Positions 1-47,476 of a stretch of DNA of 47,476 nt are shown one piece after another; within the stretch, counting starts at the first letter, position 1, and each line of letters begins with the position of its first letter. The notes beneath the pieces were generated by a model. It ran no database searches and was not told the DNA's origin. It saw only the letters and a program-made list of their open reading frames with translations. The position numbers were made by a program, and so were the translations under genes. The DNA comes from Gaiellales bacterium (GTDB lineage Bacteria; Actinomycetota; Thermoleophilia; RBG-16-64-13), in NCBI GenBank assembly GCA_012719395.1, contig JAAYAL010000051.1, positions 1 through 47,476 of the forward strand, given 5' to 3'.

Positions 1-892
1 CTGCCAGCGAGGTGAAGACCACCTGCTCGGCGTGGAGACCCGCCATCACCCCCACCGTACCGCGGGCCAGCGCCTGCACCGCCCCCGCACCCAGACGGCT
101 GGCCACGATGCGGTCCCGCGCAGACGGATGCCCACCGCGTTGGATGTAGCCCAGCACCGTCCGCCGCACCTCGTGGCCGGATGACGAGGAAGCCAAGGAG
201 GCGGCCACGTCGTCGGCAGTGCAGCAACCTTCGGCCACGATAATGATGGTGTGCAGCTTGCCCCGCCAATGATCGTAGGAAACATGCTCGGCGGCCATTT
301 CCACCTCCCCCGGTGCCTCGGGGATGATGACATAGTCACCCCCGCCGCCGATGGCGGCGTTGACCGCCAGCTCCCCTGAATCGCGACCCATCACCTCCAC
401 CACAAAGACACGATCGTGCGCGGAAGCCGTATCGCGGATCTTGGAGACGGCATCCAGGATGGTGTTCAGCGCCGTGTCAAAGCCGATGGTTATCTCGGTA
501 CCGAAGATATCGTTATCAATAGTGCTGGGAATGCCCACCACCGGGAAACCAAGCTCGTGGAGGGTCAGAGCAGCCCGCATGGAGCCGTCACCCCCGATGA
601 TGGCGAGACTGTCAACATCCGCCGCCGCTAGGGCGTCCAGAGCGAGCTGTGGCCCGCCTTCCTGGCGAAAACGAGAGGAGCGACCGGTGCCGAGGAAGGT
701 ACCGCCTTGGTCCAGGACGCCACCCACCCCTCGAGGAGTGAGCTCCACGTAGTCGGACTTGAAAATGCCGTCCAGGCCGTGCCGGAAACCGACAACGCGC
801 GCGCCCAGGGCGAAGCCCTGCCGGGCCACCGCCCGGATGGCCGCGTTCATCCCCGGCGAGTCTCCTCCGCTGGTGAGCACTCCTATGTTCAC
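1..892 (-). CDS. pfkA: 6-phosphofructokinase, ATP-type (3' end outside window)
   Basis: It phosphorylates fructose 6-phosphate to fructose 1,6-bisphosphate, the committed step of glycolysis, in the cytosol. The sequence shows the N-terminal SGGDSPGMNAA loop (residues 8-18), GGDGS at about 100-104, where Gly rather than Asp favours ATP over pyrophosphate as donor, the catalytic PSTIDND at about 122-128, and VEVMGR at about 165-170. About 297 residues are visible; the family is usually 320-340 long, so only the C-terminal tail is missing past the window edge. The GTG start at 892 is chosen because AGGA lies 9 nt upstream and the stop of corA (TAG) shares one base with it (TAGTG), indicating translational coupling. 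It is the last visible gene of a hisI-usp-corA-pfkA operon. Confidence 0.93.
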   Translation of the reverse strand, partial: MNIGVLTSGGDSPGMNAAIRAVARQGFALGARVVGFRHGLDGIFKSDYVELTPRGVGGVLDQGGTFLGTGRSSRFRQEGGPQLALDALAAADVDSLAIIGGDGSMRAALTLHELGFPVVGIPSTIDNDIFGTEITIGFDTALNTILDAVSKIRDTASAHDRVFVVEVMGRDSGELAVNAAIGGGGDYVIIPEAPGEVEMAAEHVSYDHWRGKLHTIIIVAEGCCTADDVAASLASSSSGHEVRRTVLGYIQRGGHPSARDRIVASRLGAGAVQALARGTVGVMAGLHAEQVVFTSLA

Positions 893-1971
893 TACCACCA
901 ATCCTTTCGGCGGAAATAGGCCAGCATGGCCATGGGCGTGGCCAGCATGACGGCGATCACCCCGGCCAGCAGGGCGGGGCTGTGGAAAGGCAGCGCCGCG
1001 AAGTTCATCCCGAAGAAGCCGGTGAGGAAGGTAAGGGGCATGAACACCGTGGCCACCACCGTGAGGCGCTTCATGATCTCCCCCAGCCGGTTGGACACGC
1101 TGGTGAGATAGAGGTCCAACGCCGACGAGAGCACGTCCCGGTAGGTGTCCAGGAGCTCGATGAGGCGCAGGACGTCATCGTGGAGGTCCCGGAAGTAGAC
1201 CTCCGACTCGCGATCCACCAGAGACAGTTCCAGAGCGTCCATCTTCTGCAGAGCATCGCGCAGAGGCGCCACCCGCCGCCGTAATTCCACTAGGTCACGC
1301 TTGAGCGAGAAAAGCCCCTGCATGCCCACCTGACGATCGGCCAGCACCACCATGTCTTCCAGGGCATCCACCCGGTCGTCCAGCTCATCCATCACCGGGT
1401 ACAGCGTCTCCACCGCCCATTCCATGGCGAAGAAGAGCATGAAGGAGGCGCCGCGCCCTCGGGAGAACACCTGACGCTGGATGCGCTCCTGGATGGCCAG
1501 GTAATCGCGTTCCAGGATATCGCCCACGGTGATCAGCCAACGCGGGCCCAGAAAGGCACGAATGTCCTCCAGCGCCGGCAGGCCGTCTTCGAGGGGTGAG
1601 GTGACTGAGCCGGGCGACGTCCCGGCCGGCTGTTCTTCCCGCGGCGTCCCCCCGCCCGCCACCTCCCACGCGGCATCGACCATCTCCCCGCACTGCGTCC
1701 CCGGGCGGTCCACGGCAAAGAAGGACACGTAGACGTGATCCGCGTACTCCTCCACGCGAGGCCGCTCCGGGCCCTCGCGCAGGCTGTCCACGGCCACATC
1801 CGAGAGACCGAAGGCATCGAGGGCCTGCAGCACCTGCTCATGGGTGCCGGCATGGATCCAGGTGAGCGGCGCCTCCGCCCGGCGCAGGCCGGCCAGTGCG
1901 GCGGCGGCCGGCCGGTCCTCCGGCCGGCCGCCCTCCTCATACACGCGTACCAGCGCCTCCGCCATGGTCAC
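892..1971 (-). CDS. corA: CorA-family magnesium/divalent cation transporter
   Basis: This is an inner-membrane pentameric channel for Mg2+ or related divalent cations. The 359-residue protein has a long soluble N-terminal domain with helical, charged stretches, then two C-terminal membrane segments (roughly 300-320 and 332-352). The family signature GMN lies at the end of the first one (321-323), and the tail is short and basic (FRRKDWW). The GTG start at 1971 has AGGGG 8 nt upstream; an in-frame ATG two codons later is an alternative. The acidic, low-complexity insert around residues 105-125 is variable in the family. A perfect 13-bp inverted repeat lies in its early coding region (separate entry). 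The stop overlaps the pfkA start by one base. Transport direction and metal preference cannot be read from sequence. Confidence 0.93.
   Translation of the reverse strand: MTMAEALVRVYEEGGRPEDRPAAAALAGLRRAEAPLTWIHAGTHEQVLQALDAFGLSDVAVDSLREGPERPRVEEYADHVYVSFFAVDRPGTQCGEMVDAAWEVAGGGTPREEQPAGTSPGSVTSPLEDGLPALEDIRAFLGPRWLITVGDILERDYLAIQERIQRQVFSRGRGASFMLFFAMEWAVETLYPVMDELDDRVDALEDMVVLADRQVGMQGLFSLKRDLVELRRRVAPLRDALQKMDALELSLVDRESEVYFRDLHDDVLRLIELLDTYRDVLSSALDLYLTSVSNRLGEIMKRLTVVATVFMPLTFLTGFFGMNFAALPFHSPALLAGVIAVMLATPMAMLAYFRRKDWW
1903..1932 (-). other. Perfect 13-bp hairpin inside corA codons ~14-23
   Basis: The arms at 1903-1915 and 1920-1932 are perfectly complementary and almost entirely G/C, with a 4-nt loop that reads AGGA in the corA mRNA. 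It encodes the Gly/Arg/Pro/Ala-rich stretch just after the corA start. A structure this stable so close to the start could slow ribosomes or RNA polymerase, or could be a chance product of GC-rich codons. Confidence 0.6.
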
Positions 1972-1993
1972 CCGCGTTGCCCCTGATGCCCGG

Positions 1994-2830
1994 CTACGGG
2001 ACCAAGAGCACCGGAGTGGGAAGGTCCCGCATGAGTTGCTCGGCAGAGCTGCCCAGAATGAGCCGATGCAGGATGGAGTAGCCCTTCCTGCCGATCACCG
2101 TCAGATCAATCGACTCGGCCTCCACCTCCTCCGCAGCCCGCACTTCGATGGGGCCCTGCACTTGGCGAAAGACGGCAGCCACCTCCACTGCCTCCAAGTA
2201 CTTCCTGGCTTCCTGCTGTACGGCCTCCGCCTGCTCCGGCAAACCGGCCGAGGTCATCACCTTGACCGGCACCTTGAGATGTGCGGCCATATCCGCGGTC
2301 AGTTTCAGCGCCTGATTGGCCGGGTGGCTGCCGTCGTAGAGAAGCAGGAAGGAGCGAAGAGGACGGTACTCCTCGTCGGCAAGCAGCACCGGCGTGGTGG
2401 CGCGGCGGACAAGCTCCTCAGTGACTGTGCCCAGCATGTCCTTGCCCCAGCGGGCGTGCTCGCCCCGCTTGCCGATCACGATGAGGTCGTGGGCATCCCC
2501 CAGTTCGGCCAGCACCTCTCCCGGGACTCCCTCCTCCAACCGCGTCTCCACCTTGACTCCCCTGTCCTCCGCCGCCAAACGGGCCTCTTCCAGCACACGT
2601 TCCGCCTTCACCCGGAAGCTCTCCAGCAGCTCCACGGGGAACTGGGCCGGTGGGATGGTCTCAAAGGGATAGGCGTAGTCCAGATAGGGAGGCATCTCCA
2701 GCAGGCGGACGTCGAGCACATTCACCGCGGTGAGACGAGCGCCGTAGGTTGCAGCCAACTCCAAGGCGTGCTCCCGCGCCGCCGAGGAGTGCTTCGAAGC
2801 ATCTGCCGCCAGCAGGATGGACTTGATCAT
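1994..2830 (-). CDS. Tandem universal stress protein (two UspA domains)
   Basis: This is a cytosolic UspA-family protein of 278 residues made of two domains (about 1-145 and 150-278). Each domain ends in the nucleotide-binding G-x2-G-x9-G(S/T) pattern: GKRGEHARWGKDMLGT in the first and GRKGYSILHRLILGSS in the second. Both suggest ATP binding. The ATG at 2830 is chosen because GGAGG lies 5 nt upstream and the product starts with the typical MIKSILLAAD strand; a longer reading frame upstream lacks such support. It lies 47 bp after hisI and 22 bp before corA on the same strand. The specific stress or partner is unknown. Confidence 0.9.
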   Translation of the reverse strand: MIKSILLAADASKHSSAAREHALELAATYGARLTAVNVLDVRLLEMPPYLDYAYPFETIPPAQFPVELLESFRVKAERVLEEARLAAEDRGVKVETRLEEGVPGEVLAELGDAHDLIVIGKRGEHARWGKDMLGTVTEELVRRATTPVLLADEEYRPLRSFLLLYDGSHPANQALKLTADMAAHLKVPVKVMTSAGLPEQAEAVQQEARKYLEAVEVAAVFRQVQGPIEVRAAEEVEAESIDLTVIGRKGYSILHRLILGSSAEQLMRDLPTPVLLVP

Positions 2831-2877
2831 GCGTACCTCCCGTATGTCAGTGTCCTGGGAACACGGAAGACAGGCGC

Positions 2878-3213
2878 TCAGGAGCCGAGCGGCAGCCTCC
2901 GGTCCGTGAAGCAACTGTGCGTCCCCGTGTGGCAGGCAGGGCCGGTTTGCTGCACCACAGCCAGCAAGGTGTCCCCGTCACAATCATAAGCGAGGCTGAC
3001 CACTCTCTGCAGGTGCCCGGAGGTGGCGCCCTTGTTCCAGAGCTCCTGGCGTGAGCGGCTCCAGAACCAGGTGTACCCCGTCTCCAGCGTCAGGTTCAGC
3101 GACTCCTGGTTCATGTACGCCAGCATGAGCACCTCTCCGCCGCCCTCTTCCTGGACCACACAGGGCACCAGGCCGGAATGGTCAAAGCGAATCATGGAGA
3201 TGTCTGCCGTCAT
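2878..3213 (-). CDS. hisI: Phosphoribosyl-AMP cyclohydrolase
   Basis: It hydrolyses the adenine ring of phosphoribosyl-AMP, the third step of histidine biosynthesis, as a zinc- and Mg-dependent cytosolic dimer. The 111-residue protein shows the conserved WNKGATSGH segment, the acidic metal-binding DCDGD, and the Cys-containing [12 protein letters not shown] near the end. It has no fused HisE (pyrophosphohydrolase) domain. The ATG at 3213 removes a long unsupported N-terminal extension and leaves a GGCAGG-like Shine-Dalgarno upstream. It is an orphan: no other his gene is in the window, and it heads an operon with usp, corA and pfkA. It is divergent from cinA with a gap of only about 50 bp. 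Confidence 0.93.
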
Positions 3214-3264
3214 GCCAACCTGCCTTCCCGGACGTATGGACGAGAGAGCATAACAGCATGGCGT

Positions 3265-4530
3265 ATGATTGTGCACATGCACGGCACCGCCGAAATGATC
3301 TTCACCGGGGACGAGCTTCTCCGAGGGGACATCGTCAACTCCAATCAGGCCTTCCTGGGCGAAGCACTGCTGCGAGCCGGTCTTTTCGCCACACACTCAC
3401 TCTGCGTGGCGGACAGCCTGGACCTGATCGCCCACGCCGTGGAGGAGGCGCTGGCCAGGCAGCCGGACGTGCTCCTGCTGTCAGGGGGCCTGGGGCCCAC
3501 AGAGGACGACCTCACGCGCGAAGCGGTGGCGCAGGCCCTGGGGCTGGAGCTGGTACACCACGAGGAGTTGCTCGAACAGGTGGCCGCCCGCTTCCAGACC
3601 TTCAACATGAGCATGCCGCCTTCCAACCTCAAGCAGGCCCTGCTGCCCCACGGCGCCCACGCGTTGCCCTTCACCGGCACCGCTCCCGGCTTCTGGCTGG
3701 CGGCGGACGATACCATCATCGCCGCGCTACCGGGCGTCCCGCGCGAGCTGCACGTCATGTGGGACAAGGAACTGGCGCCCCTCCTGCGGCAGAGACTGGA
3801 CACCACCACCGGCGTGGAGGTGCGGCGGCTGCGCGTGGCGGGGATGGGGGAAGGCACGCTGGCCGAAGCCCTGCGCGGGCTGTCCTGGAAAGGCGGAGAC
3901 GTAGAGATCGGCACCAGGGCGGGAGCGGAGGGCATCACCCTTGTCCTGCGCTGCGCCACCGGGCCGGAAGCACATGCCCATCTAGACACGGCCGAACACG
4001 AGGTGCGTCGTATCCTGGGCCGCAAGATCTTCGGCACCGGTAACGCGGACATGGCCGAGGCGGTGGGGCATCTGCTGCGTGCCCACGGGCTCACGGCCGC
4101 CACCGCCGAATCGTGTAGTGGTGGGCTGATCGCCAAGCGCTTCACCGACGTCGCCGGTTCAAGCGACTACTTCCAGGGCGGTGTGGTCTCCTACAGCAAC
4201 CAGGCCAAGATCGATCTCCTGGGCGTGGAGGAGGAGTTGTTACAGCGGCACGGCGCGGTCAGCCCGGAGGTGGCGGCGGCCATGGCCCGAGGCGCAGCCG
4301 AACGCCTGCATGCGGACTGCGCCGTTTCCACCACGGGGATTGCAGGGCCGGGGGGAGGAAGCGAGGAGAAGCCGGTTGGGCTGGTGTACGTCGCCACCGC
4401 GGTGCACGGTGATGTGGAGACGGCACGCTACCTCATGTTCCGCACCCGACAGGAGATCCGCACACGAACGGCGCAGACGGCATTGGATCTCCTGCGCCTC
4501 CGCCTGTTGACACTGGGAACCACCACGTAG
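3265..4530 (+). CDS. cinA: CinA-family nicotinamide-nucleotide amidohydrolase
   Basis: This is the bifunctional CinA type: an N-terminal molybdopterin-binding-like (COG1058) domain, residues about 5-170, with the [17 protein letters not shown] entry loop and [11 protein letters not shown], followed by a C-terminal NMN-deamidase domain from about 260 on, with the catalytic serine motif TAESCSGG and TGIAGPGGG. It recycles nicotinamide mononucleotide in NAD salvage. The 421-residue length is normal. The start is uncertain: ATG at 3265 or ATG at 3277, neither with a clear Shine-Dalgarno. CATAAC at 3249-3254 could be a -10 box giving a very short or absent leader. It is convergent with the next gene. 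Confidence 0.92.
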
Positions 4531-4559
4531 GCCGGCAGAGGCCCGGGGCCGCCAGGCGT

Positions 4560-5126
4560 CTACGGCTTGCGGGGCTTGCAGAGGATCTCCAGCACGCGCA
4601 GTTCGAACAGCGTCTGAGTGTGACTGGGGTGAAGCACCAGTGCCGTGTCCAGCCCGCGCCCGGTCCCCCCACAGGAGATGACTTCCTCGTGCACGGAGAT
4701 GAGACCGGCGTCGGCCGCCATGAGCGAGCACTCGATCGCCACCTTGGTCCCCTGCCCGAACAGGCGCAGAGTCTGCGCGATGATCTCGTCCGCTTGGTAG
4801 GTGGAGAACTGCCGACGGACCGCCCGTCCGGCTCCCCCAAAGGCGTGGGTGGCCGTGAGCACCCGCGCCCCTTTGCTCCTGATCTCCTCCACCACCTGGG
4901 CCGGCACCTCCTGCCTCCCCGGTTCCGCAAACCCGGTGGAGTGCGTCACCACTATCACCTTGAGGCCGGCCAGCAGATCCGGCGCCATGACCCCGGTGAT
5001 CCCACCGGTGGTGGGAACCACTACCTGCGTGATGCCCAAGGTGGCGGCCCGCGCGGCCACCAACCTCAGGACCGCCTCCGTGTTGGTGGTGCCCTGGTGC
5101 TCGAAGTAGGTGATGGACGTATCCAC
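4560..5126 (-). CDS. Stand-alone pyruvate kinase C-terminal (alpha/beta) domain-like protein
   Basis: The 188-residue protein resembles the C-terminal regulatory domain of pyruvate kinase existing alone, a family seen in archaea and some bacteria and without the catalytic barrel. It starts DTSITYFEHQGTTNT and has VVPTTGGITG, VIVVTHSTGF and a Gly-rich CGGTGRGLDTA loop suited to phosphate binding. The GTG at 5126 has GAGGAGG 5 nt upstream, which decides it over an ATG further upstream. It is the last gene of a leftward set after DUF523 and MFS. It is not a pyruvate kinase; the function is unknown, perhaps binding of a phosphorylated ligand. Confidence 0.78.
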   Translation of the reverse strand: MDTSITYFEHQGTTNTEAVLRLVAARAATLGITQVVVPTTGGITGVMAPDLLAGLKVIVVTHSTGFAEPGRQEVPAQVVEEIRSKGARVLTATHAFGGAGRAVRRQFSTYQADEIIAQTLRLFGQGTKVAIECSLMAADAGLISVHEEVISCGGTGRGLDTALVLHPSHTQTLFELRVLEILCKPRKP

Positions 5127-5224
5127 GGTTCCTCCTCGCGCCTCCGGAAGGGCGCTCATTCAACTTGACACTCGCGGACTCGACACCCACGGCCGCCACT
5201 TGGCCGCCGCATCACCGCCGGGCA

Positions 5225-5707
5225 TCAGCCTCCGATCCCCGGCCCGGCCCAGTCGCCCAAGTCCTCTTCCGTCCTGATCTCCACCCCGACACGCAACAGG
5301 CGGGCGGCGGTCACACCGTGCCCGTCCCGTAGCCGATGGCAAAACGACCCATCGTAGGTCCGCCCCACGCCGCAGGAGGGGCTGCGTGCTTTGAGCACGG
5401 CGCGGCCGGCCCCCACCAGTTGCGCAATGCGCACGGTCTCCTCCGCCCCGGCCACAAAGCGTGCGGTCACATCCTCGCCGCCCTTGGTGACCACGCGCGC
5501 CAGACCGTCCAGCACCTCATCACCGGCGCCGCCCTGGATCTCCGCCGCCGAGCGGGGAGTGGACAGCCCTCCCAGTTGCTCCGGGCAGACCGGCACCAGG
5601 CGAAAGCGACGGTCCAAGTGCACGGTCACGCGCGAGTTGTGACCGCCATCCAGCCGACAATCGACCCCTACCAGGCAGGCGCTGACGATGAGCGGCTCCT
5701 CAGGCAA
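5225..5707 (-). CDS. DUF523 family protein
   Basis: This cytosolic protein of 160 residues matches the DUF523 (YbbK-type) pattern throughout: VSACLVGVDCRLDGGHN near the start, PVCPEQLGGLSTPR, an ARVVTKGGEDVT segment, and LKARSPSCGVG followed by TYDGSF. Conserved Cys residues in ACLVG.DC, CPE and SPSCG could bind a metal or act as thiols. The biochemical role of the family is not established. Its start overlaps the stop of the upstream MFS gene by 8 bp, so the two are very likely co-transcribed and coupled. Confidence 0.88.
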   Translation of the reverse strand: MPEEPLIVSACLVGVDCRLDGGHNSRVTVHLDRRFRLVPVCPEQLGGLSTPRSAAEIQGGAGDEVLDGLARVVTKGGEDVTARFVAGAEETVRIAQLVGAGRAVLKARSPSCGVGRTYDGSFCHRLRDGHGVTAARLLRVGVEIRTEEDLGDWAGPGIGG

Positions 5708-6914
5708 GGGCCGGCACCACCTTGGGGACCGGTTTCACCAGGCTGATGGTGACCGCGGCCACGAGACAGAACACCCCCAGGTAGGCGAAGACTCCCGTGT
5801 AGCTCCAGCCGCTGCCGTCAAGCAGGAAGCCGCTCAGCGACGGCCCGGCCAGGCCGGAAAAGAAGCCGTAGGCGGTGAAGATCAAACCGAAGATGCTGCC
5901 GAAGTGCTTCAACCCGAAGCAGTCCACGGCAAGCGGAGCCGACACGGCAAAGAGTGTCCCAAAGGCGAAGCCGATGACCGCCGCCAAGAAAGCGGCCAAT
6001 CCCAATGAACCGACGTGGGGCAGAAGGAAGTAGGCGATGCCGGCCAGAGCGAAGGCCGCGGCCATGGTGAGCGTTCGCCGGATGCGGTCTGAGAAGTAGC
6101 CGGTAAGGATGCGGCTGAGGCCATTGGTGAGATTGAAGGTGGTGAGGATCACAGCGGCCGATTGCACGGAAAGTCCCAGCGATTGCCCAAAGCCCACCGA
6201 CAGCACCACCATAGCCACACCGGCCGAGCCCATGGACGCCCAGGTAAGCCAGATGAGCCAGAAGTTGCCGGAGCGCAGAGCTTGGCGCGTGGTGGTGGAA
6301 GGCACGGCCGGCGGCGGCGGAGCCGCCCCGGCCGCGGCCGACAGCCGGGTGGGATCAGAGGCCAGCGCGGCAGCCAGCAGCCCGGTGGCCACGGCCAGCA
6401 CGCCCACCAGGAGGTTCATGGTGCGGTAGCCCAAGCCGTTCAGCATGACATTGAACAAGGGCACCACCAGCGCCGCCGACGAGCCGAACACCAGGTTGAC
6501 GATGCCGGACACCAGTCCGCGCCGCTGGGGGAACCAACGCTGCACTACAGTCAGCGCCGGCATGTAGGTGAAGCAGGAGGCGGCGCCGTTGAGAAAGCCC
6601 CAGGCATAGACCATGCCCATGTTGTCCGCGAAGGCCAGGACCAGGCAGGCGAGCCCGCACAACACCCCGCCGATGGCCATCATGAGCCGCGGCCCCACTC
6701 TCTCCTGCCAGCGGCCCACCAGGAACATGAAGATGCCGAGGGAAGCCAGGACAAAGAACATGATGGACCCGGTGGCCCCTTGACCTACGCCGAAGGTCTC
6801 ACGCCAGTAGGGGCCCATGACCCCCGTGTACCCGAAAGCCAGCGCGCCCGGCCAGAACATGGCCAGGGCCCCTCCCGCCACGGCCCACGGGCCCTGGCTG
6901 CCCTTACGCATCAA
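5700..6914 (-). CDS. MFS transporter, oxalate/formate antiporter-like (OFA family)
   Basis: The 404-residue protein has about 12 hydrophobic membrane segments. Features include the N-terminal PGALAFGYTGVMGPYWRETF region, the loop 2-3 basic motif GRWQERVGPRLMM, the GFLNGAASCFTYMPALTVVQ segment typical of OFA proteins, and a long central loop (Pro/Ala-rich, near residues 195-215) between the two halves. The OFA family moves small carboxylates, often by exchange, but the substrate cannot be predicted. It is followed with an overlap by the DUF523 gene and preceded by a small coiled-coil gene 98 bp upstream on the same strand. Confidence 0.85.
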   Translation of the reverse strand: MMRKGSQGPWAVAGGALAMFWPGALAFGYTGVMGPYWRETFGVGQGATGSIMFFVLASLGIFMFLVGRWQERVGPRLMMAIGGVLCGLACLVLAFADNMGMVYAWGFLNGAASCFTYMPALTVVQRWFPQRRGLVSGIVNLVFGSSAALVVPLFNVMLNGLGYRTMNLLVGVLAVATGLLAAALASDPTRLSAAAGAAPPPPAVPSTTTRQALRSGNFWLIWLTWASMGSAGVAMVVLSVGFGQSLGLSVQSAAVILTTFNLTNGLSRILTGYFSDRIRRTLTMAAAFALAGIAYFLLPHVGSLGLAAFLAAVIGFAFGTLFAVSAPLAVDCFGLKHFGSIFGLIFTAYGFFSGLAGPSLSGFLLDGSGWSYTGVFAYLGVFCLVAAVTISLVKPVPKVVPALA

Positions 6915-7012
6915 TCCACCCCCGTACTCTCAATAATCCCGCTATTCATGCGTCCCGCAGCAACTGTTCCGTGCCCCGGTCGCCGCGGCCGACGTTGGTC
7001 ACGTCGGGCCTT

Positions 7013-7270
7013 TCACTCCTGCGCAGCCTCCTTGGCTCCGCTCTCTTCCTCCTGTTCGCTCAACGCCCTCAGGATCTCCCGTAGCTCCAGAACCTTGGTG
7101 CTCAGCGCGGACACCTCGCCTGCCAGCCGTCCGCCCGCCTGAGATACCCGTGACGCTTCTTCCTCCGAGAACTCGTCCTCCTGGATGAGCTCTTCGATCT
7201 CGTCCAGGTAGAAGAATGCCTCGTCCAGCTTGAGTTTCACCTTGTCCAGGTTTGCGATGATCCTTTCCAC
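7013..7270 (-). CDS. Small acidic coiled-coil protein, unknown function
   Basis: This 85-residue protein is almost entirely helical, with heptad-like Leu/Ile/Val spacing (DKVKLKLDEAFFYLDEIEEL, then LSTKVLELREILRAL) and a Glu-rich C-terminus. It has no signal peptide or membrane segment. I do not recognise the family. The start is a GTG at 7270 whose GGAGG is only 1 nt away, too close for normal use, so the true start may be a few codons downstream. It is divergent from the hydrolase operon and lies upstream of the MFS gene. Confidence 0.6.
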   Translation of the reverse strand: MERIIANLDKVKLKLDEAFFYLDEIEELIQEDEFSEEEASRVSQAGGRLAGEVSALSTKVLELREILRALSEQEEESGAKEAAQE

Positions 7271-7437
7271 GCCTCCCCTCCAGTGCCTTGTGCCCCTGCC
7301 TCCGCAGCCTGATCCTTTCTACCATACTTCAACCACACGCGGCCCGGCCCCGCAAGAAGCCGAGCGCGACCGACCCACCGCGCATAGAATAGGGTCAACC
7401 GACAGTTCTCACTCGCATCCAGGAGGCGGCGACGGCC

Positions 7438-8148
7438 ATGGTGAAGCGCACCGTCGAGATCAGCGCCCCGGCCGGGTCCAGTGTGACCGGCGTGGTGACC
7501 AACCCGGAGCAATGCCGCCCAGGGGTGACTCCCGGGCTGGTGGTGGCCCACGGCCGCGCCAACGACCTCAGTCAACCGCTTCTGGTGTTCGTGACGGAGT
7601 TCTTGGCCAACCAGGAAGTGGCTTCCTCCCTTCGCTTCAACTTCCCCTACGCGGAGCGGGGGAGCGCCACACCGGATCGGCCCGCCGTACTGGAGGCCAC
7701 TTTCCGTCGTGCCCACGACACCTTGGCCGACGATGCCGTGTGCCCCCCGGGCGCCGTGCTCCTGGGAGGCAAATCCATGGGTGCCCGCATTGCCGCTGAA
7801 CTGGTCTCCAAGGGGCCGGAGGCGGAGGGGCTGCTCACGGCCGGGCTCATCTTCCTCGGCTTTCCGCTCCATGCCGCCGGCGGCAAGAACAGACCGGGGC
7901 TGGAACCGCTACGCCGCATCAACGTCCCCAGCCTGTTTGTGGCCGGCACCCGCGACCCCTTCGCGGACCCCGACCTGCTGCAGCGGACGGTGGCCGGGCT
8001 GGACGTTCCCGGCATCCTGCACGTCGTGGAGGGAGCAGATCACTCCTTCCACATGCCGTCGTCCACGCGCGTGCCGCAGGAGGAGGTGTTCCGCGGCATC
8101 GCCGAACGCATCGCCGAATTCATTCGTTCTCTGTCAGCCCTGGGATGA
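7438..8148 (+). CDS. Alpha/beta hydrolase, TEX30/KANL3-like
   Basis: This cytosolic serine hydrolase fold of 236 residues has the oxyanion region VVAHGRAND, the nucleophile elbow GGKSMGAR, the acid in AGTRDPF and the histidine in EGADHSF. These form a complete Ser-Asp-His triad. The order and the GGKSMGGR-like elbow fit the family often annotated as TEX30/KANL3-type or dienelactone-hydrolase-like; the substrate is unknown. The ATG at 7438 has AGGAGG about 11 nt upstream. It is first of a three-gene rightward set with a GNAT (10 bp gap) and a ZIP-derived gene. Confidence 0.85.
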   Translation: MVKRTVEISAPAGSSVTGVVTNPEQCRPGVTPGLVVAHGRANDLSQPLLVFVTEFLANQEVASSLRFNFPYAERGSATPDRPAVLEATFRRAHDTLADDAVCPPGAVLLGGKSMGARIAAELVSKGPEAEGLLTAGLIFLGFPLHAAGGKNRPGLEPLRRINVPSLFVAGTRDPFADPDLLQRTVAGLDVPGILHVVEGADHSFHMPSSTRVPQEEVFRGIAERIAEFIRSLSALG

Positions 8149-8158
8149 GGAGGGGGAA

Positions 8159-8638
8159 ATGGTCCGGCTCGAGTCGATGACCGACGAGGATTTCGCCGAC
8201 TACCTGCGCTACGCCCGGGCGGCCTATGGCGAAAGCATGGTTCGCAGCGGTTTCTGGCATGCCGGCGAGGCGCCAGAACTGGCGGAGAAGACCATCCGCG
8301 ACCTACTCACCGAGGGCGTGGACACCCCGGACCATCACTTCTACTCCATTCTGCGAGAAGAGGACGATACCCGCACCGTGGTGGGCTATGCATGGCTGGG
8401 CGAGGCGGATCGGGGTCAGGGGCGCTACGCCTACGTTTACGACTTCGTCATCCTGGGCCCCCACCGCCGCCGCGGTTACGGCAAGGCGGCGCTGGCCGCG
8501 CTGGAGGAAGTGGTGAGCCGTCTGGGGCTCAACATGATCGTGGCCCACGTTTACTCGGAGAACTTCGTGGCCCGCGCCCTCTACGACACCATCGGCTACA
8601 CCGTGGACGAGGTGGCCTTGGTCAAGTGCGTGGATTGA
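8159..8638 (+). CDS. GNAT family N-acetyltransferase
   Basis: The 159-residue protein has the GNAT acetyl-CoA-binding motif in FVILGPHRRRGYGKAAL (R/Q-x-x-G-x-G/A type), followed by a helix and HVYSENFVARALYDTIGY, the usual motif B end with the N..A..LY..IGF pattern. It transfers an acetyl group from acetyl-CoA to an amine; the acceptor is unknown. The ATG at 8159 is selected by a strong GAGGAGGGGG Shine-Dalgarno and follows the hydrolase stop by only 10 bp. A longer frame upstream overlaps the hydrolase and is not coding. Confidence 0.88.
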   Translation: MVRLESMTDEDFADYLRYARAAYGESMVRSGFWHAGEAPELAEKTIRDLLTEGVDTPDHHFYSILREEDDTRTVVGYAWLGEADRGQGRYAYVYDFVILGPHRRRGYGKAALAALEEVVSRLGLNMIVAHVYSENFVARALYDTIGYTVDEVALVKCVD

Positions 8639-8665
8639 CGTTCCGGAACAGAGGAACGGGAGTCA

Positions 8666-8944
8666 ATGGAGGTGGGTGACCGGTCGGCCGTCATCGCCGC
8701 CCTTTTGGCCACGCTCTTCACTTGGGGAATGACCGCACTGGGCGCAGCCGGGGTGTTCCTCTTCCGCCAGGTCAACCGCCGGGTCATGGACGCCATGCTT
8801 GGCTTCGCCGCCGGGGCCATGATCTTCGTGGTGGTGGAGGAGCTGATCCCGGAATCTCAGCAAGCGGGCAACACGGACCTGGCTACCGCCGGCACGCTGG
8901 CCGGGTTCGCCATCACGATGGTCCTGGATGTGGCACTGGGCTGA
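8666..8944 (+). CDS. ZIP-family metal transporter with internal deletion (92 aa)
   Basis: The first half matches the N-terminus of bacterial ZIP (ZupT/GufA-like) transporters: ALLATLFTWGMTALGAAGVF, then a basic loop and MLGFAAGAMI. The second half matches the extreme C-terminus: MIFVVVEELIPESQQ, GNTDLAT and GFAITMVLDVALG. The central region, with the HxxxE metal-binding helices TM4 and TM5, is absent, so 92 residues stand in for about 250. The two joined parts share GFAAG-type sequences in intact family members, so recombination between them would make this product. It keeps a Shine-Dalgarno (GGGAG) and an open frame. It may be a dead gene or a small membrane protein. Confidence 0.75.
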   Translation: MEVGDRSAVIAALLATLFTWGMTALGAAGVFLFRQVNRRVMDAMLGFAAGAMIFVVVEELIPESQQAGNTDLATAGTLAGFAITMVLDVALG

Positions 8945-9007
8945 GCGCGGCCGCCGGCGACGCACGCGCACGCCGCCATCACACGGCCCGCGCTACGGCC
9001 CCCAAGC

Positions 9008-9334
9008 TCACTCGTCGCCGAAGCCCTCCAACAAGTCGCCCAGCCAGCTTCCCCGCTTCTTGCGCTTGCGGTAGCCGTCGTGATGGCCGTACTCCTGCTC
9101 CCGGTACGCTTCATGACGCGGCTCCTCCCGGTAGCGCGGCTCCTCCCGCCGAGGCTCTTCGCGCCGGGCCCCAGGCATGGTCTCCGCACCAGGCCCGCCC
9201 TTCTCCGCCAGGTCGATGACCTTCTCCAGTTCGCCCCTGTCCAACCACACGCCTTTGCAGCCGGGGCAAATGTCCACTTCCACTCCATAGCGCTCAATGG
9301 GGCGCAGCTTGTCGCCACAGACCGGGCATTCCAT
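9008..9334 (-). CDS. zf-TFIIB (zinc-ribbon) domain protein with charged tail
   Basis: The 108-codon gene begins MECPVCGDKLRPIERYGVEV and continues to CPGCKGVWLDRGELEKVID: two CxxC pairs and the WLDRGEL signature of the zf-TFIIB family. The C-terminal half is an Arg/Glu/Tyr/His-rich low-complexity tail with repeated REEPR units, then basic KRKKRGSW and a WLGDLLEGFG end. The ATG at 9334 has GAGGAGG upstream; the longer frame is rejected. Family members are small zinc proteins of unclear role. It follows the Nudix gene by 112 bp on the same strand. Confidence 0.87.
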   Translation of the reverse strand: MECPVCGDKLRPIERYGVEVDICPGCKGVWLDRGELEKVIDLAEKGGPGAETMPGARREEPRREEPRYREEPRHEAYREQEYGHHDGYRKRKKRGSWLGDLLEGFGDE

Positions 9335-9446
9335 ACAAGTTCCTCCTCGGGGTGTGCTCCGGCATTCTCCCATATAGGCCCGAGCGTGGGGGTGCACGGT
9401 TCGCCTGGTCGGCCGGCGGGCGCGTGGGCGGCCCGGCGCCAGGCCG

Positions 9447-10508
9447 TCAGCGATGGACAGCTTCGGCGTAACCCCGGGCCGCCTGGTAGAAGGCACGATC
9501 GAAGAAGGAGCCCACCAGCGTGAACAGCTCCAGCATACGGTAGGCATCCACCGGCCGTTCCCAGGCCCCGGCGGCCCGCGCCTGGACCCAGATGATCCGC
9601 TTGAGGAGCGACAAACCGCTCAACACCTCATGCAGGGGACATTCCATGGCGCTCATCTCCCGGCCCCAGCGCCGGTAGGCGTTGCGGATCTCCTCCGGCG
9701 GCGCCGCACCACGCATCCACCGGCTCAGCCGCTTCACGGCGTTGGTGATGCGCTCCGTGAGCCACACCTGATCAATCTTGGCCAGCGTCTGCGTGCTGGG
9801 GTTGGCCGAAACCTCGGCCAGCCACTCCGCGGCCACCTGCGGCGCCTCCTTCTCCAGCATGGCCACCAAGACGGCCGACATCAAGCCTTCCCGTCCACGG
9901 CGCAGCCATTCCCCGGAGGACGGCCCGCCTTCCCCGTGCCCTCCGGCACGAACCCAGGGCGCATCGGGTTCCAAGCGACGGAAGGAGTCCTGAATCTCCC
10001 ACTCCTCCTTGTGGCCGCGCACGTAGGCGGCCACCGCCTTCTCGTTGGCGGCGAAGGCCAGGTCCGGCAGTGCGGCCACAGGGAAGTAGGCCAGAGCCGA
10101 GGCGTCATCGCCCGGGCGCTCCACACCCCCGGTCTTCTCCACCTCGAACGTGACCACCAGAATGTCGCCGTAGAAATCACTGTAGGACGAGTCGACGTTG
10201 AGTAGGCCGGTGACCCGCGCCTTCACCCCCGCCTCCTCCTCCAATTCGCGCAGTGCGGCATCCTCAATAGTCTCGTTCAGCTCGGCAAAACCAATGGGCA
10301 AGCACCACATGCCCTGCTGGGGCGGCTGCCGACGCTTGACCAGCAGCACCTCCCGCCGAGCGTTGACCACCACCGCCGAGGCCACCGGCAAGGGGTTGCG
10401 GTAGAAGATGGTCCCACAAACCGTGCAGTACTCGCGCGGCCGCCCACCCTCGTCCAGGACGCCGATAGCCCCGCCGCAATTCGAGCAGTAGGTGGCGGGC
10501 TTGGTCAT
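9447..10508 (-). CDS. Nudix hydrolase with zinc ribbon and C-terminal RsbRD-like domain
   Basis: It has three parts. Residues 1-40 form an NADH-pyrophosphatase-like zinc ribbon with two CxxC pairs (CSNC and CTVC). Residues about 40-170 form a Nudix domain with a complete Nudix box (G-x5-E-x7-REUxEExGU: GFAELNETIEDAALRELEEE followed by AGV). From about 210 to the end is an all-helical domain with W.AEV.., SRWMRG, YRRWGREMS and LLKRIIW that resembles the N-terminal RsbRD/sensor domain of stress regulators. The start is the ATG at 10508, which overlaps the methyltransferase stop as ATGA. The N-terminal half hydrolyses a nucleoside-diphosphate-linked substrate; the C-terminal assignment is by pattern only. 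Confidence 0.82.
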   Translation of the reverse strand: MTKPATYCSNCGGAIGVLDEGGRPREYCTVCGTIFYRNPLPVASAVVVNARREVLLVKRRQPPQQGMWCLPIGFAELNETIEDAALRELEEEAGVKARVTGLLNVDSSYSDFYGDILVVTFEVEKTGGVERPGDDASALAYFPVAALPDLAFAANEKAVAAYVRGHKEEWEIQDSFRRLEPDAPWVRAGGHGEGGPSSGEWLRRGREGLMSAVLVAMLEKEAPQVAAEWLAEVSANPSTQTLAKIDQVWLTERITNAVKRLSRWMRGAAPPEEIRNAYRRWGREMSAMECPLHEVLSGLSLLKRIIWVQARAAGAWERPVDAYRMLELFTLVGSFFDRAFYQAARGYAEAVHR

Positions 10509-11302
10509 TTCGTACACCAGAAGGCCACGTCGTCCTTGCGAATCTCCAGGCCGGCCCGCACCAGCTCGCGCAACCGCTCCACGTTGACCACGGGCCTGCC
10601 TGAATGGGCACCGGAATCCCCCGGCCCTTCCCCCACCAGCATCAGCTTGAAACGCAGGTAGGTGGCGAGGGAGGCGAAGTCGCCCTCGCCGAACCGCAGC
10701 GTGTTCTCGTAGAAGACCGACTCCACTTTCGGGAAGTGCGGTCGCAGTGTCTCCAGACCGTTCTCCGCCGAGAACCGACTCACCACCTGCACCAGGGGCG
10801 GCCCCTCGTCCTCGCTGATGCCCGCGGCCCGCAGCAGCTCCCGCTGCGAAGCCAGCGTATGGGTCAGCGCCATGAAGCGCCCGCCGGGCTTCAACACCCT
10901 CGCCACCTCCGGCACCAGCAAAGGGAAGAAATAGAGCGAGTAACTACAGGCCACTAGATCGAATCTGGCGTCCGGCCAAGGCAGCGTGTGGGTGAGGCCC
11001 ATATCCACGAAGCGGGCAGAGCGGCCGGTGGACCGTACGCGCCGCAGGAACTCACGACGATTGGCCGAGCAGAGATCCACGCCCCAGACCACGGCTTCCG
11101 CGTGCGCCCGCATCGCCAGGCGTTCGGCCATGAAGCCGAAACCACACCCCAAGTCCAAGATGGCCCGCACCTGCGAGAGATCCCGGCCGTCCAGCACGAA
11201 CTCGCGCACGTCGCGCGGATTGGAGGAGCAGCGTTGAATGATGCCCGAGGCACGCTCGTGGTCGATAGGCTCCTCGTACGACTCGATCAGGCTTCTGGCC
11301 AT
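10505..11302 (-). CDS. Class I SAM-dependent methyltransferase
   Basis: The 265-residue protein has a Rossmann methyltransferase core: motif I ILDLGCGFGFMAERLA, an acidic end of strand 2 in VWGVDLC, motif post-I DMGLTHTLPWPDARFDLV, and motif III VLKPGGRFMALTHT, the UbiE/Methyltransf_11 style. The substrate is unknown; small-molecule methylation is more likely than nucleic acid. It is first of a leftward operon and overlaps the Nudix gene start by 4 bp (ATGA). The upstream 139 bp is a divergent region shared with wecA. Confidence 0.86.
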   Translation of the reverse strand: MARSLIESYEEPIDHERASGIIQRCSSNPRDVREFVLDGRDLSQVRAILDLGCGFGFMAERLAMRAHAEAVVWGVDLCSANRREFLRRVRSTGRSARFVDMGLTHTLPWPDARFDLVACSYSLYFFPLLVPEVARVLKPGGRFMALTHTLASQRELLRAAGISEDEGPPLVQVVSRFSAENGLETLRPHFPKVESVFYENTLRFGEGDFASLATYLRFKLMLVGEGPGDSGAHSGRPVVNVERLRELVRAGLEIRKDDVAFWCTK

Positions 11303-11441
11303 ATCTTCATCCTAACCGCCTTCCGGCGCCTGGGCCAGCGGTCGCCCCTCTCCCGCCTTTGTCCACTGCCCGCCCCCTGGCCGCACCGCCTCCCGCGCCG
11401 CCCGCGGCCTCGCCCAGCTCGGGTGTGGTAGGCTTCACCCC

Positions 11442-12572
11442 GTGGTTGCGTGGCTGACGGACTTCCTGGAATCCCTGGGCATCGCCCGGCCCGACGATAT
11501 CGGCTGGCTGTCTGTCGTCTTCACCTTTTTCTTGGCCGCCATCGCCACCTGGGCCTTCATCCCCCACGTGCGCACCTTCTCACTGAAGGCCGGCTGGGCG
11601 GACCAGCCCAACAGCCGGCGCCTCAACCAAGTCCCGGTGCCCAACGCCGGCGGCCTAGCCGTGTTTGCGGGCACGCTGGCCGCCCTCATCCTGGCCACGC
11701 TGCTTCGCCCCATCCTCATCGATTGGATCAAAGCGGAGATCCTGACCATCTTGCTGGGAGCTTCGTTGCTGGTGCTCACGGGGTTCATCGACGACCAGTT
11801 CGGCCTCCCCCCCCTCTTCCGCTTGGCGGTGCAGGTACTGGCCGCGCTGCTGTTGTTGACGTCGAACATAGAGATCACCGTGTCCTTCGGCGGAGCGGCC
11901 GCCCCCTTCATCTCCGGCCTCATCACCGTGCTGTGGGTGGTGGCCATCACCAACGCCATCAACCTGCTCGACGGAGTGGACGGGCTGGCCGGCGGGGTCA
12001 GCTTCATTGTGAGCGTGTGCCTGCTGGCCGTGGCCGCCAACGACCTCTTCCTACAGAAGGCGGCCGTCACCATCATCCTCTCGGCCGTGGCGGGAGCGGC
12101 GCTGGGCTTCCTCCGGCACAACTTCCACCCCTCCTCCATCATCCTGGGAGACGGCGGCGCCTACTTCCTGGGCTACGTCCTGGCCGCTTCCAGCATGCTG
12201 GGGAACGTCAATCTCACCACCGTGTTCGCCCTGCTGCCCACGGTCCTCTTCCTGCTCCTCCCCGTGGCCGACACCGCGCAGGTCATCCTCAGACGGCTGT
12301 GGCGCCGCAAGAACCCCCTCTCTACGCCGGGCAAGGACCACCTGCACCACCACCTGCTGCGGCGTGGCGTCTCACAACGCTGGACGGCGCTCATCCTGTG
12401 GGCGGTGACGTTGGCCACCAACGTGGTAGCCATGGCCGTGCAGGGCATGTCGGTGGTGGTGATCACCACCACCGCCGTGGGCATCGTGGCACTGCTGGCA
12501 GTGGTGGTGTGGCGCAGAGGCCGTTCGCTGGCTCAAGCCATGCGCTGCGCAGAGGCCCCCCCCAGCGAGTAG
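11442..12572 (+). CDS. wecA: Undecaprenyl-phosphate GlcNAc-1-phosphate transferase (WecA/TagO type)
   Basis: This polytopic membrane enzyme (376 residues, about 11 membrane segments) is of the MraY/WecA superfamily. It moves a sugar-1-phosphate from a UDP-sugar to undecaprenyl phosphate, the first step of O-antigen, teichoic acid or other wall glycan assembly. Signatures are FIDDQFGL, NAINLLDGVDGLAGG (catalytic Asp region), GDGGAYFLGY and the C-terminal His cluster DHLHHHLLRRG, which distinguishes WecA/TagO from MraY. The start is GTG 11442 with a weak GGTAGG 9 nt upstream. It sits apart from the polysaccharide locus at 29-47 kb but supplies the lipid carrier that TagA/WecG there would need. 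Confidence 0.9.
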   Translation: MVAWLTDFLESLGIARPDDIGWLSVVFTFFLAAIATWAFIPHVRTFSLKAGWADQPNSRRLNQVPVPNAGGLAVFAGTLAALILATLLRPILIDWIKAEILTILLGASLLVLTGFIDDQFGLPPLFRLAVQVLAALLLLTSNIEITVSFGGAAAPFISGLITVLWVVAITNAINLLDGVDGLAGGVSFIVSVCLLAVAANDLFLQKAAVTIILSAVAGAALGFLRHNFHPSSIILGDGGAYFLGYVLAASSMLGNVNLTTVFALLPTVLFLLLPVADTAQVILRRLWRRKNPLSTPGKDHLHHHLLRRGVSQRWTALILWAVTLATNVVAMAVQGMSVVVITTTAVGIVALLAVVVWRRGRSLAQAMRCAEAPPSE

Positions 12573-12575
12573 GCC

Positions 12576-12590
12576 GCCCCGCTGCGGGGC
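12576..12590. terminator. Short GC hairpin between convergent genes
   Basis: The 15-nt palindromic element has 7-bp arms at 12576-12582 and 12584-12590, lying immediately after the wecA stop and before the stop of the facing gene. There is no T tract, so it is only a possible weak bidirectional terminator. Confidence 0.35.
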
Positions 12591-12596
12591 CCACTT

Positions 12597-12947
12597 CTAC
12601 CCCACCACCTGCGCCCTCACCTCGGTGGCGAGCTCGCGGGAGGAGGCCGCGCCACACCCATCCTGCATCTCGTCCTGTACCTCCGCCTTGGCCTCCAGCA
12701 GCTCCGCGAGCAGAAGGCGGTGGTTGTTATCCAGCAGCGGGTCCATGTCCACGAGCGTCAGCAGGCTGTCGGCCGCCAGCAGAGCGGCCAACTCTGGATT
12801 CAGGCCCAAGATGCCGGCCACGGCGCGGTTGAGCAACTCCAGCGCCCGCTCGTGCCGGCGGGTCTGCCGCAGACCGGCCAGCTCGGCCAGGACCTCCCCC
12901 ACCTCCTGGAAGATCCGGACCAGATAGTCCTTGCGCTGGAACTCCAC
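12597..12947 (-). CDS. DUF6483-like small helical protein
   Basis: The 116-residue, all-helical, Leu/Ala-rich protein begins EFQRKDYLVRIFQEVGEVLA and has a TPR-like RRHERALELLNRAVAG helix pair and a DSLLTLVDMDPL segment. The pattern (QDY.hR.I.Q....hA.....R......ALE.h......hhGL) fits DUF6483, a family of unknown function found in several monoderm groups; the match is from memory and not confirmed. It starts with GTG and lies 21 bp downstream of the PEPCK/HprK-like gene on the same strand, so it is probably its operon partner. Confidence 0.65.
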   Translation of the reverse strand: MEFQRKDYLVRIFQEVGEVLAELAGLRQTRRHERALELLNRAVAGILGLNPELAALLAADSLLTLVDMDPLLDNNHRLLLAELLEAKAEVQDEMQDGCGAASSRELATEVRAQVVG

Positions 12948-12968
12948 GGCCTGGGCCCACGTCCCCGG

Positions 12969-14834
12969 CTATGCCGAGATCATCTCGAGGAGCACCCGGG
13001 CTGCCTCCTGCGGGCCCTGCATCTCCATGCCCGGCACGCCCAAACGCGTGCGCAGCTGGCCCACGAAGATCCCGCGGGCGAAGGCCGCCTCAAACACGCG
13101 TTGGGCCAAGGACTCGTGCAGGTCGCGGTACTGGGGCGGGCCGAAGATGTTGGCGAAGTAGCTGTGCACCAACCCCGTAGCCGTGGTGGTTCCCTTTGCC
13201 ATGGCCGCGCCGGCGCGGAAGACGTCCAGGGCCTGGTCCACCGTCTCCAATCGCTCCACCACCGGCCGCTCGGCGTCCACGGCCTCGTAATTGTTGGCGT
13301 AGAGCAGGAAATCCACCGGATAGCCCTGCAGCACGTCGTGGAGGGTGGTCACCGGCAGCACCACGCGGGCGTTCACCTTCTGCGGGCTCATGATGACCGC
13401 GCGGTCGATCTGGCCAAAGGCGTAACCGCCGCCCAGATCGTCCAGGCGCACGAAGGCACCGATCTCCGTGCCGTAGCCCAGCACCCGGCCCTCGTCGTCC
13501 ACCTCCAGTGAACCCATATCGTCCGCCACTATCCGCATGTCCCGGATAAACTCGCTGCCCAGACTGCGGAAGGCCTCCAACGATTCCGACTTGCCGGTGG
13601 CCGTGTCCCCCAGGATCAGCACCGTGGCTTCCTGCCCGCTCTTGAGCACCACCCGCACCATGGCGCCGTGGAAAGGCATGAGGCCGCGCTTCATGGCCAC
13701 GATATTGTGCAGCGTGAGGATCATCTTCTTGAGGTAGCCGAAGTACCCAAAACGATCCTCGGCCGAGATGGCAGCGGCAAGCAGACCGGTCTCCTCGTCG
13801 TCGTGGAAGACGGTGGGGAGATCGCCCAGCTGCCACATGGTCTCCGGGGCCGCCCCATACACGAAGACCGCATCCGGCCCGGCCGCCACCTGTTCGTCCG
13901 AGGCAAGTTCGAACAGGTTGGCCAACGAGCAGCCCAGCCCTATGAAACTCTGGTGGAAGTAGGTGTTGATGAGCAGGGGCCCCACCGCCGCCGGGTAGCA
14001 CAGCCACTCCTGGCTGCTGAGGCGCAGGTCGGCCAGCGGGTTGCGATCTACGCGCTGGAACTGCCCGGTACGGGTATTGGTGGGCGGATCAATGATCATG
14101 GGTGGCGCGATCCACACGTGACGGATGAAGGGGACCGCCCCCAAGGTCTCCTGGTACACGGGAGGCAGGGGGCAATCCACGTGCACCGCGATGAGGCCCA
14201 CATCGCAGCCCGCCGCCACCTGCCGGTAGATGCGGGGGTGGTTGCCGGTGATGTTCTCGCACACGTCGCGGTAGTAGGAGCGAACGGTATGGGTAAGGCT
14301 TTCGATGGTGGAGTTGAACGCGCGGTAGGGCCGGCGCTCCCAGCCGGTGGGGCCAGGCGGGGAATGGAGGATCATGAAACGGTCGAAGGCACGCCAGTAG
14401 TCATAGAGTCCTTCGGCGAACTCGTAGAGGGCACGACGACCGGCCGGGTTGAGCAGGCCGGCGGCCAGGCGCCGAGCGCCTGGAGTGGCGCACTGCGGCT
14501 CCGCTGGATCCATCTCCCCGCTGCCGGCCGGGGTCTCCGCCACGGGCGCGGACGGTACCCCGCCGGCCACCTCATCCAGCGTCTGCGCCCCCAGCGCGGA
14601 CAGGAGGGAAATGAGATCCGACTCCGCATCGCAGGCCTGGGTGGTACTGGGGGCGTCAGAAAGACCCAGAGGCGCCAGCAGCGGCGACTCCTGCCGGCGC
14701 AGCTGCGTCAGGTAGAGACGAACCGCACCTTGAAAGACCGCGCTGGCGGACAACTCCGCCGTCGTGGAGCAAATGGCGCCATCGGTGTGAATGATGATCT
14801 GGTTGCCTTCTTTGAAGGACCGCTTGACCTGCAT
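12969..14834 (-). CDS. PEPCK/HPr-kinase superfamily P-loop protein, unknown substrate
   Basis: The 621-residue protein has a large unrecognised N-terminal half (1-380). The C-terminal half carries the landmark order of the PEPCK/HprK nucleotide-binding fold: MPFHGAMVRV at about 386-395, P-loop LGDTATGKSES at about 408-418, VADD at about 436-439 (metal site), EIGAF at about 457-461 (cf. the E-x-G of PEP carboxykinases) and AKGTTTATG near 546-554. It probably binds ATP and phosphorylates something, but the usual PEPCK substrate motifs are not intact, so calling it PEPCK or HprK would be wrong. ATG 14834 has GGAGG 8 nt upstream; a GTG at 14849 is the alternative. It is followed closely by the DUF6483-like gene. 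Confidence 0.72.
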   Translation of the reverse strand: MQVKRSFKEGNQIIIHTDGAICSTTAELSASAVFQGAVRLYLTQLRRQESPLLAPLGLSDAPSTTQACDAESDLISLLSALGAQTLDEVAGGVPSAPVAETPAGSGEMDPAEPQCATPGARRLAAGLLNPAGRRALYEFAEGLYDYWRAFDRFMILHSPPGPTGWERRPYRAFNSTIESLTHTVRSYYRDVCENITGNHPRIYRQVAAGCDVGLIAVHVDCPLPPVYQETLGAVPFIRHVWIAPPMIIDPPTNTRTGQFQRVDRNPLADLRLSSQEWLCYPAAVGPLLINTYFHQSFIGLGCSLANLFELASDEQVAAGPDAVFVYGAAPETMWQLGDLPTVFHDDEETGLLAAAISAEDRFGYFGYLKKMILTLHNIVAMKRGLMPFHGAMVRVVLKSGQEATVLILGDTATGKSESLEAFRSLGSEFIRDMRIVADDMGSLEVDDEGRVLGYGTEIGAFVRLDDLGGGYAFGQIDRAVIMSPQKVNARVVLPVTTLHDVLQGYPVDFLLYANNYEAVDAERPVVERLETVDQALDVFRAGAAMAKGTTTATGLVHSYFANIFGPPQYRDLHESLAQRVFEAAFARGIFVGQLRTRLGVPGMEMQGPQEAARVLLEMISA

Positions 14835-14941
14835 GCGCCTGGCCTCCACTCCTCGCTCGGGGCATAGTCGCTAAGAAGGATAGTGCATGAACGACCGACC
14901 CATCATCCCGGCACCATCGCCCGAGGCTCATCCCCCCCCCA

Positions 14942-14985
14942 GAGGAGCGGGCGTTGGGAAGAACCCCCTCCAACGTCCGCTCCTC
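14942..14985 (-). terminator. Long hairpin downstream of the nitrilase gene
   Basis: Two 16-nt arms (14942-14957 and 14970-14985) pair with a single G-T mismatch around a 12-nt loop. In the leftward direction it lies 26 bp after the nitrilase stop and is followed by a run of nine Gs instead of Ts. It probably stabilises the mRNA end or slows transcription, rather than being a classical intrinsic terminator. Confidence 0.55.
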
Positions 14986-14989
14986 AACA

Positions 14990-15021
14990 CCTCCTTACAG
15001 CATCTCCTCCTTACAGCATCT
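14990..15021. repeat. Tandem 16-bp duplication over the nitrilase stop codon
   Basis: The unit CCTCCTTACAGCATCT occurs twice in immediate succession (14990-15005 and 15006-15021). On the minus strand each copy reads ATG CTG TAA followed by GGAGG, so the last two codons, the stop and a Shine-Dalgarno-like sequence are duplicated. The extra copy lies just after the real stop. Confidence 0.9.
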
Positions 15022-15955
15022 GATGCCCTTCGCGCAGCAACTCCTCCGGTGTTGACGGCGCGTTGCCCTCCAGTTCCTTGAAGACCGGCGCCTCACAGAG
15101 ACCGCCCAGGTAGCACTTGTCCAGGGGCACGCCCTCCTGGCGGAAGGTCCGTACCATCTTGAGCAGCGGGAAGCAGCCGGCGAAGCCCTTCTCCCGCGCC
15201 AGCCTCACGTCATCCATGTTGAGCGTGGCCACCACGTACGAATCCGTCTCGCCCAACTCCTCCACGATCCGGCCCTCCGGGTCGCAGATGCAAGAGTGGC
15301 CCATAGCGATGGGCGCCGGGTGGTTGACGGAGACAAAGAAGCACTGGTTCTCGATGGCCCGGGTCTGCACCACCGGCACCAGGTTGCGCACATTCCCGAT
15401 CCAGTGCGGCTGCAGAGCCGGCTTCAGCAGCAACTCGGCGCCGTTGAGAGCCAGGTTCCGCGCCACCTCCGGCACGTGGGCGTCCGCGCAAATCATGAGC
15501 CCCACCGTCCCGATGCCTTCGATGTGGTACACGGGGAACTCGCGACCGGGCTTGGAGGGCTCCATGGGGCGCGGGATGAAGATCTTGCGATACTTCATCA
15601 CTATCTCGCCCTTGGGTGAGATGAGCATGGCGGCGTTATAGAAACCTTCTTCGTCCGGGACCCTCTCCAGCATAGAGCCGGGCACCAGCCAGATGCCCAG
15701 CTCCTGCGCCTTGGCACAGAACAGGTCAGTCATGGGGCCGGGGATGGTCTCCGCCAGTTCGTCCATGTGCAGCGGGTCCATGCCGTCGATGTAGATCTCG
15801 GGCGCCACCACCAGGTTGATGTGGGGATTGATGTGGCACATGGTGTCCAGGTAGAAGGCCATCTTGCCCCAGTGCTCGCGCTTGCGGGCCTCCAGGTCAG
15901 GATTCGCGCTGGTGGAGGCGATCTGCAGCATCGCCACGTTGAGGTACCGGCTCAT
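15011..15955 (-). CDS. Carbon-nitrogen hydrolase (nitrilase superfamily)
   Basis: The cytosolic 314-residue hydrolase has a complete catalytic triad: Glu53 in VVAPEIY, Lys124 in MKYRKIFIPR and Cys156 in GLMICADAH. Such enzymes cleave amides, carbamoyl compounds or nitriles. The GHSCICDPEGRIV segment and the C-terminal extension after residue 260 are reminiscent of amidase-type members rather than true nitrilases, but the substrate is open. The start ATG 15955 has a GAGGGGG Shine-Dalgarno 6 nt upstream. It appears monocistronic, between the YgjP-like gene (249 bp upstream) and a hairpin. Confidence 0.87.
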   Translation of the reverse strand: MSRYLNVAMLQIASTSANPDLEARKREHWGKMAFYLDTMCHINPHINLVVAPEIYIDGMDPLHMDELAETIPGPMTDLFCAKAQELGIWLVPGSMLERVPDEEGFYNAAMLISPKGEIVMKYRKIFIPRPMEPSKPGREFPVYHIEGIGTVGLMICADAHVPEVARNLALNGAELLLKPALQPHWIGNVRNLVPVVQTRAIENQCFFVSVNHPAPIAMGHSCICDPEGRIVEELGETDSYVVATLNMDDVRLAREKGFAGCFPLLKMVRTFRQEGVPLDKCYLGGLCEAPVFKELEGNAPSTPEELLREGHQML

Positions 15956-16041
15956 TCATTACCCCCTCTGCGTTGTGTATGCTCCCCTGCGGGCCCACGC
16001 ATCACCGGCGACGCCGTGCCCCTTCGTCCATCCTAATGCAT

Positions 16042-16071
16042 CCCCGCTCTGTTCCGCCCCGCTCTGCTCCG
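16042..16071. repeat. Imperfect tandem repeat, 2 x 15 bp
   Basis: CCCCGCTCTGTTCCG is followed directly by CCCCGCTCTGCTCCG (one difference). It lies in the 249-bp gap between the YgjP-like gene and the nitrilase gene; nothing else is evident there. Confidence 0.7.
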
Positions 16072-16204
16072 CCGAACGGACCTCTCGTTATCCACCACCA
16101 CGTGCACCGCCACCGCCCGCAAAGACTGCGGAAGACGCGGCATGGGCGATGCGAAGGCGAGCAGAGACGGGCCCAGAGGCCTCTCCTGCAGCCTCGACCC
16201 CGTC

Positions 16205-16957
16205 CTACACGGAGGGCGGCAGCCTCACCCAGTCCGGCAGGGCGGCCCAGGCATCGCGCAGTAGCCGGCGATTCGTATCGCAGAGCGGGTCGTGCCGCCG
16301 CACGAGCGACCAAAAGGCCGGTGAGTGATCCAGGCGCACGGTGTGGCACAGCTCGTGCACCAGCACGGACGCCGTCAGTTCCGGCGCCAGCAGCAGGAGC
16401 GCGGCATTCAGGCTGACGTTGCCGCGCCGGGAGCAGCTGCCCCACCTGGTGCGCTGCAGGCGGATGGAAACCTCCCGCACGCTGAAGCCGCCCTCGTCGG
16501 CCAACCTCCGCACCCACGGCGCCAGTTCCTCTCGCCCCGCACCCACCAGCCAACGGCGCAGCGCCGTCCGGCAGGCCATGACATCATGGCAGGCGCCACC
16601 GAGGACGAGCCGGGGCTCCACTCCCGCCCGGCCGGCCTCTCGATAGGTGACCGTCGCCGCAGGTGATCCGCGATACTCCACCGCCCACCTGCGGCCGATG
16701 GCCGCCAGCTCGATGTGCTGCGGCAGCGCGGGCCCACCCATCACACCCCCTTTAACTTCCCCCTGCGCTTCCGCCTGCATCTGCAGCCGCCGCCGGGTAC
16801 GCTCCACCCAGGCCGCCTTCGGCTCAAGCAGGGGAGGGAGCACTCGTCGATCGAAGCCGCGCGGGACCACCACTTCCACCTCGCCCCGCGCGGAGACTAC
16901 CAGCCGCACGCGGCGCGCCCGGTCACTCTCCCGGATAGAGTAGTGGAATCCCGTCAT
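16205..16957 (-). CDS. YgjP-like (DUF45) zinc metallopeptidase
   Basis: The 250-residue protein starts with the beta-rich YgjP pattern (SIRESDRARRVRLVV, VVPRGF) and carries the metalloprotease signature VLVHELCHTVRLDHSPAFW: HExxH plus a third His four residues later and the H.P.FW of the family. RLQRTRWGSCS upstream of it is the conserved GSCS strand. Proteins of this SprT/WLM-like group are cytosolic and of unknown target, sometimes next to restriction systems, which are absent here. The ATG at 16957 has AAGGG 6 nt upstream; the longer frame is rejected. Confidence 0.88.
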   Translation of the reverse strand: MTGFHYSIRESDRARRVRLVVSARGEVEVVVPRGFDRRVLPPLLEPKAAWVERTRRRLQMQAEAQGEVKGGVMGGPALPQHIELAAIGRRWAVEYRGSPAATVTYREAGRAGVEPRLVLGGACHDVMACRTALRRWLVGAGREELAPWVRRLADEGGFSVREVSIRLQRTRWGSCSRRGNVSLNAALLLLAPELTASVLVHELCHTVRLDHSPAFWSLVRRHDPLCDTNRRLLRDAWAALPDWVRLPPSV

Positions 16958-17284
16958 GAAGCCCTTTTCGGCACCGGAGCAGGTTCGCCTCGTTCGCAGG
17001 GTGGCCCGGCCCACAACGTCCGCCCGGCTCGCCGCTTCCGCCTCGTGCGCCCGGTCACATCCATCAGGTCCGCCGACAGTCTAGCCGGGAACAGGGTTTC
17101 ACGTTGCATGCCGCGGGGCGGAGTGCGTAGACGTGGCCCGCGCACCCCAGCCAACTACCACCTCCTGTTAAGGCAGCACCGGCCTCAACTCCTTCGGGCT
17201 GACCGCCGACGGGAGGCCCGCACTGGCTCCGCAGGGTTTGCGATTGGCGCATGGCCGGGGAGGAGGCAAAGGAGGAGGTGGACG
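16958..17284. other. 327-bp divergent intergenic region
   Basis: It lies between the divergent YgjP-like and DUF3795-like genes and should hold promoters for both. Only the AGGAGGTGG Shine-Dalgarno at about 17273-17281 is clear. I see no convincing -35/-10 pair, RNA gene or repeat. Confidence 0.5.
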
Positions 17285-17752
17285 ATGAACGACATGGGAC
17301 GCCCAGAAAGCTACGAGGAGGTCGTGGGACGACTGGCCCCCTGCGGTCTGGACTGCAGCCGCTGCTACGCAAGGGAGGGCGGCGAGGTCCAGGGCGCGGC
17401 CGTGGCACTACGGGATGCGCTGGCCGGCTTCGAGCACATGGCTCCCCGCATCGTAGGCCGCTATCCCGCCCTCGAACACTACGATCACTTCCGCGAGGTG
17501 TTGGACCTGGCCTGCGGCGGCGGGTGCCCGGACTGCCGCAGCGGCGGCCCGAATCTTCCCTTCTGTGCCGCCCGCACCTGCTTCCGAGAAAAGAGCGTGG
17601 ATTTCTGCTTCCAGTGTGACGAATACCCCTGTGAGCACAACAACTACCCGGAGAACATGGCCGTGCGCTGGCGCCGCCACAACGACCGTATGCGCGAGGT
17701 GGGCGCGGTGCAGTTCTACAGGGAACAGCGCCGCCTGCCGCGCTACGAGTAG
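17285..17752 (+). CDS. DUF3795-like cysteine-rich protein
   Basis: The 155-residue cytosolic protein contains three Cys groups: APCGLDCSRCYA at the start, a central CGGGCPDCRSGG, and FCAARTCFREK with FCFQCDEYPCEHN. This arrangement (a CG.DC..C near the start and later C..C pairs) fits DUF3795-type proteins found mainly in anaerobes, thought to bind metal; no function is established. The ATG 17285 has AGGAGGTGG just upstream. It stands alone, convergent with the decayed M14 peptidase gene. Confidence 0.8.
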   Translation: MNDMGRPESYEEVVGRLAPCGLDCSRCYAREGGEVQGAAVALRDALAGFEHMAPRIVGRYPALEHYDHFREVLDLACGGGCPDCRSGGPNLPFCAARTCFREKSVDFCFQCDEYPCEHNNYPENMAVRWRRHNDRMREVGAVQFYREQRRLPRYE

Positions 17753-17774
17753 CGCCCGCGGCCAATGAGGCGGG

Positions 17775-18490
17775 TTAGTAGGAAGGATCCAGCTCGGGAG
17801 AGTCCTTCTCCCAGTTGCCGTTATCGGTGTAGTAGCCCCTGCAGGGGAAGGCGGGGACGTCGTACCAGTGGTCCGGGCTCACCTCCCAGGCCTCGCCGGT
17901 GGCGATGCCGGTGAGGAAGGCCATGATGCCCTGCTGGTTCTGCTTGGTGAGGTAGCCGAGCCCTTCTGGCCCAGTTCCTCAGTGCTGCCCTTGGTCTCCA
18001 GGAAGATGGCCGGGCACTTCCAATCGGCACCATTCCAGCCCATGTAATTCAGCCAGTCCTTGCCCAGCATCACCGCCGAGCTCATGCCGCCCTTGGAGTT
18101 CAGCTCCGCCACCTCGGTCTCGTTCACGAAGAACGCCCAGTAGCGCTGGATGTGAGCGTAGCCGTAGTCGATGATGTTGTCGTAGATGTGGCCCTGCAGC
18201 TGACGGACCATGTCCTTGAAGGTGCGGCCGTCATAGAGTGGATCCGGGTCATCGGGGATGGTGAAGCGATCCGGCAAGAGTGAGATGCCCAGTTCCAGCG
18301 AGCATACCTCGTTGGTACCGGAGACCAGGCCCACGCCCATGTGGTGCAGATCCAGGAAGTAGTGAGGCTGGATCTTGCAGAAGCAGGCGTACCAGGCCTT
18401 GGTCTCGTCGGCCCTGGGGCCCACCAGGTACGGCGGCCGCTCCTCCGGGCCTTCATACCAGTCGCGGTTGAGGTTCAACGGATACGGCCG
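17775..18490 (-). pseudogene. M14 zinc carboxypeptidase-like, 5'-truncated and frameshifted
   Basis: Coding similarity begins abruptly at PLNLNRDWYEGPEE (about 18480) and runs through ETKAWY, QPHYFLDLHHMG and the catalytic-Glu strand AIFLETKG. The frame then breaks near 17959-17963: a one-base change shifts the ribosome off, while the next frame continues sensibly as LGYLTKQNQQGIMAFLTGIA and GEAWEVSPDHWYDVPAF to a TAA at 17775-17777. The N-terminal part with the HxxE zinc ligands is missing; that side now abuts the TetR promoter region. It is probably a dead gene, unless the break is a sequencing error. Confidence 0.78.
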
Positions 18491-18593
18491 TTGAGAACGC
18501 GACGTACTGTCAAGAGCTCGCTCCCCCGGCATGTGCGGTCGCTCAGGCCATAGGCACCACCTCCCGCCCCGCACGGCAAACATCCCCGGTCGG

Positions 18594-18622
18594 TTGACCG
18601 CCCCACCGGATCGCACTACACT
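18594..18622 (+). promoter_or_regulatory. Promoter of the tetR-mmpL operon with possible operator
   Basis: TTGACC (18594-18599), a 17-bp spacer and TACACT (18617-18622) give a near-consensus sigma70-type promoter, with a start near 18629 and a 34-nt leader. The -10 overlaps an imperfect dyad ACAC-TGAATT-GTGT (18618-18631), and a second dyad joins ATTGTGT with ACACCAAT near 18625-18651. Either could be the TetR autoregulatory operator. Confidence 0.7.
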
Positions 18623-18662
18623 GAATTGTGTTCGGCGACTCGTACACCAATCGGAGAACGGA

Positions 18663-19328
18663 ATGCCGTATGGGAACACGCCGCGGTCGGACGATCCCGC
18701 CGCCCGCCGCCGGGCGCGGCGGCAGCAGGCCACGCGAGAGGAGTTGCTGGCCGCCGCCCGCGCGCTCATGCTGGAGGTGGGGCCGGACAACGTCACTCTG
18801 CGCGAAGTGGCCCGGCGCACCGATTTCAGCCCTCCCGCCATCTACACCTACTTCGCCAACCGGGACGCCATCATCCTGGCCCTCATGGAGGATTCCTTCC
18901 GCCGCCTGGATGCCTACGTGCGCCGCGTGCCCGGGGACCTCCCGCCGGACCGGCGCGTCCTGGAGTTCTGCTTCGCCTACATGGACTTCGGCCGGGAGAA
19001 CCCCGCCGACCTGCGCTGCATCCTCAGCGCCACCTCGCAGGATCTGCCCGCGGGCGTGGACCGCACGCTGGGATTGGAGGCGGCCCGCCTCATCAGCGAG
19101 ACCTTCCGGGAAGGCGTGGAGCAGGGCAGCTTCCGCATGCCCGGTGGGCTGACGCCGGCGGAGACAGCCTACCAGTTGTGGGCACTGGTGCACGGCATGA
19201 CTGTGCTGGAAGGTATCGACCTCACCACGGTGGCCGGAGGCATCTCGGCCAACCCGCGACGGATCCTCGAGGCCTTCGTCGCGGGGTTGCGCCACGAGAA
19301 CACGTTGACTGAGATCAAGGGGGATTGA
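18663..19328 (+). CDS. TetR/AcrR family transcriptional regulator
   Basis: The 221-residue repressor-type protein has an N-terminal HTH (about 44-64: TLREVARRTDFSPPAIYTYF, followed by ANRDAI) after a basic helix, and a ligand-binding C-terminal domain of the TetR_C type, with the GLTPAETAYQLWALVHGM helix. It likely represses the transporter gene one base downstream in response to the exported compound. ATG 18663 is preferred over further upstream codons because the promoter places the transcript start near 18629. Confidence 0.9.
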   Translation: MPYGNTPRSDDPAARRRARRQQATREELLAAARALMLEVGPDNVTLREVARRTDFSPPAIYTYFANRDAIILALMEDSFRRLDAYVRRVPGDLPPDRRVLEFCFAYMDFGRENPADLRCILSATSQDLPAGVDRTLGLEAARLISETFREGVEQGSFRMPGGLTPAETAYQLWALVHGMTVLEGIDLTTVAGGISANPRRILEAFVAGLRHENTLTEIKGD

Positions 19329-19329
19329 G

Positions 19330-21810
19330 ATGTTCCACGCCCTCGGCCGTTTCTCCTATCGTTTCCGTTGGCTGGTGATCGGGATCTGGGTGGCGCTCCT
19401 CGCAGCAGGGCTGGTGGCCACACCCTACCTGGCCGGCGTCCTCAAGGGCGGCGGCTTCTCCAGCTCCGACTCGCCCTCCCAGCGGGCCGCCACCCTCATG
19501 GTGGAACGCCTCAACGCCGGGCGCTCCAACTTGGCGGTGGTGTTCACCAGTCCCACGCTGGAGGCCCGAAGCGAGGAATTCCAGGCCCTGGAGGCACAGG
19601 CGCTGGCCGGGCTCACCGGCGAGACCGTCGCCCACCTCACGGGCATCCAGACCTACGCCGCCACCGGCGCCGAGCAGCTCATCTCCACCGACGGCAGCAG
19701 TTCCGTGGCCATCCTCTCTTTCGACACCGCCGACGCCGTGGTGCAGGAGCAGGTGGCACACGTGCGCCAGATCGTGGCGGAGGGAGCAGGCGGGCTCACC
19801 ACCTACGTGACCGGCCAGGCCGCCGTCGATGCCGACCTATCCGCCTACTCCATGAAGGACCTGCGCACCGTGGAGATCTACGCGCTGCCGGTGGCCCTGC
19901 TGGCTCTGCTGGTGGTCTTCGGCACGCTGGTGGCCGCGGCCCTGCCCGTGCTGGCGGGAGGCATAGCCGTGTCGGTGACGCTGGGCGTGATCTACCTTGT
20001 CGCCCGCGCCACCGACGTCTCCATCTTCGTCATGAACACGGCCACGTTGCTGGGGCTGGCCGTGGCCATCGACTACGCCCTCTTCATCGTTGCCCGCTTC
20101 CGCGAGGAACTGGCCGCCGGTGCAACCGTCAGGGCAGCGGTGACCACCTGCACGGAACGTGCCGGGCGCTCGGTGTTCTTCAGCGGCCTGGCCGTGGCCA
20201 TCGGCGTGCTGGGCCTGCTCTTCTTCCCCTACCCAGGGCTGCGCTCCATCGCCCTGGGCGGGGCCATCGTGGTGTTCTTCTCGGTGGCTACCTCGCTCAC
20301 CCTCATACCAGCACTGCTGGCCGTGCTGGGGAACAGAGTCAACGCCTTGCGTGTCGTGCCGCACCGCCCCGTCCATGACAGCCGGTTCTGGCGGGGTTGG
20401 ACAGCATTCGTGAGCAGGCGACCGTGGGCGGTGCTGGTGGTGAGCTTGCTGCTCATCCTGCTGGTGGCCTCCCCGGTGCTGTACCTGGCCCTGACCATGC
20501 CCTCAGCCACCGCCCTCCCCGCCGCGGCCGAATCCCGCCAAGGCTACGACACTCTGGACACACGGTTCGACCGGGCGGCACTCTCCCCCATCTCCGTCAT
20601 GGCCACCTGGCAGGGCGGCAGCTCGACCCTCTCCATGGAGCAGGTCCTGCCCCTCTACCAGGTGGGCCAGACCCTGGCCGCCACCCCCGGCGTGGCCTCG
20701 GTCACCAGCCTCTTCAACCTCCCCGGCCTTACGCCGGAGGTGATGGCCGCGGCATGGCCCCAGATCCAGCAGTTGCTGGGCAGCCTGGACCTCAGCGCCC
20801 TCGGCGGCGCGGCGGGAGCCGGTGCAGCCGGCGGCGCCTCAGCGGCGCCGGCCCAAGCCCTGGCCGCCATCCCCGAACAAGGGTTGCAGCTGGCACCGGG
20901 CATCACCATCACCCGGGAGCAGGCCGGGCAGCTCCTCCAGCTGGTGCAGAGCTCCGTCGGCGAGCGGGCCTTCCTCTTCCTGGTCACCCCGGCTTCCCCG
21001 CCCACCAGCGCCGAGGCCCGAGACCTGGCCCGGCGGCTGGCCGGCCTGGCACCGCCCGCCGGTCTCCAGCTGCACGTGGCAGGCGAGGCCGCGGCCCAGC
21101 ACGACTTCTTCCAGGGGCTTACCGGCCGCTTCCCCTGGGTGATCGCCTACGTACTGGCGGCCACCTACCTGGTGCTGCTGCTCATGCTGCGCAGCCTGCT
21201 GCTGCCGCTGAAGGCCATCCTGGTCAACGCACTCACCATCCTCATGAGCATCGGCTGCCTGGTGTTCATCTTCCAGGACGGCCGCCTGCAGGGCTTCCTG
21301 GGCTATACCTCAACCGGAGCAACAGATTCCATCATCATGGTGGTGATCTTCTGCGCCCTCTTCGGCATCTCCATGGACTACGGCGTCTTCTCCCTCACGC
21401 GCATGCACGAAGCCTGGCTGAAGACGAGAGAGAACCGGGAGAGCATCCGCTGCGGGCTGCTGCAGAGCGGGCGCGTGATCCTGAGCGCCGCCCTGCTGGT
21501 AGTGGTGGTGACGGCCGCCTTTGCCTTCACGCGCATCTCGCTGACCAAGGAGCTGGGGATCGGCATCGCGCTGGCCATCGCGTTGGATGCGATGCTGGTG
21601 AGGATGTCGCTGGTGCCGGCCCTCATGTGCTACCTGGGGCGGGCCAACTGGTGGATGCCGGCCTGGTTGGAACGCCTCCTGCCCGATACCGGCCACGAAG
21701 GCGGCACGTGGCGAGCCTGGCGCCGGCGCGCGCCGGGGGCCGGGTGCGTCTCCCCCACCCCCGCCCAGGCAACCGCCGCTGGGACCGCCACGAAGCGCGA
21801 GGAACCGTGA
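19330..21810 (+). CDS. MMPL/RND-type membrane transporter
   Basis: The 826-residue inner-membrane protein has the MMPL layout: TM1 (WLVIGIWVALLAAGL), a large extracytoplasmic loop, a bundle of five TMs containing the proton-relay type motif AVAIDYALF, then TM7, a second loop with an Ala/Gly-rich stretch (near residues 495-515), and a second bundle with GISMDYGVF. Such proteins export lipids, drugs or fatty-acid derivatives using the proton gradient. It starts one base after the tetR stop, so the two form an operon and it is the likely regulatory target. Confidence 0.9.
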   Translation: MFHALGRFSYRFRWLVIGIWVALLAAGLVATPYLAGVLKGGGFSSSDSPSQRAATLMVERLNAGRSNLAVVFTSPTLEARSEEFQALEAQALAGLTGETVAHLTGIQTYAATGAEQLISTDGSSSVAILSFDTADAVVQEQVAHVRQIVAEGAGGLTTYVTGQAAVDADLSAYSMKDLRTVEIYALPVALLALLVVFGTLVAAALPVLAGGIAVSVTLGVIYLVARATDVSIFVMNTATLLGLAVAIDYALFIVARFREELAAGATVRAAVTTCTERAGRSVFFSGLAVAIGVLGLLFFPYPGLRSIALGGAIVVFFSVATSLTLIPALLAVLGNRVNALRVVPHRPVHDSRFWRGWTAFVSRRPWAVLVVSLLLILLVASPVLYLALTMPSATALPAAAESRQGYDTLDTRFDRAALSPISVMATWQGGSSTLSMEQVLPLYQVGQTLAATPGVASVTSLFNLPGLTPEVMAAAWPQIQQLLGSLDLSALGGAAGAGAAGGASAAPAQALAAIPEQGLQLAPGITITREQAGQLLQLVQSSVGERAFLFLVTPASPPTSAEARDLARRLAGLAPPAGLQLHVAGEAAAQHDFFQGLTGRFPWVIAYVLAATYLVLLLMLRSLLLPLKAILVNALTILMSIGCLVFIFQDGRLQGFLGYTSTGATDSIIMVVIFCALFGISMDYGVFSLTRMHEAWLKTRENRESIRCGLLQSGRVILSAALLVVVVTAAFAFTRISLTKELGIGIALAIALDAMLVRMSLVPALMCYLGRANWWMPAWLERLLPDTGHEGGTWRAWRRRAPGAGCVSPTPAQATAAGTATKREEP

Positions 21811-22083
21811 GCCGGCGGCCCCGAAAGAAGGAGCCGGGCTCTCGCGGACCACTGCTGAGGGTGCCGAAGCCAGCAGGGACCTGCCCTTCTCCGCGAGGTC
21901 TTCCCAGCGGAGCCCGCTTGGAGTGAGTTGGCCGAGCCTGCCACCCTGTGGGGCACATGATCCGAAGCACCGGTCGCACGGCAGATCGAAACACCCGCGG
22001 TGAGCCCGGGGGGGCACGCCGGTCTGTTTACGACGCCGCCCCCCGGCCGGGTTTCGCCTTCCCGCGCGGAACCGTTGCCGGTG
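21811..22083. other. 273-bp convergent intergenic region with inverted repeats
   Basis: It lies between the ends of mmpL and the facing MBOAT gene. It contains a perfect 8-bp inverted repeat (21841-21848 with 21890-21897) and a second GC hairpin (22006-22013 with 22039-22046). Neither is followed by a T tract. They may act as transcription end signals or as a structured RNA; no gene is seen. Confidence 0.5.
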
Positions 22084-23499
22084 CTAGAACTGCACGTAGA
22101 TCCCTTGGGCACCGCCGAACTGACCGAACAGCAGCAGGGCCAGGCAGGCCACCACATAGAGGCCCCAACGCAGGGCCAAGGGCACGCGGGCAACGGCCAA
22201 CCCATGCTCCCAACGAGGAGTGAGCCACTCAAAGGCAAGCAGCACCGCCCCGGCCACCAGCCAGGGCAGGTACCGCAGGTGATCCACCGCCGCCAGGTAG
22301 GGCGCGGCCGCCATCTGGGCCAGGAAGTTCCCGGCGGCGTCAAGCGAGGGGGCGCGGAAGAAGACCCAGGCGAAGGTCACCAGCAGGAAGACCACCACCC
22401 CGGCGACGAAGCTCAGGACCCGACCCCGGCCCACCGTCAACCGCCGTAGCCCCAGGAGGTTCTCCAGGGCCAGATAGGCGCCGTGCAGCAAGCCCCAGAT
22501 GAGAAAGGTGAGGTTGGCCCCGTGCCAGAGACCCACCAGGGCAAAGGTGACCAGCACGTTCGCCGCCTGGCGCAGCCGGCCGTGGCGGCTGCCGCCCAGG
22601 GGAATGTAGACGTAGTCGCGCATGAAGGAGGCCAGCGTCATGTGCCAACGGCGCCAGAAGTCGCGGATGGAGGAAGCCAAGTAGGGACGGGTGAAGTTGG
22701 GCGAGAGCGTGAGGTTGAAGAGCTTGGCTGAGCCCAGGGCGATGTCGGCATAGCCGGAGAAATCGCAGTAGATCTGGAAGCTGTAGAGCAGGGCCACCAG
22801 CAGCAGCGCCAGGCCGTCCAGCGCAGCGAGATCCGCCCAGGCCTCGTCCACCAGCAGGCCGATGCCGTCGGCCACGATCATCTTCTTCACCAAGCCCCAC
22901 AGGATCTGACGCAGGCCGTCCCGGGCTCGCGCATCGTCAAAGGTGCGGGGCTGCGCCAGTTGCGGCAACAGGTGGCGGGGGCGAGTGATGGGACCAGCGA
23001 GCAACTGGGGGAAGAAGCTCAGGGCTACGGCGTAGTCAAGCAGCGGGCCTTGCCCCGATAGCTGCCGGCGGTAGACATCAATGACATAGGAGAGGTTCTG
23101 GAAGATGTAGTAGCTGATGCCCACGGGGATGACCCAACCCAAGGCCGCCCACTCCGCCCTCGCTGCAACCGTGCCCGCAGCTGCTCCCGCCGCCCCCGTG
23201 AAGGCGCCCAGGTACTTGAAGGCACCCAGTACCACCAGGTCCGTCGCTACCACCGCGGCCAGGATGAGGCGACGAGGGGCCTTCTCCCCCTCCAGAAGAC
23301 GGCCACCCACCAGCCCGCTAGCGGTGACACCTGCCAAAAGGAAGCACCAGCGCCAGTCAAACAGAGCGTAGAAGCCGAAGCTGAGGAGGAGCAGCACCAA
23401 GTTCTGGGGGCGACGGGCACGGGAGAAGTGGCCGGCGAGCCAGTAGGCGGCGAAGGCCACCACCAAGAACACGGCGTACTTGTAGCTGGTGAAGAGCAT
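22084..23499 (-). CDS. MBOAT family membrane O-acyltransferase (AlgI-like)
   Basis: The 471-residue polytopic protein matches AlgI/DltB/PatA-type acyltransferases, which pass acyl groups through the membrane to polysaccharides or teichoic acids. Seen are ISYYIFQNLSYVIDVYRR, FPQLLAGPITR, the QIYCDFSGYADIALGSAKLF block, FWRRWHMTLASFMRDYVYIP with LGGSRHG, and the active-site histidine in GLWHGANLTFLIWGLLHGAY. Length is normal. It is divergent from the SGNH gene, its probable functional partner, across 139 bp. Confidence 0.92.
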   Translation of the reverse strand: MLFTSYKYAVFLVVAFAAYWLAGHFSRARRPQNLVLLLLSFGFYALFDWRWCFLLAGVTASGLVGGRLLEGEKAPRRLILAAVVATDLVVLGAFKYLGAFTGAAGAAAGTVAARAEWAALGWVIPVGISYYIFQNLSYVIDVYRRQLSGQGPLLDYAVALSFFPQLLAGPITRPRHLLPQLAQPRTFDDARARDGLRQILWGLVKKMIVADGIGLLVDEAWADLAALDGLALLLVALLYSFQIYCDFSGYADIALGSAKLFNLTLSPNFTRPYLASSIRDFWRRWHMTLASFMRDYVYIPLGGSRHGRLRQAANVLVTFALVGLWHGANLTFLIWGLLHGAYLALENLLGLRRLTVGRGRVLSFVAGVVVFLLVTFAWVFFRAPSLDAAGNFLAQMAAAPYLAAVDHLRYLPWLVAGAVLLAFEWLTPRWEHGLAVARVPLALRWGLYVVACLALLLFGQFGGAQGIYVQF

Positions 23500-23603
23500 C
23501 GACGAACGGTCTCACAGGTCCGGTGTCCGGTCAACGCCCCGGCCCACAGACATCCTTTCCCGCCCCGTGGCCCGGTCGGGCCCCGCCAGGAGCGGACAAC
23601 TTG

Positions 23604-23632
23604 TTGGTATCCGCCGCCGCCGTTGCTACATT
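23604..23632 (+). promoter_or_regulatory. Weak promoter candidate for the SGNH gene
   Basis: TTGGTA (23604-23609), a 17-bp spacer and TACATT (23627-23632) would start transcription at about the GTG at 23639, implying a leaderless or nearly leaderless mRNA. Support is modest. Confidence 0.35.
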
Positions 23633-23638
23633 GAGCTG

Positions 23639-24616
23639 GTGAAGCGCTTCCTCACCCACGTCCTTGTGTTCGCGGCCCTGCTGCTGGCGCTGTCCTTGGT
23701 GCTGGACTGGGCAGTGAGCTCCGGCATCCGGAAATCCCAGTGGAACGACTTTGCCGAGTGGAACGACATGGTCAGCGGCGCAGCCGAGTCGGACATCCTG
23801 GTCCTGGGCAGTTCCCGCGCCTGGGTGCACTTCTCCCCCAAGATCATCGGCGAGCGGCTGGGCATGACCTGCTACAACCTGGGCATCGACGGCTACCCGC
23901 TCGACATGCAACTGGCCCGCTACGCCATCTACCGCGAGCACGCCGCCAAGCCCCGGGTCATCGTCCAACAGCTGGACATGTTCTCCCTGGGCCTGCGCGA
24001 CGACATCTATGGAGCCCGCCAGTTCCTCCCCTACTTCAACGAGGCCCCCCTGCGGCAGGCCCTGCGCCGCTACACCTACTTCGCCTGGTACGACTACCTC
24101 CTACCGCTGATCCGCTACCGGGGCCATCGCGAGGTGGTGCAGCGCGGCTTCGCCGAGCTCCTGGGCCTGGAGCACTACACCACCCCCAACCGCCGCGGCT
24201 ACCTGGGAGTGGAGCGGGAGTGGTCAGATGATTTGGCCGCGTTCCGCAAAGCCAATCCCGAGGGCGAGACTCAGGAGATATTCTCGTCCAACGTCGATGC
24301 CCTGGAGGAGCTCTTGACCGATTGCGCACGCGAAGGGATACAAGTGGTCCTGTGCTACCCGCCGGAGTACTACCAAGCCCGGGACATCATCCTCAACCGC
24401 GAAGAGGTCTTCGCCCTTTACCGGGACATCGCCCGCCGGCACGGCGTGGAGTTCCTGGACTACTCCACCGACCCCATGTGCAACGACACCACCTACTTCT
24501 ACAACTCGCAGCACCTGAACAAGCAGGGAGCGGAGCTGTTCAGCGCGCAGTTCGCGGAGCGGCTGGCCCAACTGGTGGGTGTCGAGGGCGACCCGGCCGG
24601 AGCGCGGACGCAGTAG
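23639..24616 (+). CDS. Membrane-anchored SGNH hydrolase-like protein (AlgJ/DltD/DUF1574 type)
   Basis: It has an N-terminal signal anchor (FLTHVLVFAALLLALSLVLD) and an extracytoplasmic SGNH-like domain: block I serine in LVLGSSRAWVHFSP, NLGIDGYPLDMQLARY as block II, QQLDMFSLG, and a C-terminal YFYNSQHLNKQGAELF where the His of the family Asp/Ser-x-His pattern is kept but Asn stands in the usual Asp place. Partners of MBOAT proteins of this kind complete O-acylation of exported glycans. The GTG 23639 is chosen because it places the membrane anchor at the start; no strong Shine-Dalgarno is present. Confidence 0.85.
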   Translation: MKRFLTHVLVFAALLLALSLVLDWAVSSGIRKSQWNDFAEWNDMVSGAAESDILVLGSSRAWVHFSPKIIGERLGMTCYNLGIDGYPLDMQLARYAIYREHAAKPRVIVQQLDMFSLGLRDDIYGARQFLPYFNEAPLRQALRRYTYFAWYDYLLPLIRYRGHREVVQRGFAELLGLEHYTTPNRRGYLGVEREWSDDLAAFRKANPEGETQEIFSSNVDALEELLTDCAREGIQVVLCYPPEYYQARDIILNREEVFALYRDIARRHGVEFLDYSTDPMCNDTTYFYNSQHLNKQGAELFSAQFAERLAQLVGVEGDPAGARTQ

Positions 24617-24641
24617 GCGGGAAGCGGAAGCCGGTCCTCGT

Positions 24642-25172
24642 TCAGAGAGAGCCCGGCCGCGAGGCCGCCTGCGGTGGGTCGTGGGTGTCAAGGAAGCAGC
24701 CCAGATCGTCCAGAAGCGCCTGCGCCGCCGCCTCAATCCGCACCGTCAACGCCTCCGTTTCCTCCAGCGCCAAGGCATCCGTGACCTCGACCCGCACGAT
24801 GGCGTCGATGCCAACGGCGGGCTCCACCAGACGGTGTTTGGACCACCCGTTGTCACTGAGCAGCCGCCGATATCGCCGCTGCAGCGGGCGATTGCGCGCC
24901 GCCAGCCAGATCTCGAAGGCAAAGGAGGTGTAGTCGAACACCACGGCCAACTTCAGGCCGCGCGATCGGAGCGCCGGAGGGAACAAGGCGAAGTAGGTCA
25001 TGTCGAAGCGACCCTGATAGAGAGCGGAGACGGCCCGCTCCCCGTGAATCCGCGCGAAGTGAAGGCGAAGCTGCGCCATGTAGTCAAGGATGGAGCCGTA
25101 TGCCCGCTGCAGAGAGCCCCGGCAGAGCTGCTGCTGCAGCTCCCTCAAGTCATCGCCCAATGAGGCCACCAC
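24642..25172 (-). CDS. DUF7000-like protein
   Basis: The 176-residue soluble protein has ILDYMAQLRLHFARIHGE, the GRFDMTYFALFPPALRSR core and LKLAVVFDYTSFAFEIWLAARN. The DMTYF....P..L and FE.WL..RNR pattern matches what I recall of DUF7000, a family of unknown function; the name is tentative. It starts with a double GTG preceded by GGAGGAGGG. It lies 34 bp downstream of the squalene-cyclase-like gene on the same strand and may be co-transcribed. Confidence 0.68.
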   Translation of the reverse strand: MVASLGDDLRELQQQLCRGSLQRAYGSILDYMAQLRLHFARIHGERAVSALYQGRFDMTYFALFPPALRSRGLKLAVVFDYTSFAFEIWLAARNRPLQRRYRRLLSDNGWSKHRLVEPAVGIDAIVRVEVTDALALEETEALTVRIEAAAQALLDDLGCFLDTHDPPQAASRPGSL

Positions 25173-25206
25173 GCCCTCCTCCTGTTGGTCTTTCGCGACC
25201 GGGGCG

Positions 25207-26391
25207 TCAGCCGCGTGTCACCCCACCTCCAGACCACCAATCCAACACCCTCAATGCCCTCAAGGTGTTCCAGCGGCTCGGCCGGCCCACCACGTCCATG
25301 TCGAAGAAGATCCGGCCCCGGTGCGCTGTCCCCAGCTTCCACCTGCCGTCGCTCCCCCTCCGGCTTTCGACCAGCTCCACCGCCTTCTGCGCACGCGGGC
25401 TGGGGTCCGCCCCGGCTGCGGCGAGGTGGTCCAAGACCGTCAGCACATCATAGAACCAATAGGGTGGGAAAGAGAATGACACCCAACCGGCCTTGATGGG
25501 GTTCCCCGCCGCCAGGTAGAGATCGTGCTCCAGCAGGAACCGATGGCCTTTGTGGACCGCCTCCCGCAGAGCGTCCGCCGGTCCACCCGTGAGCACGCCC
25601 CGGCACTGAGCCAGCGCCTCCTGCACGAGCAGGGTGGTCTCGAAGGTGTAGTCACTCGCCGCCGGCGAGTCGTTGGGCAGCCAGTTCCCGCCGTGCTCCT
25701 GCCGCTCGATGAGGTGCCGCGCCATGGCGGGCAGCGCATCGTCCTGCAGGCCGAAGTACGCGCACAGCGAGAGCACCAGCGCAGTGACTCCCAGGTCCGC
25801 CGTCGTAGCCTTCCTCGAGAAGCGTATCTCGTGCCCCTGGTAGAGGCCGGAAACGAGCAACCGCCGGCAGCCATTCACCGCCTGCGGATGACCAGGCGGC
25901 AGCCCCAGCACCTTGAGCAGGTAGAGAGCGTAGGTGGTGGACGTCCACTTGCCGTTGTACAGGCTTCCGCTCCAAAGGCCGTCCGCATCCTGGCGCGCGA
26001 GAACCTGCCGCCCCCACCCCTCGGTCGCCACACATTCCCTCTCCGGGCCGTACCGGTCTGCGTTCCACCGCAGCAGATCGCGCATGACCTGCCAACGGAT
26101 GGCGGGGTCGCCCTCCAGCAACCAATCCATGACTGGGTCGCCCGTCACCTGCCCGCTCACTCCGCCCGCAATCTTGACTCTCGCAGAACCGCCAGACCGC
26201 ACCACCTGCTTCCAATCCGGATACACGCATGGTGCATCGGTACTGAGTGCTACGTGAACGCCCGCGTCAACAAGGCTCCGCTGTGGCCATACGCGTGCTG
26301 ATTCGCTCTCTCCTACGAACCTGTCGACAAGACCAGAAACCACCAACCTGATGCCAGGCAGTCCATTGTGGCCGATATTGTACTCTGCCAT
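25207..26391 (-). CDS. Squalene-cyclase/prenyltransferase-like protein with foreign N-terminal leader
   Basis: From about residue 88 (MDWLLEGDPAIRWQVMRDLL) to the end the protein is an alpha/alpha-toroid of the terpene-cyclase/prenyltransferase repeat class, with QDADGLWSGSLYNGKWTSTT, GLQDDALPAMARHLIERQ, GGNWLPND and SDGRWKLG as QW/PFTB-like repeats. It lacks the DxDD of hopene cyclases, so cyclase activity is not implied. The first ~62 residues in the same open frame are a fragment of an unrelated amidohydrolase (separate entry). The native start is probably near the ATG at 26130, or GTGs at about 26148-26160, without a strong Shine-Dalgarno. Confidence 0.7.
   Translation of the reverse strand: MAEYNIGHNGLPGIRLVVSGLVDRFVGESESARVWPQRSLVDAGVHVALSTDAPCVYPDWKQVVRSGGSARVKIAGGVSGQVTGDPVMDWLLEGDPAIRWQVMRDLLRWNADRYGPERECVATEGWGRQVLARQDADGLWSGSLYNGKWTSTTYALYLLKVLGLPPGHPQAVNGCRRLLVSGLYQGHEIRFSRKATTADLGVTALVLSLCAYFGLQDDALPAMARHLIERQEHGGNWLPNDSPAASDYTFETTLLVQEALAQCRGVLTGGPADALREAVHKGHRFLLEHDLYLAAGNPIKAGWVSFSFPPYWFYDVLTVLDHLAAAGADPSPRAQKAVELVESRRGSDGRWKLGTAHRGRIFFDMDVVGRPSRWNTLRALRVLDWWSGGGVTRG
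26206..26391 (-). pseudogene. Amidohydrolase (YtcJ-like) fragment fused upstream
   Basis: Residues 20-60 of the frame (VDRFVGESESARVW, PQRSLVDAGVHVALSTDAP) match the segment before the metal-site Asp of amidohydrolase-3/YtcJ proteins (R.LLDAGV.VA.GSDAP). Nothing of the barrel upstream or the C-terminus downstream is present. G+C here is visibly lower than in neighbouring genes. It is a remnant joined in frame to the toroid gene. Confidence 0.62.
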
Positions 26392-26756
26392 TCTGCTTGT
26401 GCACTCGTCTGTTACAGACTCCCCACAAATGACTCAGTGTCTCATCTCGTTGCTTCTCTCTGGTCCTATAGCAGTCACATATCCATCAACCAGTTCCACG
26501 ACATCATCGGTGCTGAAGATGTACCGACCGGCAGCAGCCAGATCACCTGCCAGAGCGATGCCCTCCGACAGACCGTATACACCTGTGAGGCGTTCGTCCA
26601 TGTCTGCGCATCAACTACGTTAATGGGTTATTAGCAAGTCATGGCAGTAGTCCTACAGATACACGAACCCGTCCGCCGTGCCGGAGACACGAACCGCAGG
26701 CGAGAGCGGTTGCGGTCTGGCATGCGGTCGCGGCCGCGCCCCCACCCCCGCCCGGC
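26392..26756. other. 365-bp low-GC stretch without a recognised gene
   Basis: This stretch, between the toroid gene and the epimerase, is close to 50% G+C by eye, unlike the flanks. It contains one possible 55-codon frame (separate entry) in phase with the downstream fused frame but separated from it by a TGA. It is probably decayed imported DNA. Confidence 0.5.
26434..26601 (-). CDS. Possible 55-aa ORF, unknown
   Basis: ATG 26601 to TGA 26434 encodes a short acidic peptide containing GLSEGIALAGDLAAAGRYIF and DDVVELVDGYVTAIG. No Shine-Dalgarno of note and no family recognised. It may be a fragment of a larger lost gene. Confidence 0.25.
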   Translation of the reverse strand: MDERLTGVYGLSEGIALAGDLAAAGRYIFSTDDVVELVDGYVTAIGPERSNEMRH

Positions 26757-27728
26757 CTATAGTCGCAGCCCCCGGGCCAGCTCCCGGTTGTCCCGGTACC
26801 AGGCCACCAGACGGCGCACGCCCTGCTCCAACGGCACCTGCGGCCGCCAGCCCAGGAGCTCGCGGGCCTTGTCCACCCGCGCCCAGGTGGCGCGGACGTC
26901 GGCGGCGTCGGCCGGCCGGTGCACCAGGTGGGCGCTCCTCCCCGTCTCCTGCTCCAGCAGCTCCACCACCCGCAGCAGCTCGGCCGGGCGATCGCCGCCC
27001 AGGTTGATGATCTCGTAGCCCAGTGGCTTGAGGCCCAGGACAGTTCCCCGGGCGATATCGTCCACATAGGTGAAATCGCGCGACTGCCGCCCGTCCCCCA
27101 GCACCTCCACCTCCTCCCCCTCCGCGATCCAGCGGCAGAAGCGCAGGGGCGCCATGTCCGGTCGCCCCGCCGGGCCGTAGACGGTGAAGTAGCGGAAGAC
27201 GGTGATGTCCAGGCCGTGCAGGTGGTGGTAGCTGTAGCAGAGGGTCTCGGCCGCCTTCTTGGAGGCGGCGTAGGGCGAGGCCGGGCGATCCGTGTTCTGC
27301 TCCTCGCTGTAGGGCTGGGGGTTGTCGCCCCCGTAGACGCTGGAGCTGGAGGCCAGAACGAACTTGCCCACCCCCTGCCGCCGGCAGAGCTCCAGCAGGT
27401 TGATGGTGCCGGTGACGTTGGTGTCCAGGTAGACCCAGGGATCGATGACGCTGGCCCGCACCCCGGCCCGGGCGGCCAGGTTGATGACGGCGTCGAAGGG
27501 GCCGAGCTGGGCGAAGAGGTGATCGAGGGCGGGACGATCGCAGATGTCCACGCGCGCGAAGCTGAAGCCCTCGCGGGGCAGCAGGCCCTGGAGACGGTGC
27601 TGCTTGAGGCGGGGGTCGTAGGCGTCGTTGAGATTGTCGATGCCCACCACGGCGTGACCCTCCGCCAGGAGGATGTCCGCCACCTTGGAGGCGATGAACC
27701 CGGCCACGCCGGTGAGAAGGATGCGCAT
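26757..27728 (-). CDS. NAD-dependent sugar-nucleotide epimerase (UDP-glucuronate 4-epimerase-like)
   Basis: This extended SDR enzyme of 323 residues has N-terminal TGVAGFIASKVA, DNLNDAYDP after strand 2, NLAARAGVRASV, the catalytic SSSSVYGG and YAASKKAAE (Tyr-x3-Lys), and FRYFTVYGPAGRPDMA, the RPDMA being typical of UDP-glucuronate or UDP-galacturonate 4-epimerases. The third Gly of the dinucleotide motif TGxxGxxG is Ala here. It probably makes UDP-galacturonate for the polysaccharide locus to the right, but related dehydratase/epimerase activities are possible. Its ATG overlaps the TGA of the vapC remnant (TGATG), and the promoter at 28093-28121 probably drives it. Confidence 0.88.
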   Translation of the reverse strand: MRILLTGVAGFIASKVADILLAEGHAVVGIDNLNDAYDPRLKQHRLQGLLPREGFSFARVDICDRPALDHLFAQLGPFDAVINLAARAGVRASVIDPWVYLDTNVTGTINLLELCRRQGVGKFVLASSSSVYGGDNPQPYSEEQNTDRPASPYAASKKAAETLCYSYHHLHGLDITVFRYFTVYGPAGRPDMAPLRFCRWIAEGEEVEVLGDGRQSRDFTYVDDIARGTVLGLKPLGYEIINLGGDRPAELLRVVELLEQETGRSAHLVHRPADAADVRATWARVDKARELLGWRPQVPLEQGVRRLVAWYRDNRELARGLRL

Positions 27729-27985
27729 CAGTGGGCCTCCGCGTACGCACAGTTGAGTTCGGCCACGGCGTCGTGCAGCCGCCGGTCAAGGGTCCACAAG
27801 GCGGCGCCGCTCACGAGAGCGGAAGCCAGAAGATGCGCGTCGACGAAGCCCAAGCCCTTCCCCATCAGACACCGAGCAGCGATGAAGGCCGGCACCTCTT
27901 CGTGCTGCACCACCTCCGCGCAAGGCAGATCCTGCAGCGCTGACATGATAGCCGTCCCGTTCTTCAGGCCGCCACACTGACCAGC
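27728..27985 (-). pseudogene. VapC-type PIN toxin, C-terminal remnant
   Basis: The frame reads GGLKNGTAIMSALQDLP then GLGFVDAHLLASALVSGAAL and WTLDRRLHDAVAELN, which is the C-terminal half of a VapC PIN-domain RNase. The first catalytic Asp and the Glu of the N-terminal half are missing, so it cannot be an active nuclease. It begins directly where the VapB remnant ends, in another frame, as expected from one deletion spanning the vapB 3' end and vapC 5' end. Translation could restart at ATG 27946 (72 residues), and its stop is coupled to the epimerase start. Confidence 0.75.
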
Positions 27986-28062
27986 GTGGCCTTGGCGGCC
28001 GTCCCGGTCAGCGCCGCGGCCCGCTGCAGAGACTCGCCGTCTACGTTCAGTGTGGCCCTCAT
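27964..28062 (-). pseudogene. VapB-type antitoxin, N-terminal remnant (32 aa)
   Basis: ATG 28062, with GGGGGTG upstream, encodes MRATLNVDGESLQRAAALTG then TAAKATLVS, the ribbon-helix-helix start of VapB antitoxins of the type paired with PIN toxins. The C-terminal toxin-binding half (usually about 40 more residues) is lost, and four non-native residues precede the stop. Confidence 0.72.
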
Positions 28063-28092
28063 GGCACCCCCTTGCACCACCTCATGCACGTG

Positions 28093-28121
28093 AGTGTGCC
28101 TGTCCAGTACATATCCATCAA
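28093..28121 (-). promoter_or_regulatory. Promoter upstream of the vapBC remnant and epimerase
   Basis: On the minus strand TTGATG (28121-28116), a 17-bp spacer and CACACT (28098-28093) match the form seen at the tetR and FPFTG-protein promoters. The start would be near 28086, 24 nt before the VapB ATG. Confidence 0.55.
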
Positions 28122-28235
28122 GTCTTTGCTCCCCGCAACTCAGGTGGAACATGGTCAAACGATCATTCGCGACATAGGGCGGAACGTGCCGGCGAAAGCG
28201 AAGCCGCGCTTCAATGCCCTGGCCAGCCACATCCT

Positions 28236-28373
28236 TCACCACGTCTCCACCATGCGCCTGGGTCGTGGCTTCCCAGTCACCGTCAGCGTGGCTCGTGTCC
28301 GCGACCGCGGCTTCGGGCTTACCAGAATCCGCACATCCCGATCGAGCGCGTTGAGGAAACGAATGAGATCCAC
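28236..28373 (-). pseudogene. HTH (HigA/XRE-type) antitoxin, C-terminal remnant
   Basis: The 45-codon frame begins VDLIRFLNALDRDVRILVSP and continues KPRSRTRATLTVT, matching the C-terminal end of HTH antitoxins that reads (V)DRL.RFL.ALG.DVEI.V...PRSR. An in-frame stop lies just upstream and the DNA-binding part is not recognisable. Remnant only. Confidence 0.55.
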
Positions 28374-28995
28374 GGGCTATCCTGCCGCCTTGTGCCCGAG
28401 GTGCGACGTGATCGCTGTGGCTGTCATATCCCGCCGATCGGGAGTGCGTCAGAAGGCTTCGTCCGTGGTTCGAAAAGAGGAGTCTGACGGCTCAACTCCA
28501 AGAGCTTCGGCGAGGCCCGGCAACCGGTCAGCTGATGGATCGAGTACCAGAAGGAGGAGCGGTCCCGTCAAAGCCTCGGTTGCCCGAGTCCGCAGCGGCA
28601 TCGCGAACGCAACAAGTGCATTTGGTGGCTTGTTTTGGGGGCACTCCAGAGCCGGGTCTCACCGCCACGGAGCGTGAGCGCCTCAGAGAGCTGGAAAAGA
28701 AAACCGCAAGCTTCGGCGCGCCAACAAAGTCCTTTCCGGCGACAGCCGTTACGTCCTTCCCACTCAGCCCTGCCTCGTCCTTCCCGCTCAGCCCTTCCTC
28801 GAGGTCCACAGCAGTCACCCGGCGTGCGCCGATCGTCTATCATGGCATGCGATGTGCCGTCCCCCGCAACCACCGAGTGCCAACGATGCAGGCGCCGCGC
28901 CAAGAGCGGGTCAGCGCGTTCCGGAACGTGAAGCTCGGCGGGGCGAGGGCTCCACATCCCTGGCGGGCGATACACGATCAGGAGGGCTCCAGACG
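28374..28995. other. 622-bp gene graveyard between remnants
   Basis: No intact gene is seen on either strand. It contains an IS3 OrfA scrap (28640-28740, separate entry) and an imperfect 24-bp tandem duplication near 28750-28800 (CGTCCTTCCC(A/G)CTCAGCCCT units). The rest is unassigned and likely decayed. Confidence 0.55.
28640..28740 (+). mobile_element. IS3-family transposase OrfA remnant, frameshifted
   Basis: The frame PGLTATERERLRELEK (from 28652) breaks after ELEK and continues in the next frame as ENRKLRRANKVLS. Together they rebuild the IS3/IS911 OrfA hallmark GLT..ERERLRELE.ENR.LRRAN.IL. Only about 30 codons are left; there is no OrfB and no recognisable terminal repeat. Confidence 0.68.
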
Positions 28996-29460
28996 TTGAT
29001 CACCAGACGCACGAAGAAACGGTTGCCGGCCATGGCTGTGGATGCCGGCATCGTGGTGCGCCTGACCGCCAACTGGCTGGCCAGCGTCTACGCTTTCGTC
29101 AACCGGCGCATCGGTCTCAAGCAGCCCAGCCACCTGCTGGAAGCCACGGCAGGCGCCACGGCGCTGCTGCTCGTCTCCTGCCTGTCGCCCGGTGTCGGGC
29201 ACCTCCTGCTTCCAACCGGCATCGCCACCGGCGGTCTCATCGCCTTGTGCGCCGTGGCTGGCTTCCGCTTCTACAGCCGCATCTTCCAGGAACGCGGCCT
29301 GCGCAACGTCACGGCCGAGCGGCGCCTCCTGTTGGTGGGTGTCGGCGCTGCGGGCAGCGTGGAACAAGTGATGGCGCCCTTCGACAAGCGAAGCGTGGGT
29401 AGTCTTTCGGGCCATTGCCCTGCACCCCCCTCGACCGGCAGCCCGATCTGCACCGCATGA
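28996..29460 (+). pseudogene. CapD-like polysaccharide epimerase/transferase, N-terminal fragment
   Basis: The 154-codon open frame, TTG start with AGGAGGG 10 nt upstream, has membrane-spanning stretches (GATALLLVSCLSPGVGHLLL, IATGGLIALCAVAGFRFYSR) followed by RRLLLVGVGAAGS. This is the layout of the N-terminal membrane region and CoA-binding-like Rossmann start of CapD/WbpM-type proteins, normally about 600 residues. After PFDKRS the sequence becomes a short unrelated Ser/Pro-rich tail. The stop overlaps the next ATG as ATGA. It is probably a truncated gene still transcribed and coupled to the ligase gene. Confidence 0.65.
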
Positions 29461-31838
29461 GTCTCGAGCCGGAAAACAGCGTCAGCGAGTCGCGGTCTCA
29501 CCGGCCGACGCAGCCGCCGGAGTGCCCGCAGGCGCGGCAGGAACCGCAGGCTCCGCCCGGGGCCGGCACCGCCACCGGCTTCAGCCGCTGGGCCCTCCCG
29601 CTCTTCCTGGTGGTGGCAGTATGGGTGTGGCTGATCTTCTCCTCCGGCGGGTACGCGCAGAGCCACTGGCTGCTGCAGGGGATCGTGCTGGCAACAACGG
29701 CATTGGTCCTCTTTGCCGTGGGCGCATTCCCGCGCCTTCCTTCGCGCGCTTCGCTGGTGGTGCTGGCCCTCTTCGCCGCCTACTTCGTGTGGGTGGCGAT
29801 ATCGACCTCTTGGGCCTCCTCCGTCAACGCCGCGTGGGATGAAGCAGGAAGAACCGCCGTCTATCTCGTGGTGCTTGCCCTCGCTCTCACCATGCTCGGC
29901 GATCGACGGGCGCACGTGTGGCTGCGCTACGCGCTGGCAGCGGGCACGCTGGCACTGGTGATCATGGTGGTATGGCGGTTCGGCACGAGCACAGATCTGG
30001 ACTCGTTCTTCTGGGTCAAGCGCTTCGTCTACCCCGTCGGCTACCCCAACAACAACGCCGCGCTCTTCCTGATCCTTTTTTGGCCGCTGCTGTGGATGGC
30101 GGCCGACCCTCGCGAGCACTGGTTCGTGCGGGGACCGGTACTGGGACTGTGTGCCGCGGTGCTGATGCTGGCCATACCCACGCAATCGCGAGGCGGTCTC
30201 TGGGTCTTCGCCCTGACCGTCCCCCTCATGCTCCTCTTCTCCACGGCACGGCTGCGCACGCTGGTACACCTGGCGCTGCCCGTGGGAGTCACGGCCGCCG
30301 CCTTCCCCGCCCTCAACTCGTACTGGAACAGTGGCGCATCCCAGGTGGGATCGCAACCGTTGGTACGTTGGGTGCTGCTGGGTGTGGCCATTGCCGCGGG
30401 CGGAGGCGTGGTGATGGCCCTGATCGACCGGCGGCTGCGCCTCGGACCACGGCTGCGCCTGGTGCTGGGCACCGCGGCCCTGGTGGCGGTGGTGGTGCTG
30501 GCCTTCGTCGGGCTGGCGGCCTTCGAGCGCACCATGGGCTCACCCCGCGCGTGGCTCACCACCCAGTGGCAGAACCTATCCACCGATACGCCCACCTCCA
30601 GCGACACCACGGCAGCACCCTCCACCCGCTACCTTGCGCTCAGCACCAGCGGGCGCTGGACCATCTGGCGCGTGGGCTGGAACGACTTTCGCGCCCATCC
30701 GCTGACCGGCATCGGCGCGGGCAGCTTCCCCTACAGTTGGGCGCAGCACCGCACCTGGGAAGCCTACACGCAAACCGTGCACTCCATCGTCCTCCAGACC
30801 TTGGGCGACACCGGTATCGTGGGAGCAGTGCTCTTTTTCGGTGCCCTGCTGGTGGGTGCCGGCTTGGCACTGTGGCGATGCCTGCAGAGCGGGTGGCGCA
30901 ACCTGCGCCGCTTCGGAACACACCTTACACGCCGCGGACCGCCGCAGGAGCGCGGAGCCGCGACGCCGGACTACTCTTCCGCCTGGACCATGGCCCTGTT
31001 GGTCGCGCTCCTCTACTGGCTGGGCCACAGCACGATCGACTGGCTCTGGCACATGCCGGCGGTCACCATCCCCATGCTGCTCTTCCTGGCATTGGCCATG
31101 ACCGGGGCTCAGCACCAGACACCACGCCGGCCCCAGACTCCATCCCCGGCCCAGGTCACGCCTCCCCCGCGCCGCGCCGCTGAACGCACCTTTCGCTGGG
31201 CCGGTGCGGCCGTCTCGGTCCTGATCGTGGTGGGGCTTCTCCTCCCCTATCTGGCCGGGCGGTACCAGGACGCCGCGTTGGCCAACACCACTCACGACCC
31301 CCTTGTTTCCGTAGCGCAGACCCGAGTGGCCGCCCTGCTCAACCCGGTCAGCCCGGACCCCTTCACGGTGCAGTCGCGCACCTACCGCGCCGCCGCCGTG
31401 GCCGCGGCCACGGCACCGACCGGGGAGGGCAAGACCGCGGAGGCCACGGCCACGCCCGCAGAGTCAGAGGCGACCGGTGCGAAACTCGACAACCTGGCCC
31501 TGGCGTTGTGGGCTGCCGATGGGGCCTGCCGGCGCGAACCGCAAGGTTGGGTGGTCCACTACCAAGCCGCCCAAGCGGCGCTGGAACTGGCCACGGCCCA
31601 GCGCGACGGACCCGGGACCATCTCCGCGGATGAGGCGATTGACCCCTCCTCTCTGGCCGTGGATGCCGAGACCACGGCGGCCGCCGGCCTCTATCAAGCC
31701 ATGACCGTAGCCGAATTGCGAAGCGTGGCGGAGGGCTATGCACTGAGGGCTCAGGAGCTCAATCCTTTAGAAAGACGAATCGCTCTCCTTCTGGAGGAGA
31801 TCGCTGCTCCGACTCAAAACGCCGACACAGGTAACTGA
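29457..31838 (+). CDS. O-antigen ligase/polymerase-family membrane protein (large)
   Basis: The 793-residue protein has a Pro/Gln-rich cytosolic N-terminus (1-40), about 11-12 membrane segments, and the Wzy_C region: a long extracytoplasmic loop with RWTIWRVGWNDFRAHPLTGI and GAGSFPYSWAQHRT, then QTVHSIVLQTLGDTGIVGAV. After the last segment (about residue 590) comes a roughly 180-residue helical, Ala-rich domain in the extracytoplasmic space. It joins or polymerises lipid-linked glycan units. There is no clear Shine-Dalgarno; the start overlaps the CapD-fragment stop (ATGA). A second member of the family lies at 45594-47066. Confidence 0.87.
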   Translation: MSLEPENSVSESRSHRPTQPPECPQARQEPQAPPGAGTATGFSRWALPLFLVVAVWVWLIFSSGGYAQSHWLLQGIVLATTALVLFAVGAFPRLPSRASLVVLALFAAYFVWVAISTSWASSVNAAWDEAGRTAVYLVVLALALTMLGDRRAHVWLRYALAAGTLALVIMVVWRFGTSTDLDSFFWVKRFVYPVGYPNNNAALFLILFWPLLWMAADPREHWFVRGPVLGLCAAVLMLAIPTQSRGGLWVFALTVPLMLLFSTARLRTLVHLALPVGVTAAAFPALNSYWNSGASQVGSQPLVRWVLLGVAIAAGGGVVMALIDRRLRLGPRLRLVLGTAALVAVVVLAFVGLAAFERTMGSPRAWLTTQWQNLSTDTPTSSDTTAAPSTRYLALSTSGRWTIWRVGWNDFRAHPLTGIGAGSFPYSWAQHRTWEAYTQTVHSIVLQTLGDTGIVGAVLFFGALLVGAGLALWRCLQSGWRNLRRFGTHLTRRGPPQERGAATPDYSSAWTMALLVALLYWLGHSTIDWLWHMPAVTIPMLLFLALAMTGAQHQTPRRPQTPSPAQVTPPPRRAAERTFRWAGAAVSVLIVVGLLLPYLAGRYQDAALANTTHDPLVSVAQTRVAALLNPVSPDPFTVQSRTYRAAAVAAATAPTGEGKTAEATATPAESEATGAKLDNLALALWAADGACRREPQGWVVHYQAAQAALELATAQRDGPGTISADEAIDPSSLAVDAETTAAAGLYQAMTVAELRSVAEGYALRAQELNPLERRIALLLEEIAAPTQNADTGN

Positions 31839-31852
31839 AGCGAAGAAAGTGT

Positions 31853-31881
31853 TTGAAAAAGCGCGGTCTTCCGCATACACT
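31853..31881 (+). promoter_or_regulatory. Promoter of the FPFTG small-protein gene
   Basis: TTGAAA (31853-31858), exactly 17 bp, then TACACT (31876-31881), the same -10 as the tetR promoter. The predicted start near 31888 leaves a leader of about 53 nt with AGGTGA ahead of the ATG at 31941. Confidence 0.72.
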
Positions 31882-31940
31882 AGAGTGCAGGTGTACCAAT
31901 CGTGAGCGCGGACACAACCAGGGGCCGACTAGGTGATCAC

Positions 31941-32333
31941 ATGAAAAGGGCACTAATCGTACTTCTCACAGGCTTGGTACTGCTCTTGGCCGTAAGTGGC
32001 ACGGTCTTGGCGGCGGGTGGCACCAGCCCAGACGACATCTACAACGACTGGAAAACCAACCCCGGGACCCTCAAGGGTACCTACACGGATGATCAGCTAC
32101 GGGCGGTACTCAACGACCCCACGCTGCTTCAGTACGGTGACCCCAGTGTTCTTGACCCACTAGTGGACTACATCAAGAACCTTCTGTCCCCTGGGCAGCC
32201 CGGGGAACCTGGCCGCTCCACCTTCCCCTTCACCGGGGCGCAGATGGCCCTGGTGGCCGGGGGCGCGGTCGCACTCATCGGGTTGGGGCTGGTGTTAAGG
32301 CGGTCCAGCAAACCCAGGAAGGCGGACGGGTAG
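31941..32333 (+). CDS. Small secreted protein with C-terminal FPFTG sorting-like signal
   Basis: The 130-residue protein has a clear signal peptide (MKRALIVLLTGLVLLLAVSG, cleavage after VLAAG), a short mature region of about 60 residues rich in Asp/Asn/Pro with DDIYNDWKTNPGTLKG, and a C-terminal tripartite tail: FPFTG, hydrophobic helix AQMALVAGGAVALIGLGLVL, basic end RRSSKPRK. This is the layout of LPXTG-type sortase substrates, with Phe for Leu at position 1; without a sortase it would be a bitopic membrane protein. It has its own promoter and terminator and lies between the ligase and the Wzz-kinase gene. Function unknown. Confidence 0.82.
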   Translation: MKRALIVLLTGLVLLLAVSGTVLAAGGTSPDDIYNDWKTNPGTLKGTYTDDQLRAVLNDPTLLQYGDPSVLDPLVDYIKNLLSPGQPGEPGRSTFPFTGAQMALVAGGAVALIGLGLVLRRSSKPRKADG

Positions 32334-32365
32334 GCGTCAGCCGGTCCACCGCATGGACGAACGCG

Positions 32366-32404
32366 AAAGAAGCCCGGGCCGGAAGCCCGGGCTTCTTTGT
32401 TTTG
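32366..32404 (+). terminator. Strong intrinsic terminator after the FPFTG gene
   Basis: A perfect 14-bp stem (arms 32366-32379 and 32385-32398), 5-nt loop, and a short T-rich tail (GTTTT) on the plus strand. It ends the ligase/FPFTG transcript before the Wzz-kinase gene. Confidence 0.88.
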
Positions 32405-32555
32405 GCGCGGCCTCGCGAGGACAACATCCAGGGACTCCAGAAGACCCCATTCTTGGCCGATACGATGAGACAGAGGGTGCCCCCGCACGAAAGCACATTG
32501 GGCACGTGATATTTTGTCCCGAGGTGGGATGACCGCAGAGAGATGACGGAAAGAT

Positions 32556-34169
32556 ATGCCTGAGTTGGAACCACAAACGCCACAAGGCACCAACCCGCAG
32601 TTGCGGGATTATCTGCGGGTACTCTTGGAGCGAGCCTGGATCGTAGTCTTGGCCATCGCGGTGTCGTTGGGCGCCACCCTCTTCTTCTCCTACCGTGCCA
32701 CTCCCCTCTACCAGGCCTCGGCCAAGGTGGTGTTTCAGACCAACAGCCTGGACCGAACTCTCTTCGGTTCCCAGGTCTTCGCCAATACCAACGAGCCTCG
32801 AGATGTGGAGACCGGCGCAGCCCTGGTGAAGATCACGGAGGTGGCCGAAGCCGTCAAGGCGGAACTGAATTCTCCCCGCACGCTGCCCGCTCTCCTGGAG
32901 ACGGTGAACGTGACGCCGTCCACCACCAGCAACGTCATCACCATCGACGCCGTGAGTGCCAACTCTCAGGAGGCGGCTGATGTGGCCAACTCCTTCGCCA
33001 CGCAGTTCATCCTCTTTCGGAAGGAGACCGACCAAGCCGTCGTGGCGGCCGCCCGAGAGCTTGTCAAGGCCCAGATGGACAGTCTGAGCGGAACAGACGC
33101 CACATCTGACTACGGCGTCATGCTGAAGGAGAAGTACGCGAGCCTGCAGATCCTGGAATCCATGCAGACGGGTGGATTCCACCTGGTACAGGGCGCCACG
33201 CCACCCGAAGCCCCGGTTTCGCCCAACATGGTGCTGAATGCGCTGCTCGCGCTCTTCGCCGGCCTGGTGCTGGGGCTGGCCGGGGCATTCCTGCTCAACT
33301 ATTTTGACAACCGTATCAAGGACGTCAAGGCACTCGAGCGATACTATGGCCTGCCCGTGCTGGCCAGCATACCTGCCATCGGTGGCAAATGGATACCCAG
33401 AGAGAAGGGAGGTCGTTCGTCGGCCGCAGTGGGATTCGCGACCAGCCCTCCTCTACTGGAATCCTTCCGGGCCTTGCGTTCCAGCCTCCAGTTCTTTGAC
33501 AATGACAGCCAACGCACGAACACCATACTCATCACCAGTGCACTTCCTCGGGAAGGCAAGACCATGACCGCCGTCAACCTGGCTATCAGTCTGGCTCTTT
33601 CGGGGAAGAGGGTCGTGCTGGTGGAGGCGGACCTCAGGCGGCCCATGGTGCCCAGCTATCTGGGCTTGGAGAACAAGACCGGCCTCTCCACGATGCTGGC
33701 AGGAAAGACCGAGCTCACCGACGCGTTGCAGTTGGTGAAGCTCAAGGCCTTCACGCCTGCGAACGATGCTCCAGGCCAAGGGGAGGCAGACGATACCTCG
33801 CTGCAGAGAGACCTCTACTGCCTCTCTTCCGGCCCGTACCCCCCCAACCCCGCTGAACTGCTGGGGTCGGACCGGATGCGCCAACTGATCCTGCAGCTGA
33901 ACCCCATCATGGACTACGTGGTGATCGACAGCCCGCCGGTGCTGGTGGTAGCCGATGCGCTTGTCTTGGCTCCGCTTGTGGACGCCGTGATCGTCACCGC
34001 ACGGATCAACTCCACCACAAGGGACGAGGCGGATGGGGCGGCAGACGTCCTGCGCCGTTCCGGCGGCCGGGTCATAGGTGTGGTGGCCGAAGGTGTGAAG
34101 GCCAAGGGGTCCCACTACGGCGCCTACTACGGTGCACACGGGTACAGCCACAAAGAAGCCAAGGCATAG
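32556..34169 (+). CDS. Wzz-type chain-length regulator fused to BY-kinase (tyrosine autokinase)
   Basis: The 537-residue membrane protein controls polymer length and export. The N-terminal Wzz domain has TM1 at about 28-48 and an extracytoplasmic helical part. TM2 lies near 225-250 after the Pro-rich APVSPN motif. The cytosolic kinase has Walker A in TSALPREGKT (about 326-335), Walker A' VVLVEADLRRP and Walker B YVVIDSPPVL. The tail SHYGAYYGAHGYSHK carries the tyrosine cluster that is autophosphorylated. Walker A is SALPREGKT rather than the more common PGEGKS/T. It is convergent with wecB, 24 bp away. The ATG has GGAAAG 4 nt upstream. Confidence 0.93.
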   Translation: MPELEPQTPQGTNPQLRDYLRVLLERAWIVVLAIAVSLGATLFFSYRATPLYQASAKVVFQTNSLDRTLFGSQVFANTNEPRDVETGAALVKITEVAEAVKAELNSPRTLPALLETVNVTPSTTSNVITIDAVSANSQEAADVANSFATQFILFRKETDQAVVAAARELVKAQMDSLSGTDATSDYGVMLKEKYASLQILESMQTGGFHLVQGATPPEAPVSPNMVLNALLALFAGLVLGLAGAFLLNYFDNRIKDVKALERYYGLPVLASIPAIGGKWIPREKGGRSSAAVGFATSPPLLESFRALRSSLQFFDNDSQRTNTILITSALPREGKTMTAVNLAISLALSGKRVVLVEADLRRPMVPSYLGLENKTGLSTMLAGKTELTDALQLVKLKAFTPANDAPGQGEADDTSLQRDLYCLSSGPYPPNPAELLGSDRMRQLILQLNPIMDYVVIDSPPVLVVADALVLAPLVDAVIVTARINSTTRDEADGAADVLRRSGGRVIGVVAEGVKAKGSHYGAYYGAHGYSHKEAKA

Positions 34170-34193
34170 CTCTTGTGACATCTGTGCAAGGCC

Positions 34194-35390
34194 TCAACCG
34201 GTATGGCCACCAACCCCTATACCGCGCCGCAGCCACTCCGCCAACACGCTGACGATGCGGTCGCCGGCCCGTCCGTCCCACAACTCGGGACGGTGGGCTG
34301 CTTCAGCGGGTGCAGCCAACACTGCCTCTGCCGCATCCACCACGGCATCTTCGTCGTAGGGATCCACCAAACGGTTCGTACCCTCCCAGATGGTCACCGG
34401 CCGCTCCGTGGTCGTGCGCAGGGTCAGGCAGGGCACACCCAGCACCGTGGTCTCCTCCTGGATGCCACCGGAGTCGGTGAGCACCAACCGGGCCTGCGCC
34501 AGGAGAGAGAGGAAATCCAGGTAGCCCAGCGGTTCGGTCAGGATCAGCCGGGCCCGTTTCTCAACCAATTCCCAGAGCCCCAGGCGCTGCAGGTTGGCAC
34601 GCGTGCGCGCATGCACGGGGAAGATAACCGGCAACCGCTCTGAGATGCGGGCCAGCGCCCGCGCCAGGCGCTCCAGATCCCCCAGGTCGTCCACGTTGGA
34701 CGGGCGATGCAGGGTGGCGACCGCGTAGTCTGCGTGATCCAGGTTGAAGCCGTCGAGGACGGTGCCCTCCAGCGCCTTGGGTAGGTGAGCATCGAGCGTA
34801 TCGATCATGGTGTTGCCCACCAGGAAGATGCGGTCGGAAGCGATGCCCTCGACGGCCAGGTTGGCGTCGGCGTCGCGCGAGGTGGTGAACAGCAGATCGG
34901 CCAGTTGGTCAGTCACGAGCCGGTTGAGTTCCTCGGGCATGGCGCGGTCCCGGCTGCGAAGCCCAGCCTCCACGTGGGCCACGGGGACACGGAGCTTGGC
35001 CGCGACGAGCGCCGCGGCCAGGGTGGAATTGACGTCACCAACCACGACCACCAAGTCCGGCCGCTCCCTCTCCACCACCGGTTCTAGGGCCAGCATGATG
35101 CGCGCCGTCTGCTCGGCGTGCGTGCCCGACCCCACACCTAAGTAGTAGTCCGGCTCGGGAAGGCGCAGATCGTGGAAGAAGACGCGGCTCATGCGCTCGT
35201 CGTAGTGCTGGCCGGTATGCACCAGGACCTGCCGCAGTCTCTGCCGCGCAGGAGAGGCACTAACCTCTTCGGAGGCGGCGCAGCCGGCGTTCCAACGCTC
35301 GACCGCCGCCATGACCGAGGCCACCTTCATGAAGTTGGGGCGGGTGCCCACCACGTGCAGCAGCGTGGGGCATGCGGGAGGGATGGTCAT
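34194..35390 (-). CDS. wecB: UDP-N-acetylglucosamine 2-epimerase (non-hydrolysing)
   Basis: It interconverts UDP-GlcNAc and UDP-ManNAc in the cytosol, giving ManNAc for the glycan linkage unit. The 398-residue protein shows GTRPNFMK at the start, HTGQHYDERM, VVGDVNSTLA, HVEAGLRSRDRAMPEELNR, ATLHRPSNVDD and TDSGGIQEETTVLGVPCLTLR, all characteristic. The start ATG 35390 has GGAGGG 6 nt upstream and overlaps the tagA/wecG stop (ATGA); a longer frame is rejected. It is the last gene of the leftward polysaccharide operon. Confidence 0.94.
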   Translation of the reverse strand: MTIPPACPTLLHVVGTRPNFMKVASVMAAVERWNAGCAASEEVSASPARQRLRQVLVHTGQHYDERMSRVFFHDLRLPEPDYYLGVGSGTHAEQTARIMLALEPVVERERPDLVVVVGDVNSTLAAALVAAKLRVPVAHVEAGLRSRDRAMPEELNRLVTDQLADLLFTTSRDADANLAVEGIASDRIFLVGNTMIDTLDAHLPKALEGTVLDGFNLDHADYAVATLHRPSNVDDLGDLERLARALARISERLPVIFPVHARTRANLQRLGLWELVEKRARLILTEPLGYLDFLSLLAQARLVLTDSGGIQEETTVLGVPCLTLRTTTERPVTIWEGTNRLVDPYDEDAVVDAAEAVLAAPAEAAHRPELWDGRAGDRIVSVLAEWLRRGIGVGGHTG

Positions 35391-36196
35391 CGCAAGCCCT
35401 CCTTCCTTACGCTCCGGCGGGTCTCCACCCATTCCCTGGCCACCAACAGGAGAAAGCGGGTATTGCCCACGGCATACCGCTTCCACATCCTCCGCGGCTC
35501 CTGAAGGAGACGGTGGAGCCACTCCAGGCCGGCACGCTGCATCCAGGCCGGCGCGCGACGCGTCTTGCCGGCCCACACGTCGAAGCTCCCCCCCACTCCC
35601 ATGGCCAGAATCGAGCCCATGCGGGGCAACTGCTCGGCCAGGAAGAACTCCTTGCGCGGGCTCGAGATCCCAACCAGCAAGAGCTGTGCCCCGGATGCCG
35701 CGATCCGGGCGGCGATCTCCTCGTCATCCGTGAAGTACCCGTTATGCGTCCCGGCGATACGGATCCCCGGGAAGCGCCTGAGCACCTCCGCCGTGAAGCC
35801 CGCAAGCACCTCATCGGTAGCCCCCAGGAAGAACACTCGATACCGGCGCTCCTCCGCCAACGCCAAGAGCCGTTCCATGAGGTCGATACCCGCCACCCTC
35901 TCCGGTACGGGGAGGCCCAGGAGACGGCCGGCCCATACGATCGATTGGCCGTCAGCATTCACAAGATCACAGCCGGCGATGATCTCCCGCAGTCCGAGGA
36001 CATCCTGCATCATCACCACCTTGCCGGCGTTCACCACCACATGTTGAGCCGGCCGCGCCGCCTCGATCAGCCCCTGACAGCGCTCGACGGTCTGCTGCAT
36101 AGTGAGCAAATCCAAGGGTAGACCGAACAGTACAGCCCTTGAGTTGGCTTTCACCACGACGCCTCTCCTGGGATCTCGATCTACCGATGTGCGCAT
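35387..36196 (-). CDS. WecG/TagA/CpsF family glycosyltransferase (GT26)
   Basis: The 269-residue peripheral membrane enzyme probably adds ManNAc (or ManNAcA) to GlcNAc-PP-undecaprenol. The family core is present: the acidic catalytic region VNADGQSIVWAGRLLG, VFFLGATDEV, GYFTDDEE, LLVGISSPRKEFFL and the C-terminal GLEWLHRLLQEPRRMWKRY that anchors it to the membrane. The Thr usual in the active-site strand (V-T-x-N) is Val here (HVVVNAGKVV). Its partner wecB overlaps it by 4 bp, and WecA at 11.4 kb makes its acceptor. Confidence 0.9.
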   Translation of the reverse strand: MRTSVDRDPRRGVVVKANSRAVLFGLPLDLLTMQQTVERCQGLIEAARPAQHVVVNAGKVVMMQDVLGLREIIAGCDLVNADGQSIVWAGRLLGLPVPERVAGIDLMERLLALAEERRYRVFFLGATDEVLAGFTAEVLRRFPGIRIAGTHNGYFTDDEEIAARIAASGAQLLLVGISSPRKEFFLAEQLPRMGSILAMGVGGSFDVWAGKTRRAPAWMQRAGLEWLHRLLQEPRRMWKRYAVGNTRFLLLVAREWVETRRSVRKEGLR

Positions 36197-36260
36197 GCCC
36201 GCAAACCCCGTCCCTGAATCAGTCTACCAAGACAGACCGGGAACTCGAGAGGGCCGAAAC

Positions 36261-38153
36261 TCACAGCGCCGCCGGAGGGGGAGGCCATGAGCCGGGCCTG
36301 ATGAACTGCTGATACCACAGTTCAAAGGTGAGGAGGCTGAACAGCGCGCGTTTATGATCATGCACGCCTCTCTCGTGCTCGTCCAGCATCTGCCGCATGA
36401 TCCCTGGGCGGAAGAACTGAGCGCAGGCCGAATCGGAGGCCAGGAGCAGGCCGTACATCCTCTCCCGCCATTCCCCCCGGAACCACTGATCCACCGGGGT
36501 GACGAAGCCCATCTTCTTGCGGGTGATGGTCGATTGCGGGATCCAGGCCGCCACCGCCTTCTTCAGAATGTACTTCTGGGTCCGGCCCTTGATCTTCAGG
36601 TGGGAGGGGATGCTCTCCACCACACGCATGAGATCTACATCCAGAAAGGGCACCCGCGCCTCCAGCGAGACGGACATGGACATCTTGTCCCCGTACAGCA
36701 GGAGGTTGTCAGGAAGCGAGGTCCTGGTGTCCACGAACAGCATCCGGGAGAGGCCGTCGAGATGCCGCACATCATCATCCCAGCCCGGCATGGACCAGGA
36801 ACCGGCAGCGGGGACAGGCTGCTCCCGCCAGAGCCGACGCCTCACCTCGGGATCCATGGTGCTGTACACGGCCGCATGTCGCGCTCGGGTTTCCGTCTCC
36901 CCCAGCGACCGCGCCGCCCGCTTGAGGCGCTCGTTCCGCGGCAGCCTCAGCAGCGCGGGCTCCACCACCCTCGTGCGAAGCCCAGCGGGCAGGGCCCGGT
37001 AGAAGCGACCATAGTACTCGCCGGCGTGCCGAGGGTACCCGGCAAAGGGCTCGTCGGCGCCCTGCCCGGTGAGCACCACTTTGACGTATTCGCGGGCCAG
37101 TGCGCACACCTTGTAGAAGGCGAGGGTGGACGAGGTGGCCACCGGTTCCTCCAGGAACCAGATCGACCGCGGCAGGAAATCCGCGAATTCCTCGGCGGAA
37201 ATGATCACCTCGTGGTGGCGGGCCCCCAGGCGCTTGGCCGTAGCCCGGGCCTCCTCCAGCTCGTTGCCGGCAAAATCGCCCGAGAAACCCACGGTGAAGG
37301 TCTCAATGGGAGCCGACGCCGCCCGCGCCATGATGGTGGCCACTGCGGAGGAATCGACCCCGCCGCTGAGCATGACGCCGATGGGCACGTCGGCCACCAT
37401 CTGCCGTTTCACTGCCGCCTCGATGCCCTGACGCAGCCTCTCGATGACGACGGGCTCCGGCTCCCGGAGTTGTTCCGTGGCGGGGGGAGCCGAGAAACGC
37501 TTGAGAGTGGTTCCACCCGGCGCGCACAGGAGCGCATGGCCCGGCGGCAGCTTGGAGATGCCTTGGAACGCGGTCCGCGGCGAAGGGATGTAGGTGAGAT
37601 CCAGATACTGGTCCACGGCCTGCAGATCGACGCTCCGCGGGACCCCCGGATAGGCCAGGATGGCGCGTATCTCCGACCCGAAAAGAAGGGTGCCGGCGAC
37701 GTCCCGATAGTACAGTGGCTTGATCCCGAACGGATCGCGCGCCAGGAGGAGAGACCTGTCCCTCGAGTCCCACAGGGCGAGGCCGAACATCCCGTTGAGA
37801 CGCGCCAGAGAGCCGAATCCCCATTGCTCGTAGGCGTGGACGATCACCTCGGTATCGGAGCGGGTGCGGAACTCATGACCAAGGCCCTCGAGTTCCCGAC
37901 GCAGATCCCGGAAGTTGTATATCTCGCCGTTGCACATCGCCCACAGCCTGCCGTCCTCATTGGGCATGGGCTGCGCGCCGCCCTCCAGATCGATGATGCT
38001 GAGGCGGCGCATGCCCAGGCCGGCCGGTCCGTCCACATGCCGGCCCGAGTCGTCGGGGCCTCGGTGCACCATGGTGGCAATCATGGCCTCGAGAATGGGG
38101 GGGGCCACCGCCTCCTGGTCGCGATGGTGGTAGATGCCGCAGATGCCGCACAT
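36261..38153 (-). CDS. asnB: Asparagine synthase-like glutamine amidotransferase
   Basis: The 630-residue protein has an N-terminal class II glutaminase domain with nucleophile Cys2 (MCGICGIY), HRGPDDSG, NGEIYNF and RSDTE, then the synthetase domain with the PP-loop SGGVDSSAVA near residue 260 and LTGQGADEPFAGYPRHAG. Classical AsnB makes asparagine; copies inside polysaccharide loci probably amidate uronic acids or other sugar carboxylates, which fits the flanking genes. It follows the toroid gene by 6 bp and precedes tagA by 64 bp. Confidence 0.92.
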   Translation of the reverse strand: MCGICGIYHHRDQEAVAPPILEAMIATMVHRGPDDSGRHVDGPAGLGMRRLSIIDLEGGAQPMPNEDGRLWAMCNGEIYNFRDLRRELEGLGHEFRTRSDTEVIVHAYEQWGFGSLARLNGMFGLALWDSRDRSLLLARDPFGIKPLYYRDVAGTLLFGSEIRAILAYPGVPRSVDLQAVDQYLDLTYIPSPRTAFQGISKLPPGHALLCAPGGTTLKRFSAPPATEQLREPEPVVIERLRQGIEAAVKRQMVADVPIGVMLSGGVDSSAVATIMARAASAPIETFTVGFSGDFAGNELEEARATAKRLGARHHEVIISAEEFADFLPRSIWFLEEPVATSSTLAFYKVCALAREYVKVVLTGQGADEPFAGYPRHAGEYYGRFYRALPAGLRTRVVEPALLRLPRNERLKRAARSLGETETRARHAAVYSTMDPEVRRRLWREQPVPAAGSWSMPGWDDDVRHLDGLSRMLFVDTRTSLPDNLLLYGDKMSMSVSLEARVPFLDVDLMRVVESIPSHLKIKGRTQKYILKKAVAAWIPQSTITRKKMGFVTPVDQWFRGEWRERMYGLLLASDSACAQFFRPGIMRQMLDEHERGVHDHKRALFSLLTFELWYQQFIRPGSWPPPPAAL

Positions 38154-38159
38154 GCCCGC

Positions 38160-39350
38160 CTACACCCCTTCCAGACAGGCACGGGTCAGCGCGTGAAACA
38201 TCTGTGACTGAGCCCACCGGTGATAGGGCACCGTGTTCCGTCCAAACCAGGTGATGCGGGTCACGAAGTGACCATCAGGCAGCACCCACCTGTCGAGCAC
38301 CTCGGCCAGCAGGCGTCGGAGAATCGAACCTGCATCGGGATCAAGCTCCCTCATCAGGATGGCCAAGTTGACCCCCTCGGCCAAATCGTAGAGTTCGCGG
38401 CGAACCACGTTCGCCCGCTGGGCCCGCGCGAAAGGCACGGGGAGCCCCTGCCGGTCCAGCAAGGCCGTCTTGTAGAAATCATAGCCGCTGCGGATCGCCC
38501 TGAGCACGGCCTCGTCCCCAGCGGCCTTCCAGACCTTGACCAAGTTCTTCAACACGAAGCAGGTGTGGAAGTTGTCTATGAACTGGTCCTTGCCGTCCAT
38601 GGCGTAGAACCAGGAACCGTCAGCGCGCTGGCTGTGAAGGACGAAGGCAACGTTGCTGCGCGCGGCAGCCAGCCACTGGTCCCGTTTGAAGCGCACCCCC
38701 GCCGCCGTCAGCAGGAAGGCCCGGTAGGCGCTCGCGTTCACTACCCGGCGGCGGTCGAACGGCCCATAGGAGCAGGCGGAGACCCCCGGGGCCACCTGGT
38801 GGTCCACCAGGTCCTGGAAGGCGAACTCAGCGGTCGAGCGCATGGTCTCCAGGTAGCTCGGGTCGGCAGTAGTCTCGTAGCCGCGCTCGAACGCCTCATA
38901 GGCATAGGGTGTGGTGGTGATGAACGGTGTGCCCGCCTTGAAGGTCCCGAAACACGTCTCCCAGTCGAATGGATATCCCCAGCCGCTGTGACTGAACCCG
39001 GCAGCACGGGACTCAAGCAGGTGGGACAGATAGCGTCGCGCTGCGCCGAGCCGGGTCTCCCGGTCATCAAGAGATGCGAGATCGCAGAATCCCATCGCGT
39101 AATGGGCATCGGCGATGGCGAACCGCTGCTGGGCATGGAAGAACCGTCGTGATGCGGGCGCGAGCGCATCGAGCAGAACGAACGGCGCCACCAGAGCCAG
39201 CCCCGCCCTGGGGTGACGGTATGCGACCCGTTTGGCCCTCCGGCCCAACGGGTTCGCCCAGTAGTCGTACTGGTCCTGGGAGAGATCACCATACCGCTCC
39301 AGCCAGACGGCGAAGGAAAGGAGCACAGGGAGGAGCCCAGCCTCGCTCAT
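38160..39350 (-). CDS. Alpha/alpha-toroid protein of polysaccharide loci, unknown activity
   Basis: The 396-residue soluble protein has helical repeats punctuated by aromatic-Gly turns (SGWGYPFDWET, ACSYGPFDRRRVVNASAYRA, SQRADGSWFYAMDGKDQFID, NFHTCFVLKNLVKVW, LPDGHFVTRITWFGRN). The architecture is that of six-hairpin glycosidases, epimerases or heparinase-like N-terminal domains. No signal peptide is seen. It overlaps the preceding GT4 gene by 4 bp (ATGA) and almost touches asnB, so the two probably act on the same intermediate. Catalytic residues cannot be assigned. Confidence 0.72.
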   Translation of the reverse strand: MSEAGLLPVLLSFAVWLERYGDLSQDQYDYWANPLGRRAKRVAYRHPRAGLALVAPFVLLDALAPASRRFFHAQQRFAIADAHYAMGFCDLASLDDRETRLGAARRYLSHLLESRAAGFSHSGWGYPFDWETCFGTFKAGTPFITTTPYAYEAFERGYETTADPSYLETMRSTAEFAFQDLVDHQVAPGVSACSYGPFDRRRVVNASAYRAFLLTAAGVRFKRDQWLAAARSNVAFVLHSQRADGSWFYAMDGKDQFIDNFHTCFVLKNLVKVWKAAGDEAVLRAIRSGYDFYKTALLDRQGLPVPFARAQRANVVRRELYDLAEGVNLAILMRELDPDAGSILRRLLAEVLDRWVLPDGHFVTRITWFGRNTVPYHRWAQSQMFHALTRACLEGV

Positions 39351-40546
39351 GCGGTGGCAACCTCCACCGCCTGCCGAAGAGCTTCCAGATACTCACGCGC
39401 CACCCTGTCCGGGGAGAACAACGCCACCCGGGCGCGGTTCCGCTCACCCATGGAGCGCCGCAGTTCAGCGTCCTTGAGCAACCGGCGCATGGCCCGTGCC
39501 AGGGCGGCCGGCTCCCCCGCCGGTATGAACAGCGCGTTGACGCCATCCTCCAAGTAGTCAACGGCCCCGCGGATGGGCGTGGTGACGATGGGAAGCCCGG
39601 CGGCCATGGCCTCGGCGATGACGGTGGGGAATCCCTCCGGGTGAGACGTGGGGAGGGCGAGGAACCAGGCCCGCCCGTACAGGCGGCCCAAGGCCCGCGT
39701 ATCGACGTGGCCGGTGAGCGTGACGCGGTCGGCGATGCCGAGCGCCCGCGCCCGGGACATTATCGACGCGGCCTCGGGGCCGTCTCCGGCCATGACCACG
39801 CGAAGGGGGAGGTCCGGCGTGGAGGCGGCGAGCATGCCCGCCGCCTCCACCAGGTCAAGCACGCCCTTCGGCGCGATCAAGCGTCCCACAAACAACACCA
39901 CGGGCGCATCGTTCTCGTCGGTGCGGCCGGGGAGAGAAGAGGCTCCCGCCCCGATCCCCACCTCCTCACCCAGGCCACAGGGCTCAGGCAGGGCCGGACG
40001 CGGCCGATGGGGGTTCTTCACCACGTAGATGGGGGTGGCGGGTCGGAACGCCCCCCACAGGCGCTTCTCCTCGCGGGAAAGGACCAGGACGGCGGAGACG
40101 GTGGCCAGGAGCAGCCTGGTGGCCACCCGGAAGAGCGGCCGCCCCCCCTGCAATAGGCTCTCGGGTTGACTTCCGTGAAACTGGATGACTCTCGCGCTGG
40201 CGACGACGCGCAGGCCCATCATCAGGGGGATATCGCGCGCCAACGTCGCCCAATCGTGCGCCGTCTTGACCACCACCACATCCGTGGATGACCGGGCGGC
40301 CATCCACCAGATGCGGAGCAGGTCCTTCACCCGACCTGCGACCCGCTCGCCCAAAGAGCGCTCGCCCTCCCCACTTCCCCAGGCTGCCGTGCTCACTTGG
40401 CACCCCAGAGAGCGCAATCCCTCGACAAGAAGGGGAGTGTGCTTGGGAAGCGGCCCCGGAGCCGACGGCGGTGGGCTAGCCATGAGAATGCGGAGGGGCG
40501 GCGGAGGGGGAACTAAAGACGGCGGCCAGTCGTAGTGGTGGGTCAC
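39347..40546 (-). CDS. Glycosyltransferase family 4
   Basis: The 399-residue GT-B fold enzyme has an N-terminal ASPPPSAPGPLPKHTPLLVE acceptor-side loop, VVLFVGRLIAPKGVLDLVEA at the start of the C-terminal Rossmann domain, VVMAGDGPE, VTLTGHVDTRALGRLYGRA, and the retaining-enzyme EX7E motif within HPEGFPTVIAEAMAAGLPIV. Donor sugar unknown. It overlaps both neighbours by 4 bp (ATGA), showing tight translational coupling. Confidence 0.9.
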   Translation of the reverse strand: MTHHYDWPPSLVPPPPPLRILMASPPPSAPGPLPKHTPLLVEGLRSLGCQVSTAAWGSGEGERSLGERVAGRVKDLLRIWWMAARSSTDVVVVKTAHDWATLARDIPLMMGLRVVASARVIQFHGSQPESLLQGGRPLFRVATRLLLATVSAVLVLSREEKRLWGAFRPATPIYVVKNPHRPRPALPEPCGLGEEVGIGAGASSLPGRTDENDAPVVLFVGRLIAPKGVLDLVEAAGMLAASTPDLPLRVVMAGDGPEAASIMSRARALGIADRVTLTGHVDTRALGRLYGRAWFLALPTSHPEGFPTVIAEAMAAGLPIVTTPIRGAVDYLEDGVNALFIPAGEPAALARAMRRLLKDAELRRSMGERNRARVALFSPDRVAREYLEALRQAVEVATA

Positions 40547-41634
40547 AGCCGAGACCGCCCGCGTTGCGCCAGCGCCTCCAGGTACACACGCTCGGTGCGG
40601 CGAATCATCGCCTCGACAGAGTACTCCCGCCTGACCATCTCCGCGGCCTTGAGCCCCATGGCTCGGGCGGCGTCAGGGTGCTGGCAGACCCAGCGCAGAC
40701 GCGTGGCAAGCTCCTGAGCGTCCCCAGGACTGACAAGAAACCCGGTCTCCCCGCACGCGACGAGCTCATCTGTGCCGCCGCCCCCACTGCAGATCACCGG
40801 GAGTCCGCATGCCATGTATTCCAGGATGCTATTCGAAATGCCCTCAACCCGATCCGGCGAGGTCATCAATACGCCACAGTCAGAGACGAGGAGTTCCGGC
40901 ACAACGTCAAGGACAACACGGAACTCCAACAGTCCCGAATCGATCATGTCTCTTCCGGTGTCTTGTAGCACCGCTCGATCCGGTCCATCACCCAGGGCCA
41001 CGAACCGCACCGCGGCCGGGCCAAGATCCTCCGCCAGAATCCTCGCCGCGCTCAAGAAGCTGCGGTAGTCCTTAGCGGGATGCATCCTCGCCGCCATGAC
41101 AACGGTGAACCGTTCATCCTGACGCGGGGGTGTCACCGCTGGGATTCTGGAGAAATCGAATCCATTATGGATAACCCGTCCTCGTTCGGGCGGCACACAT
41201 GCAGAATCCAAGCCGCACCGAGTGTTTCCAACCACGAGCGACGCACGATTGAACCCCGCGTTGCATCGCCATTTGCGAACGAGTCTGACATCGCCGGTCT
41301 GGACAGTGGCGTCAACGTAGGGGATGCCTAACGCCACATACGCGGGCGACCCCGCGAGGGTCGTCATATACCCCCACGAGTGCACCAGATCCGGACGCCA
41401 CTGCTTAAGAAGCCGCCATAGCTGCAGAAATGGCACCGGATCGAAACGAAACCGGCGTTCCACTACCTGCAAATCGATGCCACTCTCCAGCAACTCCTCG
41501 GCGAACGGACCACCCCCCGCCGAGAAACAGCGCACTTCCCAGCATTTCGGCAGGTTCTTCACCGTGAGCGCTAGTTGGCGTTCGGCACCGCCCTGGCCCA
41601 ACGAGTCGGTAGCAACCAGTACGCGCAACGTCAC
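40543..41634 (-). CDS. Glycosyltransferase family 4
   Basis: The 363-residue GT-B fold enzyme begins LRVLVATDSLGQGGAERQLA, with the GGAE acceptor loop typical of GT4. It has RVIHNGFDFSRI, FTVVMAARMHPAKDYRSFL, FVALGDGPDRA and EX7E in VEGISNSILEYMACGLPVIC. Substrates are unknown. It overlaps both neighbouring GT4 genes by 4 bp. Confidence 0.9.
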   Translation of the reverse strand: MTLRVLVATDSLGQGGAERQLALTVKNLPKCWEVRCFSAGGGPFAEELLESGIDLQVVERRFRFDPVPFLQLWRLLKQWRPDLVHSWGYMTTLAGSPAYVALGIPYVDATVQTGDVRLVRKWRCNAGFNRASLVVGNTRCGLDSACVPPERGRVIHNGFDFSRIPAVTPPRQDERFTVVMAARMHPAKDYRSFLSAARILAEDLGPAAVRFVALGDGPDRAVLQDTGRDMIDSGLLEFRVVLDVVPELLVSDCGVLMTSPDRVEGISNSILEYMACGLPVICSGGGGTDELVACGETGFLVSPGDAQELATRLRWVCQHPDAARAMGLKAAEMVRREYSVEAMIRRTERVYLEALAQRGRSRL

Positions 41635-42914
41635 CCAGCCTTGCCGGCATCAGGGTTCGGCTGCACGCGTCCTGAACACGTTGTGAGCAGTTCCTCCAGA
41701 CACTCTCCCCACCGGGAGTAGTCAAACTCGTCGGAGGCGAACCTGCGTCCGTTGGAGCCGACCGCTGTGGCACGATCCATATCCTGGAGAGCTTCTAGGA
41801 TGGCATCACCGTACGCGGCGGGATCCGGGGACGGAGCAACGAAGGCGTTTTGGCCATCGGCGAGCAATCGAGCCGGTTCTCCTATGCTGGTGATGACAAC
41901 AGGACGGCCCGAAACCAGGTACTCGGCAATCTTTGTGGGGAAACGCGCGCACGAGGAATCCCCCGGTACAAGTGGTGCCAGGAGTGCTGAGCACTCGGCG
42001 TACATCGATAACAGCCGTGCTCGAGGCACATATCCCGCCAGGACTACGCCATGTGGCCGGCTCGCTCCACGCACCAGCGAGAATGCAGGACCCGTGCCCG
42101 GACCTCCCACGCTCCATCCCGTGATCATGAGCCGGCAATCCGGCCTGCGCTGCCAGACCACTTCCATCGCCCTAAGGACGAGCTGCAGCTCGTCCCGATA
42201 GCCCGGTCCGGCGGCCAGGAGCACCTGGGGAGTATCCGGGCGCCTTGCCTCAGGTATCCGCTCGAACTCTCCGGCATCCACTACGATTGGCACTCGGCGC
42301 AACTCAACGCTCTTTTCATGGGCTTCCGCCCATTCCCGCGCCCACTGCTCAAGGAAGACCGATATGCAGACTGCTCCGGCAGCGCCATCAAGGGGCGAAG
42401 TGTGTTTCTCGACGAAGCGCCGATCGGCCCTCTGTGTCCATGGAAGCTCGCACAGTTCCAGCACCCATGGAATGCGTGCAACGCGTAAGAAGAGGCGCAT
42501 GACCGCGCCCCAGACCGTCCATCGCTTCTCGTTGAGCAGTACCACACAGTCTACCTCCGAGCGGAGCTTCCGAACCACGAGCCACGTCATCGCCTTGATC
42601 GAACCCCGAAGTTCCACCCAGCGGCGGACGGCGAAACGAGGGTCCCTCATTGTTGTGCCGGTCGAGTAGAGAAAACGAACCCCTCGCCATTCACCCCTCT
42701 CTTCAACGTTCCGCGGCGACGAAGGGTCTTCTGAGACGCGGGTGGCAAGAACGGTGACCTGATGGCCGCGTTCCACCAGGGCCAGGGACAGTAGCCTGGC
42801 TCGGCTGGTCGCGGCCTGACCCTCCGGGAAGGCAAGACTGCCGGCCAGGACCACGATGTGAAGTGGCGCCCTCAAATCAGGCCGCCAATGCGTCTCCGTG
42901 TATGCTGCTTCCAC
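41631..42914 (-). CDS. Glycosyltransferase family 4-like
   Basis: The 427-residue protein has LHIVVLAGSLAFPEGQAATS at the N-terminus, VLELCELPWTQRADRRFVEK in the first domain, and a C-terminal domain with VLLAAGPGYRDELQLVL, VVLAGYVPRARLLSMYAECS and ARFPTKIAEYLVSGRPVVIT, a GT4-type donor site where Thr-Lys-Ile replaces the usual first Glu region. Its start overlaps the upstream GT2 gene by 43 bp; a later start is possible but would cut into the first strand. Confidence 0.85.
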   Translation of the reverse strand: MEAAYTETHWRPDLRAPLHIVVLAGSLAFPEGQAATSRARLLSLALVERGHQVTVLATRVSEDPSSPRNVEERGEWRGVRFLYSTGTTMRDPRFAVRRWVELRGSIKAMTWLVVRKLRSEVDCVVLLNEKRWTVWGAVMRLFLRVARIPWVLELCELPWTQRADRRFVEKHTSPLDGAAGAVCISVFLEQWAREWAEAHEKSVELRRVPIVVDAGEFERIPEARRPDTPQVLLAAGPGYRDELQLVLRAMEVVWQRRPDCRLMITGWSVGGPGTGPAFSLVRGASRPHGVVLAGYVPRARLLSMYAECSALLAPLVPGDSSCARFPTKIAEYLVSGRPVVITSIGEPARLLADGQNAFVAPSPDPAAYGDAILEALQDMDRATAVGSNGRRFASDEFDYSRWGECLEELLTTCSGRVQPNPDAGKAG

Positions 42915-43738
42915 GTGCCCGCCTCAAAAGCGTAGACGATCTGCGGGTGTCTATACCAGCCACACCCTGGGCAGACCTCCAGAATTGGACCCCCCAACTG
43001 CCCCGCCGCTCTGTGGGCCCAACGGACGATGCGTGCTCGTCGGCGATCGCGCGCCGTGGCGCCATCCATCATCTTGTGCCGCGATCTCCTGGCTTCGATG
43101 CCGTACGCGTCGTTCGCAGGCTCGCCCAATCGCACGTCATGCACTCTGAACGCAGCCAACGCGCAGTCCACCGAGTGAAGCTGAGCGTGAGCGAAGAAAC
43201 GGGTCCAGAGCTCATAGTCTGCGGCATACCTCATCGACGCATCGAGGCCGCCCGCGGCCTCCCACAGACCTCGCCGCCAGAACGTCGATTCCTGTTGGAT
43301 GCCGTGAGCGCCGCAGAGGAAGTCATGGCGGTTGACCCTCGTCAAGCCCGTCGCTCTCAGCACGCCATCGCTCCCGGCCATACAGGGAGCGCCGGTTATC
43401 CAGTCAACCGAAGGGAAGCTGGCAAACACCTCCCCCACCACAGATAGGGTCCACGGCAGATAAAGATCGGAGCTGTTGATCCAGCCCATGATCTCGCCTG
43501 AAGTATGCGCAAAACCCTTGTTGATGGCGTCTGCATAGCCCGCATCAGGCTCGCTGACCCACCAGGTCAATTCGTCCGCATACCTCCGGATAATGTCGAC
43601 GCTACCGTCCGTGGAGCCTCCGTCAACCACAACGTACTCTACCTCTCCAGGGCGCCGGCATAGAACGGACTGGATGGTTGTCTCCAGATACTGGGCCTGG
43701 TTGAGCGATGGCGTCACGATACTTATGCTTACCGACAA
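42872..43738 (-). CDS. Glycosyltransferase family 2
   Basis: The 288-residue GT-A fold enzyme has SISIVTPSLNQAQYLETTIQ, VVVDGGSTDGSVDIIRRY, SEPDAGYADAINKGFAHTSG and GWINSSDLYLP, where the usual metal-binding Asp-Asp appears as Ser-Asp, then FWRRGLWEAAGGLDASM and YAADYELWTRF. A Cys/Trp-containing tail (CPGCGWYRHP) follows. Inverting transfer to a lipid-linked glycan is expected; the sugar is unknown. Most of the fold is standard, so the altered motif is noted but does not change the call. Confidence 0.87.
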   Translation of the reverse strand: MSVSISIVTPSLNQAQYLETTIQSVLCRRPGEVEYVVVDGGSTDGSVDIIRRYADELTWWVSEPDAGYADAINKGFAHTSGEIMGWINSSDLYLPWTLSVVGEVFASFPSVDWITGAPCMAGSDGVLRATGLTRVNRHDFLCGAHGIQQESTFWRRGLWEAAGGLDASMRYAADYELWTRFFAHAQLHSVDCALAAFRVHDVRLGEPANDAYGIEARRSRHKMMDGATARDRRRARIVRWAHRAAGQLGGPILEVCPGCGWYRHPQIVYAFEAGTWKQHTRRRIGGLI

Positions 43739-43779
43739 TTGTCGTTCTCCTCATCTGCTGGAACAACCTCAAGGCCGTC

Positions 43780-43797
43780 AGGTGCAGGTGCAGGTGC
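43780..43797. repeat. (AGGTGC)3 microsatellite
   Basis: Three perfect 6-bp units lie in the 127-bp gap ahead of the GT2 gene. On the leftward mRNA they read GCACCT, about 45 nt upstream of the GT2 start. Confidence 0.85.
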
Positions 43798-43865
43798 AGA
43801 AGGCCACTCCGGTGTTGCTTGCCGTCTCTCTGGCTCACCCTGTCCCCGGTCCAGCCGGGTGCAAC

Positions 43866-45404
43866 CTAACCTCGTCTTGTACGATACCTCCCGGCCCGCA
43901 TATTCAACACACGGTCGCGCAGTTGCCTTATCTCCCCTCGAGTGATTGCTCCAAGAAGCCCACTGATCACGACCGACAAGAGGGCAGTCACGACAAGCAA
44001 CACCGCGGTAGCCGGCAGGGAGTCGGCAAACCGAATCAGAACCAGGCATGAGCCTGTTGCGGCCAACCCGGCTCCGACGATAGTCGGCAGATAGCAGTGC
44101 CTGAACACCATCCTGGACGAGATTCCCAATATGCGTCGATTCACATAGTGCACAAAAAGGGGCTGCACAAATGCCCCCGCGAGACTGGCGGCGGCGGCTC
44201 CAGGGACGCCGAAACGTGATGCAAGAGGATAGATCGCCGCCAGAGTGATGACGCTGCCGACCGATGCAAACACAAGGTTGATGCCGGCACGCGCGGCCCC
44301 CCATGAAATGTACCCCACGGCCATTGCGGCCGCATTCAGGGCCATTGCGGCTGCCAGAAGCATCATCGCCAACGCCCCTTGCTCCGCGTATGTGGGATCC
44401 ACCCAGTACTGGAGCAATGGCCGAGCGTACACTGCAACCGGCATGGCAATGCTGGCGTTCGCAAGGAAGAGCAGACGGGAACTTCTCAGATACAGCGCGC
44501 GCAGCCCCTCGGTGTCCTTGCGCGCAATCAGCGCGGCACTGGTCGGGAACAGAACTCCCGCGATCCTATTGAGGAGTTGCCAAGCCCTGGAGGTTATGAC
44601 GTCCGGCACTTGATAGTAAGCCGTAGCTGCGGCGCTGTTGGCTATGCCCAGCACAAGCTTGTTGGTTTGGACGGCAACCGTAGAACCTACTCGGTTAACG
44701 GCGATCAGGCCCGCAAAGGAAAGGACGGATCGCCGAACGTCCTTCCACCCCGGTCCAATGTCACGCTTCACCGAACCGAGCAGATGTCGGCCAACGCACA
44801 CGTAGAGCAAGAGGGACAAGACGTTCGATGCCGTGTAGAACAACGTGATCGCCACGATGCCACGGCCCATCGTCACCAGCACCGCCGGTCCAACATACGC
44901 CGCGACACCAAAGACCCCTGATATGCCAGATGCAATGTCATACCGCAGGAAACTGACCGGTACCGCCATGCCCACACTCACCAGGAGTCCCAGCACAAGG
45001 TTGATCGCCGACAATCTGATGACAGTGACTGAGCCGGCAAAGAGGTCGGGAGCAACATGGAAGGCATGGCGTGCAAGCCAGGGAGCGCTCATGATGAGTG
45101 CCACCGCAGCGACGATTCCTGCACCTGCAAACCACACACTGGCCACGCGCACAATGGCAATCATGGGCCGGCCCTGATCGAGTTCCCGGTAGAAAGACAG
45201 GTATCGCACCAACGCCTGGTTCAGCCCAATGTCAAGAAGACCGAGATACCCTGTCAGCGCCCCAATCAGGGCGATAAGCCCGTAGGCGTCGGCCCCCAGC
45301 CCCCGCACCGTGACTGGGACACACACGAATGCAGCGATTGCCGAGACTGCCCACGCCAAGACGTTCATCAAGGCATTGGTGCTGAACTTGTCTTCCTTGC
45401 TCAT
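43866..45404 (-). CDS. Wzx-like polysaccharide flippase (MOP superfamily)
   Basis: The 512-residue inner-membrane protein has about 14 membrane segments. The N-terminus MSKEDKFSTNALMNVLAWAV leads into VPVTVRGLGADAYGLIALIG, the usual start of Wzx/oligosaccharide flippases (VRGLGADAYGL...). It moves undecaprenyl-PP-linked repeat units across the membrane. ATG 45404 is preferred over an upstream ATG that would add an improbable hydrophobic leader. Gaps of 189 bp to the wzy-like gene and 127 bp to GT2 are the largest in the operon. Confidence 0.88.
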   Translation of the reverse strand: MSKEDKFSTNALMNVLAWAVSAIAAFVCVPVTVRGLGADAYGLIALIGALTGYLGLLDIGLNQALVRYLSFYRELDQGRPMIAIVRVASVWFAGAGIVAAVALIMSAPWLARHAFHVAPDLFAGSVTVIRLSAINLVLGLLVSVGMAVPVSFLRYDIASGISGVFGVAAYVGPAVLVTMGRGIVAITLFYTASNVLSLLLYVCVGRHLLGSVKRDIGPGWKDVRRSVLSFAGLIAVNRVGSTVAVQTNKLVLGIANSAAATAYYQVPDVITSRAWQLLNRIAGVLFPTSAALIARKDTEGLRALYLRSSRLLFLANASIAMPVAVYARPLLQYWVDPTYAEQGALAMMLLAAAMALNAAAMAVGYISWGAARAGINLVFASVGSVITLAAIYPLASRFGVPGAAAASLAGAFVQPLFVHYVNRRILGISSRMVFRHCYLPTIVGAGLAATGSCLVLIRFADSLPATAVLLVVTALLSVVISGLLGAITRGEIRQLRDRVLNMRAGRYRTRRG

Positions 45405-45593
45405 GCTGTGCCGCCCGAGTCTGGGCGAGAGCACATGTACCACCATGACGACCACGAGGAAGAGCACCTACGAACAGACGGTGTTGCTCTGGCTGACGGG
45501 GCGTGCGGCAACTCTGCAGCGCTCATAATCGTGAGCCGACCGCTCGGGCCCACCGTGCCAAGTCCCCTGGAAAAGCAGAATCGAACACCACGC

Positions 45594-47066
45594 TCAGTCC
45601 GCCCGGCCCAGTGCCGGATCATGGCCTGGATTGTCTTTGGCGGCACTGCCAACAAGCACACCGAGAGCGCCGGCCATCGCAAGAACCAGGATCATCCTGA
45701 TTTCTATCAAGGGCGTACCTGTGATGGTGAGCATGGCCGCAAAGGGCACGATGGCGACCACCGCCAGTGCCACGTGCTCCTCAGCGGACCTGCAGCTGAC
45801 AGCTCTGACGGCGAAGCGGATGCACGCAAACACGAGGAATCCGACAGAGAGCATTCCGAGCAGCCCGAATTTCATCCAGGCGAAAAGCACCGCGTTGTGA
45901 ACGACTCTGGTATCCCAATAGTACAGACTGCTACCCGCACGACGCGCGACGAGATCTCCCACAAAGGGATTGCCGGCGATGGTTCTCCACGCCAGAGCCC
46001 ATTCCTCTGGACGGCTGGCAACACCAGTCGCGGCAAGATCGGGGAACAGCCGTGAGAGGAGGCCTCCCGTTCCGGGGAAACGTCGGTAGCTCAAGCTCAG
46101 CACGGCTCCGGCAGCAGCACCCGCGGCGGGAAGCAGTGCCAGGATTCGCCGGGACCTTCCTGCCAAGAAGGCCACCAAGACAACAAGGGCAAGGACAAGG
46201 CCCAGCCAGCCGGTGCGGCGGAACGAAAGCATCACCGTCAAGGCAAGCGGGAGGGCGGCAGCCATATAGAGAACCGCCCGTCCTCTGGAAATGCGTCGAG
46301 TCGCCCAGCCGGCGATTGCCACAGCAATCAGCAACGTGAATAGCATATGATCGGCTGATTCCCACAGGGCCACCTTTGCGACACTAACCGCCTCGGAGCG
46401 ATAGACATTGGCCGCATCTCCCGACCCAAAGAAGTAGTTGATAAGGGCATACGCCGCCCGGCAGGAAGCCAGAACGAAGAGAACATCGAGCAAGCGTAGA
46501 CGCATCTTCGGAGTCCCAAGCAACTGTAAGAAGCAATACAGCGCCGCTAGACCCGCAAGCACGAATTTGCCGTTGAAGAAATGAACAAGCTCGCCATAGG
46601 GATTCCCGCCCGCAAGGCCACGTACTAACTGAAGTGCATAGAGAGCCGCGAAGGCGAGACTCGGCACCGTGACCGATCTTGGCAGAACCGTTCGCGGCCG
46701 GGAGATGAGACGCCGGAGGACCAGGACTAGAAACAACGAGTAGATGAGAAGCTCGTAGACGTTAAGGCGAAAGGGATCCAAGATGTATGATCCGAGCCTG
46801 AACACCGATGGGCTGTCGATCCCATATCGTGTTTCACTGAAGAAGACAGTGCAGACCACGATGGACCAAAGGATGACTTGAGGGTATGCGCAGCCGATAC
46901 CCATGAAGGCTATGCCCGCCAGAAGCAACTCCATTTTCAGCGAGCCGTGAACAATGACGGCAGCAACCAGCAACCCCATGGCTGTTACCACGAGCACACC
47001 CATCGCTCCAGGGCGCAATGCGCGCAATCGCGTCAACCACAGAGGGATAGCACTCGTCATTCTCAT
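45594..47066 (-). CDS. O-antigen polymerase/ligase-like membrane protein (Wzy-like)
   Basis: The 490-residue protein has about 12 membrane segments and the O-antigen ligase-domain landmarks: LALTVMLSFRRTGWLGLVLA (the R-R/T-x-W pair before the loop), a periplasmic loop with WALAWRTIAGNPFVGD, and VVHNAVLFAWMKFGLLGML with the conserved His. It would polymerise the repeat unit flipped by the Wzx-like protein. It is first in the leftward operon, with GAGG 9 nt before the ATG and a TTGACA promoter about 60 bp upstream. Confidence 0.87.
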   Translation of the reverse strand: MRMTSAIPLWLTRLRALRPGAMGVLVVTAMGLLVAAVIVHGSLKMELLLAGIAFMGIGCAYPQVILWSIVVCTVFFSETRYGIDSPSVFRLGSYILDPFRLNVYELLIYSLFLVLVLRRLISRPRTVLPRSVTVPSLAFAALYALQLVRGLAGGNPYGELVHFFNGKFVLAGLAALYCFLQLLGTPKMRLRLLDVLFVLASCRAAYALINYFFGSGDAANVYRSEAVSVAKVALWESADHMLFTLLIAVAIAGWATRRISRGRAVLYMAAALPLALTVMLSFRRTGWLGLVLALVVLVAFLAGRSRRILALLPAAGAAAGAVLSLSYRRFPGTGGLLSRLFPDLAATGVASRPEEWALAWRTIAGNPFVGDLVARRAGSSLYYWDTRVVHNAVLFAWMKFGLLGMLSVGFLVFACIRFAVRAVSCRSAEEHVALAVVAIVPFAAMLTITGTPLIEIRMILVLAMAGALGVLVGSAAKDNPGHDPALGRAD

Positions 47067-47127
47067 GGGCGGAACCTCACCGTGCTGCTGGCTTGCAGTG
47101 CAGTCCGATCATGCACTTGCCGCTCCC

Positions 47128-47157
47128 ACAATGCTCTCGCTTACAGATGTATGTCAA
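47128..47157 (-). promoter_or_regulatory. Promoter of the leftward polysaccharide operon
   Basis: On the minus strand a perfect -35 TTGACA (47157-47152), an 18-bp spacer and CATTGT (47133-47128) precede the wzy-like gene. The start would be near 47121, giving a 55-nt leader. The -10 is weak. Confidence 0.55.
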
Positions 47158-47476
47158 GACAGGGCTTCACCGAACTGCCGTGCCTGGCCAAGGCCGGCGT
47201 AGCGCTGGTGGTCCGACCCCTTCTCAGTACACCCGCAAGTGCGAGGGCCGCCGGCTCGTTATCATCCTAGCGGACTTCCTCAGGCTGCGCTCCAACAGGC
47301 GCTCATTTCTTCCGAGATCAAGTAGACGAGATGTCCGACTGCCCCAACCGCCCCGGTTCCCATGGGGGTGGCGCCCCGTACGTCCCCCACCGGACGGTGG
47401 GAGACGTACGGGAACGCTTCAGGAGATCTCCAGGCCTGCCCTGGCCTGTTCAAGAGAGCGTCACGAGCCGAAGCCC
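47158..47476. other. Right-end intergenic region
   Basis: No gene is recognised here. It holds the large hairpin at 47375-47412 and continues beyond the window. Confidence 0.5.
47375..47412. other. 18-bp stem hairpin at the right end
   Basis: Arms 47375-47392 and 47395-47412 pair with one G-T-type mismatch around a minimal loop, including the palindromic CGTACG-type ends. No T tract follows on either strand. It could be a transcription end signal, a protein-binding dyad or a terminal repeat. Confidence 0.65.

Follow-up and report, generated by a model that had tools for sequence, protein, structure and literature searches.

A deeply divergent protein family with a predicted phosphoenolpyruvate carboxykinase fold, found in a Gaiellales bacterium

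INTRODUCTION

Phosphoenolpyruvate (PEP) carboxykinase (PEPCK) connects the metabolism of sugars to that of organic acids through the addition or removal of CO2. The ATP-dependent enzymes (PF01293) are represented by the Thermus structure 2pc9 and by PckA of Escherichia coli, and the GTP-dependent enzymes make up PF00821. HPr kinase/phosphorylase (HprK; PF07475, TIGR00679; structure 1ko7) is built on the same fold. Here we describe a locus in a 47,476-nucleotide contig of a Gaiellales bacterium (JAAYAL010000051.1; the whole analyzed stretch is called the window). It encodes a protein, designated PEPCK-like below, that resembles ATP-PEPCK in the predicted two-domain fold of residues 222 to 626 and in its metal, P-loop, and substrate residues. 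However, it is only about 16% identical to ATP-PEPCK, falls below the Pfam and NCBIfam cut-offs, and carries some 220 additional N-terminal residues. GTP-PEPCK has the same fold and shares the invariant residues, but the protein gave no PF00821 match in a Pfam search.

RESULTS

Two open reading frames (ORFs) lie side by side on the reverse strand of the window. The larger is open as far as a GTG at 14849, giving 626 amino acids (12969 to 14849), but its homologs, which are 40 to 76% identical to it, begin near Met6, so the conserved ATG at 14834 is the likelier start (12969 to 14834; 621 amino acids). Residue numbering throughout follows the 626-residue form. The second ORF (12597 to 12947, reverse strand), 21 bp downstream, encodes a 116-amino-acid helical protein of an unplaced family. 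The closest relatives of both are found in genome G002, at 69% identity for the PEPCK-like protein and 57% for the 116-residue protein, which has no other known homolog, and this homology indicates that both ORFs are real genes. An earlier note on this DNA had described the two-gene unit, its 21-bp spacing, and the 621-residue start, all of which are present as it described. A carbon-nitrogen hydrolase gene (15011 to 15955) lies upstream, separated by 161 bp from the PEPCK-like ORF, and was not found adjoining the G002 copy. Farther along the window, a 345-residue ORF whose C-terminal half matches DUF3795 (16715 to 17752, forward strand) overlaps an ORF for a YgjP-like metallopeptidase on the opposite strand (16205 to 17014).

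The PEPCK-like family is too distant for current family models and misses every curated cut-off. The protein scored 11.6 bits against PF01293 (cut-off, 26.5), 11.5 bits against PF07475 (Hpr_kinase_C; cut-off, 33.3), and 21.4 bits against the NCBIfam PEPCK model NF006821 (cut-off, 369), which matched 22 of 23 family members weakly. When profiles were compared, the family matched ATP-PEPCK with an E value of 3e-6 and a second PEPCK type with an E value of 1.9e-9, and similarity to the GTP-type sequences was weak. A single-sequence search with the PEPCK-like protein retrieved no PDB chain, and a profile search gave chance-level matches only.

A clearer picture came from the predicted structure. 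An AlphaFold2 model, built with an input alignment of 23 homologous sequences, had a pLDDT of 80.9 and a pTM of 0.81. The best 50 Foldseek matches in the PDB were all PEPCKs (best E value, 2.4e-12). VIA-align placed the model on the Thermus ATP-PEPCK chain 2pc9_D with a Z score of 21.2 over 345 aligned residues (3.5 Å, 16% identity), and GTP-PEPCK matched with Z scores of about 18 to 19. The aligned span, about residues 222 to 626, covers the whole PEPCK chain, N-terminal substrate domain included. Residues 222 to 626 are thus predicted to form a complete two-domain PEPCK fold that extends beyond the kinase core. HprK was not among the best 50 VIA-align rows, which proves nothing, because one domain can fill that list. 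The earlier note had proposed comparing a predicted structure with PEPCK and HprK, and AlphaFold2, Foldseek, and VIA-align together found the PEPCK fold.

The model divides the protein into three parts, all on the reverse strand. The substrate domain, delimited by VIA-align, comprises residues 222 to 368 (13746 to 14186) and includes R260, which one of two alignments puts opposite E. coli Arg65. The catalytic domain, assigned by profile comparison, Foldseek, and VIA-align, comprises residues 369 to 626 (12972 to 13745). Ahead of these lies an extra region, residues 6 to 221 (14187 to 14834), predicted to consist of a beta hairpin followed mostly by helices. The fold of this region is unplaced, and no Pfam or NCBIfam match fell within it, although ten of its residues are conserved in the family (C27, S36, Y149, W152, R153, R157, Y193, R194, N199, and R209). 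The earlier note had left an N-terminal region of about 380 residues unassigned; since the PEPCK fold spans residues 222 to 626, the unplaced part shrinks to about 220 residues, and the remainder is the PEPCK N-terminal domain.

We then compared active-site residues. A reference alignment of 11 PEPCKs, comprising ATP-type, GTP-type, and two further types from the same genome set, has few invariant residues: in L080 numbering, R66, Y201, G203, K206, H226, G247, K248, D262, D263, E276, N326, R328, and F407. In combined alignments, their counterparts in the PEPCK-like protein are, in the same order, R260, Y369, G371, K374, H394, G419, K420, D443, D444, E462, N493, R495, and F569. All 13 are invariant both among 19 diverse members of the family and across a broader set of 38, and R260 is the only one whose match depends on the aligner. 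A fourteenth position, G547, is common to the PEPCK-like family and 10 of the 11 PEPCKs. From what is established for E. coli PEPCK, the matched columns include its Mn ligands, P-loop lysine, and double Asp, as well as Tyr207 and Arg333, which bind PEP.

On the reverse strand, the motif Y369-F-G-Y-L-K374-K375 (13725 to 13745) corresponds to E. coli Tyr207, Lys212, and Lys213 by alignment and conservation. In the same alignments, H394 (13668 to 13670) falls at the metal ligand His232, D443-D444 (13518 to 13523) at the metal-binding Asp268 and Asp269, and N493-A-R495 (13365 to 13373) in the Arg333 region associated with PEP binding. The P-loop GDTATGKS occupies residues 414 to 421 (13587 to 13610), and E462 of the ExG landmark is encoded at 13464 to 13466. 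The metal, P-loop, and double-Asp residues K374/K375, H394, G419-K420-S421, and D443-D444 are invariant in the family. Y369 and N493-x-R495 match the E. coli Tyr207 and Arg333 positions in both alignments made; R260 is likewise invariant and is aligned to the PEPCK arginine (E. coli Arg65) in L-INS-i but not in E-INS-i. Two features depart from ATP-PEPCK. The P-loop, GDTATGKSE, is HprK-like, and the segment equivalent to the nucleotide-base-binding segment of E. coli PEPCK, residues 549 to 568 of the model, has a pLDDT below 50 and no clear alignment.

The earlier note had assigned the protein to the PEPCK/HprK superfamily from four ordered landmarks, H394, GDTATGKS (414 to 421), VADD (441 to 444), and E462-I-G. 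All are present in that order, with H394, G414, G419, K420, S421, D443, D444, E462, and G464 invariant in 38 homologs. That call, made from sequence alone, was right and its label fair; the architecture is that of PEPCK.

Genome searches with the PEPCK-like protein gave homologs in 9 of the 61 relatives, in 12 of 299 genomes from the class, and in 16 of 396 from the phylum, the last count including G308, whose protein is really another PEPCK type. Named contigs carrying homologs come from metagenome-assembled genomes (MAGs) whose titles read Deltaproteobacteria, Desulfurivibrio, or Phycisphaerae. Of 395 genomes in the phylum to which the Deltaproteobacteria MAG belongs, here called Desulfobacterota-type, 17 matched, one of them weakly. 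The family is patchy in both the phylum of the window and the Desulfobacterota-type genomes, with identities among homologs ranging from 76% down to about 40%. In a FastTree phylogeny, the proteins of G000 (the genome of the window) and G002 group among Desulfobacterota-type sequences and not with the f3 proteins, which belong to the same class as they do; as support for this grouping is 0.49, lateral transfer of the gene is no more than suggested. Two more PEPCK types, also divergent, are encoded by genomes of the same phylum (L093:1318-2979, L089:1354-2868, L090:1360-2883, and L092:1471-2970). The L093 type shows weak profile similarity to the PEPCK-like family, and DUF4914 (PF16260) is a weak match of a lactobacillus member of the family, so DUF4914 may also be PEPCK-like.

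That member, AYP99509.1 of Limosilactobacillus fermentum DR9 (569 amino acids), was the one relative that came up when the proteins of plasmid records were searched. It is annotated as phosphoenolpyruvate carboxykinase, an annotation that is not proof of function. Although only 33% identical to the PEPCK-like protein, it is a full-length member of the family (HMM E value, 8e-155) that keeps all the catalytic residues listed above. A family search linked the gene that follows it in no way to the 116-residue protein. On the 252-kb L. fermentum DR9 "plasmid" (CP033373.1), the homolog is surrounded by genes such as those for inorganic pyrophosphatase and replication-associated recombination protein A (L139, 82808 to 96205), and CP033373.1 may be chromosomal DNA misassigned as a plasmid. 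In Lactobacillus plantarum, overexpressed PEPCK, pyruvate carboxylase, and malic enzyme were credited with higher succinate (Tsuji 2013, as cited in PMC13224032).

The small downstream protein has a much narrower distribution. It occurs in 2 of the 61 relatives, G000 and G002, adjoining the PEPCK-like gene in both, and has no Pfam match above the cut-off and no NCBIfam match. The earlier note had likened it to DUF6483, but neither copy matched DUF6483 up to an E value of 10, in a search whose HMMER filters drop most weak matches. Nor did the suggestion of a dedicated pair hold up in the gene-neighborhood survey that the note had proposed: the pairing was observed in just two genomes, and other neighbors take the place of the small gene beside the remaining homologs. 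The 116-residue protein is a lineage-specific neighbor, at most accessory, and not a conserved partner.

The neighbors elsewhere, called partly by a simple script and not by a gene finder, are varied, and DUF2294/MpsC and the purine genes purE or purC recur more than the small gene does. Among 19 Desulfobacterota-type loci, 8 have a DUF2294/MpsC gene upstream, and these fall into two widely separated regions of the tree. The domain was identified by Pfam in L018, L124, L127, L128, and L130 (directly upstream at L127:6533-6928, L128:6335-6712, L130:5588-6022, L124:9348-9716, and L018:5265-5687) and by similarity to the L018 protein in L017, L020, and L021. The purE gene is directly downstream in L017, L018, L020, and L021 and, on a distant branch, in L125; a carbonic anhydrase gene is nearby in L020 and L124; and purC overlaps the PEPCK-like gene by 4 bp in several f3 genomes. 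Single cases include argH-argG (L070), genes for aspartate kinase and 3-dehydroquinate synthase II (L136), aroC and aroA on the opposite strand (L019), and a divergent purA (L135). Aspartate, CO2, or PEP is consumed by the products of some of these neighbors, a pattern that would fit an enzyme producing oxaloacetate but is a reading made after the fact. A bicarbonate theme based on the DUF2294/MpsC neighbor was rejected. Because mpsC of Staphylococcus aureus is dispensable for MpsAB function and is not collocated with mpsAB outside the staphylococci (PMC6689103), the presence of MpsC does not speak for CO2 chemistry.

We also asked whether the gene replaces a known one. Canonical PEPCK coexists with it in all f3 carriers tested and is present in 8 of 19 Desulfobacterota-type carriers versus 12 of 20 noncarriers, a mixed co-occurrence with no clear pattern of replacement. 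Replacement of PEP carboxylase was likewise rejected, because almost every genome tested, whether a carrier or a noncarrier, lacks PF00311. The purE and purC neighbors prompted the idea that PurK is replaced. No carrier tested had purK, but the gene is also absent from 17 of 18 noncarriers of the same phylum and from most noncarrying relatives with purE, and the idea fails because most noncarriers lack it too. Most relatives have purE and no recognizable purK, whether they carry the PEPCK-like gene or not, and almost none of the Desulfobacterota-type genomes tested has purK either. In G000 and G002, draft assemblies about 98% complete, neither ATP- nor GTP-PEPCK nor a PF00311 PEP carboxylase was found, and so the PEPCK-like protein could be the sole enzyme of these three kinds that connects PEP and oxaloacetate in them.

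DISCUSSION

Sequence comparison and the structural model indicate that the PEPCK-like family is a real and conserved branch, as yet unnamed, of the PEPCK superfamily and that its active site is apparently intact. The most probable function, in our judgment, is that of a nucleotide- and metal-dependent carboxykinase from a deeply divergent branch, interconverting PEP and oxaloacetate. NTP-Mg would bind at the P-loop and Mn at the Lys, His, and Asp residues, and the enzyme would interconvert oxaloacetate with PEP and CO2. The fold of residues 222 to 626 in the model and the conservation of the active-site residues were computed directly; an active enzyme, PEP/oxaloacetate as its substrate, its phosphate donor, and its direction are what we infer. 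The earlier note had called the substrate unknown. It is not wholly open, since the PEP/oxaloacetate and metal residues are kept and a full-length Limosilactobacillus homolog is annotated as PEPCK. The same note held that the protein is neither a normal PEPCK nor an HPr kinase. The PF01293 score below the cut-off bears out the first part and the whole two-domain PEPCK fold the second, but the protein is nonetheless a deeply divergent relative of PEPCK.

A carboxykinase or small-molecule kinase of PEPCK fold acting on something other than PEP/oxaloacetate is less likely, although it is the alternative that we take most seriously. It would account for the coexistence with canonical PEPCK in many genomes, for the roughly 220 extra residues combined with an HprK-like P-loop, and for neighbors outside the PEP node (purE, purC, and DUF2294/MpsC). 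Against it, the PEPCK substrate residues Y369, R495, and probably R260 are invariant, and the homolog from lactobacilli is annotated as PEPCK. A bolder form, a class of carboxykinases with a non-PEP/oxaloacetate substrate that would, for example, activate CO2 for purine carboxylation beside PurE and bridge PEPCK and HPr kinase in evolution, strikes us as rather improbable.

It is doubtful that the protein is an HprK-like protein kinase/phosphorylase with the 116-residue protein as its substrate or regulator. The stretch from His394 through the P-loop to VADD does resemble the HPr kinase core of 1ko7 (HG..V, GDTATGKSE, and VADD, with a P-loop of the GDSGxGKSE kind), and TIGR00679 weakly matches 6 of 23 members (best E value, 0.0019; L065, 16.0 of 240 bits), HprK models overall giving weak matches in 6 to 8 of the 23. 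However, more members are matched by PEPCK profiles than by HprK profiles, and all HprK scores are below the cut-offs. Unlike HprK, the PEPCK-like protein has the N-terminal substrate domain of PEPCK and its substrate residues, within a whole two-domain PEPCK fold, and nearly all homologs lack the small protein as a neighbor.

More doubtful still is a purine-synthesis carboxykinase that would make activated CO2 or N5-carboxyaminoimidazole ribonucleotide (N5-CAIR) for PurE in place of PurK. The purE genes that directly follow the PEPCK-like gene on two distant branches, the purC overlap in f3, the carbonic anhydrase genes in L020 and L124, and the lack of purK in every carrier tested would fit such a role. 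Yet most homologs are not near pur genes, and with purK generally absent from noncarriers too, nothing needs replacing. PurK is also an ATP-grasp protein, whereas the PEPCK-like protein has a predicted PEPCK fold and gave no TIGR01161 match in an NCBIfam search. Least likely of all is a degenerate, noncatalytic homolog with a structural or regulatory role, as deep divergence and an extra N-terminal region might suggest, because the catalytic residues are invariant down to about 40% identity and kept in the 33% identical L. fermentum homolog, which is unexpected for a pseudoenzyme.

If the PEPCK-like protein is indeed a PEPCK, it represents a further branch missed by family models, and metabolic reconstructions that report no PEPCK in many uncultured anaerobes, and possibly in lactobacilli, would therefore be wrong at the PEP-oxaloacetate node. 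Its combination of a PEPCK architecture with an HprK-like P-loop also makes it a useful sequence for asking how this fold gave rise to HPr kinase.
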